Shown piece by piece: positions 1 through 36,117 of a DNA stretch of 36,117 bases. The notes beneath the pieces were generated by a model, which was given only the letters and a program-made list of their open reading frames with translations, did not search any database and had not been told where the DNA came from. The stretch is from assembly GCA_027024155.1 (NCBI GenBank), contig JALVTE010000080.1, forward strand, positions 1-36,117, given 5' to 3'. Both the position numbers and the translations under genes were made by a program. The stretch is from Campylobacteraceae bacterium. GTDB lineage: Bacteria > Campylobacterota > Campylobacteria > Campylobacterales > Sulfurovaceae. Numbering within the stretch: the stretch's first letter is position 1; every line of letters begins with the position of its first letter.

Positions 1-160
1 AATTATAGGGAAATTTTAATTCAATGTCAAGGGTTTTTACAAGATTATTGTAAAAAATGTTTAATTTATTACTTTTTGTAGTTTTTTTATGTTTAGCTTG
101 ATTTTTAAGGGGAGTTTTAGGTTTATTGTTACAGCTATTTTAGATATTTTGGAGTGTATA

Positions 161-195
161 AGGCGGAAGAGAGATTAAATCTCTTCTGCCTTTTT
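161..195 (+). terminator. Rho-independent terminator at the left edge
   Basis: An imperfect stem of about 13 bp (AGGCGGAAGAGAG... against ...CTCTTCTGCCT) is followed on the plus strand by TTTTTAATTTTT. The T-run is on the plus side, so it most simply ends a plus-strand transcript entering from the left, outside the window. It lies immediately 3' of the converging AI-2E transporter gene and may also slow that transcript. Bases 1-160 hold nothing else I can recognise. Confidence 0.6.
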
Positions 196-1219
196 AATTT
201 TTGCGTTTTGTATATTCTAAATATGTTTTTGTGGTTGTAATTACAAATGTTGTAATTGCTGGACCTAAAATCATACCCCAGAATCCATAACTACCCATTC
301 CTGCAAGAATAGAGAAGAATATTAATAATTCATCAATATTGGTTGTGCTTTTTAAAAATTTATCTTTAATAACTTTAATTATGACTGGTTTTACAAATGT
401 ATCTGCTATTATGGATATAACAATAACAGAGTATAAAGCTATAGTTATTGCTGCTGACGAACCCAAGTTACTCCATGCCAACAAACTTACTGGTAGCCAA
501 ACAATCAATCCACCTACAACTGGTATAAGCGAGGCAAACCCATAAACAAAGCCGAAGAACAGTCCATTGAATCCATAAAATGATATAAAAACGCCAAAGA
601 GTAAACCTTCGAAAATCGCTGTTACTATTATAGAGAAGAATACTATCTCCATTGTTGAAGAGATTTCATCTAGCATTTTCATACTCTCTCTTCTTGATGT
701 TGATATCAAGTTTCTTAAAAAGAGAGTAATTTTATCTTGGTGATATACTATAAAAGAGTAAAATATTACAACCAAAAATGAGTCTTTCATAAAGGTTAAA
801 CCTTTTGTACCTAATTTTCCTATATATAAAGAAGACTCTTGTATAAATGGTAAAACTTGCTCTAATGTCAAATACTCTTTTGCCAATTTTCCTATATAAG
901 GTATATCTTTTAATAATTCTTTAGCTTTATCTAAAATTGTGCCAACGGAGTTTGGATCAAATTTTGTTGCATAATTAATTCCTATTGTTGCAATATATGC
1001 TATTGGCGCCAATATCAAAACAACCATAATAAGAGTCATTATAGCGGTTGCTATCTTTTTGGAATTAACATATTTAGTAATATTTCTTGTTAAGTTTGTT
1101 GTTGCCATAGCAAGTAACATTGCTACTACTATAGGCAGAATAAATGGTTGATAGATAGAGTATGCTGCAAATAAACCTAATGCAAACAGTACAATAACAA
1201 CTTGTGATGACCTATTCAA
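194..1219 (-). CDS. AI-2E family transporter (PerM-like permease)
   Basis: The product is a 341-residue integral membrane protein of the AI-2E/PerM family (PF01594). Two hydrophobic hairpins open the protein (about residues 6-40 and 58-85). A long non-membrane stretch follows (about 90-140), then a clustered C-terminal membrane block with the glycine-rich run [22 protein letters not shown] near residues 215-240, typical of the family. Family members have been linked to autoinducer-2 export or ion antiport, so the substrate cannot be read from sequence. The start overlaps the end of ruvB by 8 bp, so it is probably the last gene of the panB-BON-ruvB operon and translationally coupled to ruvB. 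Length and topology are ordinary. Confidence 0.88.
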
Positions 1220-2231
1220 AAAGCCCTCCTGAATTTTCTGCTAATGGTGGTGTTAATTTAAAAAGTTCGTAAGCTTTTGGCGATGCTATTCGCCCTCTTG
1301 CTGTTCGCTCTATGTATCCATTTGCTATTAAGTATGGCTCTAAGACATCCTCTATTGTACCTTCATCTTCGCTAAGTGCAGCGGCTATTGTTGCTAAACC
1401 CATTGGGCGACCTTTAGCGGCAATTAAAAGTTCTAACAATCTTATATCTTGTTCATCAAAGCCTACGCTATTTACACCAAGCTGTTCTAGTGCAAATTTT
1501 GTTGTCTTTAGAGATATCACCTCTTCGTCGGCAACATCGGCAAAATCTCGCACCCTTCTTAAGAGTCTTAGTGCAATTCTTGGTGTGCCACGGCTTCTTT
1601 TTGCTATTTCGACACAAGCACTTGGGTCTATCTCTCTATCTAGCTTATCGCTGGCTTGCTTTATAATAGTAGCCAACTCTTTATGGTTATAAAACTCCAT
1701 TCTAAAGTGCATACCAAAACGCTCTCGAAGTGGGTTGCTTAACATTCCTGCTCGCGTTGTTGCACCTATTAGAGTAAAGCGAGGCAAATCTATCTTAACA
1801 GCCTGTGCCGCGGGACCAGAGCCTATAATAATATCTAGTCTAAAATCTTCCATTGCTGGATAGAGTATCTCTTCTACAGCTGGAGAGAGACGATGAATTT
1901 CATCTATAAATAGAATATCGCCCTCTTCTATATTAGTTAAAAGTGCAGCTAAATCACCACTCTTTTCTATCATTGGAGCAGCTGTTGTTTTAATATTTGT
2001 AGACATTTGAGTTGCTATAATATTAGATAGTGTAGTTTTACCCAAACCTGGAGGTCCAAAAAATAGAACATGGTCAAGTGCTTCGCCACGCTTTAAACTA
2101 GCTTCTATAAAGACTTTTAAATTCCCCTTTATTCGCTCTTGTCCAATATACTCATTCCATTTATTAGGTCTGAGAGATATTTCTACACTCTCTTCGCCTT
2201 CAAAACGCTCTATCTCTACTACTCTTTGCAT
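1212..2231 (-). CDS. ruvB: Holliday junction branch migration helicase RuvB
   Basis: RuvB is the hexameric AAA+ motor that, with RuvA, drives branch migration of Holliday junctions in recombinational repair. The 339-residue protein has Walker A GPPGLGKT at residues 59-66, Walker B with DEIH at 110-113, the GATTRAG sensor/arginine-finger region near 156-162 followed by NPLRERFG, and a C-terminal winged-helix DNA-binding domain ([24 protein letters not shown] region). Length matches the family (about 335-350). It sits 10 bp after the BON lipoprotein gene and overlaps the transporter gene downstream. The panB/ruvB neighbourhood is also known from Helicobacter pylori, which supports a Campylobacterota assignment. 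Confidence 0.98.
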
Positions 2232-2241
2232 ATCTACCTTT

Positions 2242-2547
2242 TTATGGCTTTACAATTAAGTTATTTACAACTTCTGCAACACCATCTACACTTCTTGCAA
2301 TCTGACCTGCCAACTCTTTGTTTACATCGGTATCTACAAAACCGCTCAGCTGAACCACGCCTTTGTAACTGTTTACATGAATAGCTAATCCCTCTAAGCC
2401 TTTTTGTTGTAATAGTGCAGTTTTAACTTTGGCAGTTAATACACTATCTTCTACAAAAGAGACTGGTCCAGAAGTAGCTACACCACCATTGTTTACACAA
2501 CCATTTAGTGCAAATAGAGTTGCTAAAACTATTAATATTTTTTTCAT
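2242..2547 (-). CDS. BON-domain lipoprotein
   Basis: This is a small 101-residue exported lipoprotein. The N-terminus is a lipoprotein signal peptide ending in the lipobox LNGC, with Cys17 as the predicted lipidation site. The rest is one BON domain (PF04972): the strand-helix pattern [13 protein letters not shown], then [16 protein letters not shown] and [13 protein letters not shown] domains occur in OsmY and DolP-like envelope proteins that bind phospholipid and support outer-membrane integrity. Known relatives usually have two BON domains, and this one has only one. It lies 12 bp after panB and 10 bp before ruvB, so it is probably co-transcribed with both. The exact role is inferred only from the domain. 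Confidence 0.85.
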
Positions 2548-2559
2548 ATTTTTCCTTTG

Positions 2560-3369
2560 TTAATAACTATACTCATCGCTAGGGAATTTGCCCTCTTTTA
2601 CATCTTTTTTATACTCACTAAATGCTTCTCTTATAAGCTTTGCACCATCTAAATATTTTTTTACAAATTTAGGCTTAAAGCTCTCAAAAAAGCCGAACAT
2701 ATCGCTCCATACAAGTACTTGTCCGTCACACCCTACGCCTGCTCCAATTCCTATTGTTGGAACCTTAACTTCGTTAGTAATTTTGGTTGCAACTTCACTC
2801 TTAATGCCTTCTAAAAGTATAGCAAATGCCCCTGCTTGCTCTAGTATTTTAGCATCTTTTAGTAAATCTGCTTCATCTTCTGGCGTTTTGCCACGAACTC
2901 TGTATCCGCCATCTGCTCTTACAAATTGTGGCATTAGACCAATATGCGAAATTACAGCAATTCCATTTTTAACCAAATACTCCACAATTTCGGCTCTTTC
3001 AGCTCCACCCTCTATTTTAATTGCGTCTGCACCTGTCTCTTTATATACCCTAATTGCATTTTTCAATGCATCTTCTTTTGTATTATAACAACCAAAAGGC
3101 ATATCGAAAACAATAATTGGGCTTTGTGCACCGCTACAAACTGCTTTTGTGTGGTAAATCATCTGCTCCATCGTTGCACTTAAAGTATCACCTTTACCCA
3201 AAAAGCTCATATTTAAGCTATCGCCTACTAATATTAAATCTGCATCATCTTCGAAAAGTGAAGCAAATAGGGCATCGTAAGCTGTAACCATTACAACTTT
3301 CTCAACCCCTTTTAATTTTTGAATACTCTTTACAGTTAGCTTCTTTCGAGCTGGAATTAACATACTCAT
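2560..3369 (-). CDS. panB: 3-methyl-2-oxobutanoate hydroxymethyltransferase (PanB)
   Basis: PanB transfers a hydroxymethyl group from 5,10-methylenetetrahydrofolate to 2-oxoisovalerate, giving ketopantoate, the first committed step of pantothenate and CoA synthesis. The 269-residue protein shows the family blocks VMVTAYDALFASLFED, LVGDSLNMSFLGKGDTL (metal and substrate binding), DMPFGCY, the catalytic-Glu region IKIEGG, HIGLMPQFV, and IGIGAGVGCDGQVLVW. Two in-frame ATGs lie close together (residues 1 and 3); a GGAG-like site upstream does not clearly decide between them. It is the first gene of the minus-strand operon and is divergent from trpA across a 94-bp AT-rich gap. Confidence 0.97.
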   Translation of the reverse strand: MSMLIPARKKLTVKSIQKLKGVEKVVMVTAYDALFASLFEDDADLILVGDSLNMSFLGKGDTLSATMEQMIYHTKAVCSGAQSPIIVFDMPFGCYNTKEDALKNAIRVYKETGADAIKIEGGAERAEIVEYLVKNGIAVISHIGLMPQFVRADGGYRVRGKTPEDEADLLKDAKILEQAGAFAILLEGIKSEVATKITNEVKVPTIGIGAGVGCDGQVLVWSDMFGFFESFKPKFVKKYLDGAKLIREAFSEYKKDVKEGKFPSDEYSY

Positions 3370-3463
3370 AGGTATAATTTCTCCGAAAAAAATTTATTTA
3401 TTAATCATTTTATCTAAAAAACTATATATAATTACATTAAAACTATTAAAAAAAGGTTAAGTT

Positions 3464-4204
3464 TTGAAAAAACTTGTTGCATATATCACCTCATCATATC
3501 CAGATAACAACTTTACAATCGATTTAGCACACGCTTTAAGCGAGAGTGGTGTTGATTTTTTAGAGCTTGGAGTTCCCTTCTCTGACCCAGTAGCGGATGG
3601 TCCAGTAATTGAAGCGGCTAATTTAAAAGCTCTTCAAAATGGCTTTAAATTAAAAGATCTGTTTGAAATAAGCAAAGAGATAGCTCCAGTAATAAATACA
3701 CTATGGATGGGTTATTTTAACCCATTTTACCACGTTGGATTAGATAAATTTATAAGCGAAGCAAAGAGCAGTGGTGTAAAGGGGTTTATTATTCCAGATT
3801 TACCTTTCGAAGAGGCTATGGCGTATCAGCCAAATGTACGAGAGGCTGGTCTTAACCTTATAGATTTTGTTGCTCCTACAGATAGCGAAGAGAGAATTAA
3901 AAAAATCGTTAGCGATGCAGAGATTTTTATCTATTTAGTTGCATATGCCGGAATTACAGGCAGTGGCAAAAGCGAAGATTTAAAAGCTATTATAGAGCAA
4001 ATTAAAAAGTACTCGCAAACACCACTATATATTGGTTTTGGAGTAAATGAGCAAAACGCAAAAGAGAAAGCAAAAGATGTAGATGGCGTTATTGTTGGTA
4101 GCGAATTTGTAAAAGTTTTACTAAAAGAGAACCTAAACTACACACAAAAAATAGAAAAAATCGCTAATATTGCTAAAAATATTAAAGAGAATATTAATTC
4201 ATAA
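3464..4204 (+). CDS. trpA: Tryptophan synthase alpha subunit (TrpA)
   Basis: TrpA cleaves indole-3-glycerol phosphate to indole and glyceraldehyde 3-phosphate, passing indole to TrpB. The catalytic pair is visible as Glu34 (FLELGVPFSDP) and Asp45 (PVADGP); their spacing of 11 equals Glu49/Asp60 of the Salmonella enzyme. Other family blocks are FIIPDLPFEEA, YLVAYAGITGSG (usually YLVSRAG) and YIGFGV. The start codon is TTG, preceded by an AAGG site at about 3453-3456. At 246 residues it is somewhat shorter than the 268-residue enteric enzyme, mainly at the N-terminus. No other trp genes are in the window, so trpA is separated from the rest of its pathway and instead heads an operon with lgt, 10 bp downstream. 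Confidence 0.97.
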   Translation: MKKLVAYITSSYPDNNFTIDLAHALSESGVDFLELGVPFSDPVADGPVIEAANLKALQNGFKLKDLFEISKEIAPVINTLWMGYFNPFYHVGLDKFISEAKSSGVKGFIIPDLPFEEAMAYQPNVREAGLNLIDFVAPTDSEERIKKIVSDAEIFIYLVAYAGITGSGKSEDLKAIIEQIKKYSQTPLYIGFGVNEQNAKEKAKDVDGVIVGSEFVKVLLKENLNYTQKIEKIANIAKNIKENINS

Positions 4205-4214
4205 GGCAGATTAA

Positions 4215-5006
4215 ATGCATCATTTTATATGGAATGTAGAGCCAACTATTTTTAAGTTTGGTTTTTTACAACTTCGCTGGTATGGGCTACTTTTTGTTGG
4301 CTCTTTTATTGTTGGGCTTTTTATTATGAAAAAGATATTCATAAGAGAGGGCAAAGATGCAAGTACTCTTGATAACTTGCTTATATATGCACTAATTGGG
4401 GCGATTATTGGGGCTAGATTAGTACATTGTTTCTTTTATGAACCAGATTATTACCTCAGCCACCCATTAGAGATTTTATATGTCTGGAAAGGTGGGCTTG
4501 CAAGCCACGGCGGTATGCTTGGTGTAATAATAGGTACATACCTCTATGCAAGAGAAAACAAGCTCTCGTACCTTTGGTTACTTTCTCGTATGACCATTCC
4601 AGGTGCATTTACGGCTGCTTGTGTACGCTTTGGAAATATGTTTAACTCTGAAATTTTGGGTAAGCCTAGCAATTTACCTTGGGCTATTGTTTTTGAGAGA
4701 ATAGATAACATACCTCGCCACCCTGTACAACTTTATGAAGCATTTAGCTACCTAATTATTTTTGCTATTTTAATCTATATTTATAAAAAAGTTAGCCCAA
4801 CATTTAGTACTAAGCTACTACCAGGAGTCTTTTTAACACTTATATTTAGTGTTAGGTTTGTGCTGGAATTTTTTAAAACGCGTCAAGCAGATTATCACTT
4901 AAATATTCCATTAACAGTTGGACAAATGCTCTCTATTCCATTTGTTATACTTGGTATTTTATGGATTATTTGGGCTTATAAAACAACGCCTAAAGAGCTT
5001 AGATAA
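4215..5006 (+). CDS. lgt: Prolipoprotein diacylglyceryl transferase, copy 1 (Lgt)
   Basis: Lgt transfers diacylglyceryl from phosphatidylglycerol to the lipobox cysteine of prolipoproteins in the inner membrane. The 263-residue protein has about seven membrane segments and all signature blocks: LRWYGLLF near the N-terminus, SHGG with His98, RFGNMFNSE at 138-146, RHPVQLYEA at 168-176 and RFVLEFFKTRQ near the C-terminus. It starts 10 bp after trpA, and its stop overlaps the next start as TAATG. This is one of two intact Lgt paralogues in the window (the other at 10405). From sequence alone neither can be called the housekeeping copy; this one has the more canonical RHPVQLYEA block (RHPVVLYEA in copy 2). 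Confidence 0.96.
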   Translation: MHHFIWNVEPTIFKFGFLQLRWYGLLFVGSFIVGLFIMKKIFIREGKDASTLDNLLIYALIGAIIGARLVHCFFYEPDYYLSHPLEILYVWKGGLASHGGMLGVIIGTYLYARENKLSYLWLLSRMTIPGAFTAACVRFGNMFNSEILGKPSNLPWAIVFERIDNIPRHPVQLYEAFSYLIIFAILIYIYKKVSPTFSTKLLPGVFLTLIFSVRFVLEFFKTRQADYHLNIPLTVGQMLSIPFVILGILWIIWAYKTTPKELR

Positions 5007-8000
5007 TGGAGCTTTTTTTAGGTATCGATGTAGGTTCTACCACAGTAAAATATATACTTTGCGATGCTAACTTTAATATAAAAGAACAAGATTACCAACC
5101 CCACAATACAAAGCAAGCCGAAACTCTACTACATATGTTAGAGAGTTTAGGCGATAATTTAAAAAGTATTAAAAGAGCTTACATTACAGGCTCTGGTGCA
5201 AGCAAATTAGCACCGATTTTAAAGGCTAAATTTATACAAGAGGTAAATGCAGTAGTTTTAAGTGTCGAGAGGCTTCACCCAGATGTAAATGCTGTTATAG
5301 AGCTTGGTGGACAAGATGCAAAGATAATACACTTTAAAATTGGCGAAGATGGCAAAAAGCGAGCTGAAACTTCAATGAACGACAAGTGTGCTTCTGGAAC
5401 TGGTGCAACAATAGAGAAGTGTTCAGCAAAAGTTGGTCTTAGCAAAGAGCAGATAAGCACTATAACTTTTAGTAGAGAAAAACTGCACCCAGTTGCAGCT
5501 AAGTGTGGTGTATTTGCCGAGACCGATATTGTAAACCTTACAAAAGCCTCTATTCCGCAAAACGAAATTATGAACTCGCTTGCCGACGCTATTGTTATGC
5601 AAAACTTAACAGCCCTTACAAAAGGCAACACACTTAAACCAAAAGTTTTGCTTCTTGGTGGACCAAATAAGTACTTACCATTTTTACAAGATGCTTGGCG
5701 AGCTAGAATTAGCGAATTGTGGCAAGAGCGAAGCGTTGAGTTTGATAGTTCAAAAATAGAGGAGTTAATATTTGCTCCAGAAAATGCCGAATACTATGCG
5801 GCACTTGGTACTATAATTTTTGGAGAGAGCGAAGCTAATAGCGAAGATTTTATTGGATTAGAGGGGTTAAAAAGCTTTGTAAATGGTGAGGCAGGTGAGG
5901 ATTTAGAACGAAGTGCCGGCGGGCTATATAGCTCTAAAGAGGAGTTAAATGAGTTTATTAAAAAGTATAAAATACCACCATTTAAAGCTAAAGAGATTAC
6001 TAAGCCAACAAAGTGCTATTTGGGTGTAGATGGTGGTTCTACCAGCTCTAAAGCAGTGCTTATAGATGAGAGTGGCGAAGTTATATTTAAAGCTTACCAA
6101 CTCTCTTTAGGTAACCCTATAGAGGATGTTTTACAGCTTTTCAAGCAGGTAGATGAGTTTAATAAAAATGCTCTTTTAGAGATTGCAGGTTTTGGAGTTA
6201 CAGGGTATGCTGCAAATGTGCTAGAGAGTGCCCTTAGAGCCGATGCAAATATTATAGAGACCATTGCTCACTTAAAGAGTGCAAAACAGAGTTTTGGTGA
6301 CACTATTAATGTAATTTGCGATGTTGGTGGGCAAGATATTAAGGTGCTATTTATTCAAAATGGTATGCTTAAAAACTTTAGATTATCTAACCAGTGTAGT
6401 GCAGGAAATGGGGCACTGTTACAGTCGATGGCTAAGCAGTTTGGAGTCGAGTTAAAAAACTTTGCCGATGTTGCATTTACAGCTAAAAGAGCTCCAAATT
6501 TTAACTACGGCTGTGCAGTATTTTTAGATACCGATAGAGTAAACTTTCAAAAAGAGGGCTACACCCAAGCAGAACTTTTTGCAGGAATTGCAAAGGTGCT
6601 ACCAAAAAATATTTGGCAATATATCGTACAAGCCCCATCACTTAAGGGTTTTGGAGAGCATTTTGTACTGCAGGGTGGAACGCAGTATAACTTAGCAGCT
6701 CTTAAAGCACAGGTAGATTATATAAAAGCAAATGTACCAAACGCTAGGGTAGATGTGCATCCGCACTGTGGCGAAGCAGGGGCTATTGGAGCAGCCTTGG
6801 AAGCTAGAGATGTTGTAGCAAACAGGGGCGAGAGTAGTTTTGTTGGCTTAAAAGAGGCTTTAATGTTAGAGTACACAAGCAAAACCGACGCCTCTACTCA
6901 GTGCCACTTTTGCCCAATGAATTGTAACAGAACATTTATAGATACAAAGGTACCATCTTCTAAAATGGTTCGATATATTGCAGGTTTTAAGTGTGAAAAA
7001 GGCACAGTTGAATCAATCGAAGAGTTAAGAAGAGTAAAACAAGAGAAGGCTGAACTAAACAGAAAAGTTGCCAATATGGTTAGCTATGAGGCAAAAGAGC
7101 TTTTTGAGTTTAACTTTACAGCAGAGCCAATGCCAAATGAAGGTGAAAAGATAAGCAAAAAACGAAACTTTGTAACGCTTGGCGGTTGGGGACCTACGCT
7201 TAGTTTTAATATAAAAGCGAAATTTCAAAGAGCTAGCAAAGAGGATTTCGAGTATCGAGAAAGCATTAAAATAGCTATGCCTAGAGTATTAAATATCTAC
7301 TCTAAAGCACCATTTTTTATAAACTATCTACACGCTTTAGGAGTTAAAAAAGAGAATATAATCTTTTCGCCCTACTCTAGCGAAAAGCTATTTTTAAAGG
7401 GTGCAAAGTATGGCTCAGTTGATCCTTGCTATCCTGCTAAAGTTGTGCAGTCTCATATACACTCTTTGCTCTTTCATAAAAAGTTTCAAAACAAAAAGAT
7501 AAACTACATTTGGAACCCAACAATTAACGAAATAGATGGCTTTGTAGAGCACACTATGGGGCAAACTGCCTGCCCTATTGTTAGCGGAACACCGCGTGTA
7601 GTCTATAGTGCATTTATTAAAGAGCAAAATTGGTTTAAGAAATTTGGTGTAGAGTATGTTGATAATACCGTAACATTTACCAACTTAAAACTTTTAGGCA
7701 AACAGTTATTTGAGACTTGGGGTAAAAAATTAAAAGCCACAGAAGATGAGAGTAACTTCGCACTAATGCAAGCCCTTAAGACACAAGAGGCTTATACTAA
7801 GAGTGTAGAGGCAAAAGGCAAAGAGATAATTGAAAATATAGAAGAGAATGGTGAAATTGCAGTACTTCTACTTGGACGCCCATACCACTTAGACCCTGGA
7901 ATTAACCACGAAATTTTAAGCGAATTTCAAGCACTTGGTTTTAAAATTTTAACAATAAACTCTATCCCAAAAGAGGCAAAATTTTTAGAAAAGTACTTTA

Positions 8001-8338
8001 AAAGAGATTTAGAAAATGGGCTTATAGAGTCAGTATTTGATATTCGCGATGTTTGGCAAGAGAATTTTTCGACTAATTCAGCACAAAAGGTGTGGGCTGC
8101 TAAGTTTGCCGCAAGATGCCCAAATGTTGCTGTTGTAGATATTAGCAGCTTCAAATGTGGGCACGACGCCCCAACTTACGCTATAATAGATAAAATATTA
8201 AGTGCTAGCAAAACACCACACTTAATGCTACACGATTTAGATGCTAATAAGCCTAGTGGGTCAATAAACATAAGAATAAAAACTTTCGCCTACACTCTAA
8301 ACGAGTATGCAAAAGAGAGGAGCAAAAATGTCGTGTGA
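5006..8338 (+). CDS. Fused acyl-CoA dehydratase activase: two BadF/HgdC ASKHA domains plus DUF2229
   Basis: Family members use ATP hydrolysis to push an electron at very low potential onto a partner Fe-S protein. The 1110-residue product has two HgdC/BadF/BcrA-type ATPase domains in tandem: LGIDVGSTT at residues 5-13 and LGVDGGSTSSK from 339. Each keeps the two cysteines that hold the bridging [4Fe-4S] cluster: C128/C167 in the first (HgdC of Acidaminococcus uses Cys127/Cys166) and C464/C503 in the second, both 39 apart. HgdC is a homodimer with one shared cluster, so this looks like a covalent pseudo-dimer. From about 620 follows a DUF2229-type region with CHFCPMNC (C633, C636, C640) and FKCGHDAP (C1051). 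It overlaps lgt by one base and the next gene by 11 bases. The substrate of the pair is not visible. Confidence 0.92.
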   Translation: MELFLGIDVGSTTVKYILCDANFNIKEQDYQPHNTKQAETLLHMLESLGDNLKSIKRAYITGSGASKLAPILKAKFIQEVNAVVLSVERLHPDVNAVIELGGQDAKIIHFKIGEDGKKRAETSMNDKCASGTGATIEKCSAKVGLSKEQISTITFSREKLHPVAAKCGVFAETDIVNLTKASIPQNEIMNSLADAIVMQNLTALTKGNTLKPKVLLLGGPNKYLPFLQDAWRARISELWQERSVEFDSSKIEELIFAPENAEYYAALGTIIFGESEANSEDFIGLEGLKSFVNGEAGEDLERSAGGLYSSKEELNEFIKKYKIPPFKAKEITKPTKCYLGVDGGSTSSKAVLIDESGEVIFKAYQLSLGNPIEDVLQLFKQVDEFNKNALLEIAGFGVTGYAANVLESALRADANIIETIAHLKSAKQSFGDTINVICDVGGQDIKVLFIQNGMLKNFRLSNQCSAGNGALLQSMAKQFGVELKNFADVAFTAKRAPNFNYGCAVFLDTDRVNFQKEGYTQAELFAGIAKVLPKNIWQYIVQAPSLKGFGEHFVLQGGTQYNLAALKAQVDYIKANVPNARVDVHPHCGEAGAIGAALEARDVVANRGESSFVGLKEALMLEYTSKTDASTQCHFCPMNCNRTFIDTKVPSSKMVRYIAGFKCEKGTVESIEELRRVKQEKAELNRKVANMVSYEAKELFEFNFTAEPMPNEGEKISKKRNFVTLGGWGPTLSFNIKAKFQRASKEDFEYRESIKIAMPRVLNIYSKAPFFINYLHALGVKKENIIFSPYSSEKLFLKGAKYGSVDPCYPAKVVQSHIHSLLFHKKFQNKKINYIWNPTINEIDGFVEHTMGQTACPIVSGTPRVVYSAFIKEQNWFKKFGVEYVDNTVTFTNLKLLGKQLFETWGKKLKATEDESNFALMQALKTQEAYTKSVEAKGKEIIENIEENGEIAVLLLGRPYHLDPGINHEILSEFQALGFKILTINSIPKEAKFLEKYFKRDLENGLIESVFDIRDVWQENFSTNSAQKVWAAKFAARCPNVAVVDISSFKCGHDAPTYAIIDKILSASKTPHLMLHDLDANKPSGSINIRIKTFAYTLNEYAKERSKNVV

Positions 8339-9815
8339 TTACAAACCAACAAGTTATAGCAATTTAGATTTAGAGTATTTAAATAAAGAGACTACTCAAT
8401 GGAGTCACCAAAAGCCAAATATAGAGTATGCAAAAAAAGAAGATACTACTATACTATTTGGAGGCTTAACCGATATTAGCGAAAAGCTAATAGAAGCAGC
8501 GGCAAAATCTCTAGGCGAAAACTACTTAGCATTGCCAACAATCGATAATAAATCGCTAGAGTTTGGCAAAATTTACGGCAACCGTGGGCAGTGTAACCCA
8601 ACATACTACACAGTTGGCAACTTGATTAAATACTTAATATATTTACGAGATGAGAAAAAGATTCCGACAGAAGAGATTATAAAAAAATATGCAATGCTAA
8701 CAGCCAACGGATGTGGACCTTGCCGATTTGGAATGTATGTTACAGAATTTAATAAAGCACTAAACGATGCTGGCTTTGCAGGCTTTAGAATTGTAAGTTT
8801 TGAGCATAACAAAAGTATTTTTCAAGAGGCCGAAGGTGATAGTGTGGTAGAGCTTAGTCCAAAGTTCTTTTTAATAGTTGTTAAGAGCGTGATAATTGCC
8901 GATATACTAAATATTTTAGGCTACCAAATGCGACCTTACGAAGCAGAAAAAGGAAGCACCGACAAAGCTATAAAAAAATGCGAAGAGTTAATAGTAAAAG
9001 CTTTATCAAATAAAAAAAGCTTACTTAAAACAATGCTAAAGTGTCGCAAAATTTTAGATAGTGTTAAGTTAAATAGGCTACAAGTTAAGCCAAAAGTTAT
9101 GGTTATGGGCGAATTTTGGGCGGCAATGACAGAGAGTGATGGCAATTACCATATACATAGATTTTTAGAAGCTGAAGGGGCAGAGGTTTTAAATCAGCCA
9201 TTAATTAATAGAATCTTGCTAAATGTTTGGGAGGCTGAGTATCTAAGAAGCATTAAAGAGGGTGTAGAGTCTAAGGCTACTTTAGACTTCTCTTTAGCAA
9301 AGTCTAAATTTATGATTTTTCTAGCAAAACACGGCATACATGCACAATTTAACCTATACGCAAAAGCGATAGGGTTAAATGGCTACAAATTACCAAATAT
9401 GGAGTATCTACAAAAGCTTAGCGAGCAGTATTACCCACTAGATAGTAACGGTGGCGAAGGGCATTTAGAGGTGGCTCACTTAATAGAATCGGTGCAAGAT
9501 AGAGTTGCACATTTAGTAATTTCGGTAAAACCTTTTGGATGTATGCCAAGCAGTGGTGTTAGCGATGGTATTCAGTCGTTAATTACAGCCAAATACCCAA
9601 ATGCAAACTTCTTAAGTGTCGAAACCTCTGGCGAAGGTGGAGCAAATTTCTATTCTCGTATTCAAATGGCACTTTTTAAAGCCAAAGAGCAAGCTAAAGA
9701 GGAGTTTTTAGAGTTTAAAGATATTGCAAATGTACCTAGTAAGATTCATAGTTATAAGTATGTTCCAAAGAGTAGATATATCGGTACTGCTTGCAGATTA
9801 TTAGATAGCATTTAG
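8328..9815 (+). CDS. 2-hydroxyacyl-CoA dehydratase-like Fe-S protein, partner of the activase
   Basis: This is the probable electron acceptor of the upstream activase, a 2-hydroxyglutaryl-CoA dehydratase (HgdB)-related protein. In many Firmicutes the same region forms the C-terminus of a single activase-dehydratase polypeptide of about 1400 residues; here it is a separate gene. Conserved cysteines that could hold clusters are C89 (GQCNPTYY), C129 and C132 (NGCGPCRFG) and C405 (FGCMPSSG). I start at the ATG preceded by GAGGAG, giving 495 residues. An in-frame ATG at 8307 would add seven residues but lacks a good ribosome site. Overlap with the activase gene implies translational coupling. Whether it is a true dehydratase or a double-cubane-type reductase cannot be decided here. 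Confidence 0.87.
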   Translation: MSCDYKPTSYSNLDLEYLNKETTQWSHQKPNIEYAKKEDTTILFGGLTDISEKLIEAAAKSLGENYLALPTIDNKSLEFGKIYGNRGQCNPTYYTVGNLIKYLIYLRDEKKIPTEEIIKKYAMLTANGCGPCRFGMYVTEFNKALNDAGFAGFRIVSFEHNKSIFQEAEGDSVVELSPKFFLIVVKSVIIADILNILGYQMRPYEAEKGSTDKAIKKCEELIVKALSNKKSLLKTMLKCRKILDSVKLNRLQVKPKVMVMGEFWAAMTESDGNYHIHRFLEAEGAEVLNQPLINRILLNVWEAEYLRSIKEGVESKATLDFSLAKSKFMIFLAKHGIHAQFNLYAKAIGLNGYKLPNMEYLQKLSEQYYPLDSNGGEGHLEVAHLIESVQDRVAHLVISVKPFGCMPSSGVSDGIQSLITAKYPNANFLSVETSGEGGANFYSRIQMALFKAKEQAKEEFLEFKDIANVPSKIHSYKYVPKSRYIGTACRLLDSI

Positions 9816-9822
9816 AAGATAT

Positions 9823-9851
9823 GATATAATATTACAAGAACCTTAAAGGAG
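9823..9851 (+). promoter_or_regulatory. Extended -10 promoter and strong ribosome site for the Uma2-lgt2-lysE operon
   Basis: TATAAT at 9825-9830 is preceded by TG at 9822-9823, an extended -10 element. A weak -35 (TTAGAT, 9801-9806) lies 18 bp upstream, inside the end of the preceding gene. AAAGGAG at 9845-9851 sits 5 bp before the ATG at 9857. The position implies that the Uma2-lgt2-lysE group can be transcribed apart from the trpA operon. Confidence 0.5.
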
Positions 9852-9856
9852 TTTAT

Positions 9857-10408
9857 ATGGAAGCTTTAACAGAAGCCTTTCTTCCAAACTACAGATATGA
9901 AGATTATATAAATTGGGAAGGCGATTGGGAGTTAATTGGTGGAATTGCATATGCCATGAGCCCTGCCCCAACAATAGAGCATCAAGAGATTAATTTAAAT
10001 ATATCATCACAATTAAAACGATTACTAAAAGAGTGCAAAAATTGTAAAGCTCTACCCGAAGTAGATTGGAAAATAGATGAAGAGACAGTTGTTCGACCAG
10101 ATACACTTGTAGTTTGCAATTTAAATAACAACAAAGCCTATTTAGATAAAACTCCTGAAATTATCTTTGAAGTACTATCGCCATCTACTAAGAGAAAAGA
10201 TAGAACTTTAAAATCTCTACTATATTCAAAAAGTGGCGTTAAATACTATATTTTAGTAGAGCCGGCTGGAAATTTTGCAGAAGTTTATAAATTAGAGAAT
10301 AGTAAATTCTACTTAGAGGGCGAGTTTAAAGAGCAAAGCTATAACTTTGAACTTGAGAGTTGCAAAATAGAGTTCTCTTTTAAAGAGATTTTTGAGGATA
10401 TTAAGTGA
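9857..10408 (+). CDS. Uma2 family (DUF820) putative endonuclease
   Basis: This is a 183-residue member of the Uma2/DUF820 family (PF05685), which has a PD-(D/E)XK restriction-nuclease-like fold. Visible core: RPDTLVV with Asp82, IIFEVLSPST with Glu105 followed by the family's LSPST turn, then a D-x(n)-K-x(2-3)-Y segment and VKYYILVEP, matching the usual EYWIVDP. Members are most abundant in cyanobacteria, and their cellular role is largely unknown. The gene has its own extended -10 promoter and ribosome site and overlaps the following lgt copy by four bases (GTGA). Composition is like its neighbours. Nothing in the sequence shows its target. Confidence 0.85.
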   Translation: MEALTEAFLPNYRYEDYINWEGDWELIGGIAYAMSPAPTIEHQEINLNISSQLKRLLKECKNCKALPEVDWKIDEETVVRPDTLVVCNLNNNKAYLDKTPEIIFEVLSPSTKRKDRTLKSLLYSKSGVKYYILVEPAGNFAEVYKLENSKFYLEGEFKEQSYNFELESCKIEFSFKEIFEDIK

Positions 10409-11187
10409 TAACTTGGAACATTAACCCAATAGCCCTACATTTAGGCTCGGTACAGCTGCATTGGTATGGTATTTTATTTGCTAGTGGGCTTTTAACTGCA
10501 TATTTTATAGGCGAATGGATATTTAAAAAAGAGGGTGTAGATACAAAACTTTTAGACCCACTATTTTTTTATATAGTTGTTGGTATTGTCATTGGAGCAA
10601 GGCTCTTTCATGTAATTTTTTACGACCCCATATATTTTTCGAAACACTTATTAGAGATTTTAGAAGTTTGGAAAGGTGGATTAGCAAGCCATGGTGGAGC
10701 TATTGGGGCAATTTTAGCTATTTGGCTATTTTGTAAAAAATATAACCTTGATTTTTGGTGGTTAATTGCTAGAGCAATGCCTTCTACCTTTGCATTGGCT
10801 ACCTTTATTAGAATTGGCAATTTCTTTAATTCTGAAATTGTAGGTTTAAAAACTAATGTACCTTGGGCTGTAATATTCGAGCAAGTAGATAAATTTCCAC
10901 GCCATCCTGTGGTACTTTACGAAGCATTTGCATACTTTTTAATTTTTATAATTTTGCTAATAATGTACAAGAGGCTAACAAAAGAGCAATTTACAAATAT
11001 AGCTACTGGATTTGGCTTATTTAGTGCATTTACTGTACGCTTTTTCTTAGAGTATGTAAAAACACCGCAAGCAGAATTTGCAAATGTACTACCACTAAGC
11101 ATGGGGCAAATTTTGAGTTTGCCTTTCATTATTTTAGGATTGTTTCTACTTATTAGAGGCATAAAAAATGCTAGAGTCACTTCTTAG
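10405..11187 (+). CDS. lgt: Prolipoprotein diacylglyceryl transferase, copy 2 (Lgt paralogue)
   Basis: This is a second complete Lgt of 260 residues. It begins at a GTG that overlaps the Uma2 stop by four bases. Key blocks are intact: LHWYGILF, SHGG with His97, RIGNFFNSE from Arg136 to Glu144, RHPVVLYEA, RFFLEYVKTPQ and LPLSMGQILSLP. By eye it resembles copy 1 over its whole length but has clearly diverged, so it is not a recent duplicate. Since no active-site block is missing, it is probably functional. Most bacteria have one lgt; possible reasons for two are different prolipoprotein preference or regulated expression. The 3' end overlaps the LysE gene by 20 bases. Confidence 0.95.
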   Translation: MITWNINPIALHLGSVQLHWYGILFASGLLTAYFIGEWIFKKEGVDTKLLDPLFFYIVVGIVIGARLFHVIFYDPIYFSKHLLEILEVWKGGLASHGGAIGAILAIWLFCKKYNLDFWWLIARAMPSTFALATFIRIGNFFNSEIVGLKTNVPWAVIFEQVDKFPRHPVVLYEAFAYFLIFIILLIMYKRLTKEQFTNIATGFGLFSAFTVRFFLEYVKTPQAEFANVLPLSMGQILSLPFIILGLFLLIRGIKNARVTS

Positions 11188-11770
11188 TGGCTTAGCCTTA
11201 GGTGCTGGAGCTGCCCTCCCCTTAGGTCCTATAAATATACTTATAATGACTAATGCTCTACGTTCTTACAAAAGTGCTGTAGCTATTGGCTTAGGTGCTA
11301 TGAGTGCCGATATTATCTATTTTTTAATAACTTTAGTTGGTGGACTAAAACTACTACAATACAAAACTTTAGCAAATGCCCTAATAATCTTTGGAAGCCT
11401 ATTTTTACTATACATCGCATACCAAATTTTTAAAGGAAGAAACAGTAAAATAGATTCAACACCTATAAAAGTAGAAAATTCAGATGTAGCAAAATCGTAT
11501 ATAAAAGGTCTCAGCCTAACACTTCTAAATCCCTACACAATAGGCTTTTGGCTAAGTGTATCTACTACAATTTCAGCTAAAAATTTAGATATTAAATTCA
11601 CAATATCAGGCATAATTTGTGCAATTGTTCTTTGGATTACAATAATGCCATTTATCGTGCATAAAAACAAACATCTTGTATCAGACAGAGTTGGCTATAT
11701 ATTCTCAGTAATATCTAGCTTAATTATGCTTTTCTTTGCTATCTCTCTTATGTTAGATTTAAATCTGTAG
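11168..11770 (+). CDS. LysE family translocator
   Basis: This is a 200-residue inner-membrane exporter of the LysE/RhtB superfamily (PF01810). The signature near the N-terminus is clear: ALGAGAALPLGPINILIMTNAL at about residues 10-31, corresponding to the family's GPxN motif. About six hydrophobic segments follow, with a central LTLLNPYTIGFWLSV block (LNP-x3-FW). The family exports amino acids or derivatives; the substrate here is unknown. The start overlaps lgt copy 2 by 20 bases, which suggests coupled translation and marks it as the last gene of the operon, before the ssrA promoter 31 bp downstream. Confidence 0.87.
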   Translation: MLESLLSGLALGAGAALPLGPINILIMTNALRSYKSAVAIGLGAMSADIIYFLITLVGGLKLLQYKTLANALIIFGSLFLLYIAYQIFKGRNSKIDSTPIKVENSDVAKSYIKGLSLTLLNPYTIGFWLSVSTTISAKNLDIKFTISGIICAIVLWITIMPFIVHKNKHLVSDRVGYIFSVISSLIMLFFAISLMLDLNL

Positions 11771-11800
11771 GTGCAACATTCTCAAACCTAAAAAATGCCC

Positions 11801-11829
11801 TTGACAATTTCATTCAAAAGTGTTAAAAT
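11801..11829 (+). promoter_or_regulatory. Sigma70 promoter of ssrA
   Basis: A perfect -35 TTGACA (11801-11806) is separated by exactly 17 bp from TAAAAT (11824-11829), followed by the GC-rich discriminator ACGCCCTCC. This is the best consensus promoter in the window and is of the kind used by stable RNA genes; a GC-rich discriminator is compatible with stringent control. The predicted start near 11836 gives a leader of about 125 nt before the mature tmRNA. Confidence 0.75.
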
Positions 11830-11847
11830 ACGCCCTCCTTGGCAAAA

Positions 11848-11882
11848 AGCTTTTAGCTTTGAGCCTTAAGCTTTCAGCTTAA
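11848..11882 (+). repeat. Degenerate heptamer tract 1 in the ssrA leader
   Basis: Five consecutive 7-bp units can be read without gaps: AGCTTTT, AGCTTTG, AGCCTTA, AGCTTTC, AGCTTAA. The consensus is AGCYTTN. The tract lies between the ssrA promoter and the mature tmRNA 5' end. Confidence 0.75.
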
Positions 11883-11917
11883 ATGGGGTATTAATACAAA
11901 AGCAAAGCTATAATATT

Positions 11918-11952
11918 AGCTCTTCGCTCTAAGCCCTCAGCTCTAAGCTTAT
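11918..11952 (+). repeat. Degenerate heptamer tract 2 in the ssrA leader
   Basis: Five consecutive 7-bp units: AGCTCTT, CGCTCTA, AGCCCTC, AGCTCTA, AGCTTAT. The consensus AGCYCTN is close to that of tract 1, and the two tracts have the same unit number (5) and length (35 bp), with 35 bp between them. The tract ends 9 bp before the mature tmRNA. Confidence 0.75.
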
Positions 11953-11961
11953 ATACACATC

Positions 11962-12325
11962 GGGGGTGACTTGGTTTCGACTGGAGTAGTCGGGGCTATG
12001 TGCATGTCGGACTGGGCAATTCCGTTACGCGGCCCATTTATAATAAACGCAAACAATACAGATTATCGTCCAGCTTACGCAGCAGCGTAAGTTTAACTAA
12101 CTTTGGACCGTCTCACCGGCGAAAGTTGCAATAGCCGGATTCGAGGCGTCACCGCGTGCAACTATATCTACAAAGCGCCATCTTTGTAGACGAACCTTTT
12201 GGCTGGTTGTGTGTAGCTTTGGGTGTTGAGCAAAGCACAACGAGACCTATCAACACCGACTAAGCATGTAGAGTCATAGCTCTAGCTATTTCAGGACACG
12301 GGTTCAATTCCCGTCGCCTCCACCA
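11962..12325 (+). ncRNA. ssrA: tmRNA (SsrA)
   Basis: Transfer-messenger RNA rescues ribosomes stalled on broken mRNA and tags the nascent peptide for proteolysis. The 5' GGGGGTG pairs with CGCCTCC just before the terminal ACCA, forming the 7-bp acceptor stem. The conserved TTGGTTTCGACTGG follows the 5' stem, and GGGTTCAATTCCC is the T-arm. The tag frame runs from GCA at 12049 to TAA at 12088-12090 and encodes ANNTDYRPAYAAA, closely related to Helicobacter (VNNTDYAPAYAKAA) and Campylobacter tags. CCA is encoded. It is a one-piece gene of about 364 nt, a normal size. The 3' end is a common integration site for genomic islands, and an accessory segment starts immediately downstream. Confidence 0.97.
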
Positions 12326-12648
12326 AATTTTTAACCCAAACTATATATTAGTATTAATAAAGATTTATCATCTTGCATCTCAATGCTTGCACTGCGTGAG
12401 ATGATTATTTCAGATAATCGTATCACAATATGAGCTGATAATCAAATTTAAGTAGCTCAAAGATACAATAATTCTTTATCTGTCTTATATGTAGATAATA
12501 TGAAATTAATATTACAAGATACATCGAATTTTTACTTTTCTAATTCAAAAGTGTAATTTAACGCCTTACCCATTTGTTAAGCAAAATCAACATTAAAACA
12601 ATCTTTAGATAAAATATCAAACAAAATATATATGTTCAGGGAACCATT
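12326..12648. other. Intergenic region between ssrA and the restriction-modification genes
   Basis: No gene is visible in these 323 bp. A hairpin with perfect 7-bp arms CATCTCA (12376-12382) and TGAGATG (12397-12403), followed by ATTATTT, may terminate ssrA. TAAAAT at 12610-12615 is a possible -10 for the methyltransferase gene, and AGGGA at 12638-12642 is its ribosome site. I saw no copy of the tmRNA 3' end here that would serve as an attachment-site repeat. Confidence 0.45.
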
Positions 12649-14673
12649 ATGGCAGGATCAATAGAATCAAATATTGCACTTTTAGCGAATGGATGGCTAA
12701 AATCTTATGGATTAAGTGCCAAGCTAGAGCAAGAGTCTTTAAATTATGAAATAGATAAAGCTCTTAAAGAGTATGAATCTAAAGGTGGTGGAAAGGGTGG
12801 TAATCGTCCTGATACAAAACTTATTTTAAAAGATAAAAATGGAAATTATTTCCCAATACTTATTGAGTATAAAGGAGTTAAAAATAAGCTAGAAAAACTC
12901 GATTCTAATGGCGAAGTTCAAAACAGAACAGCCAAAAATGAGCCACACTATAAAAATATAAAAGAGTATGCTGTAAATGGTGCAGTTCATTATGCTAATG
13001 CTATTCTTCATCATACAAGCTATACCGATATTATTGCTATTGGAATGACAGGATACAAAGATTCATCTGGAAACATTCAACATCAAATAGCAGTCTATTA
13101 TGTATCTAAAAAGAATTTAGGTGTAGGACAAAAAGTTGGAGAATTTTCAGATCTTTCCTTTTTAACACCTGCTAATTTTGATAACTTCATTGAAAAAGTT
13201 AATAATTTAGATTTAACACCCGAAGAGTTAGACAGACTAAAAGCTCAAAAAGAGAAAGAGATTGATGCAAGTTTGGTTAAGCTTAATAACGATATTTACC
13301 AAAAAGAGAAAGGGCTCGGAGAGAATGACCGTGTATATCTAGTAGCTGCTTCAATTATTGCAACTATTGGAATACCTGGCAAGGTTCCTGTATTAGAAAA
13401 AGAGGAACTAAAGTCTCAAACTTTTGAAGGCGGAAGAGATGGCGATATTCTACTAAATAGAATAAAAGCTTTTTTAAGCCACAAAAACATTCCACAATCG
13501 AAACAAGATTTAATTATAAGAACTCTATCCAATACTCTTTTGACTGAAAATATTAACAAGGTAAAAGATGGAGAGAGCCAGTTAAAACGAGTATTTGTAA
13601 AGATTATTGATGATTTAGGAATTTATTACAAGATAGGATTAACAACCGACTTTACAGGTAAGCTATTTAATGAAATGTATAGTTGGCTTGGCTTCTCGCA
13701 AGATAAGCTTAATGATGTTGTATTGACTCCTGCTTATGTGGCTACACTACTAGTAAAACTTGCTAGAGTTAATAAAGACTCTTTCGTATGGGATTTTGCT
13801 ACTGGCTCAGCAGGATTACTTGTTGCAGCAATGAACGAAATGCTAAACGATGCCAAAAGAAGCATTAACTCTCCTAATGAATTAAAAGAGAAAGAGGCAC
13901 ATATAAAAGCTAATCAACTGTTAGGATTAGAGGTGCTTCCCAATGTATATATGCTAGCAATTCTTAATATGATTTTAATGGGAGATGGAAGCTCAAATAT
14001 CTTAAATGAAGATTCATTAATAGATTTTGATGGAAAGTATGGTTATGGAAAAACAGATAGTAAATTCCCTGCTGATGCTTTTATTTTAAATCCTCCTTAT
14101 TCTGCTGATGGAAACGGTATGAACTTTGTAGAAAAAGCTCTTGGAATGATGAGTAGAGGTTATGGGGCTATTATTATCCAAAATTCAGCAGGTAGTGGAA
14201 AAGCAACGGAGTACAACAGAAAAATACTCAAAAAGCATACTCTTATAGCAAGTATAAAAATGCCTGTAGATATATTTATAGGTAAGTCTAGTGTTCAGAC
14301 CAATATCTATGTATTTAAAGTAGGTGAGCCTCACCATAAAGACGATACGGTTAAGTTTATAGACTTTTCAAATGATGGCTACACAAGAAGCAATCGTAAA
14401 AAAGCAAGTAATAATCTAAAAGATACCGACAGAGCAAAAGAGAGATATAAGGAGTTAGTAGATTTAGTTAGATTTGGCAAAAGAAAGCTCAATATCTTTA
14501 CTGAAAAAGAGTACTATGAGGGAACTATTGACCCAACAAATGGGAATGATTGGAATCAATCAGCACCTGTAGATACAAAACCTACTTTGGAAGATTTTAA
14601 AAAGACGGTAAGTGATTATTTGGCTTGGGAAGTTACTACTATTTTGAAAAAAAGAGGTGATGAGGGAAAGTAG
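12649..14673 (+). CDS. BcgI-like fused restriction nuclease and N6-adenine methyltransferase (A subunit)
   Basis: This 674-residue protein resembles the A subunit of Type IIB BcgI-like systems (about 640 residues), where one chain both cleaves and methylates. The N-terminal nuclease region carries Pro54-Asp55 (RPDTKLIL) and, 17 residues on, Glu73-Tyr-Lys75 (PILIEYKG), a PD-(D/E)XK arrangement. The methyltransferase part has the SAM motif DFATGSAG from Asp382 and the catalytic NPPY at 481-484, the form typical of N6-adenine enzymes of the HsdM class. The C-terminus has a family-like KFIDFSNDGYTRSNRKK region. AGGGA precedes the ATG. The specificity gene follows directly. An isolated methyltransferase or a Type I HsdM is less likely because of the nuclease motif and the absence of hsdR. 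Confidence 0.85.
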   Translation: MAGSIESNIALLANGWLKSYGLSAKLEQESLNYEIDKALKEYESKGGGKGGNRPDTKLILKDKNGNYFPILIEYKGVKNKLEKLDSNGEVQNRTAKNEPHYKNIKEYAVNGAVHYANAILHHTSYTDIIAIGMTGYKDSSGNIQHQIAVYYVSKKNLGVGQKVGEFSDLSFLTPANFDNFIEKVNNLDLTPEELDRLKAQKEKEIDASLVKLNNDIYQKEKGLGENDRVYLVAASIIATIGIPGKVPVLEKEELKSQTFEGGRDGDILLNRIKAFLSHKNIPQSKQDLIIRTLSNTLLTENINKVKDGESQLKRVFVKIIDDLGIYYKIGLTTDFTGKLFNEMYSWLGFSQDKLNDVVLTPAYVATLLVKLARVNKDSFVWDFATGSAGLLVAAMNEMLNDAKRSINSPNELKEKEAHIKANQLLGLEVLPNVYMLAILNMILMGDGSSNILNEDSLIDFDGKYGYGKTDSKFPADAFILNPPYSADGNGMNFVEKALGMMSRGYGAIIIQNSAGSGKATEYNRKILKKHTLIASIKMPVDIFIGKSSVQTNIYVFKVGEPHHKDDTVKFIDFSNDGYTRSNRKKASNNLKDTDRAKERYKELVDLVRFGKRKLNIFTEKEYYEGTIDPTNGNDWNQSAPVDTKPTLEDFKKTVSDYLAWEVTTILKKRGDEGK

Positions 14674-14732
14674 ACACCCTGCTTGACGAAAAGTTAAAAA
14701 GCGTTGAGTGGGGTGAGTATAAGTTAGGTGAT
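14660..14732 (+). other. Lost 5' coding end of the specificity gene (apparent frameshift)
   Basis: The specificity-subunit frame stays open upstream of 14733 back to a TGA at 14661. It reads VDTLLDEKLKSVEWGEYKLGDL, exactly what should precede the FEI that begins the called protein. That stretch contains no in-frame ATG, GTG or TTG; only a CTG at 14679. An ATG at 14660-14662 overlapping the methyltransferase end lies in another frame: ATG AGG GAA, then AGT. Removing one A from the AAA at 14667-14669 would join it to GTA GAC ACC CTG and give MREVDTLLDEKL. This fits a one-base insertion in a short A-run. Confidence 0.6.
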
Positions 14733-15782
14733 TTGTTTGAGATTAACTCAAGTAAAAAAATTTATCATGCAAAGGAAATTAATAAAATATTTGATGGCAA
14801 AGTAAATAATAGTTTTCCTTATGTAGTCAGAACAACACAAAATAATGGACTTAGAGGATACATTATCGAGAATGAATTATATGCAAATGATAAAAATACA
14901 TTATCTTTTGCACAAGATACATTTTCTGTTTTTTATCAAAAAGAAAAATACTTTACAGGTAATAAAGTTAAAGTTTTAAAAGCAAAATTTGAAAATTGTA
15001 ATGAAAAAGTTATGCAATATTTAACTGCAAGTTTTCAAAAATCATTAAGAAATTCTACTTGGGGATTAGGTTCTACTGTTTCATCAATAGCAGAAACCAA
15101 AATAGAACTTCCAATAGAAAATAATGAAATAGATTATGAGTTTATGGAAAGTTTTATAGCTCAAATAGAAGAAGAACGGATAGAAAAGCTAGAAGCCTAT
15201 TTAGAAGTTAGTGGATTAAAAGATTATGTTTTGACTGTTGAAGAACAAAAAGCTTTAGATGATTTTGGAAATATTGAATTTGAAGAGTTTAATGTTATAG
15301 ATATATTTGATGTCAAAAATGCAGGAAATATCTTATCCAGAGATATTATTAAAAATAGTGGAGAAACTCCTTACTTATGCGCAAGTAGTGAAAATAATGG
15401 GATAAGTTCATATATTTCTTATAATGAAGAATATCTTGATAAAGGAAATTGTATTTTTATTGGAGGTAAAACTTTTGTTGTAAGTTATCAAGAAAAAGAT
15501 TTTTATTCAAATGATAGTCATAATTTAGCTTTATATTTAAAAAATGAAGAAAAGAATAAATTAAATCAATTATATTTAGCCACTTGTATCAATAAAGGTT
15601 TGGGATACAAATATTCTTGGGGTAATAGTATAAGTAGTAGAAAAATTCAAACAGATAAAATTTCACTTCCTATCAAAAATAAACAACCAAACTACAAAAT
15701 AATGGAAACCCTAATTTCAGCTATTCAAAAACTAGTTATAAAAGATGTTGTTTTGTATGTTGAAAAAAAGATAGAAGGATAA
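14733..15782 (+). CDS. BcgI-like specificity (S/B) subunit with two target-recognition domains
   Basis: The 349-residue product (BcgI B is 341) is the DNA-recognition partner of the upstream nuclease-methyltransferase. It has two target-recognition domains of the HsdS type (PF01420), at about residues 1-130 and 185-325. Each ends in a helical conserved region: DYEFMESFIAQIEEERIEKL near 135-155 and NYKIMETLISAIQKL near 320-335. Both domains carry the STWGLGSTVSS / YSWGNSISSRKI motif near their ends, as expected for an internal duplication recognising a bipartite site. The only standard start is TTG at 14733, inside the domain's first conserved motif, so the natural N-terminus is probably missing through a frameshift (see 14660-14732). 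Activity is therefore doubtful. Confidence 0.8.
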   Translation: MFEINSSKKIYHAKEINKIFDGKVNNSFPYVVRTTQNNGLRGYIIENELYANDKNTLSFAQDTFSVFYQKEKYFTGNKVKVLKAKFENCNEKVMQYLTASFQKSLRNSTWGLGSTVSSIAETKIELPIENNEIDYEFMESFIAQIEEERIEKLEAYLEVSGLKDYVLTVEEQKALDDFGNIEFEEFNVIDIFDVKNAGNILSRDIIKNSGETPYLCASSENNGISSYISYNEEYLDKGNCIFIGGKTFVVSYQEKDFYSNDSHNLALYLKNEEKNKLNQLYLATCINKGLGYKYSWGNSISSRKIQTDKISLPIKNKQPNYKIMETLISAIQKLVIKDVVLYVEKKIEG

Positions 15783-15786
15783 TTAT

Positions 15787-15885
15787 ATGAAAAAAGATTT
15801 GACAACTTCAAGTGTCAGCAGAGAAAATATTTTAAATAATCATTATGCTTTAGAAAAAGTAGAATTACATCTTGCTCTTGAGTAG
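15787..15885 (+). pseudogene. 32-codon gene stub downstream of the specificity gene
   Basis: A short frame begins at ATG 15787, four bases after the specificity stop, and ends at TAG 15883-15885. It encodes MKKDLTTSSVSREN, ILNNHYALEKVEL, HLALE. The close spacing suggests a third gene of the operon. The product looks like the N-terminus of something longer, cut off at TAGTAG followed by unrelated non-coding sequence. I do not recognise the family with certainty and assign no function. Confidence 0.4.
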
Positions 15886-16505
15886 TAGAGGTCAGTAGTA
15901 GGGGTCAGACATTGAATATCCACTTTTTAAACCATACCACCCTAATAAATAGCTAAACCATTGGCTATTCCTGCACAATTTGAGATTTTCGGAAATAGAG
16001 ATTTATTTAATTGTAGCGTTATAAACCTGTGTTCAATGGAGTATCACAGTCACAGAAGCCTAAAAATAGGTAAGATTTTTTAAATCAAATTCGTAGGACT
16101 AGCTTTTGCTAATTCAAGAATTTTATTTGAGAAAGATTGCCTATTTTTAGACTTCCATTTCGGCTTTATGAGGTTTCACATATACTTAGACATATTTTTT
16201 CGAATTAGTATAGCTAGTCCTTCAAAAATATGTCGTTGTCTATGACAAACCTTGAAAAGCTGTGGCTATGATACTCCATTGAACTCAGGTTACAATGAAC
16301 TGTTTTAAGCCGTAGGCTGAGTTTTGTATTTTTAGTGGAAATTAAATAAATCTCCCGAAAATCTCATCTCTTGTGCGATTTTTTTGTTTCGTTTTTTCTA
16401 AACAAAATGAAAAAGAGACCTATTTTACAGAGATATGGCACAAGGTGAAAATATTATCCCCATAAAGAACTTTAAATATGACGACATATGTGGCATAATA
16501 CACTT
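15886..16505. other. Non-coding stretch with inverted-repeat element and possible insertion scar
   Basis: There is no gene in this 620-bp stretch. Directly after the stub lies AGGTCAGTAGTAGGGGTCAG (15889-15908), a direct repeat of GGTCAG that may be an insertion scar or element end. From 15973 to 16376 is the nested inverted-repeat element described separately. From 16377 to 16505 I see only AT-rich sequence. Confidence 0.5.
15973..16376. repeat. About 400-bp element of nested and crossing inverted repeats (MITE or structured RNA candidate)
   Basis: The outer arms 15973-16012 and 16339-16376 are inverted copies sharing GCACAA, TGAGATTTTCGG and GAGATTTATTTAATT, apart from small gaps. A second pair, 16025-16055 and 16260-16290, matches at 28 of 31 positions. 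Inner pairs are 16055-16073 with 16137-16155 (CTAAAAATAGG core), 16096-16117 with 16201-16220 (GGACTAGCT and TAATTC cores), and 16162-16200 with 16224-16260. The third and fourth pairs cross, so all cannot form at once without a pseudoknot. No coding frame explains it. It could be a non-autonomous transposon, a nested insertion relic, or a structured RNA. Confidence 0.65.
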
Positions 16506-16593
16506 ATGATTAGAACATTTAAGTATAAATAGACTAGAAAAGTTACCAGACAAAAGAGAAGGTTTTACGGAAGAATGCCAAATTAGGAGTTAG
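16506..16593 (+). pseudogene. higB: Remnant of a HigB toxin gene
   Basis: Two pieces of a HigB/RelE-family toxin lie back to back. The ATG at 16506 starts MIRTFKYK then TAG, matching the usual HigB opening MIRTFKHKGLE. Immediately after, in another frame from 16531, comes RLEKLPDKREGF, matching the mid-protein block that usually reads RLHKLKGDR-x-G, then a stop at 16591. The middle of the gene is deleted and most of the C-terminal active-site region is gone, so no toxin can be made. Confidence 0.6.
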
Positions 16594-16645
16594 AGATGAA
16601 AAAATAGCACCAATACACCCGGGGGAGATACTTTTAGAGGAGTTT

Positions 16646-16891
16646 ATGAAGCCTTTAGGTATAAGCCAAAATGCTTTAGCAAAATCGTTAAAAGTGACAC
16701 CAAGAAGAATAAACGAAATAGTAAATAAAAAACGAGCAATTACTGTAGATACCGCTATGCGACTATCAAGATTTTTTGGAAATAGTGCAGAGTTTTGGAT
16801 AAATTTACAGTACAAATATGAATTAGAATTAAACAGAGAGCTTTACGAAGATAAAATAAAAAATGAAGTAGAGCTATTTGTAGCTTCTTAA
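16646..16891 (+). CDS. higA: HigA-type antitoxin, probably lacking its native start
   Basis: This helix-turn-helix (XRE) protein of the HigA family normally neutralises HigB and represses its own operon. The HTH runs over ISQNALAKSLKVTPRRINEIVNKKRAITVDTAMRLSRFFGNSAEFW, a strong HigA/VapI match. The ATG at 16646 gives 81 residues but begins inside the family's conserved opening. The same frame upstream reads APIHPGEILLEEF just before it, with no ATG, GTG or TTG back to a stop at 16535. An ATG at 16575 would supply MPNLGVRDEKIAPIHPGE if one T were restored at 16583-16584. With the toxin also deleted, the locus looks decayed; a shortened HTH protein may still be made. Confidence 0.72.
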   Translation: MKPLGISQNALAKSLKVTPRRINEIVNKKRAITVDTAMRLSRFFGNSAEFWINLQYKYELELNRELYEDKIKNEVELFVAS

Positions 16892-16934
16892 TTAGGGAGC
16901 TACTAAACTTTACTCTAATATTATCTTGTTATAC

Positions 16935-17453
16935 CTACACTACCTCGCAAAAAGTGCCATTTAAGGCTGCTAAAAAGCTTGCTTGGACATATTTAGCTTC
17001 TATTATCTCGCTCTTATAGCTTAAATCTTTTGTTGCACAGGCATTAGCTACTAGATTTATTTTATAGCCTAAATCAAAAGCAGCTCTTACTGTTGTATCT
17101 ATACACATATGGGTCATGGCTCCGCAGATTGTTAAGTGGGTTATATTTTTGGATTGTAGTAGTTGGTGTAAGTTTGTTTCTCTAAAACTGTTTGGGTAGT
17201 GTTTTACTATTATGCTATCTTGGCTTTGTATTGGTAAATCTTTGTGTAGCTCTACTCCTTTGCTTCCCTCTGCAAAGAATGGTGCATCTTTTTTAGCTAT
17301 GTGTTGGATAAATATTACCTCTTCACCTGCTTCGTGGGCTTTGTTTATTCGTTTTACTATATTATCTAATATCGCTTTTATGCCTGTTAATTCATTTTTT
17401 CCGCCTATGTAGTAGTCGTTTTGCATATCTACTATTATTAGTGCTTTATTCAT
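16935..17453 (-). CDS. Cysteine hydrolase, isochorismatase family
   Basis: This is a 172-residue isochorismatase-like hydrolase (PF00857), related to nicotinamidases and other amide hydrolases. The catalytic triad is visible: Asp9 in IIVDMQND, Lys84 in IIVKHYPNSF, and Cys117 in GAMTHMCIDTTVR. Length is normal. The substrate cannot be fixed: it lacks the metal-site histidine pattern I would expect for a nicotinamidase, and many such proteins are uncharacterised. It is divergently transcribed from an HxlR regulator 89 bp away, an arrangement often seen for stress-induced small-molecule enzymes, so HxlR control is a reasonable inference. Confidence 0.88.
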   Translation of the reverse strand: MNKALIIVDMQNDYYIGGKNELTGIKAILDNIVKRINKAHEAGEEVIFIQHIAKKDAPFFAEGSKGVELHKDLPIQSQDSIIVKHYPNSFRETNLHQLLQSKNITHLTICGAMTHMCIDTTVRAAFDLGYKINLVANACATKDLSYKSEIIEAKYVQASFLAALNGTFCEVV

Positions 17454-17542
17454 AAAAATCCTTTTTTGTGAAAGTTTAACGAATATGGTATACTTCTGTC
17501 AAGAACTTACTAAAAAGTTATATACATACTAAAAGGATACTA
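17454..17542. promoter_or_regulatory. Divergent promoter and probable HxlR operator region
   Basis: This 89-bp gap separates the hydrolase and hxlR start codons. It contains GTATAC at about 17488-17493 and a short dyad AACTT-N6-AAGTT at 17506-17521, plausible sites for a dimeric winged-helix regulator. AAAGGA precedes the hxlR-like ATG at 17543. Operator function is inferred from position only. Confidence 0.35.
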
Positions 17543-17860
17543 ATGGAGAGTAAAAAGTGTAATTATGAGTGCCCATTTGAGGGGGCACTTGATGTGATTA
17601 GCGGTAAATGGCGTGGTTTGGTTATATTTTACTTAGGGAGAGAAGGCGTTTTACGATACTCTGAAATTAGAAAAATTTTACCTAAAATTACGCAAAAAAT
17701 GCTAACCCAGACACTAAGATTTTTAGAGGCAGAGGGAATATTGGATAGAAAAGTTTACCCTGTTGTACCACCTAAAGTTGAGTATAGACTTACCAGAAAG
17801 GGTGAAAGTCTGCTACCTATTTTAGATAGTTTACAAGTATGGGGTAGAGAGAATATATAA
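17543..17860 (+). CDS. HxlR family winged-helix transcriptional regulator
   Basis: This is a 105-residue HxlR/MarR-like regulator (PF01638). Diagnostic blocks: CPFEGALDVISGKWRGLVIFYL at residues 10-31, with the single Cys (Cys10) conserved in redox-sensing members; then RYSEIRKILPKITQKMLTQTLRFLEAEGILDRKVY, the recognition helix and wing; and VEYRLTRKGESLLPIL. Family members bind as dimers and many respond to electrophiles or oxidants through that cysteine. It is divergent from the isochorismatase-like hydrolase, its probable target. Confidence 0.9.
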   Translation: MESKKCNYECPFEGALDVISGKWRGLVIFYLGREGVLRYSEIRKILPKITQKMLTQTLRFLEAEGILDRKVYPVVPPKVEYRLTRKGESLLPILDSLQVWGRENI

Positions 17861-17920
17861 TATATTTTTAAGCTCAAAAGGCACCTTTAATTTAATATTT
17901 TTATGAAAAAAACTTTTATA

Positions 17921-17951
17921 TTGCAATCTGTTAATCTTTTTATTTTATAAT
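17921..17951 (+). promoter_or_regulatory. Possible promoter of the outer-membrane protein gene
   Basis: TATAAT at 17946-17951 has TTGCAA (17921-17926) upstream with a 19-bp spacer, longer than ideal. If used, transcription would start near 17958, which favours translation from the ATG at 17975 rather than 17957. Confidence 0.4.
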
Positions 17952-17974
17952 ATGAAATGGATTTTAAGATAAAT

Positions 17975-18691
17975 ATGAAACTATCTAATTTTATTGTTAT
18001 TCTATTTTTACTTTTAATGGGGCAAGCTAATGCTAAATTTATAAGTGATAAATCTACTAAAAGCAATAGCTATGTTGGTATGAATTATAAGGTTGGTACA
18101 TTAGGGTTTGGTGTTGATTTTATATATTATATTAATAAAACACTCGCTAGCAGATTAAGCTTTAATGGATATAGTCAATTTAGAAATCTAACTATTCATA
18201 ATGAAAAATTGAATTCTGACCAAAAATTAAATATAAAAGGGGCGTTGCAAAGTAGCAGTTTACTTTTTGATATTCACCCTTGGCAAAATGCTTTTTTCTT
18301 TAGTTATGGGGCATACTATTCTCAAAATAAAATTAATGCAAATTATAAACCTGTATCGGGGGAGATAGATTTAGGAGACCATAAATATCCATCTATGCAA
18401 GTTGGAAGTGTAGATGCAATTATAAATTTAAAGCATAAGATAAATCCATATTTTGGCGTAGGTTTAAATTCTATGGATACAAAGGATAAGTGGCATTTTA
18501 TTTTAGATATAGGTGCTATTTATATTAATAAACCTTTAGCTACAGTTCATGCTAAGGCAGCAAAAGGTTTTGAAGCGATGCAACCTATTTTAAATAGCGA
18601 ATCAAAAATCGAAGAGAGAAAGCTAAATAACGATATTAAAAAATTCAAAATCTATCCAGTAGTCTCTGTTGGAGTTGGTTTTAAATTTTAG
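17975..18691 (+). CDS. Predicted outer-membrane beta-barrel protein, family not recognised
   Basis: I do not recognise the family. I start at the ATG at 17975 (238 residues), which gives a clean Sec signal peptide MKLSNFIVILFLLLMGQANA ending in ANA. An in-frame ATG at 17957 would add MDFKIN in front of it and sits almost on the predicted transcription start. The mature protein alternates hydrophobic and polar residues, as in LGFGVDFIYYINKTLASRLSF and SLLFDIHPWQNAFFFSYGAYYS, and ends in VVSVGVGFKF, with the terminal Phe usual for outer-membrane barrels. It is probably a small barrel related to those with PorT or OmpW-like folds. The neighbouring genes give no functional hint. Confidence 0.65.
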   Translation: MKLSNFIVILFLLLMGQANAKFISDKSTKSNSYVGMNYKVGTLGFGVDFIYYINKTLASRLSFNGYSQFRNLTIHNEKLNSDQKLNIKGALQSSSLLFDIHPWQNAFFFSYGAYYSQNKINANYKPVSGEIDLGDHKYPSMQVGSVDAIINLKHKINPYFGVGLNSMDTKDKWHFILDIGAIYINKPLATVHAKAAKGFEAMQPILNSESKIEERKLNNDIKKFKIYPVVSVGVGFKF

Positions 18692-18707
18692 TTGTGTATA
18701 ATTAGGT

Positions 18708-19238
18708 ATGAATTTATATACCTACTTTGCAATACTTATTACATCTGCACTTGGTTTATTAAATAGTAAATTTTTAATAGTAACACTAATTATATCTATA
18801 CTTTTAGTTGGATACTATTGGTTTAAAAAAAGTAAAAAACATCAGCCAAAAAGTAGAGAGTTTAAAGAGTTAGAGAAATTAAAAAGCAAGACTCTTAAAA
18901 AAGAGTTAGCTAAACATCGCTTTATAGAAGACCAAATAGTTTATATAGGCAAAATTTGGGGTTATAATAAAGGGCAAGAGAGTACTATAAAAAAATTTAT
19001 AGAGCAACGTGCTTATGGCAAAATTTATAGTAAATTAACTGCTTCTTTATTACCTCAATTAATTCTATTAATAGAAGAGTGTAATAGACAAAATAAAAAA
19101 GGGTGTAAAGCCGAAGTAAATGCAAGATTAAGAGAGTTAATAAGCATTATGAAAGAGGAATTAAAAAATTCCAAACAGCAAAATAAAGAGAGCTTTGAGA
19201 CTACTTTAGAAGTATTTGATTACCTAATTAAAGATTGA
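18708..19238 (+). CDS. Membrane-anchored hypothetical protein
   Basis: Family not recognised; 176 residues. Two N-terminal hydrophobic segments (about residues 5-20 and 22-40, IVTLIISILLVGYYW) are followed by a Lys-rich linker and a helical soluble domain of about 130 residues. The latter includes FIEDQIVYIGKIWGYNKGQESTI and a charged helix ending EVFDYLIKD. The layout (short membrane anchor, cytoplasmic all-helical domain) loosely recalls TerB or DjlA-type proteins, but I see no diagnostic motif. It lies 16 bp after the barrel gene and may share its transcript. Confidence 0.6.
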   Translation: MNLYTYFAILITSALGLLNSKFLIVTLIISILLVGYYWFKKSKKHQPKSREFKELEKLKSKTLKKELAKHRFIEDQIVYIGKIWGYNKGQESTIKKFIEQRAYGKIYSKLTASLLPQLILLIEECNRQNKKGCKAEVNARLRELISIMKEELKNSKQQNKESFETTLEVFDYLIKD

Positions 19239-19316
19239 TAAAGAAACTCTAATTTACTTATGATAAAATATAATTAATAATTATAATATACCCTTAAAAA
19301 ATGGAGCTTTAATAGT

Positions 19317-20090
19317 ATGAGTAAAATATTTGGATTTGGCGAGAAGATAGATAAGTATGATTTTAAAGTTATAAATGAGAGAGATGCACGGGCTAGTGCT
19401 GGTATAATGTTTTTGTTAGGTATAGTAACGCTAGGGCATTTTTTGCTCACTAGAAATTTGTTTTGGGCAAACTTATTTACTATAACTTTTATTTTAGAAT
19501 TTATAATTCGTGTTTTTATAAATCCAAAATATGCACCATATATGGTTCTTGGCTCTTTAATAGTATCGAATCAAGAACCTGATTGGGTAGAGGCAAGACC
19601 TAAAAAGTTTGCATGGGCTTTAGGCGTTATATTAGGTGCTATTATGACCTATTTTATTGTATTTAATATAATGACACCTGCAAGATTATTAACATGCTTA
19701 TTGTGCCTACTACTTTTATATTTAGAGTCTGTTTTTGGTATATGCTTAGGGTGTATATTGTATAAAAAATTAAATCTTAAACTCTATAAATGTCCTGGTG
19801 GGGTTTGTGCAATGCCTCAAAAGAGAAATAGTTTAATGCCTAAATTTGTTACTATATTAGTATATATTGTAGTATTTTATGGAATTTTTTATAGCTTAAA
19901 AACTTATAAATATGATGGTTACACATCTTCATTAATAACTCAAGAGCAAAAGGATGAAGCAGAATTTGCAGATGATGACGATAGTGATGATAGTGGCGAT
20001 ATAAGCAACAAAACAGATTGTACTCCACCAAAATGGGCAGTTGAAACTGGGCACAAAGATATGTGGCTAAAGCACCACGGGTGTAAGTAG
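19317..20090 (+). CDS. DUF4395-like integral membrane protein
   Basis: This is a 257-residue protein whose first 160 residues match the DUF4395 pattern (PF14340): NERDARASAGIMFLLGIVTL near the start, LFTITFILEFIIRVF, NPKYAPY, and the cysteine-bearing helix end VFGICLGCILY. A further membrane segment, FVTILVYIVVFYGIFYSL, follows a Cys-containing loop, KCPGGVCAMPQ. The soluble C-terminal tail is strongly acidic (EFADDDDSDDSGD) and ends in a Cys- and His-containing segment, DMWLKHHGCK, beyond the usual DUF4395 length. The paired cysteines may be redox-active or bind metal; that is inference. The function of DUF4395 is unknown, though members occur next to thiosulfate and sulfur-transfer proteins. 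Confidence 0.72.
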   Translation: MSKIFGFGEKIDKYDFKVINERDARASAGIMFLLGIVTLGHFLLTRNLFWANLFTITFILEFIIRVFINPKYAPYMVLGSLIVSNQEPDWVEARPKKFAWALGVILGAIMTYFIVFNIMTPARLLTCLLCLLLLYLESVFGICLGCILYKKLNLKLYKCPGGVCAMPQKRNSLMPKFVTILVYIVVFYGIFYSLKTYKYDGYTSSLITQEQKDEAEFADDDDSDDSGDISNKTDCTPPKWAVETGHKDMWLKHHGCK

Positions 20091-20150
20091 TAAGAGATTC
20101 AAGAGTAAGCTCTTCATTTAAATATGCTATACTTATGAAAAAGTAGATTT

Positions 20151-21506
20151 ATGAATAAATTTAGTTCTATAGATAAATTACCACAAGAGTTACTTGAGCA
20201 GTTAGATAACTTAGGTTTTAATAAGCCAACAGAGGTACAGAGTGAGGCGATAGAGCCTATTATGCAAGGTAGAGATGTTTTGGTTCAATCTAAAACTGGC
20301 TCGGGTAAAACACTTGGCTTTGGGATTCCTGCTATTTTGCAAGCTGTTAATAGTAGCGAGCCAACATCTTTAATAATTGCCCCAACCAGAGAGTTAGTGC
20401 AACAAATTGCAAAAGAGCTCTCTAGGGTTGCTAGCTATATTAATAACTTTAAAATTGTAACTCTTTATGGCGGTGTTCCACTCCGCAAACAAGCAGATTC
20501 TTTGGCTCTTGGAGCAAATATTATAATTGGAACTCCTGGACGCATAATTGACCACTTATCTAAAGAGACTTTAAAACTAGAAAGCATAAGAACAGTTGTT
20601 CTTGACGAAGCAGACAAAATGCTAAATATGGGCTTTTATGATGATATTATAAAAATTGTATCAAATGCGAGAAAGATAGAACAGAGAGTTCTATTTTCTG
20701 CTACTTATCCAAATAGTGTTGAAATGCTAGCAAAAAAACTACTGCAAAATCCACTTATTATTAAGGTAGATACTGAAATTGAATCTCTAAAAATAGATGA
20801 GATTTTCTATAAAACTAATTCTAAATATCAAACATTACAAAAAATACTTGCTACAAAAAAGCCAAAATCGGTTCTTATTTTTGCCAATACAAAGCAAGCA
20901 GTTATAAATTTAGCAGACGATTTAAATAGAGATGGACACAGCGTAATTGATTTACACGGCGATTTAACTCAAGAGCAAAGAGACGAAGCGCTTATTGCAT
21001 TTGCCAATGGTTCTAAGAGAATTTTAGTAGCTACAGATGTTGCTTCTCGTGGTTTAGATATTAAAGATATTGAGTTAGTTATAAATTTCGATACCCCACA
21101 AGATGAAGAGACTTATACACATAGAGTTGGAAGAACAGGACGAGCAGATGCCGTTGGAGAGGCAATTACACTACTAAGTGATAAAGAATTAAACAAGTGT
21201 TCATATATATTAAATAAAGCTAGAGAAGTGAATGAGAGTAATTTAGAAAATAAAAATACAAAGCCACTCACAAGCAATTTTACTACGCTCTGCATAAATG
21301 GTGGAAAAAAACAAAAGATAAGAGCTGGCGATATACTTGGTACTCTGTGTAAAGATATAGGAATAGACAATAATCATATAGGAAAAATAGATATAAAACC
21401 AACAAAATCTTATATTGCATTAAATAGCAAAATTGTTAAACAAGTTGCAAAAGCTTTAAAGAGTGCAAAGATTAAAAAAAGAAAATTTGTAGCTTGGGTT
21501 TTGTAA
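20151..21506 (+). CDS. dbpA: DbpA-type DEAD-box RNA helicase
   Basis: This ATP-dependent RNA helicase probably remodels 23S rRNA during 50S assembly. The 451-residue protein has all core motifs: Q motif (TEVQSEAI), Walker A SKTGSGKT at 47-54, PTREL at 79-83, TPGR, DEAD at 152-155, SAT near 184, and HRVGRTGR near 330. After residue 370, the block LCINGGKKQKIRAGDILGTL, with IGKIDIKPTKSYIAL, is the DbpA RNA-binding domain (PF03880) that targets 23S helix 92. This distinguishes it from RhlE or CsdA types, which lack it. It converges on the subtilase gene, with a terminator between. Confidence 0.92.
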   Translation: MNKFSSIDKLPQELLEQLDNLGFNKPTEVQSEAIEPIMQGRDVLVQSKTGSGKTLGFGIPAILQAVNSSEPTSLIIAPTRELVQQIAKELSRVASYINNFKIVTLYGGVPLRKQADSLALGANIIIGTPGRIIDHLSKETLKLESIRTVVLDEADKMLNMGFYDDIIKIVSNARKIEQRVLFSATYPNSVEMLAKKLLQNPLIIKVDTEIESLKIDEIFYKTNSKYQTLQKILATKKPKSVLIFANTKQAVINLADDLNRDGHSVIDLHGDLTQEQRDEALIAFANGSKRILVATDVASRGLDIKDIELVINFDTPQDEETYTHRVGRTGRADAVGEAITLLSDKELNKCSYILNKAREVNESNLENKNTKPLTSNFTTLCINGGKKQKIRAGDILGTLCKDIGIDNNHIGKIDIKPTKSYIALNSKIVKQVAKALKSAKIKKRKFVAWVL

Positions 21507-21532
21507 AAATGGTGTAGTAAATCTACTACACC
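21505..21532 (-). terminator. Terminator between dbpA and the subtilase gene
   Basis: Perfect 9-bp arms GGTGTAGTA and TACTACACC surround a 4-base loop (21511-21532). Read on the minus strand the stem is followed by ATTTTTAC, so it ends the subtilase transcript; it may also act on dbpA from the other side. Confidence 0.7.
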
Positions 21533-21540
21533 TCTATATA

Positions 21541-23214
21541 TTAAAATAGACCTCCAAATAAGCCACCTAATAATCCACCCAATAAGCCCCCATTGCTTTT
21601 TTCTTCTACCGTTACTGTTACAGTAGCACTTGCTGTTGCACCATTTCCGTCATTAATTGTATATGTAAAATTATCAGTACCTGTAAAATTATTATCTGGA
21701 GTATAATCAATCTCTCCATTATTTATAGATGCACTTCCATGACTTGGTGTAGATACAGCTTGAATAGTTAAACTATCTCCATCTGCATCACTATCATTTT
21801 TAAGTACATCTATTGTTACTTTCGTTTCATATTTTGTTGTTGCACTGTCATCGTTAGCTACTGGTGCTGTGTTTGGAATCTCTCCATTACTTAAAGATAT
21901 AGCTGCTTTATTAACATTAACACGCCCATTTGATGAAACTTTATCTGTTAAAGAACTCTTTTTATCAACATTATGCTCGATTGCCTTAATTCTATCACTA
22001 ACGCTAGAATCTGGTTTTAAAGATGCTAAAAGTGCAACAGTTCCAGTAACTTGTGGCGTTGCCATTGATGTACCTTGAAGATAAGCATATTTATTACCAG
22101 GGTATGTACTAAGAATATTTGTACCCGGTGCTGCAACTTCTACTGTTTTTTTACCATAGTTAGAGAAACTTGCTAACACATCATTTTGGTCACTTGCCGC
22201 AACTGTGATTATGTTTGTTGCATCATACGAAGCTGGGTAAGTTGGATTATTGTCTATATTTTTACCATCATTTCCTGCGGCTGCACAAAATACTACGCCT
22301 TTATCTCCAAGTTTTTGAATAGCTTGATCCATTGTATCGCCATTGCTTCCGCCACCACCACCGTAGCTTGCGTTTATTGCAACAATATTTACACCATTAT
22401 CTATCTGCTTACTTACATAATCCATACCCTCTAAAATATCACTATTATATGCATATCCTTTTGGACGGAAAACTTTTACAGCCATAATTTGAACATTTTG
22501 TACAACTCCTGTAACACCTAAATTGTTATCGCCTACTGCACCAATAGTTCCTGCAACATGTGTTCCGTGGTAGTGTCCCTTATCATCATACGGCTCATCT
22601 GGCATTGGATTATTATCGTTATTACCATCATCATCACCTGCAAAATCGTAACCATGATTGGCATTTCCACTCCACATATTATCTGCTAAATCGTTATGAG
22701 TATAATCTACACCAGTATCAAGAACTGCAACAACAACATCGTGTTCACCTTTTTCTAACTTCCACGCTTCATCTACATCCATATCTGCATCTTTTGTGCC
22801 ACTTTCGCCATTTACATCTTGACCAGTATTTTCTATAGCCCAAAGTTTTGAATAGTAACTATCATTACTTTTTACAGCTTCATTAGCATAGTTTTTCTCA
22901 ATACTTTTAACAAATGGTAGAACCTCTAAAAGTTTTTTAATCTCTTGAAAACTTTTACCTGGAGCTTTAATATGCATTGCATTTACAATAGAGTACTCAT
23001 GGTGAGTAAATGAGCCTAAAACTTTTTGCATTGTTTTAATAGCGTTTTGAATATTTGTACCCTTTTTAAAAGAGATAATCGCCTCATTTTTTGCAAAATC
23101 TTGCTGACTTTGTACCGTTGTAGTGCTCTTAATATTAACAATATCAGATGCATTTACTCCCATTGTAGCTAATAGAGTAGCTGTAATAAGAGATAAAAAA
23201 ACTTTTTTATTCAT
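21541..23214 (-). CDS. Secreted subtilisin-like serine protease (S8) with C-terminal Ig-like domain
   Basis: The 557-residue product is an exported subtilase. A signal peptide (about residues 1-22, ending VNA) is followed by a propeptide-like inhibitor region (about 40-115) and the peptidase S8 domain. Catalytic residues are Asp166 (AVLDTGVD), His216 (HGTHVAG) and Ser383 (GTSMATP), with oxyanion Asn315 (AAAGNDG). The DDDGNNDNN stretch at 194-202 is a likely Ca2+ site. From 449 to 538 lies a cadherin/Ig-like domain of the type VANDDSA...NDSDADGD...YTPDNNFTGTDNFTYTI. The last 16 residues are an odd Gly-Leu/Phe tail, GGLLGGLLGGLFGGLF. It lies in a run of exported-protein genes; the protease may process surface proteins nearby, but that is inference. 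Confidence 0.93.
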   Translation of the reverse strand: MNKKVFLSLITATLLATMGVNASDIVNIKSTTTVQSQQDFAKNEAIISFKKGTNIQNAIKTMQKVLGSFTHHEYSIVNAMHIKAPGKSFQEIKKLLEVLPFVKSIEKNYANEAVKSNDSYYSKLWAIENTGQDVNGESGTKDADMDVDEAWKLEKGEHDVVVAVLDTGVDYTHNDLADNMWSGNANHGYDFAGDDDGNNDNNPMPDEPYDDKGHYHGTHVAGTIGAVGDNNLGVTGVVQNVQIMAVKVFRPKGYAYNSDILEGMDYVSKQIDNGVNIVAINASYGGGGGSNGDTMDQAIQKLGDKGVVFCAAAGNDGKNIDNNPTYPASYDATNIITVAASDQNDVLASFSNYGKKTVEVAAPGTNILSTYPGNKYAYLQGTSMATPQVTGTVALLASLKPDSSVSDRIKAIEHNVDKKSSLTDKVSSNGRVNVNKAAISLSNGEIPNTAPVANDDSATTKYETKVTIDVLKNDSDADGDSLTIQAVSTPSHGSASINNGEIDYTPDNNFTGTDNFTYTINDGNGATASATVTVTVEEKSNGGLLGGLLGGLFGGLF

Positions 23215-23359
23215 AAATATAACTCCTTGATTTTTGATTATTACATTAGAAAATGTAATAATTATTATATCTAAATTATTTTGTAAAATGATAGAGTGAT
23301 AATTAAATACAAGAGAGTGCTTAATATGAATAGTTTTTAATAACTGAAGTTAATAAGAG

Positions 23360-23380
23360 TGGCGACATAGATAGTCGCCA
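23360..23380 (-). terminator. Stem-loop after purM
   Basis: Perfect 7-bp arms TGGCGAC and GTCGCCA with a 7-base loop lie 16 bp beyond the purM stop. A T-run precedes rather than follows the stem on the minus strand, so termination is likely but not certain. The remaining sequence between here and 23215 is AT-rich and must contain the subtilase promoter; I see no clear -35/-10 pair. Confidence 0.45.
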
Positions 23381-23395
23381 ATATAAAAAATATTA

Positions 23396-24394
23396 CTAAA
23401 CTAGCTCAACACCTTTTTCGCCTGCCTCTGTATGTCCTATAATATAAGCGTCTGTTGCATCAATGATAGCTTGGGCTTTATTTTCATCTACTACCCATAC
23501 CATTCCTACGCCCATATTGAATGTTCTGTGCATTTCACTCTCTTCTACATATTGGCTCATAAAATCAAAAATTGGTAAAGTTTTTATAGCATCTTTTTTA
23601 ACTACTGCTTTAATTCCCTCTGGCAATACTCTTGGTAGGTTCTCTACAATTCCGCCACCTGTGATGTGTGCTAGGGCTGTAATGCTATCTTTATGTGCTT
23701 TAAACTCTTTTACATAAATTCTAGTAGGAGTTAGTAAAGTTTCGTAAAGTGGCTTACCGTTAAAGTCGTCGTTGTAATCCATACCTAATTTGTCGAAAAA
23801 TAGCTTTCTTACAAGTGAATAACCGTTAGAGTGAACACCGCTACTTGGCAGTGCTAGTAGAACTTGCCCCTCTTTTACAAGAGATACTCTATCCATCTCT
23901 GACTTCTCAGCAACACCAACTGCAAAGCCTGCTAAGTCGAAGTCGTCTTCGCTGTACATCCCTGGCATCTCTGCTGTCTCTCCACCTACAAGTGCACACT
24001 CTGAGCGTTTACACCCTTCTGCAATTCCTTTTACAACTTGTGCTGCATCTTCGCGAACTAGTTTGCCTGTTGCGTAGTAGTCTAAGAAGAATGCAGGTGT
24101 ACCGAAGTTGCAAATTAAATCGTTTACACACATTGCTACTAAGTCGATACCAACTGTGTCTAACTTTTTACTCTCGATTGCAATTTTAAGCTTTGTTCCA
24201 ACACCATCTGTTGCACTTAAAAGTACAGGCTCTTTGTACCCTTTTGGCAGTTCATAAGCACCTGCAAACGAACCAATTCCACCTATTACATTGCTATCAA
24301 AAGTAGATTTTACATCTGCTTTAATATCGTCTATAAAACCATTTCCTGCATCTATATCTACACCTGCATCTTTGTAACTAATTTTATCGCTCAT
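23396..24394 (-). CDS. purM: Phosphoribosylformylglycinamidine cyclo-ligase (AIR synthetase, PurM)
   Basis: PurM closes the imidazole ring: FGAM plus ATP gives aminoimidazole ribonucleotide in purine synthesis. The 332-residue protein opens with YKDAGVDIDAGNGFIDDIK and has ATDGVGTKLKIA, GIDLVAMCVNDLICNFGTPAFFLDYYATGKL, ALVGGETAEMPGMY, LPSSGVHSNGYSLVRKLF, HITGGGIVENLPRVLP and FNMGVGMVWVV, all family blocks. It overlaps the upstream DUF2892 gene by one base (TAATG), so the two are probably translated together. Length is about 10-15 residues below the E. coli enzyme, within the normal range. Confidence 0.97.
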   Translation of the reverse strand: MSDKISYKDAGVDIDAGNGFIDDIKADVKSTFDSNVIGGIGSFAGAYELPKGYKEPVLLSATDGVGTKLKIAIESKKLDTVGIDLVAMCVNDLICNFGTPAFFLDYYATGKLVREDAAQVVKGIAEGCKRSECALVGGETAEMPGMYSEDDFDLAGFAVGVAEKSEMDRVSLVKEGQVLLALPSSGVHSNGYSLVRKLFFDKLGMDYNDDFNGKPLYETLLTPTRIYVKEFKAHKDSITALAHITGGGIVENLPRVLPEGIKAVVKKDAIKTLPIFDFMSQYVEESEMHRTFNMGVGMVWVVDENKAQAIIDATDAYIIGHTEAGEKGVELV

Positions 24395-24591
24395 TATCTA
24401 TCCTCACATTTTGGCAAAATATTCTTTAAAACTGCTCTAATTGGGCAAAAACCTAAAAAACCATCTACTAAAAGTGCTACCAAAAGCACTAAAAATATTA
24501 TAAAACTAAGCTTCATATTTGTAGCTGCCGCACCCATCGCAAGCCCAATAAATATAGCAATTATAATACTTCGCATTCTATCTGCACACAT
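24394..24591 (-). CDS. DUF2892 family small membrane protein
   Basis: This is a 65-residue inner-membrane protein of the DUF2892/YgaP-like type (PF11127). It has an N-terminal basic stretch (CADRMR), two hydrophobic helices (IIIAIFIGLAMGAAA and LSFIIFLVLLVALLVDGFLGF) and the typical C-terminal CPIRAVL motif. GGAG five bases before the ATG supports this start. The family often accompanies rhodanese domains, but no rhodanese is present here. It overlaps purM by one base and is the first gene of that two-gene operon. Confidence 0.8.
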   Translation of the reverse strand: MCADRMRSIIIAIFIGLAMGAAATNMKLSFIIFLVLLVALLVDGFLGFCPIRAVLKNILPKCEDR

Positions 24592-24861
24592 CGATACTCC
24601 TTATTTAGTGCAATTATATCAAAAAGAGATAAAAAAACTCGCCGTACGGGCTACCCTTGTGTCTGAGTGTCAGTTTAAATTACTATAAAATATCCTAAAA
24701 TATATAAACATTTCTGGATATTTTAGCTAACGGGACGACACATGATACCCGTTAAGCAAATGATACCTGCGTATAGTTTGTAGGGTCGAAACTGGAGCGT
24801 TGTAAGCAAAGCGAACCGTGAAGGCGAAATCGTCCCCTACGCCAACCAAAACCATAAACAA
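24592..24861. other. Intergenic region with several dyad symmetries
   Basis: No gene is visible. It holds two perfect inverted repeats: TAAAATATCC (24686-24695) with GGATATTTTA (24716-24725), and TAACGGG (24728-24734) with CCCGTTA (24748-24754). Next come a short direct repeat ATGATACC at 24742-24749 and 24761-24768, and a looser palindrome from GTAGGGTCGA (about 24780) to TCGTCCCCTAC (about 24840). GC content and style differ from neighbouring spacers, suggesting a dispersed intergenic repeat. One stem probably ends the YigZ transcript from the right. Confidence 0.4.
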
Positions 24862-25416
24862 TCAACCATTAGCTATTAACCAATCAATCTTCTCTTGCGT
24901 AGTTTGCAATTTATACAAAACTTTGTCGCTTAAAAACTCTCGCTCTATACTCTCTATGGCTAGCTCTTTTAAGTTGTACTCTATTTGGCGTTGTTGCTTG
25001 TAGTCGGCTTCTATGGTGTAGGGTAGTAACTCTTTATACTCTTGCAGAGTGGCACTATTTATCACCTCGTTTGCAGATGCTCCATAAGCCCTTGCCATTC
25101 CACCAACTCCTAATTTTATGCCACCAAAATATCGCACCGTTAAAATGGCACAATTTATAAGCTTTGCCCCACGCATTGCATTTAGGGTTGGCACACCTGC
25201 TGCACCTTTTGGCTCGCCATCGTCGCTACTGTTTTCTACCACTTGCTTATGCTCGTTTAACTCTCGGTATGCGTAGACAATATGGTTTGCTTTTGGGTGT
25301 TGCTCTTTTAGCTCAGCCTGCAAAGTTTTAAATCTGGAAATTGGTACTAAATACGATAAAAACTTAGACTTTTTTACTTCAATAGTAGTATTAAATTCAT
25401 TTACGATACAATTCAT
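24862..25416 (-). CDS. YigZ/IMPACT family protein
   Basis: This is a 184-residue member of the UPF0029/IMPACT family (PF01205, with the C-terminal DUF1949 region). Signature blocks are KKSKFLSYLVPIS, HPKANHIVYAYR, ENSSDDGEPKGAAGVPTLNAM and ILTVRYFGGIKLGVGGMARAYG. The eukaryotic relative IMPACT regulates GCN1/GCN2; the bacterial proteins bind nucleic acid or ribosome-related partners, and their exact role is open. The start codon is only 27 bp from that of the divergent flavoprotein, so both promoters overlap. Length is somewhat below E. coli YigZ (205). Confidence 0.9.
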   Translation of the reverse strand: MNCIVNEFNTTIEVKKSKFLSYLVPISRFKTLQAELKEQHPKANHIVYAYRELNEHKQVVENSSDDGEPKGAAGVPTLNAMRGAKLINCAILTVRYFGGIKLGVGGMARAYGASANEVINSATLQEYKELLPYTIEADYKQQRQIEYNLKELAIESIEREFLSDKVLYKLQTTQEKIDWLIANG

Positions 25417-25443
25417 ACTAAAATAATAACATAAAGAGGCAAA

Positions 25444-26667
25444 ATGTATGATGCTATTATAATCGGTGCAGGGGCTAGTGGCTTAGTTTGTGCGATAAAT
25501 TTAGCAAGAGATGGCAAGAGTGTAGCCATTATCGAAGCCCAAAAGAGAGGTGGCAAAAAAATCTTAGCAAGCGGTAATGGGCACTGCAATATTGCCAATG
25601 CCAATATAAGTACAAAAAACTTTTATGGCAAAAACAGTAAATTAATAGAAGAGATAGTAAAAGTTAAACCTGCCCAAATTGTAGAGTTTTTTAACACTAT
25701 AGGCTTAGAGGTGGTAGCAAAAGATGATGGTAAAATGTATCCAAAATCAATGCAGGCAAGTATTGTATTAGAACTACTAGAAGCCGAAATTGATAGGTTA
25801 AATATAGATAAATTCTATGAAGTTAAAGAGTTAAATATAAAAAGAGGCTTTGAAGTAAGTTTTAACAACTCTACCATTAAAGCAAACAATTTAATTATAG
25901 CCACAGGAAGCCAAGCTGCACCACAACTTGGAGGTAACAGCAGTGGTTTTGAAATTGCCAAAAACTTTAAACATACAATAGTGCCCCCAATTCCTGCACT
26001 TGTGCCACTAATTAGCTCGCACCCAATTTGTAAAGCTTTAGCTGGTGTAAAGGTAAAAGCAAAAGTTAGACTCTTTAGCAATAAAAAAGAGCTCTCTAGC
26101 CAAATAGGTGACTTTCTCTTTGCAAAATATGGTGTTAGTGGCTTAACTGTTTTAGATTTAAGCCTAAAAGCAAACTTAAGCTTACAAAAGAGTAGATGCC
26201 ACATAGTCGTAGATTTCTTTAGCGACTACTCCAAACAGACACTGCTAGAGTATTTAAAAAGCAGAATCGATAAAAAGAGAGATTTAAAACTACACTTATG
26301 GCTTGGGGCTATAATAAATAGCAAACTCTCGGAGTATATGTTAAAAGAGTTAAACTTGCACAAAAAGAGCGAAGCAAAATTAAATACCAAAATACTAAAA
26401 GAGATAGTTGAACATTTTAAAAATTATACAATAGAAATTAGTGGAAGTAGAGAGTTTAAATATGCAGAAGTAGCGTATGGTGGGGTTGATAGTAGAGAAA
26501 TCGATAACAAAACCATGCAAAGCAAAAAAGAGAAAAATCTATATTTTATTGGAGAAGTTGTAGATATAGTAGGAGATAGAGGAGGCTACAACTTCCACTT
26601 TGCGTGGAGTAGTGCTATTTTATGCTCCTCTTATTGCCTTGGTGTACCAAAGTCTTGTGTCCAGTAA
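25444..26667 (+). CDS. BaiN/HI0933-type NAD(P)/FAD-dependent oxidoreductase
   Basis: This is a 407-residue flavoprotein of the HI0933/BaiN family (PF03486). The N-terminal FAD site is IIGAGASGLVCAINLARDG (residues 6-24), followed by EAQKRGGKKILASGNGHCNIAN, the hallmark of this family. NLIIATGS near 150 and FIGEVVDIVGDRGGYNFHFAWSSA near the C-terminus complete the FAD-binding frame. Some members reduce bile acid intermediates or other substrates, but most, including this one, have no assigned reaction. GAGG precedes the ATG. Its 3' end overlaps the converging CAP-domain gene by 37 bp, so both C-termini share DNA on opposite strands. Confidence 0.9.
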   Translation: MYDAIIIGAGASGLVCAINLARDGKSVAIIEAQKRGGKKILASGNGHCNIANANISTKNFYGKNSKLIEEIVKVKPAQIVEFFNTIGLEVVAKDDGKMYPKSMQASIVLELLEAEIDRLNIDKFYEVKELNIKRGFEVSFNNSTIKANNLIIATGSQAAPQLGGNSSGFEIAKNFKHTIVPPIPALVPLISSHPICKALAGVKVKAKVRLFSNKKELSSQIGDFLFAKYGVSGLTVLDLSLKANLSLQKSRCHIVVDFFSDYSKQTLLEYLKSRIDKKRDLKLHLWLGAIINSKLSEYMLKELNLHKKSEAKLNTKILKEIVEHFKNYTIEISGSREFKYAEVAYGGVDSREIDNKTMQSKKEKNLYFIGEVVDIVGDRGGYNFHFAWSSAILCSSYCLGVPKSCVQ

Positions 26668-27236
26668 TAAGTATATTGGGTACCACTCTTTTTAACATAT
26701 GCCATTCCAACTTCTGTAAAATCTGGACTCATAATATTTCTACAATGCCCAGGGCTTTCAAGCCAACCTTTCATAACATCTGCTGTAGTACTATATCCTC
26801 CAGCAACATTCTCTCCAGATGCTTGAGACTTATATCCATTATGTGCTATTCTTTCATAAAAAAGACTCTTTTTATTTAAATCAGCACCTGTCTTATCTGT
26901 TGATTCGCCAGAGCCTGTATGTCCTAAGTAATTTTGTTCTGCCATGTCATAAGTGTGTTCGTAAGCTGCTTTATAGAGAGAATCATTCCATTTTAGAGGT
27001 GGTACGGCATCCATATGACCATACTCTCCACAATCTCTTGCAGTAGCTCTTGCATCATTTATTGCTTTTAAATACGCATTTTTCTCTGCATCGGTTAATT
27101 TTGGTGCATTTGAGGGTGCTGGTGCAATATCATCTTGTGATATACTATTGTAATCAACTACACTACTACCACCACAACCAACTAAGAGGAATATTGATAC
27201 AGAAGATATTAATACTATTTTACTTATATTTTTCAT
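26631..27236 (-). CDS. CAP-domain (SCP/YkwD-like) lipoprotein
   Basis: This is a 201-residue exported lipoprotein with lipobox LVGC, lipidated at Cys21. A short Ser/Pro-containing linker leads to a CAP domain (PF00188): LKAINDARATARDCG, PLKWNDSLYKAAYEHTYDMA, LGHTGSGES, GENVAGGY, VMKGWLESPGHCRNIMSPDFTEVGMAY and YYWTQDFG. The CAP histidines, in LGHTG and SPGHC, are present. Bacterial CAP proteins are extracellular and poorly understood; some bind lipids or act on the cell wall. Two cysteines in the domain (DCGEYGH and GHCRN) could form a disulfide. It would require Lgt for lipidation. It overlaps the flavoprotein gene tail-to-tail by 37 bp. Confidence 0.92.
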   Translation of the reverse strand: MKNISKIVLISSVSIFLLVGCGGSSVVDYNSISQDDIAPAPSNAPKLTDAEKNAYLKAINDARATARDCGEYGHMDAVPPLKWNDSLYKAAYEHTYDMAEQNYLGHTGSGESTDKTGADLNKKSLFYERIAHNGYKSQASGENVAGGYSTTADVMKGWLESPGHCRNIMSPDFTEVGMAYVKKSGTQYTYYWTQDFGTPRQ

Positions 27237-27348
27237 ATTGACCTTTACATAATTCTTACAGTAATTATACCAATACTTATCTTAAGAATAGTGATAAAAT
27301 GGGGTAGATAATTTTATATAGAAGTGTTTTTAAAATAATTTACATATT

Positions 27349-27414
27349 AAGCACATTATTTAGTTCTAATAATGTGCTTAAATTTTTAAGAGAACAAAAA
27401 GTTTTTGCTCTCTT
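27349..27414 (-). terminator. Pair of strong stem-loops after the giant surface-protein gene
   Basis: Stem 1 (27388-27414) pairs AAGAG-AA-CAAAAA with TTTTTG-CT-CTCTT. Stem 2 (27349-27379) has perfect 12-bp arms, AAGCACATTATT and AATAATGTGCTT, with a 7-base loop. Both lie within 80 bp of the stop of the 2082-codon gene. Neither has a classic U-run on the minus strand, though A/T tracts flank both, so termination or 3'-end protection is inferred. Confidence 0.5.
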
Positions 27415-27426
27415 AGTTTAAGAATT

Positions 27427-30400
27427 TTATCTCTCTTTTCTTGCAATAGTAAATAGTGTAAATATCATTATAAATAATCCAAAAATACCTAATGCAGGTG
27501 CTTTAAGTTCTTTATGATTTTGAGGATTTACTTTATAATCATCACAATCACAATATATACCTAAATCATTACTGTAATCGTCTTTTACAGCTTTTTTGAC
27601 AACTATTACACCATTTTCATTTGTATCTGAATCTTGAGTATCTCCACCTCTGTTTTGTAGTGTAGGATGGTAACTCTCTGGCACATCAAATTTAATTTTG
27701 TAATCTTTTCCAGGTTTTAAGTGGCAGAAACTATATTTTCCTTTAGAATTTGTTTGTGTTACATTAACAATATCTCCATTAACATCAGTTACTGCAGTTC
27801 CATCTGCATATGTTAAATGAACATTAACACCTATAACTCCTGGTTCATTTCTATCTTGAGTACCATTTAAGTTTTTATCATACCATACATAATCACCTAA
27901 ACATAACTCTTTTACATAACCGGCAAATACTGTCTGGTTATTTGCTCTACTATTTACTGTTACAGGTGCTGTAATTACTTTACCATCTTTATACTCTTGG
28001 GCATCACTATCTTTATCATCACTTCCTTGGTTTTGTCCTGTTGTAAATCTAGGAGTACCATCCGCATTTGCAGGAGCTTCGAACATTACTCTATATTTAC
28101 CAGGAATTAAACCACAGAATTGGTATTTTCCATCTTCATCTGTCTGAATAGTTTGGAATGCTTGTCTCTCTACAGTCATATTATTCTCATAACCATAATC
28201 ATCTTCATAAGGTAATAGGGTTACATTTACATCTTTAATGCCTGGCTCGCCATCATCTTTAATACCGTTAGCATTTTTATCTTCCCAAACAGTACTTCCT
28301 AAACAGCTTGGTTTAAACATACCGCCATCGAATGTCATATTGTTCTCACCACTTTCTAACTCTTCACTTGGCATTGTAACATCTTTGTTAGTATCAAGGA
28401 ATGCACCCATATCGCTATCTTTACTGTCGTCATCACCTTTATCTCTTCTTGTTACATACCAGTTTGCTGGAACAGTTACTTTAACTCTATAAGTTCCTGG
28501 AACTAATTTACAGAACTTATACTCTCCACTATCAGAAATAGTTGTATTTAAAGCGTTACCATCTAAGTCTTTATCGTAACCACTTGCTATTGTCTCTAGT
28601 GTTATATTAACTGGAACTGTGTTATTACTATCATCCATAGGAGCAACTTCACCTTCATCTTGAATACCATTTGCATTTAAGTCATCCCAAATATAATCAC
28701 CAATACATGCTGGTTTAAATACGCCTGCATCCCAAGTTAAATCGTCTTCGCCACTTGTTAATTCTGTTGTTTTGGTTGTTCCTACTTTTGCTTTAAATTG
28801 CTCTACATCGCTATCATTACTATCTGTTGATGAAGCTACATCTTTTTTAGTAAAGTAGTAACCATCTGGTGTTGTAAATCTTAGGCTATATTTACCTGGT
28901 TTAATTTTACAAGCAAAGTGGTATTTACCACCATCTTTAGTTATAAGTGCTCCTATTTTCTCACCATCTACATTTGTAATATCTGTACTGTTATTCTCTA
29001 ACAATTCAACCTTAACTCCATCTAAACCAAGCTCATCTGCATCTTGAATACCGTTACCATTTTTATCTTCCCATACTAAATCTCCAATACAAGCTGGGCG
29101 GAAGAATCCTGCATCTAAGCTCATATCATCTCTTACTGGTTTTTTAACAACTATTGTACTATCTTCAGCTATATCACTATCATTCGCATCTTTACTGTTA
29201 TTATCAGCATCTTTATCTGTAACATAGTATCCAGTTGGTTTAGTAAATACTATCTTATAATCAATAGCTGGTTTTAAGTGACAGAATTTATACTTACCGT
29301 TTTCATCTGTTTGGTTTGCATCTACTGGGTTACCTTTTACATCTTTAGCATCTTCCCAACCATTACCGTTATCCATCATCAGTTTTACTGGTACATTTGC
29401 AAGTGCAGGTTCACCATTTTCTTGTATACCGTTTGCATTTGTATCTTCCCATACATAATCACCTAAACACAACTCTTGAACAAAACCTGCATCGATACTT
29501 CTATTATCATCTCCACTTTCAAGTACTACTTTATCTGATACTAAACCATTTTTTGCATCTTGGAATTTTGGTATATCGCTATCTTTATTGTCATCTCCAC
29601 CTTTATCTTTATCTGTAGAGATAAATGGTGCACCTGTGCTATCTGGGTCTTTTTGGAATTTAACCATATATTCACCTGGTCTTAAGTTACAGAAATGGTA
29701 CTTACCTTCAGGTTCACCATTTACTTTTCCTGTTACTTGAGTATTACTGTAAGTAGTTCCATCAGCTCCAACAGTTACAGGATTTCCATCTTTATCTAAA
29801 ACAGTAACATTAACACCATCAAGAGATTTATTATCATCTTGAATACCATTTGCATTATCATCTAGCCAAGTGTAATCACCTAAACAAGCTGGTTTAAATA
29901 CACCTGCATCCCAAGTTGTATCGTTCTCATCAGAGCTTAACTCTACTACTACACTTTTATGAGTTGTTATATTAATATCGCTATCGTCATTTGTATTATT
30001 TGCTCCATTATCATTACTACTACCACTCTTATCTTGATATGTTAGTAGGTAATCTGTTGGAGGAGTAACCTCTAGCATATATTTTCCAGGTACTAAGTTA
30101 CAGAATTCATATTTACCATTTGCCACTGTTGTTATTGGGTCTATTGGTTGATTCTTAGCATTAGATGTTACTGCATTACCATCTTTATCTAATAGCGTTA
30201 CAGTCGCACCTGCGATTCCACTCTCACCTGCTTCTTGTAATCCATTTGCATTTTTATCTTCCCAAATATAATCGCCAATACATGCTGGTTTAAATACGCC
30301 TGCATCCCAAGTTAAATCTTCTTCACCACTATCTAAATGAACAGATACAGTCTCACCACTACTTGGGTCTATATCGCTATCATCATTTGTGTTATTGTTA

Positions 30401-33400
30401 TCATCATCTGTATTGCCTGTTTTATCTTTAGGCGAAATAAAGTAACCTGTTGGTGGGGTAACTTTTACTTTATAATCTCCTGGTACTAAGTTACAGAATT
30501 TATAATTACCATTACTTGTTTGAATTGGTGCTACTTCATTTCCATTTGCATCTTTTACACTGTTTCCATCTTTATCTAAAAGAGTTACTTTAACACTCTC
30601 ATTTAAATTACTCTCGCCGCTATCTTGGATACCGTTTGCATTTTTATCTAGCCAGATTCTATTACCAATACATGCTGGTTTATAAATTCCTGCATCTATT
30701 GTCATATTATCATCATTAGCAATAGTTGCTGGAGCTTCTTTGCTGCTCTTATTAACATCGCTGTCTTTAGTGTCATCTCCTTGGTTTGCTGGAGATATTT
30801 TATAGCTATTATTAATATCAAATTTAACTTTATATTCTGTATTAGCATTTAAATTACAAAATTCATAATATCCTTTTTTACCATCTTTTGTTGCTGTTGT
30901 TGTGCTATTTAACTCTTTTCCAGATGAATCAAGAAGTTTTACACTTACGCCATTTACACCGCTCTCATCGCTATCTTGAATACCGTTACCATTTTTATCT
31001 TCCCATACATAATCTCCAACACAAGGCATTTTATAAATACCCATATCTATATTTAAAATATCAGGGTCGCCATCTTTTTCGATTGTAACTTTATCTGTCT
31101 CTCCGCTAGTTGGGTTGGCATCACTGTCTTTATTGTCATCATTTCCGGCATTTTGAATCGTAACTTTATAATTTTGAGGTAAAGTGCTTAAATCAAATAC
31201 TACTTGATATGTTCCAGCCTTTAAGCCGCAGAATTGATACTTACCATCATCTGCTGTTACTGTAGTATTAAAATCCGCACCATCTTTTTTAAGAGTAACT
31301 TTAACACCGCCTACGCCAAGCTCGCCATCATCTTGAATTCCATTTATATTTTTATCTATCCATACATAATCGCCTATACAGCTTTCTGCTTTTTTTGCAA
31401 AACCAAAATCAAAAGAGTGGTCATTTTCACCAGCTTTTTTAGTATGAACAGATATATAAGCATAACCATTAACATTTACATCGGCATCAGAATCTGTTCT
31501 ATCTGGATTATCAGATTTACCTTGCTGATTTTTGCTGGTTAAAGTTAATCCCTCAAGAGGAGTGCCATTAACTCCTTTTCCACTGTCAAACTGAGACTTA
31601 TCTATACACACTGTATAATTTGTATCTGCTTGAAGCCCAGGATTATTGCTATTTGGATTTACATTAGCATAATTAAATATGTAGTTACCATTTGCATCTG
31701 TAGTAGTCTCTGCAATTTTGTTAGAACAATCATTACCTTGACTTAAAAATACTTTTACATCTTTAATACCGCTCTCTCCTGCATCTTGAATACCATCTTT
31801 ATCTTTATCATCCCAAACAAGGTTACCAATTTCAATTGGAGGAACAAATTCCATAGTTTCTATATCACCCAATGCATTAGCTTTCCCTAAATGGCTGCGT
31901 TTTTTATAAATTACTTCATAACCATCATTTGCTCTGTCTCCTGTTTTATTATCATATATCATTGTTCCATATGCAGATTTATCCAATGGGTCCATAAATG
32001 TTGTCATAAGCAAATCATTATCACTTGTATGATGTCCAGCTAAAACTGAACCTGCACACTCATCATGAACTTTATCATCGTCATAAAACTCTTTAGACAA
32101 ATCAACATTGTATTCACAAGTCTCTGGATTTTTAACAAATTTAATTATATCTCCTGTTTGAATACCATTATAGCTGCCTTCTCCATTTAAATCATAATTT
32201 GATTCTCCTTTTTTATTGCCTTGAGTATCTAAAATCCCTACAACAATATCTCCAGCATTATCAAACTCAATATCACCAACCAAAGGAATTGGATATCTTA
32301 CATCTCCATTCCAGTCATTGGTCCAAAGATTCCAAGGCTTACCGCTGCCGTCGTTATTTCTATAATCAAATGACCACTCTACATCTTTACTCCAAGTTGT
32401 TCCATCACTTAAATTCAAATGATAAATAAACCCTTTCATTCCAGAATTATCTGCAACTACAGCAGTGCCGTTTTTATCTGCCCCGGTACAAGTAATTCCA
32501 ACATAAAGCTCTCCTTTATAAACCTTAAGGGCAAATGGAATCATTTCTCCATAATTATTGCCATTTTCACTACAAGGATTTGGCGGAGTATACTCCTTAA
32601 TTTTTTGTGATGCATTATCTTTTGTTGGAGCAACTGGATTTTTCGGATTGGTTAAATCGATTTGAACAATATTTTTCTTATATAAATTAGCAACATATAA
32701 ATATCTTCCATCATCACTAATTTCCATATCGCCCAAAGATAAACGTCCAACCTGTCCATATGCAGCCGAATCTTGGCTTGGCTGATCAAAATCATCCGGT
32801 AAGCCTCTATCGCTATTGCTTCCAGCAACTGGAGAAAAATCTACATGATTATCGCTGCTTAAAGCATTTGTATAACTTTTACTATGATCACTTGTTTCAA
32901 TTCCTAAATCATCTAAATTTAAAAATTGAACATTACCTTGTTGCGAAGAGTTTTTATCTGGATCAATCATATAAATTCCGCCAGTTCCTAAAGGACCAAA
33001 ACCGGTATGTCTTTTCATAAATGCGCTTAGAAAAATTTTTCTTGCTTGTCTTGAATAAGCATTTCCAAAAGTTGTTCCTATTTGATTTTGCTTAACAAGT
33101 TCAATCCAAGCTGGTCCATCATCTTCACCGCGTCCGCTATTGGCTGCATGTCCTTCATCTTTAAAATGAAACTTTGCCAATGCCGGAGCAGAAGCAGTTG
33201 TTCCATTGCTTGTAGGATTACCATTAATCATAATAGGTGCAAATGTATATGGATTATCCTGAGTAGAAAAATCTGATGGATAGCTTACTGCAAAATTGTG
33301 AACCTCTCCATCTGCTTTTGCAAATTGCACACTTGTTCCATAATTTTCTCCTCCAGCCGAAGGAAAATCAACTCCCTTTTTTACCATACATCCATTATCT

Positions 33401-33675
33401 GGTAAAATAAATTCTAATCGAACAGGATAAACCCCTTTTGTATCAAGAGAGTAACTCCCATCATTAGCAGTAGTTGTTTGTGCTGCCAAACTCTCTGCAC
33501 CTGCACCGTCATCTTTGTAAGCTTTTACTACAATACCTCCAACACCTGGCTCTCCGCCTTGTTGTGTTCCATCAGCATTATAATCTTTAAAAGCTGTTCC
33601 TGTAATATTTGCATATACAGCTGCACTAAAAAGCAACATAACAAAACATAATCTTTTTAAAATATTAATAATCAT
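27427..33675 (-). CDS. Giant SdrD-B-repeat surface protein with C-terminal membrane-anchor signal
   Basis: This is a 2082-residue exported protein. The signal peptide ends near residue 22 (VYA). One SdrD-B-like domain (ITGTAFKDYNADG) is followed by a 480-residue region with a propeller-like DDGRYLYVANLYKKNIVQIDL near 318. From about 613 to 2040 run eleven SdrD-B-like domains (PF17210). Each opens with a Ca2+-loop motif of the type D-K-N-x-NGIQD-x-x-E and ends near DAG-x-F/Y-KPA. Ten of these eleven begin with CxG and carry a second Cys in the F-C-x-L strand. The C-terminus (from 2041) has YCDCDDYKVNPQNHK, PALGIFGL, a hydrophobic helix and RKER. AGGAAG precedes the ATG. It is probably a rod-like adhesin or matrix protein; the partner is unknown. 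Confidence 0.88.
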   Translation of the reverse strand: MIINILKRLCFVMLLFSAAVYANITGTAFKDYNADGTQQGGEPGVGGIVVKAYKDDGAGAESLAAQTTTANDGSYSLDTKGVYPVRLEFILPDNGCMVKKGVDFPSAGGENYGTSVQFAKADGEVHNFAVSYPSDFSTQDNPYTFAPIMINGNPTSNGTTASAPALAKFHFKDEGHAANSGRGEDDGPAWIELVKQNQIGTTFGNAYSRQARKIFLSAFMKRHTGFGPLGTGGIYMIDPDKNSSQQGNVQFLNLDDLGIETSDHSKSYTNALSSDNHVDFSPVAGSNSDRGLPDDFDQPSQDSAAYGQVGRLSLGDMEISDDGRYLYVANLYKKNIVQIDLTNPKNPVAPTKDNASQKIKEYTPPNPCSENGNNYGEMIPFALKVYKGELYVGITCTGADKNGTAVVADNSGMKGFIYHLNLSDGTTWSKDVEWSFDYRNNDGSGKPWNLWTNDWNGDVRYPIPLVGDIEFDNAGDIVVGILDTQGNKKGESNYDLNGEGSYNGIQTGDIIKFVKNPETCEYNVDLSKEFYDDDKVHDECAGSVLAGHHTSDNDLLMTTFMDPLDKSAYGTMIYDNKTGDRANDGYEVIYKKRSHLGKANALGDIETMEFVPPIEIGNLVWDDKDKDGIQDAGESGIKDVKVFLSQGNDCSNKIAETTTDANGNYIFNYANVNPNSNNPGLQADTNYTVCIDKSQFDSGKGVNGTPLEGLTLTSKNQQGKSDNPDRTDSDADVNVNGYAYISVHTKKAGENDHSFDFGFAKKAESCIGDYVWIDKNINGIQDDGELGVGGVKVTLKKDGADFNTTVTADDGKYQFCGLKAGTYQVVFDLSTLPQNYKVTIQNAGNDDNKDSDANPTSGETDKVTIEKDGDPDILNIDMGIYKMPCVGDYVWEDKNGNGIQDSDESGVNGVSVKLLDSSGKELNSTTTATKDGKKGYYEFCNLNANTEYKVKFDINNSYKISPANQGDDTKDSDVNKSSKEAPATIANDDNMTIDAGIYKPACIGNRIWLDKNANGIQDSGESNLNESVKVTLLDKDGNSVKDANGNEVAPIQTSNGNYKFCNLVPGDYKVKVTPPTGYFISPKDKTGNTDDDNNNTNDDSDIDPSSGETVSVHLDSGEEDLTWDAGVFKPACIGDYIWEDKNANGLQEAGESGIAGATVTLLDKDGNAVTSNAKNQPIDPITTVANGKYEFCNLVPGKYMLEVTPPTDYLLTYQDKSGSSNDNGANNTNDDSDINITTHKSVVVELSSDENDTTWDAGVFKPACLGDYTWLDDNANGIQDDNKSLDGVNVTVLDKDGNPVTVGADGTTYSNTQVTGKVNGEPEGKYHFCNLRPGEYMVKFQKDPDSTGAPFISTDKDKGGDDNKDSDIPKFQDAKNGLVSDKVVLESGDDNRSIDAGFVQELCLGDYVWEDTNANGIQENGEPALANVPVKLMMDNGNGWEDAKDVKGNPVDANQTDENGKYKFCHLKPAIDYKIVFTKPTGYYVTDKDADNNSKDANDSDIAEDSTIVVKKPVRDDMSLDAGFFRPACIGDLVWEDKNGNGIQDADELGLDGVKVELLENNSTDITNVDGEKIGALITKDGGKYHFACKIKPGKYSLRFTTPDGYYFTKKDVASSTDSNDSDVEQFKAKVGTTKTTELTSGEDDLTWDAGVFKPACIGDYIWDDLNANGIQDEGEVAPMDDSNNTVPVNITLETIASGYDKDLDGNALNTTISDSGEYKFCKLVPGTYRVKVTVPANWYVTRRDKGDDDSKDSDMGAFLDTNKDVTMPSEELESGENNMTFDGGMFKPSCLGSTVWEDKNANGIKDDGEPGIKDVNVTLLPYEDDYGYENNMTVERQAFQTIQTDEDGKYQFCGLIPGKYRVMFEAPANADGTPRFTTGQNQGSDDKDSDAQEYKDGKVITAPVTVNSRANNQTVFAGYVKELCLGDYVWYDKNLNGTQDRNEPGVIGVNVHLTYADGTAVTDVNGDIVNVTQTNSKGKYSFCHLKPGKDYKIKFDVPESYHPTLQNRGGDTQDSDTNENGVIVVKKAVKDDYSNDLGIYCDCDDYKVNPQNHKELKAPALGIFGLFIMIFTLFTIARKER

Positions 33676-34051
33676 TTTTTCTTCCTAATATTATTTTTTT
33701 ATAGCATACAATACTATTTTGACATAATATAGACATACTCCTTAGAAACTAATTAATAATTGATAATTTAATTCGATTATATAGGTTTATATATTATTTT
33801 AAGAGTATATATATAATTTATACTTATATTTTATTTATAAAATATACACTGGTATTTTGGTATTATGATAAAATTATTAAAAAGTTAGTTATTCTTTTTA
33901 AATTGCTTCTACATATTATTACCATATATTAATCTTGAAAATTATAATAAATGTTATGTATTACAAGTAGTATTTAATATATTAAAAAAGTAGAAAAATA
34001 AATCACTACTCCTAGTTAAGCTTATAAATAATTAAGAGAAACAAGAGAGAC
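33676..34051. other. AT-rich spacer between the two giant surface-protein genes
   Basis: No gene is visible in 376 very AT-rich bases. On the minus strand AGGAAG (33681-33686) is the ribosome site of the downstream gene, and TGCTATAAA (about 33698-33706) could be an extended -10 without a good -35. I see no clear terminator for the upstream gene, so read-through from it is possible. Confidence 0.4.
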
Positions 34052-36117
34052 TTACGCCTCTTCTCGTCTAACAAGAATAAATACAGCTAAAAGCATTACA
34101 AGTAAACCAGCAATATTTAATGCAGGCATTTTTAACTTTTTGTGGTTTTGTGGATTAACTTTATAATCATCGCAATCACAATAGATACCTACATCATAAC
34201 TCATATTACTCTGTGTTGCATTCATTACTTTAATAATGCCATCTTTATTAGCATCGCTATCTAAACTGTCATCTCCAACATTTTGTAGTGTTGCGTTATA
34301 TGTATTTGGCAACTCTACTTTTATTTGGTAGTTAGAACCTGGTTTTACATTATTTAGTAAATAGTGTCCACTACTATCTGTTGTAGTTACTATTGGGTTA
34401 CCATTTGAATCTACAGCTTGTGTTCCATCTTCGTTTAGTAGTACTACTTTTACTCCTACCACACCTGGTTCACCTCTATCTTGAATACCATTTAAGTTTT
34501 TATCTAACCAAATAAAGTCTCCTAATTGAATATCCTCTACAAATGGTATTACTACTCTATTTGTATTACTCTCTACACCTGCTTTATCTGTAGTTGTGTA
34601 TGTAAATTTAACTACATGATTACCATCTGCTGGGTCTACTGTTAATTTACTTGAATCAAAGTTCTCTATTACTTGACCAGCTGTTACTGGTTTACCATCA
34701 TAATATAGTACACCATCGCTTGGATCAGGTAGAGTTTTAATTGTTACTGTTGTTGGTGTTCCATCTTCTCTATCAGATAAATGTAAATCTACAGGGTATC
34801 TAGTATGCCCTGGAGGGTTAGCTATTGCATCTTTATCATCAATAATATGGTCACTTCCTCTTGGTTTCTCATTAATACCAAAGTCGTTATTAATGGCATT
34901 AGTATCAGTTACTTGAACACTTAATATACCATCTGCACTTCCATCATCTCCCTCTCCACCATTTGCTGCTTTTTCACCTGTGTTACTCCAATTTTCAGGA
35001 AGATGAGGAGTAGTTGCATTTGCATCTGTACTTAGTATTACTGTATAGTCACTATTTGCCTCTAAGCCATCTGCTTGTGTAAAGGTGTATACTCCATCAC
35101 TATTTACCTCTTTAGATGCTACTACTTCACCATTACTATTAATTAGTGTTACATATAAAGGCTCATCACCAGCTTGGTTAATTGGGTCACCATTTACATT
35201 GCCATCTCCGTTACCATCATTAAAGATGTGTCCAGATAGTACTAACTCGTTTGGTGTAGCTACTTTGTAGATACCTGCATCTACTGTTAAGTTATCACTT
35301 GTACTTAGAGTAATTTTATCTGTTTTACCTGTGTTTGTATTAGCATCAGAATCTTTAGAATCATCACTTCCTGCATCTTTTTGAGTTAATTCATAACCTG
35401 TTGGTTTATTAAACTCTACATAGTAATCGCCTGCTTTTAAGTTACAGAATTTATATGCACCGTTTGCGTTAGTGTTTTGAGTGCTTATTTCTGCTCCATT
35501 TTCATCTAATAGTTTAACTGATACATTCTCTACACCACTCTCATTTGCATCTTGGATACCATTTTTATTTGTATCTTCCCATACGAAGTCGCCTAAGCAG
35601 TATGTTGGTGTTGGAGTTTTAAAGATACCCATATCTAGTGTTGTATTGTTTGCATCATTTATTGCTACTTGTTGTGTCTTACCTGTGTTTGTGTCTGCAT
35701 CAGAATCTTTTGCGTCATCGCTTCCTGCATCTTTTGTTGTAATTTCATAACCATTTGGTAGTGTTGTTTTATCGAACTCTACGCTGTAATCTCCATTCTC
35801 TAAGTTACAGAACTCATATTTACCGTTTGCATCAGTAGTCGTTGTTGCTCCTGTTGCAGTGCCATCTTTGTATAGTTTAACTGATACATTCTCTACACCA
35901 CTCTCATTTGCATCTTGGATACCATTTTTATTTGTATCAACCCACACGAAGTCTCCTAAGCAGTATGTTGGTGCTGGTTTATACATACCAGCATCTACAT
36001 CTGTATTATCTTCACCGCTTGTTACTGTTATGCTATCACTTACACCACTGCTATCTACATCACTATCTTTACTTGTATCGCTTCCTGCACCTTTTGTGGT
36101 GAATGCTTCATAATCGC
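34052..36117 (-). CDS. Second SdrD-B-repeat surface protein, N-terminus beyond the window
   Basis: The frame is open to the right edge, so the gene is partial: an ATG at 35986 lies inside a repeat and is not the real start. At least 687 residues are present. Two full SdrD-B-like domains (YCLGDFVWVDTNKNGIQD and YCLGDFVWEDTNKNGIQD) follow the end of another. Next come a Cys-free domain (LSGHIFNDGNGDGNVNG), a region with GSDHIIDDKDAIANPPGH and TKAGV-type Ig-like strands, and a last SdrD-B domain lacking both cysteines (IQLGDFIWLDKNLNGIQD). The C-terminus nearly copies that of the downstream giant protein: YCDCDDYKVNPQNHK, PALNIAGL, hydrophobic helix, RREEA. The shared anchor and adjacency suggest duplicated or cooperating surface proteins. 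Confidence 0.85.
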   Translation of the reverse strand, partial: DYEAFTTKGAGSDTSKDSDVDSSGVSDSITVTSGEDNTDVDAGMYKPAPTYCLGDFVWVDTNKNGIQDANESGVENVSVKLYKDGTATGATTTTDANGKYEFCNLENGDYSVEFDKTTLPNGYEITTKDAGSDDAKDSDADTNTGKTQQVAINDANNTTLDMGIFKTPTPTYCLGDFVWEDTNKNGIQDANESGVENVSVKLLDENGAEISTQNTNANGAYKFCNLKAGDYYVEFNKPTGYELTQKDAGSDDSKDSDANTNTGKTDKITLSTSDNLTVDAGIYKVATPNELVLSGHIFNDGNGDGNVNGDPINQAGDEPLYVTLINSNGEVVASKEVNSDGVYTFTQADGLEANSDYTVILSTDANATTPHLPENWSNTGEKAANGGEGDDGSADGILSVQVTDTNAINNDFGINEKPRGSDHIIDDKDAIANPPGHTRYPVDLHLSDREDGTPTTVTIKTLPDPSDGVLYYDGKPVTAGQVIENFDSSKLTVDPADGNHVVKFTYTTTDKAGVESNTNRVVIPFVEDIQLGDFIWLDKNLNGIQDRGEPGVVGVKVVLLNEDGTQAVDSNGNPIVTTTDSSGHYLLNNVKPGSNYQIKVELPNTYNATLQNVGDDSLDSDANKDGIIKVMNATQSNMSYDVGIYCDCDDYKVNPQNHKKLKMPALNIAGLLVMLLAVFILVRREEA
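35510..35575 (-). repeat. 66-bp identical direct repeat, copy A
   Basis: This is identical over 66 bp to 35873-35938 and encodes the calcium-loop region GIQDANESGVENVSVKL of one SdrD-B domain. The 363-bp spacing is exactly 121 codons, one domain length, so recombination between copies would delete or add one domain in frame. Confidence 0.8.
35873..35938 (-). repeat. 66-bp identical direct repeat, copy B
   Basis: This is the second copy of the repeat at 35510-35575, in the neighbouring SdrD-B domain. Identity at DNA level, with divergence outside it, points to recent gene conversion or duplication. Confidence 0.8.

Follow-up and report, generated by a model that had tools for sequence, protein, structure and literature searches.

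Two palindromic repeats, one inside the other

What kind of element is formed by the dense inverted repeats at positions 15973-16376 of a 36,117-nucleotide contig (the window, meaning the whole stretch that was analysed) from a Campylobacteraceae bacterium? The original prediction counted at least five inverted-repeat pairs packed into these 404 bp, two of them crossing, and offered two inverted insertions of one element or a structured RNA with a pseudoknot among the explanations. A repeat search, shuffling and folding demonstrated that the packing of at least five pairs is real and far above chance. Four inverted-repeat axes scored 12 or more, as compared with a mean of 0.017 and a maximum of 1 in 300 dinucleotide shuffles, and the top axis scored 23 against a shuffle maximum of 15. 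Folding of both strands, which had been proposed as a check, gave z-scores of -12.9 (+ strand) and -16.4 (- strand), and 0 of 100 shuffles were as good; there were 12 G-U pairs in the + fold of the window and 7 in the - fold.

The repeat search yielded outer arms at 15981-15992/16355-16366 and 15998-16012/16340-16354 (both 100% identical), a second pair of 32 nt at 16024-16055/16260-16291 (91%), then 16055-16092/16118-16155 (82%) and 16163-16199/16224-16260 (76%), and the crossing pair 16090-16104/16212-16226 (87%). The earlier list of pairs matched this search, although some of its coordinates fall in the middle of an arm.

Further genomic copies, as sought in the original prediction, were found when the 404 bp were used as a query against the host genome (G000), and they formed two separate sets of matches. 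Bases 1-53 and 322-404 matched jointly and without interruption at 11 other places, with a degenerate twelfth copy on contig C16. Bases ~47-320 matched as a block at four other places (C2, C42, C19 and C121), with a partial copy on C31. By these copy sets, the outermost pair represents one repeat family and the remaining pairs another. The 404 bp are made up of two dispersed palindromic repeats, one of which sits as an insertion within the other. No pseudoknot is needed, each tip pairing inside its own arm in the consensus fold; 16090-16104 pairs with 16212-16226, tip against tip, and seems to cross because both arm tips share a motif in opposite orientation. The features are the following.

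15949..15968, + strand: 5' hairpin of the outer repeat, ATAGCTAAACCATTGGCTAT, read from the sequence; its stem varies among copies with pairing mostly kept
15973..16023, + strand: rod of the outer repeat, left half up to the insertion point (11 uninterrupted own-genome copies and the degenerate one on C16)
16022..16023, + strand: left TA beside the inner element; an extra A stands between TA and ACCTG in the window copy
16024..16291, + strand: inner element of 268 bp, a two-armed, TA-flanked putative MITE, AACCTG...CAGGTT (copy alignments)
16024..16055, + strand: left terminal inverted repeat of the inner element (repeat search); terminal 10 bp 96% identical in 15 copies
16055..16155, + strand: arm A, with its tip in sense on the + strand (repeat search, consensus fold)
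16093..16117, + strand: tip A, GTAGGACTAGCTTTTGCTAATTCAA (motif scan)
16155..16163, + strand: linker between the arms, CCATTTCGG here and CCCTTCGGG or close to it in most aligned copies
16163..16260, - strand: arm B, with its tip in sense on the - strand (repeat search, consensus fold)
16200..16223, - strand: tip B, GAAGGACTAGCTATACTAATTCGA, which gives the 'crossing' pair with tip A
16260..16291, + strand: right terminal inverted repeat of the inner element (repeat search)
16291..16292, + strand: right TA, its T common to the terminal repeat (read from the sequence)
16293..16376, + strand: rod of the outer repeat, right half (host-genome copies)
16377..16418, + strand: 3' tail of the outer repeat, a T-run followed by a weak palindrome, TTTCGTTTTTTCTAAACAAAATGAAA; sequence kept among copies

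No ORF of at least 60 aa is listed between 15783 and 16542, so that the inner element shows no coding capacity. A scan of 15700-16700 found no terminator and 12 promoter-like sites versus 4.2 expected. A type IIG restriction-modification gene and its specificity subunit (12649-15782) adjoin the element, with a tmRNA gene (11962-12325) just upstream of this restriction system. On the other side, the HTH_3 gene at 16646-16891 looks like HigA, and no toxin-like ORF is listed directly before it.

The intact outer repeat measures about 137 bp in the alignment of host copies and consists of a 5' hairpin with a covarying stem, a rod, a T-run and a conserved tail (copy alignment and consensus fold). 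As a query, it matched in 12 of 99 genomes, its own and those of relatives, partial matches included. Five of the seven pairs of the 5' hairpin (alignment columns 10-28) had two-sided changes in some copies, and the tail palindrome was absent from the consensus fold. In the rod, 40 cells were kept paired through a one-sided (G-U) change versus 6 A-C cells, on a consensus fold computed on the + strand, which favours a G-U excess; this excess would suit transcription of the + strand. The one outer-repeat locus searched in Rfam had no relevant match.

The window copy of the outer repeat is placed between the type IIG restriction system and the HigA-like gene. Among proteins hand-picked beside the outer copies, and as raw counts, toxin-antitoxin-type Pfam matches were found next to six of the 11 uninterrupted copies of the host genome (C85 right, C98 right, C10, C100, C39 and C60, the last below the curated cut-off). 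PADLOC matches lay beside two further copies (a DrmD-like helicase and a TmtA-like protein at one, a DUF234 ATPase at the other). One copy adjoined a Y1_Tnp match, a weak one, and near another copy two small genes had no match. Inverted pairs of outer repeats also flank accessory genes at two loci, a DrmD-like helicase and a TmtA-like protein in one case (L095:4014-12257), dynamin-like and phospholipase-like genes in the other (L096:3362-8601), where they may mark the boundaries of cassettes. In another genome (G009, L093:2915-4328 and L094:2607-4042), outer repeats on the same strand recur at a spacing of about 1.25 kb, and between them stand small genes whose products start with MSGAFVHLFN, a start that occurs in polymorphic-toxin modules. 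The T-rich tail terminates other palindromic elements with different rods as well (L104-L108; G048, G032), and these resemble CGTC-type REPs.

Ends, insertion and probable transposase of the inner element

The inner element is best read as an IS630/Tc1-mariner-type MITE. It matched in 28 of the same 99 genomes (own and relatives, partial matches included) and in neither the plasmid nor the phage collection. The TA target-site duplication of such elements was found: all four other full copies in the host genome have an exact TA on both sides, and the window copy has TAA (one base more) before ACCTG and TA after CAGGT, its left TA being off by one. In the complete genome G040, ten of 11 fetched regions had TATTACC at both ends, some with a single-base difference, and the eleventh (L369) had other ends; nine of the 11 were aligned. 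Matches to this end pattern paired 272 bp apart, save unpaired or weak ones and one bare 58-bp palindrome, and no autonomous copy was seen among the pairs. At a Sulfurimonas MAG locus (L297) the element splits a YbhB-like gene, and removing it while keeping one TA restores an open frame to the stop of that gene. Among 15 inner copies, identity was 96% in the terminal 10 bp, 86-88% in the tips, 81-83% in the arm stems and 74% in the inner part of the terminal repeat.

The ends are not the same everywhere. In the host genome itself, arms occur on TAACCTGAG ends and on TTACCG ends (C24, C76). Elements in Gammaproteobacteria mostly begin with CTAG, as CTAGTGGTTC... in Microbulbifer and CTAGTACTCC... 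in Thiodiazotropha, Sedimenticola and others. Arm-bearing elements have TA flanks in Campylobacterota and Gammaproteobacteria and, it appears, TAA flanks at two loci of Desulfobacterium and Nitrospirae. Inspection by eye of three loci whose ends are of the GGACCC or GGGTTC type showed TAA on both sides (L234, L253) or on one (L250), which would suit another transposase family, though this is suggestive only.

Bare palindromes of 54 to 58 bp might be taken for the 'empty' site that the arms first entered; they are read instead as deletion products, because the C16 form of the host genome keeps the right-side GTGG and an 81-bp form in G035 keeps part of arm B. For the perfect 54-bp form of G035 and the 58-bp form of G040 this reading is tentative. 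At two loci (L041, on G005:C151, and L057) a further short hairpin is inserted near an arm tip, a third level of nesting.

IS630 uses TA within CTAG. A search for its transposase domain (PF13358) in 24 tip-bearing genomes gave matches in ten, eight of these above the cut-off. In one gammaproteobacterial genome, G115, the ends of an arm-bearing element (L264, GTACTCCTTCAA on both sides) are shared by an IS630 copy (L325, GTACTCCGACAA and GTACTCCATCAA after CTA), whose transposase is broken into several frames. In 37 genomes of the window's own family, PF13358 had no match. Among 31 arm-carrying Campylobacterota genomes there was any match in five and one above the cut-off in three; at the seven loci concerned, the ends of the local elements were not found at the transposase borders. 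At L407 in G048, one of the PF13358 loci, CTAGTACACC lies near one edge of the transposase frame, like gammaproteobacterial IS630 ends and unlike the local elements, and a second end was not found there. An autonomous copy with matching ends was sought in Campylobacterota and not found. The IS630 reading thus has direct support in one gammaproteobacterial genome and extends by inference to the group to which the window belongs.

Hairpin arms and their tip motif

Both arm tips carry the same motif of about 25 nt, GNAGGACTAGCnnnnGCTAATTCRA. One transcript shows just one tip in sense, because the two face opposite strands. Compensatory changes among copies, the test set by the original prediction, were found. 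RNAalifold, applied to 15 inner copies from nine genomes (alignment A3, i.e. the 16 copies of A2, several of them reversed, with the G005 copy carrying a tip insert left out), gave 108 pairs; in 49 of these, one or more copies differ on both sides. A separate alignment of tip and stem (A1) comprised 27 distinct rows chosen for at least six of eight flanking pairs; 94% of its cells were paired, 98 cells were two-sided versus 28.1 in shuffles, and pairing dropped to at most 52% when the alignment was slid. These rows were selected for pairing, and matches taken without that selection agree on covariation. Among the 122 tip matches listed, 105 had 30-nt flanks, with at least six of eight flanking pairs in 79 and fewer in 26. 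In these listed matches, stem positions 1-8 and 11 paired above shuffles with many two-sided changes, and positions 9, 10 and 12 were mostly unpaired. Within the tip, a G-T pair was kept in 26 of the 27 rows of A1 and a C/A mismatch persisted. These findings suggest that it is the fold rather than the sequence that is being kept, the tip motif being near-constant in several phyla while the arms vary.

The remark that differences between arms often allow G-U pairs was mildly borne out. With 210 of 218 arms kept and grouped in 43 clusters, the tip-sense strand was richer in G-U in 26 clusters, poorer in 10 and tied in 7. Many A arms and single arms showed this excess clearly; several B-arm clusters lacked it or showed the reverse. 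The preference is modest and differs by arm type.

Scanning named genomes for AGGACTAGCN{3,5}GCTAATTCRA gave at least 117 stretches. Those listed include many Campylobacterales and also Chromatiaceae, Thiodiazotropha, Sedimenticola, Microbulbifer isolates, Legionella, Saprospiraceae, Desulfobacterium and more. At least one listed match, in Leptolyngbya, looks like chance; it is inside a long coding frame. Seven exact matches on viral contigs had 1 to 3 of the 8 flanking pairs and were therefore read as chance. Searches with a covariance model built from A1 used strict filters and scored no more than 13 or 14 candidates in any genome. Of 397 Campylobacterota genomes, 55 had matches, spread over 21 of 68 genera. 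In the class to which G102 belongs the model matched 20 of 369 genomes, and three of them (G102, G104 and G115) had supplied loci earlier; this class is taken as Gammaproteobacteria because G102 is a Thiodiazotropha MAG. Several of the listed tip matches (L192, L194, L198, L202, L215, L257 and L261) lie within 50 bases of a contig end; assemblies may break in these hairpins, which would make copy numbers in MAGs underestimates. Both halves of the tip, searched in open-licence PMC text, returned papers on other subjects only.

We considered the possibility that the arms are functionless: repair templated by the hairpin, or conversion of one arm by the other, would keep the palindromes complementary, and the tip would be left over from one old element. 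Among 62 of 68 distinct tips, kept for having at least four of eight Watson-Crick pairs, the 8-bp stem was Watson-Crick in 407 of 496 cells (15 were G-U and 5 A-C), as correction of one arm by the other predicts, and the shortened palindromes show that arms can be lost. Yet positions 9, 10 and 12 are mostly unpaired across many genera, and persistence of the C/A mismatch and G-T pair of the tip counts against arm correction, because this would be expected to erase them. We regard functionless arms as rather unlikely.

The inner element might also be a structured RNA gene, the copies of which spread as genes or by general recombination, without a transposase. The strong covariation, the conserved tip and the commoner G-U pairs on the tip-sense strand would fit such a gene, whereas the TA flanks and the insertion within the YbhB-like gene, the near-identity of the last 10 bp and the opposite strands of the two tips would not. 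Rfam 15 had no relevant match either: the whole window at gathering scores returned the tmRNA only, and four tip-bearing loci, searched with E up to 1, returned five weak matches, all far under gathering scores. An RNA gene of this kind is improbable.

If the tips were GTAG-type REPs, the element would belong to the repeats of REP/REPIN type, and a Y1 (RAYT) transposase would move it. The tip does form a short and imperfect hairpin whose 5' foot reads GNAG, and it occurs in inverted pairs; Y1_Tnp matches were found in 38 of 60 related genomes. However, N is T in just eight of the 62 distinct tips kept, tips occurred in only one (L149) of 18 Y1_Tnp neighbourhoods, a subset of those matches, the nearest being about 1 kb off, and the element ends in TA-flanked terminal repeats. 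We consider this origin very unlikely.

Finally, that a single element was inserted twice in inverse orientation is scarcely credible, since arms A and B, though sharing the inverted tip motif, have stems of different length and different internal loops and recur side by side (tips ~128-134 bp apart in most two-armed loci), and for the outer and inner repeats it is refuted by an outer repeat unrelated in sequence and with its own copy set; what stands of the two-insertion proposal is that there are two elements, a MITE within an unrelated rod-shaped repeat.

It is highly probable, in our view, that the locus consists of nested repeats, of which the inner one is a TA-inserting MITE moved in trans, with covarying arms and a tip kept across phyla. 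In the mechanism that we propose, this 268-bp element would be a non-autonomous transposon, and a transposase, most likely of IS630/Tc1-mariner type, would move it in trans via its terminal repeats. Between the ends stand two hairpin arms presenting the same tip motif in opposite orientations. Compensatory change maintains the arms, and the tip is nearly constant across phyla on elements with different ends. The arm, and with it the tip, would work as a folded single strand, either a transcript or ssDNA, and some widespread factor may recognise the tip. More tentatively, the capped arm, with its tip and with internal loops spaced at a constant distance, could be a transposon-independent structural module, carried by MITEs with unrelated ends, on which a widely conserved host factor or a hairpin-recognising enzyme acts in RNA or ssDNA form, aiding spread or tolerance.

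MITEs are usually regarded as defined by the ends that a transposase binds. Here the ends vary, and what persists from phylum to phylum, with compensatory changes, is an internal fold and its tip. If true, this would mean that small transposons depend on, or exploit, a common structure-recognising factor, and the tip would provide an exact search handle. A covariance model now exists for this repeat family, which had no Rfam match in the loci searched.

Comparison with known repeats

It is common for MITEs to be nested, but unusual for a structured tip to be conserved in several phyla on elements that differ in their ends. Long palindromic, hairpin-forming MITEs have been described in the gammaproteobacteria Candidatus Thiomargarita and Coxiella burnetii, and the arms resemble them (PMC4853749, PMC5896051). 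Those of Coxiella are transcribed according to the cited part of the Coxiella paper; the string GGACTAG is absent from its main text, and both sets of elements are compared here by description (PMC4853749, PMC5896051).

Sulfurovum sp. NBC37-1 is named, in the cited part of PMC3733652, as carrying both GTAG- and CGTC-tagged REPs. Like these, as described there, the tips are short imperfect hairpins found in several phyla. Unlike them, the tip caps a long arm, GTAG is in the minority, and a RAYT lies nearby at one of 18 loci (PMC3733652).

The CIR repeats of Caulobacter and its relatives, which are alphaproteobacteria, measure about 110 bp and contain the motif GANTC, as presented in the cited section of PMC2229807. 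They too have two inverted-repeat arms, a linker and a conserved motif at one terminal loop, but their motif, length and alphaproteobacterial hosts set them apart by description (PMC2229807).

The same section of PMC2229807 describes RUP of Streptococcus pneumoniae as a 107-bp repeat, an IS630/Tc1-mariner-derived MITE, with no other signature of structure or function. The inner element is like RUP in being short and TA-inserted with terminal inverted repeats, and its likeness to IS630 MITEs extends to ends that match an IS630 copy in one gammaproteobacterial genome. It differs from RUP as described there in having two arms, a conserved tip, covarying stems and carriers with different ends (PMC2229807).

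Follow-up and report, generated by a model that had tools for sequence, protein, structure and literature searches.

The window analysed here, a 36,117-nucleotide stretch from the genome of a sulfur-vent-type Campylobacteraceae bacterium, contains the genes of two giant surface proteins on the minus strand. Protein 1 is complete (27427..33675, 2082 aa) and carries about 12 SdrD_B domains (PF17210, E 5e-268, 12 stretches). Of protein 2, which also contains SdrD_B domains, the C-terminal 687 aa lie inside the window (34052..36115); its gene extends to about C80:39841 as a frame of 1932 codons containing an N gap. By reading, the N-termini of both proteins, each consisting of K/R, a hydrophobic stretch and VYA, represent signal peptides (MIINILKRLCFVMLLFSAAVYA in protein 1). 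The C-terminal ends of proteins 1 and 2 are GIYCDCDDYKVNPQNHKELKAPALGIFGLFIMIFTLFTIARKER and GIYCDCDDYKVNPQNHKKLKMPALNIAGLLVMLLAVFILVRREEA, respectively. As the initial annotation had described, both share a tail composed of CDCDDYKVNPQNHK, L-K-x-PAL-x-I-x-GL, a helix and RKER or RREEA, and we identified a third copy in the same genome (C111:29-178, YCDCDDYKVNPQNHKELKASALNIFTLLTMFSSLFLLARRED). The range first given for this tail, 27427-34190, spans the whole of protein 1 and takes in only the last ~46 codons of protein 2.

The tag of protein 1 (27430..27555, minus strand) reads YCDCDDYKVNPQNHK ELK APALGIFGL FIMIFTLFTIA RKER. It consists of a Cys-containing juxtamembrane block (27511..27555), a motif occupying the DAL/PAL position of the family-wide profile (27475..27501) and a hydrophobic helix with a basic end (27430..27474). 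The corresponding tag of protein 2 (34055..34183, minus strand), YCDCDDYKVNPQNHK KLK MPALNIAGL LVMLLAVFILV RREEA, has its Cys-containing block at 34139..34183 and its motif at 34103..34129. The third copy reads SAL and T where the motif has P and G.

The likeness of the tails exceeds chance, and the CDCDDYKVNPQNHK block, located outside the helix, is under purifying selection. Three pairwise comparisons of the own-genome copies yielded 18 synonymous and 0 replacement changes in the block, and 6 synonymous and 25 replacement changes in the helix and basic end. Recent gene conversion as the origin of the identical blocks was dropped, since the copies show synonymous differences from one another at 5-8 of 14 codons. 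The four residues of PAL-x-I-x-GL initially taken to be fixed proved to be variable: among the genus's full-length CxC tails (17 in total), 13 have P (the other 4 S), 14 have A, 15 have L and 16 have G.

Of 175 genomes from the bacterial family, 91 contain homologous tails, which are found on proteins of unlike architecture. A profile built from the three own copies (A1) recovered only the genus and one weak match, and the broader profiles A3 and A4 were required. The wider consensus is S-D-[SG]-[GAS]-[DPS]-A-[LM]-[GN], a helix and R-[RK]-E-E, with SD[SG]GDAL, lacking P and W, as the dominant form of the motif. Together with the purifying selection, this consensus agrees with the earlier suggestion that conservation outside the helix reflects recognition by an enzyme. 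Most tagged proteins consist of Ig-like surface repeats. Their architectures include SdrD_B only, DUF11 only, DUF11/CshA/Big_9 and laminin-G plus SdrD_B, so that the tail extends beyond any single protein family. Scans of the tails against Pfam and NCBIfam returned no family above cut-off. The open-access literature contained no account of the tag or of the enzyme group described below, which is weak evidence of novelty.

A candidate processing enzyme is encoded in the same genome outside the window. This exosortase-family gene on C121 (L006:9716-10255, minus strand, 179 aa) scores 48.4 bits against TIGR04178 (cut-off 23). Tag and enzyme both fall below the cut-offs of the NCBIfam subfamilies, the nearest pair being IPTL-CTERM/XrtH. 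Cys, Arg and His are 100% conserved among 65 homologues. In the window's genome the exosortase is unlinked to the giant-protein genes. In 6 genomes an exosortase gene is found no more than 12 kb from a tag gene, the distance being about 1 kb in three of them. Upstream of protein 2, two genes encoding 630 and 311 aa show 57% and 39% identity to genes of genome G117, where these counterparts adjoin an exosortase plus a tag protein.

Tag and exosortase are distributed together. Among 398 genomes of the order searched with profile A4, 28 of 28 genomes carrying the tag at E<=1e-3 were exosortase-positive, and 27 of the 28 exosortase-positive family genomes in this sample carried the tag. Matches at E 0.001-0.01 in exosortase-negative families (9 genomes) were rejected as chance, with none at 1e-3 or below. 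Across the 175 family genomes, 74 possess both, 16 the exosortase only, 17 the tag only and 68 neither (odds ratio 18.5, kinship ignored). For high-quality genomes (at least 90% complete, at most 5% contaminated) the respective numbers are 46, 4, 5 and 35 (odds ratio 80, kinship likewise ignored). The five high-quality genomes with a tag and no exosortase match (G050, G122, G141, G163 and G166) are all drafts of 80-470 contigs. The association holds when the largest genus is taken by itself (p 1e-10); genus g11 alone shows no association. Neither of the two outcomes that the initial annotation had named as refuting, restriction of the tail to this protein family and lack of a co-occurring candidate enzyme, was observed. 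Overall, the distribution of the tail over dissimilar proteins and the co-occurring enzyme largely support the proposal that the tag represents a previously uncatalogued sorting label across the bacterial family, with cleavage suggested by co-occurrence and genomic context.

The features of exosortase-type systems are present together: a C-terminus that closes with a motif, one helix and basic residues, clients with a signal peptide (by reading), an enzyme with Cys, Arg and His in the same genome, co-distribution over genomes, with relatedness taken into account by genus strata, and a tag on proteins unrelated outside it. We consider it probable that the tail acts at the C-terminus as the sorting signal of an exosortase-family member named by no current model. 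Similar to PEP-CTERM/EpsH (PMC1569441), the system combines an N-terminal signal peptide, a C-terminus built of motif, helix and basic end, an enzyme that serves several clients and tag/enzyme co-distribution in outer-membrane bacteria. In contrast to that system, there is no PEP motif and the enzyme is about 160-180 aa long. GlyGly-CTERM/rhombosortase (PMC3237569) resembles it in the tag plan, in one enzyme serving several clients and often adjoining a client, and in the T2SS, but the enzyme here belongs to the exosortase superfamily and is not a rhomboid. The GlyGly-CTERM tag also excludes Cys (PMC3237569) whereas tags here often contain it, and the GlyGly-CTERM model of NCBIfam did not match the tails. 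The LPXTG model TIGR01167 reached 15.7 bits on the helix (cut-off 15.9) in tails that contain no LPxTG motif.

The initial statement that the motif matches none of the LPxTG, PEP-CTERM, GlyGly-CTERM and IPTL-CTERM signals stands at curated cut-offs only, as its P-[ATSL]-[LFM]-x-x-x-G spacing is, by eye, similar to IPTLxxWG. The tag could be the Campylobacterota form of IPTL-CTERM (TIGR04174) and the enzyme XrtH (exosortase H, TIGR04177), a labelling question that would leave the mechanism of the exosortase route unchanged; we regard this as rather unlikely. Both systems have a tripartite signal and a small exosortase-family enzyme, and XrtH is the nearest named subfamily by score, ranking first for the exosortases of four relatives (40.6-56.7 bits). 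The P-x-L-x-x-x-G spacing is found in part of the tags, for example APSLGTWG in G052, and tails of the types VPLSP, APLF, APLV and IPLA occur on proteins encoded beside other Campylobacterales exosortases. However, neither model reaches its cut-off. The enzymes score 34.5-56.7 bits against an XrtH cut-off of 86 bits, with the own enzyme at 34.5 and XrtX slightly higher, and IPTL_CTERM places no own tail above its 20.5-bit cut-off, its only match in the own genome being 18.1 bits in an unrelated, stop-containing frame. In addition, the main motif here is S-D-x-x-[DPS]-A-[LM]-[GN], its dominant form lacks P and W, and the tags possess an R-[RK]-E-E end, a CxC block upstream and a barrel gene downstream.

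The common CxC in the tags also recalls MYXO-CTERM/myxosortase (PMC11980579), where a GCGC-type motif, a helix and an Arg-rich end mark T2SS clients, and the two systems share Cys near the tag, surface proteins and T2SS. On this model a cysteine of the CxC block would be lipidated, a CAAX-type intramembrane protease (MrtX-like) would cut the helix and the exosortase would serve other clients. This is very improbable given that the cysteines precede the motif by several to about 17 residues and are variable, being single or absent in many tails that keep the motif with no single cysteine invariant. The enzyme class differs, and the MYXO-CTERM model (TIGR03901) gave only 13.2 bits in one tested tail, below its cut-off of 20. 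The tail could instead be a plain C-terminal anchor in the inner membrane, with tag and exosortase merely common to adhesin-rich lineages, which would fit the tail composition and the poor conservation of the helix between copies. We consider this improbable as the conserved motif lies outside the helix on proteins with different preceding domains, the Cys block shows 0 replacements versus 18 synonymous changes, co-distribution holds inside a single genus such as g9 and tag genes neighbour the exosortase.

Many tag genes are accompanied by a putative outer-membrane partner. Of 149 tag genes, 71 are directly followed by a gene for a ~220-aa outer-membrane barrel, a type supported by PF13505 matches. 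The own genome contains two strong barrel genes (C119), both with CxC and unlinked to the giant-protein genes. In 64 pairs read, the cysteine patterns of tag and barrel correspond, CxC being paired with two cysteines and none with none. Only about 3-5 independent changes underlie this pattern, which therefore cannot reach significance, and docking by cysteines is offered as a hypothesis for that reason. GspG of the T2SS is present in 85 of 90 exosortase genomes, including that of the window; in 51 genomes no more than 10 kb separate it from the exosortase. T2SS is common in the family (148/175), and its presence alone says little.

The exosortase route that we infer, comprising cleavage, T2SS passage and barrel docking, draws on the sequences of tag and enzyme, their co-distribution and neighbourhood, the barrel adjacency and the matching cysteine patterns. 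The giant protein would be exported by Sec, as indicated by its signal peptide, and be retained in the inner membrane by the C-terminal helix and basic end (R-[RK]-E-E in most relatives). The exosortase (Cys-Arg-His) would then recognise the motif at the periplasmic face, cut there, remove the helix and hand the protein on. The type II secretion system probably moves the protein across the outer membrane, where the small OMP-type beta-barrel encoded beside many tagged proteins probably receives it, perhaps via paired cysteines (tag CxC with barrel CxC). Most tentatively, the full sequence may begin with cleavage of the tag by the uncatalogued exosortase, continue with export of the protein through T2SS and end with its capture by the cognate barrel of the same gene pair via cysteines in the first extracellular loop of the barrel, the cysteines of tag and barrel co-evolving (two in the barrel for CxC in the tag, one or two for one, none for none).

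With this system, the known pairs would gain a class of sorting signals and, in Campylobacterota, an exosortase group that carries no name; it also directs attention to abundant vent and sediment bacteria, whose surface proteome is nearly unread. Neither the acceptor nor the outer-membrane fate of clients is settled in the exosortase literature, where PMC1569441 refers to an unknown periplasmic nucleophile. The conserved barrel gene beside clients, with its corresponding cysteines, represents a concrete, testable candidate for the missing outer-membrane partner, and its adjacency makes the surface retention of such proteins a testable question.

Both minus-strand ORFs encoding giant proteins end in a shared C-terminal tag in which purifying selection acts on the block outside the helix. 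Translation confirmed the observation of the initial annotation, which had proposed an uncharacterised sorting tag: protein 1 (27427-33675) and protein 2 (34052 to beyond the window end), both carrying SdrD_B repeats, close with the same plan of cysteine block, L-K-x-PAL-x-I-x-GL motif, helix and basic end. The same genome (2.15 Mb assembly, 97% complete) carries a third copy, which ends at C111:178. In the three pairwise comparisons of these copies, the CDCDDYKVNPQNHK block shows 18 synonymous codon changes and no replacement, versus 6 and 25 in the helix and basic end, and we therefore conclude that the block is selectively maintained. Recent gene conversion among the copies is unlikely given the 18 synonymous changes in the CDCDDYKVNPQNHK block. 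The four motif residues described as fixed are nearly so, though not invariant (P in 13, A in 14, L in 15 and G in 16 of 17 full-length genus tails). The window covers positions 1-36117 of contig C80 (103069 bases). A run of N, a scaffold gap among the SdrD_B repeats of protein 2 (L007, about 103-477), makes the length of this protein approximate. Directly downstream of protein 1, a 201-aa lipoprotein-like protein (26631-27236, minus strand; LVGCGGSS) of CAP/SCP type is encoded, its domain assigned by eye, and a similar 209-aa protein is found near the genome's exosortase gene (L006:4134-4763).

The tag is widespread in the family and is attached to different domain architectures. A profile built from the three own copies matched within the genus plus one weak match only. 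Reading of relatives' exosortase neighbourhoods identified proteins ending CxCD ... S-A-M/L ... helix ... RREE, and a broadened profile incorporating these tails (A3) detected tags at E<=0.05 in 92 of 175 family genomes. About 85 aligned tails define the family form S-D-[SG]-[GAS]-[DPS]-A-[LM]-[GN], a helix of about 18-21 residues and [VI]-R-[RK]-E-E. Conservation among 54 representative tails is high for R (47), the first E (51), A (47) and the preceding D/P/S (53), and SPALN variants outside the genus are intermediates between the window's PAL and DAL. Because the domains preceding the tag differ (SdrD_B only; DUF11 only; DUF11, CshA and Big_9; laminin-G and SdrD_B), confinement to one protein family is refuted, though almost every client is a surface protein rich in repeats.

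The host genome encodes an exosortase-family protein and such enzymes co-occur with the tag across the order, as expected if a processing enzyme recognizes it. The 179-aa protein, at 48.4 bits, exceeds the TIGR04178 cut-off of 23, matches Exosortase_EpsH (PF09721) below cut-off and reaches the cut-off of none of the named exosortase subfamilies. Its gene is flanked by ribonucleotide reductase and murB-like genes (both named by eye), and it is 90% identical to the exosortase of a metagenome assembly of Nitratifractor sp., a member of Sulfurovaceae, Campylobacterales, in NCBI taxonomy. The exosortases of 65 relatives all retain Cys (ECNG/ACNG), Arg (N-x-x-R) and His (HD); for the enzymes of four relatives the best named subfamily is XrtH at 40.6-56.7 bits (cut-off 86). 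Paired exosortase genes, two within about 1 kb, are present in G170 (L122), G171 and G172. Among 398 genomes of the order, 40 contain an exosortase; the tag (E<=1e-3) is present in 28, every one of which is exosortase-positive. Within the family, 27 of 28 exosortase genomes of this sample carry the tag, the sole exception being G012, where the giant gene beside the exosortase runs off its contig. Family-wide, 74 of 175 genomes have both, 16 the exosortase only, 17 the tag only and 68 neither (46, 4, 5 and 35 among high-quality genomes). By genus, the association is strong in g9 (p 1e-10, ignoring relatedness within genera, as do all co-distribution p-values), nominal in g6 and not seen in g11, a genus in which draft genomes often have the tag but lack the enzyme; the Mantel-Haenszel odds ratio, for which genera were deduced from the order of the genome handles, is 11.

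Gene neighbourhoods link tag, exosortase and type II secretion. Six genomes (G035, G052, G097, G103, G117 and G137) have an exosortase no more than 12 kb from a tag gene, three of them at about 1 kb, and in G102 the exosortase directly follows the gene for a protein ending SAPAFNMGSILVICFMF...RKRVSRRS. Upstream of protein 2, the genes for 630-aa and 311-aa proteins (C80:40118-42991; L007:4118-6991), conserved beside relatives' tag proteins, are 57% and 39% identical to G117 genes that adjoin an exosortase and a tag protein; by these matches, the window locus is the equivalent of one that elsewhere includes the exosortase. The two proteins are possible accessory factors of the system; a short stretch of the 630-aa protein matches copper amine oxidase (PF01179, 31.7 bits, cut-off 27). 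Of the 90 exosortase genomes, 85 encode GspG; its gene is no more than 10 kb from the exosortase in 51 and no more than 2 kb away in 31. Since 148 of 175 genomes contain GspG overall, physical linkage is the informative part; in the own genome the distance is 49.6 kb. Exosortases of other Campylobacterales families adjoin differently tailed proteins (VPLSPLAL on both sides in G191, APLF, APLV, IPLA), which fits one tag form per enzyme group. In family f18, exosortases (L237 of G191, L233 of G222, L230 of G360) adjoin proteins with VPLSP-type tails and a ~200-aa membrane protein, and this combination looks like another uncatalogued tag-enzyme pair. Near an exosortase locus in G333 (L236, 15247-19818), repeats read as GFNSHRVHQN-like units resemble a CRISPR array.

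Many tag genes are paired with an outer-membrane beta-barrel gene and the cysteines of the two products correspond. At least 71 of the 149 tag genes are followed, 8-310 bases downstream and in the same orientation, by a gene for a ~220-aa OMP_b-brl (PF13505) protein, and such pairs occur in at least 58 of 89 tag genomes. Throughout the own genus, the barrels are encoded as a tandem pair without linkage to the giant genes (in the own genome G000:C119:3188-3817 and 3985-4605, L315; similar pairs in G018, G020, G021, G022, G024, G026 and G027). In 64 pairs, cysteines just before the tag motif correspond with those of the loop that follows the first barrel strand; from OmpA-type topology this loop is presumably extracellular. 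The 40 CxC tags are accompanied by CxC (34) or C-x3/4/6-C (6) barrels, the 20 single-Cys tags by C-x2-5-C (18) or one Cys (2) and never by CxC, the 3 Cys-free tags by barrels without any Cys and the one CxxC tag by a CC barrel. Strong unlinked barrels of the genus are CxC in 21 of 21 cases, as are the tags of those genomes; the only barrel of the genus adjoining a single-Cys tag (G023) has C-x5-C. A disulfide or a shared metal may underlie this correspondence, or it may come simply from a few gene-pair lineages having been inherited together. In a tree of the barrels that excludes the loop columns, there are only 2-3 changes of tag state for CxC and a single one for loss of Cys, and the barrel state follows in most pairings and never in the opposite direction; with fewer than six independent events, significance is unreachable. 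Docking of the tag protein through its cysteines is thus a tentative and rather doubtful reading.

Export signal, tag, enzyme, co-distribution, neighbourhood and barrel gene pair are the elements supported at the sequence level. The tag-enzyme pair is predicted to work like PEP-CTERM/exosortase (PMC1569441) and shares the general features of that kind; the model cut-offs for IPTL/XrtH, MYXO-CTERM and LPXTG are not reached. The open-access literature yielded no description of the present system, which is weak evidence of novelty. In the proposed mechanism, the tag, probably an exosortase sorting signal, would anchor the client in the inner membrane and be cleaved at the motif; the client would cross the outer membrane via the type II secretion system, a route we give roughly even chances, and would dock on the barrel.
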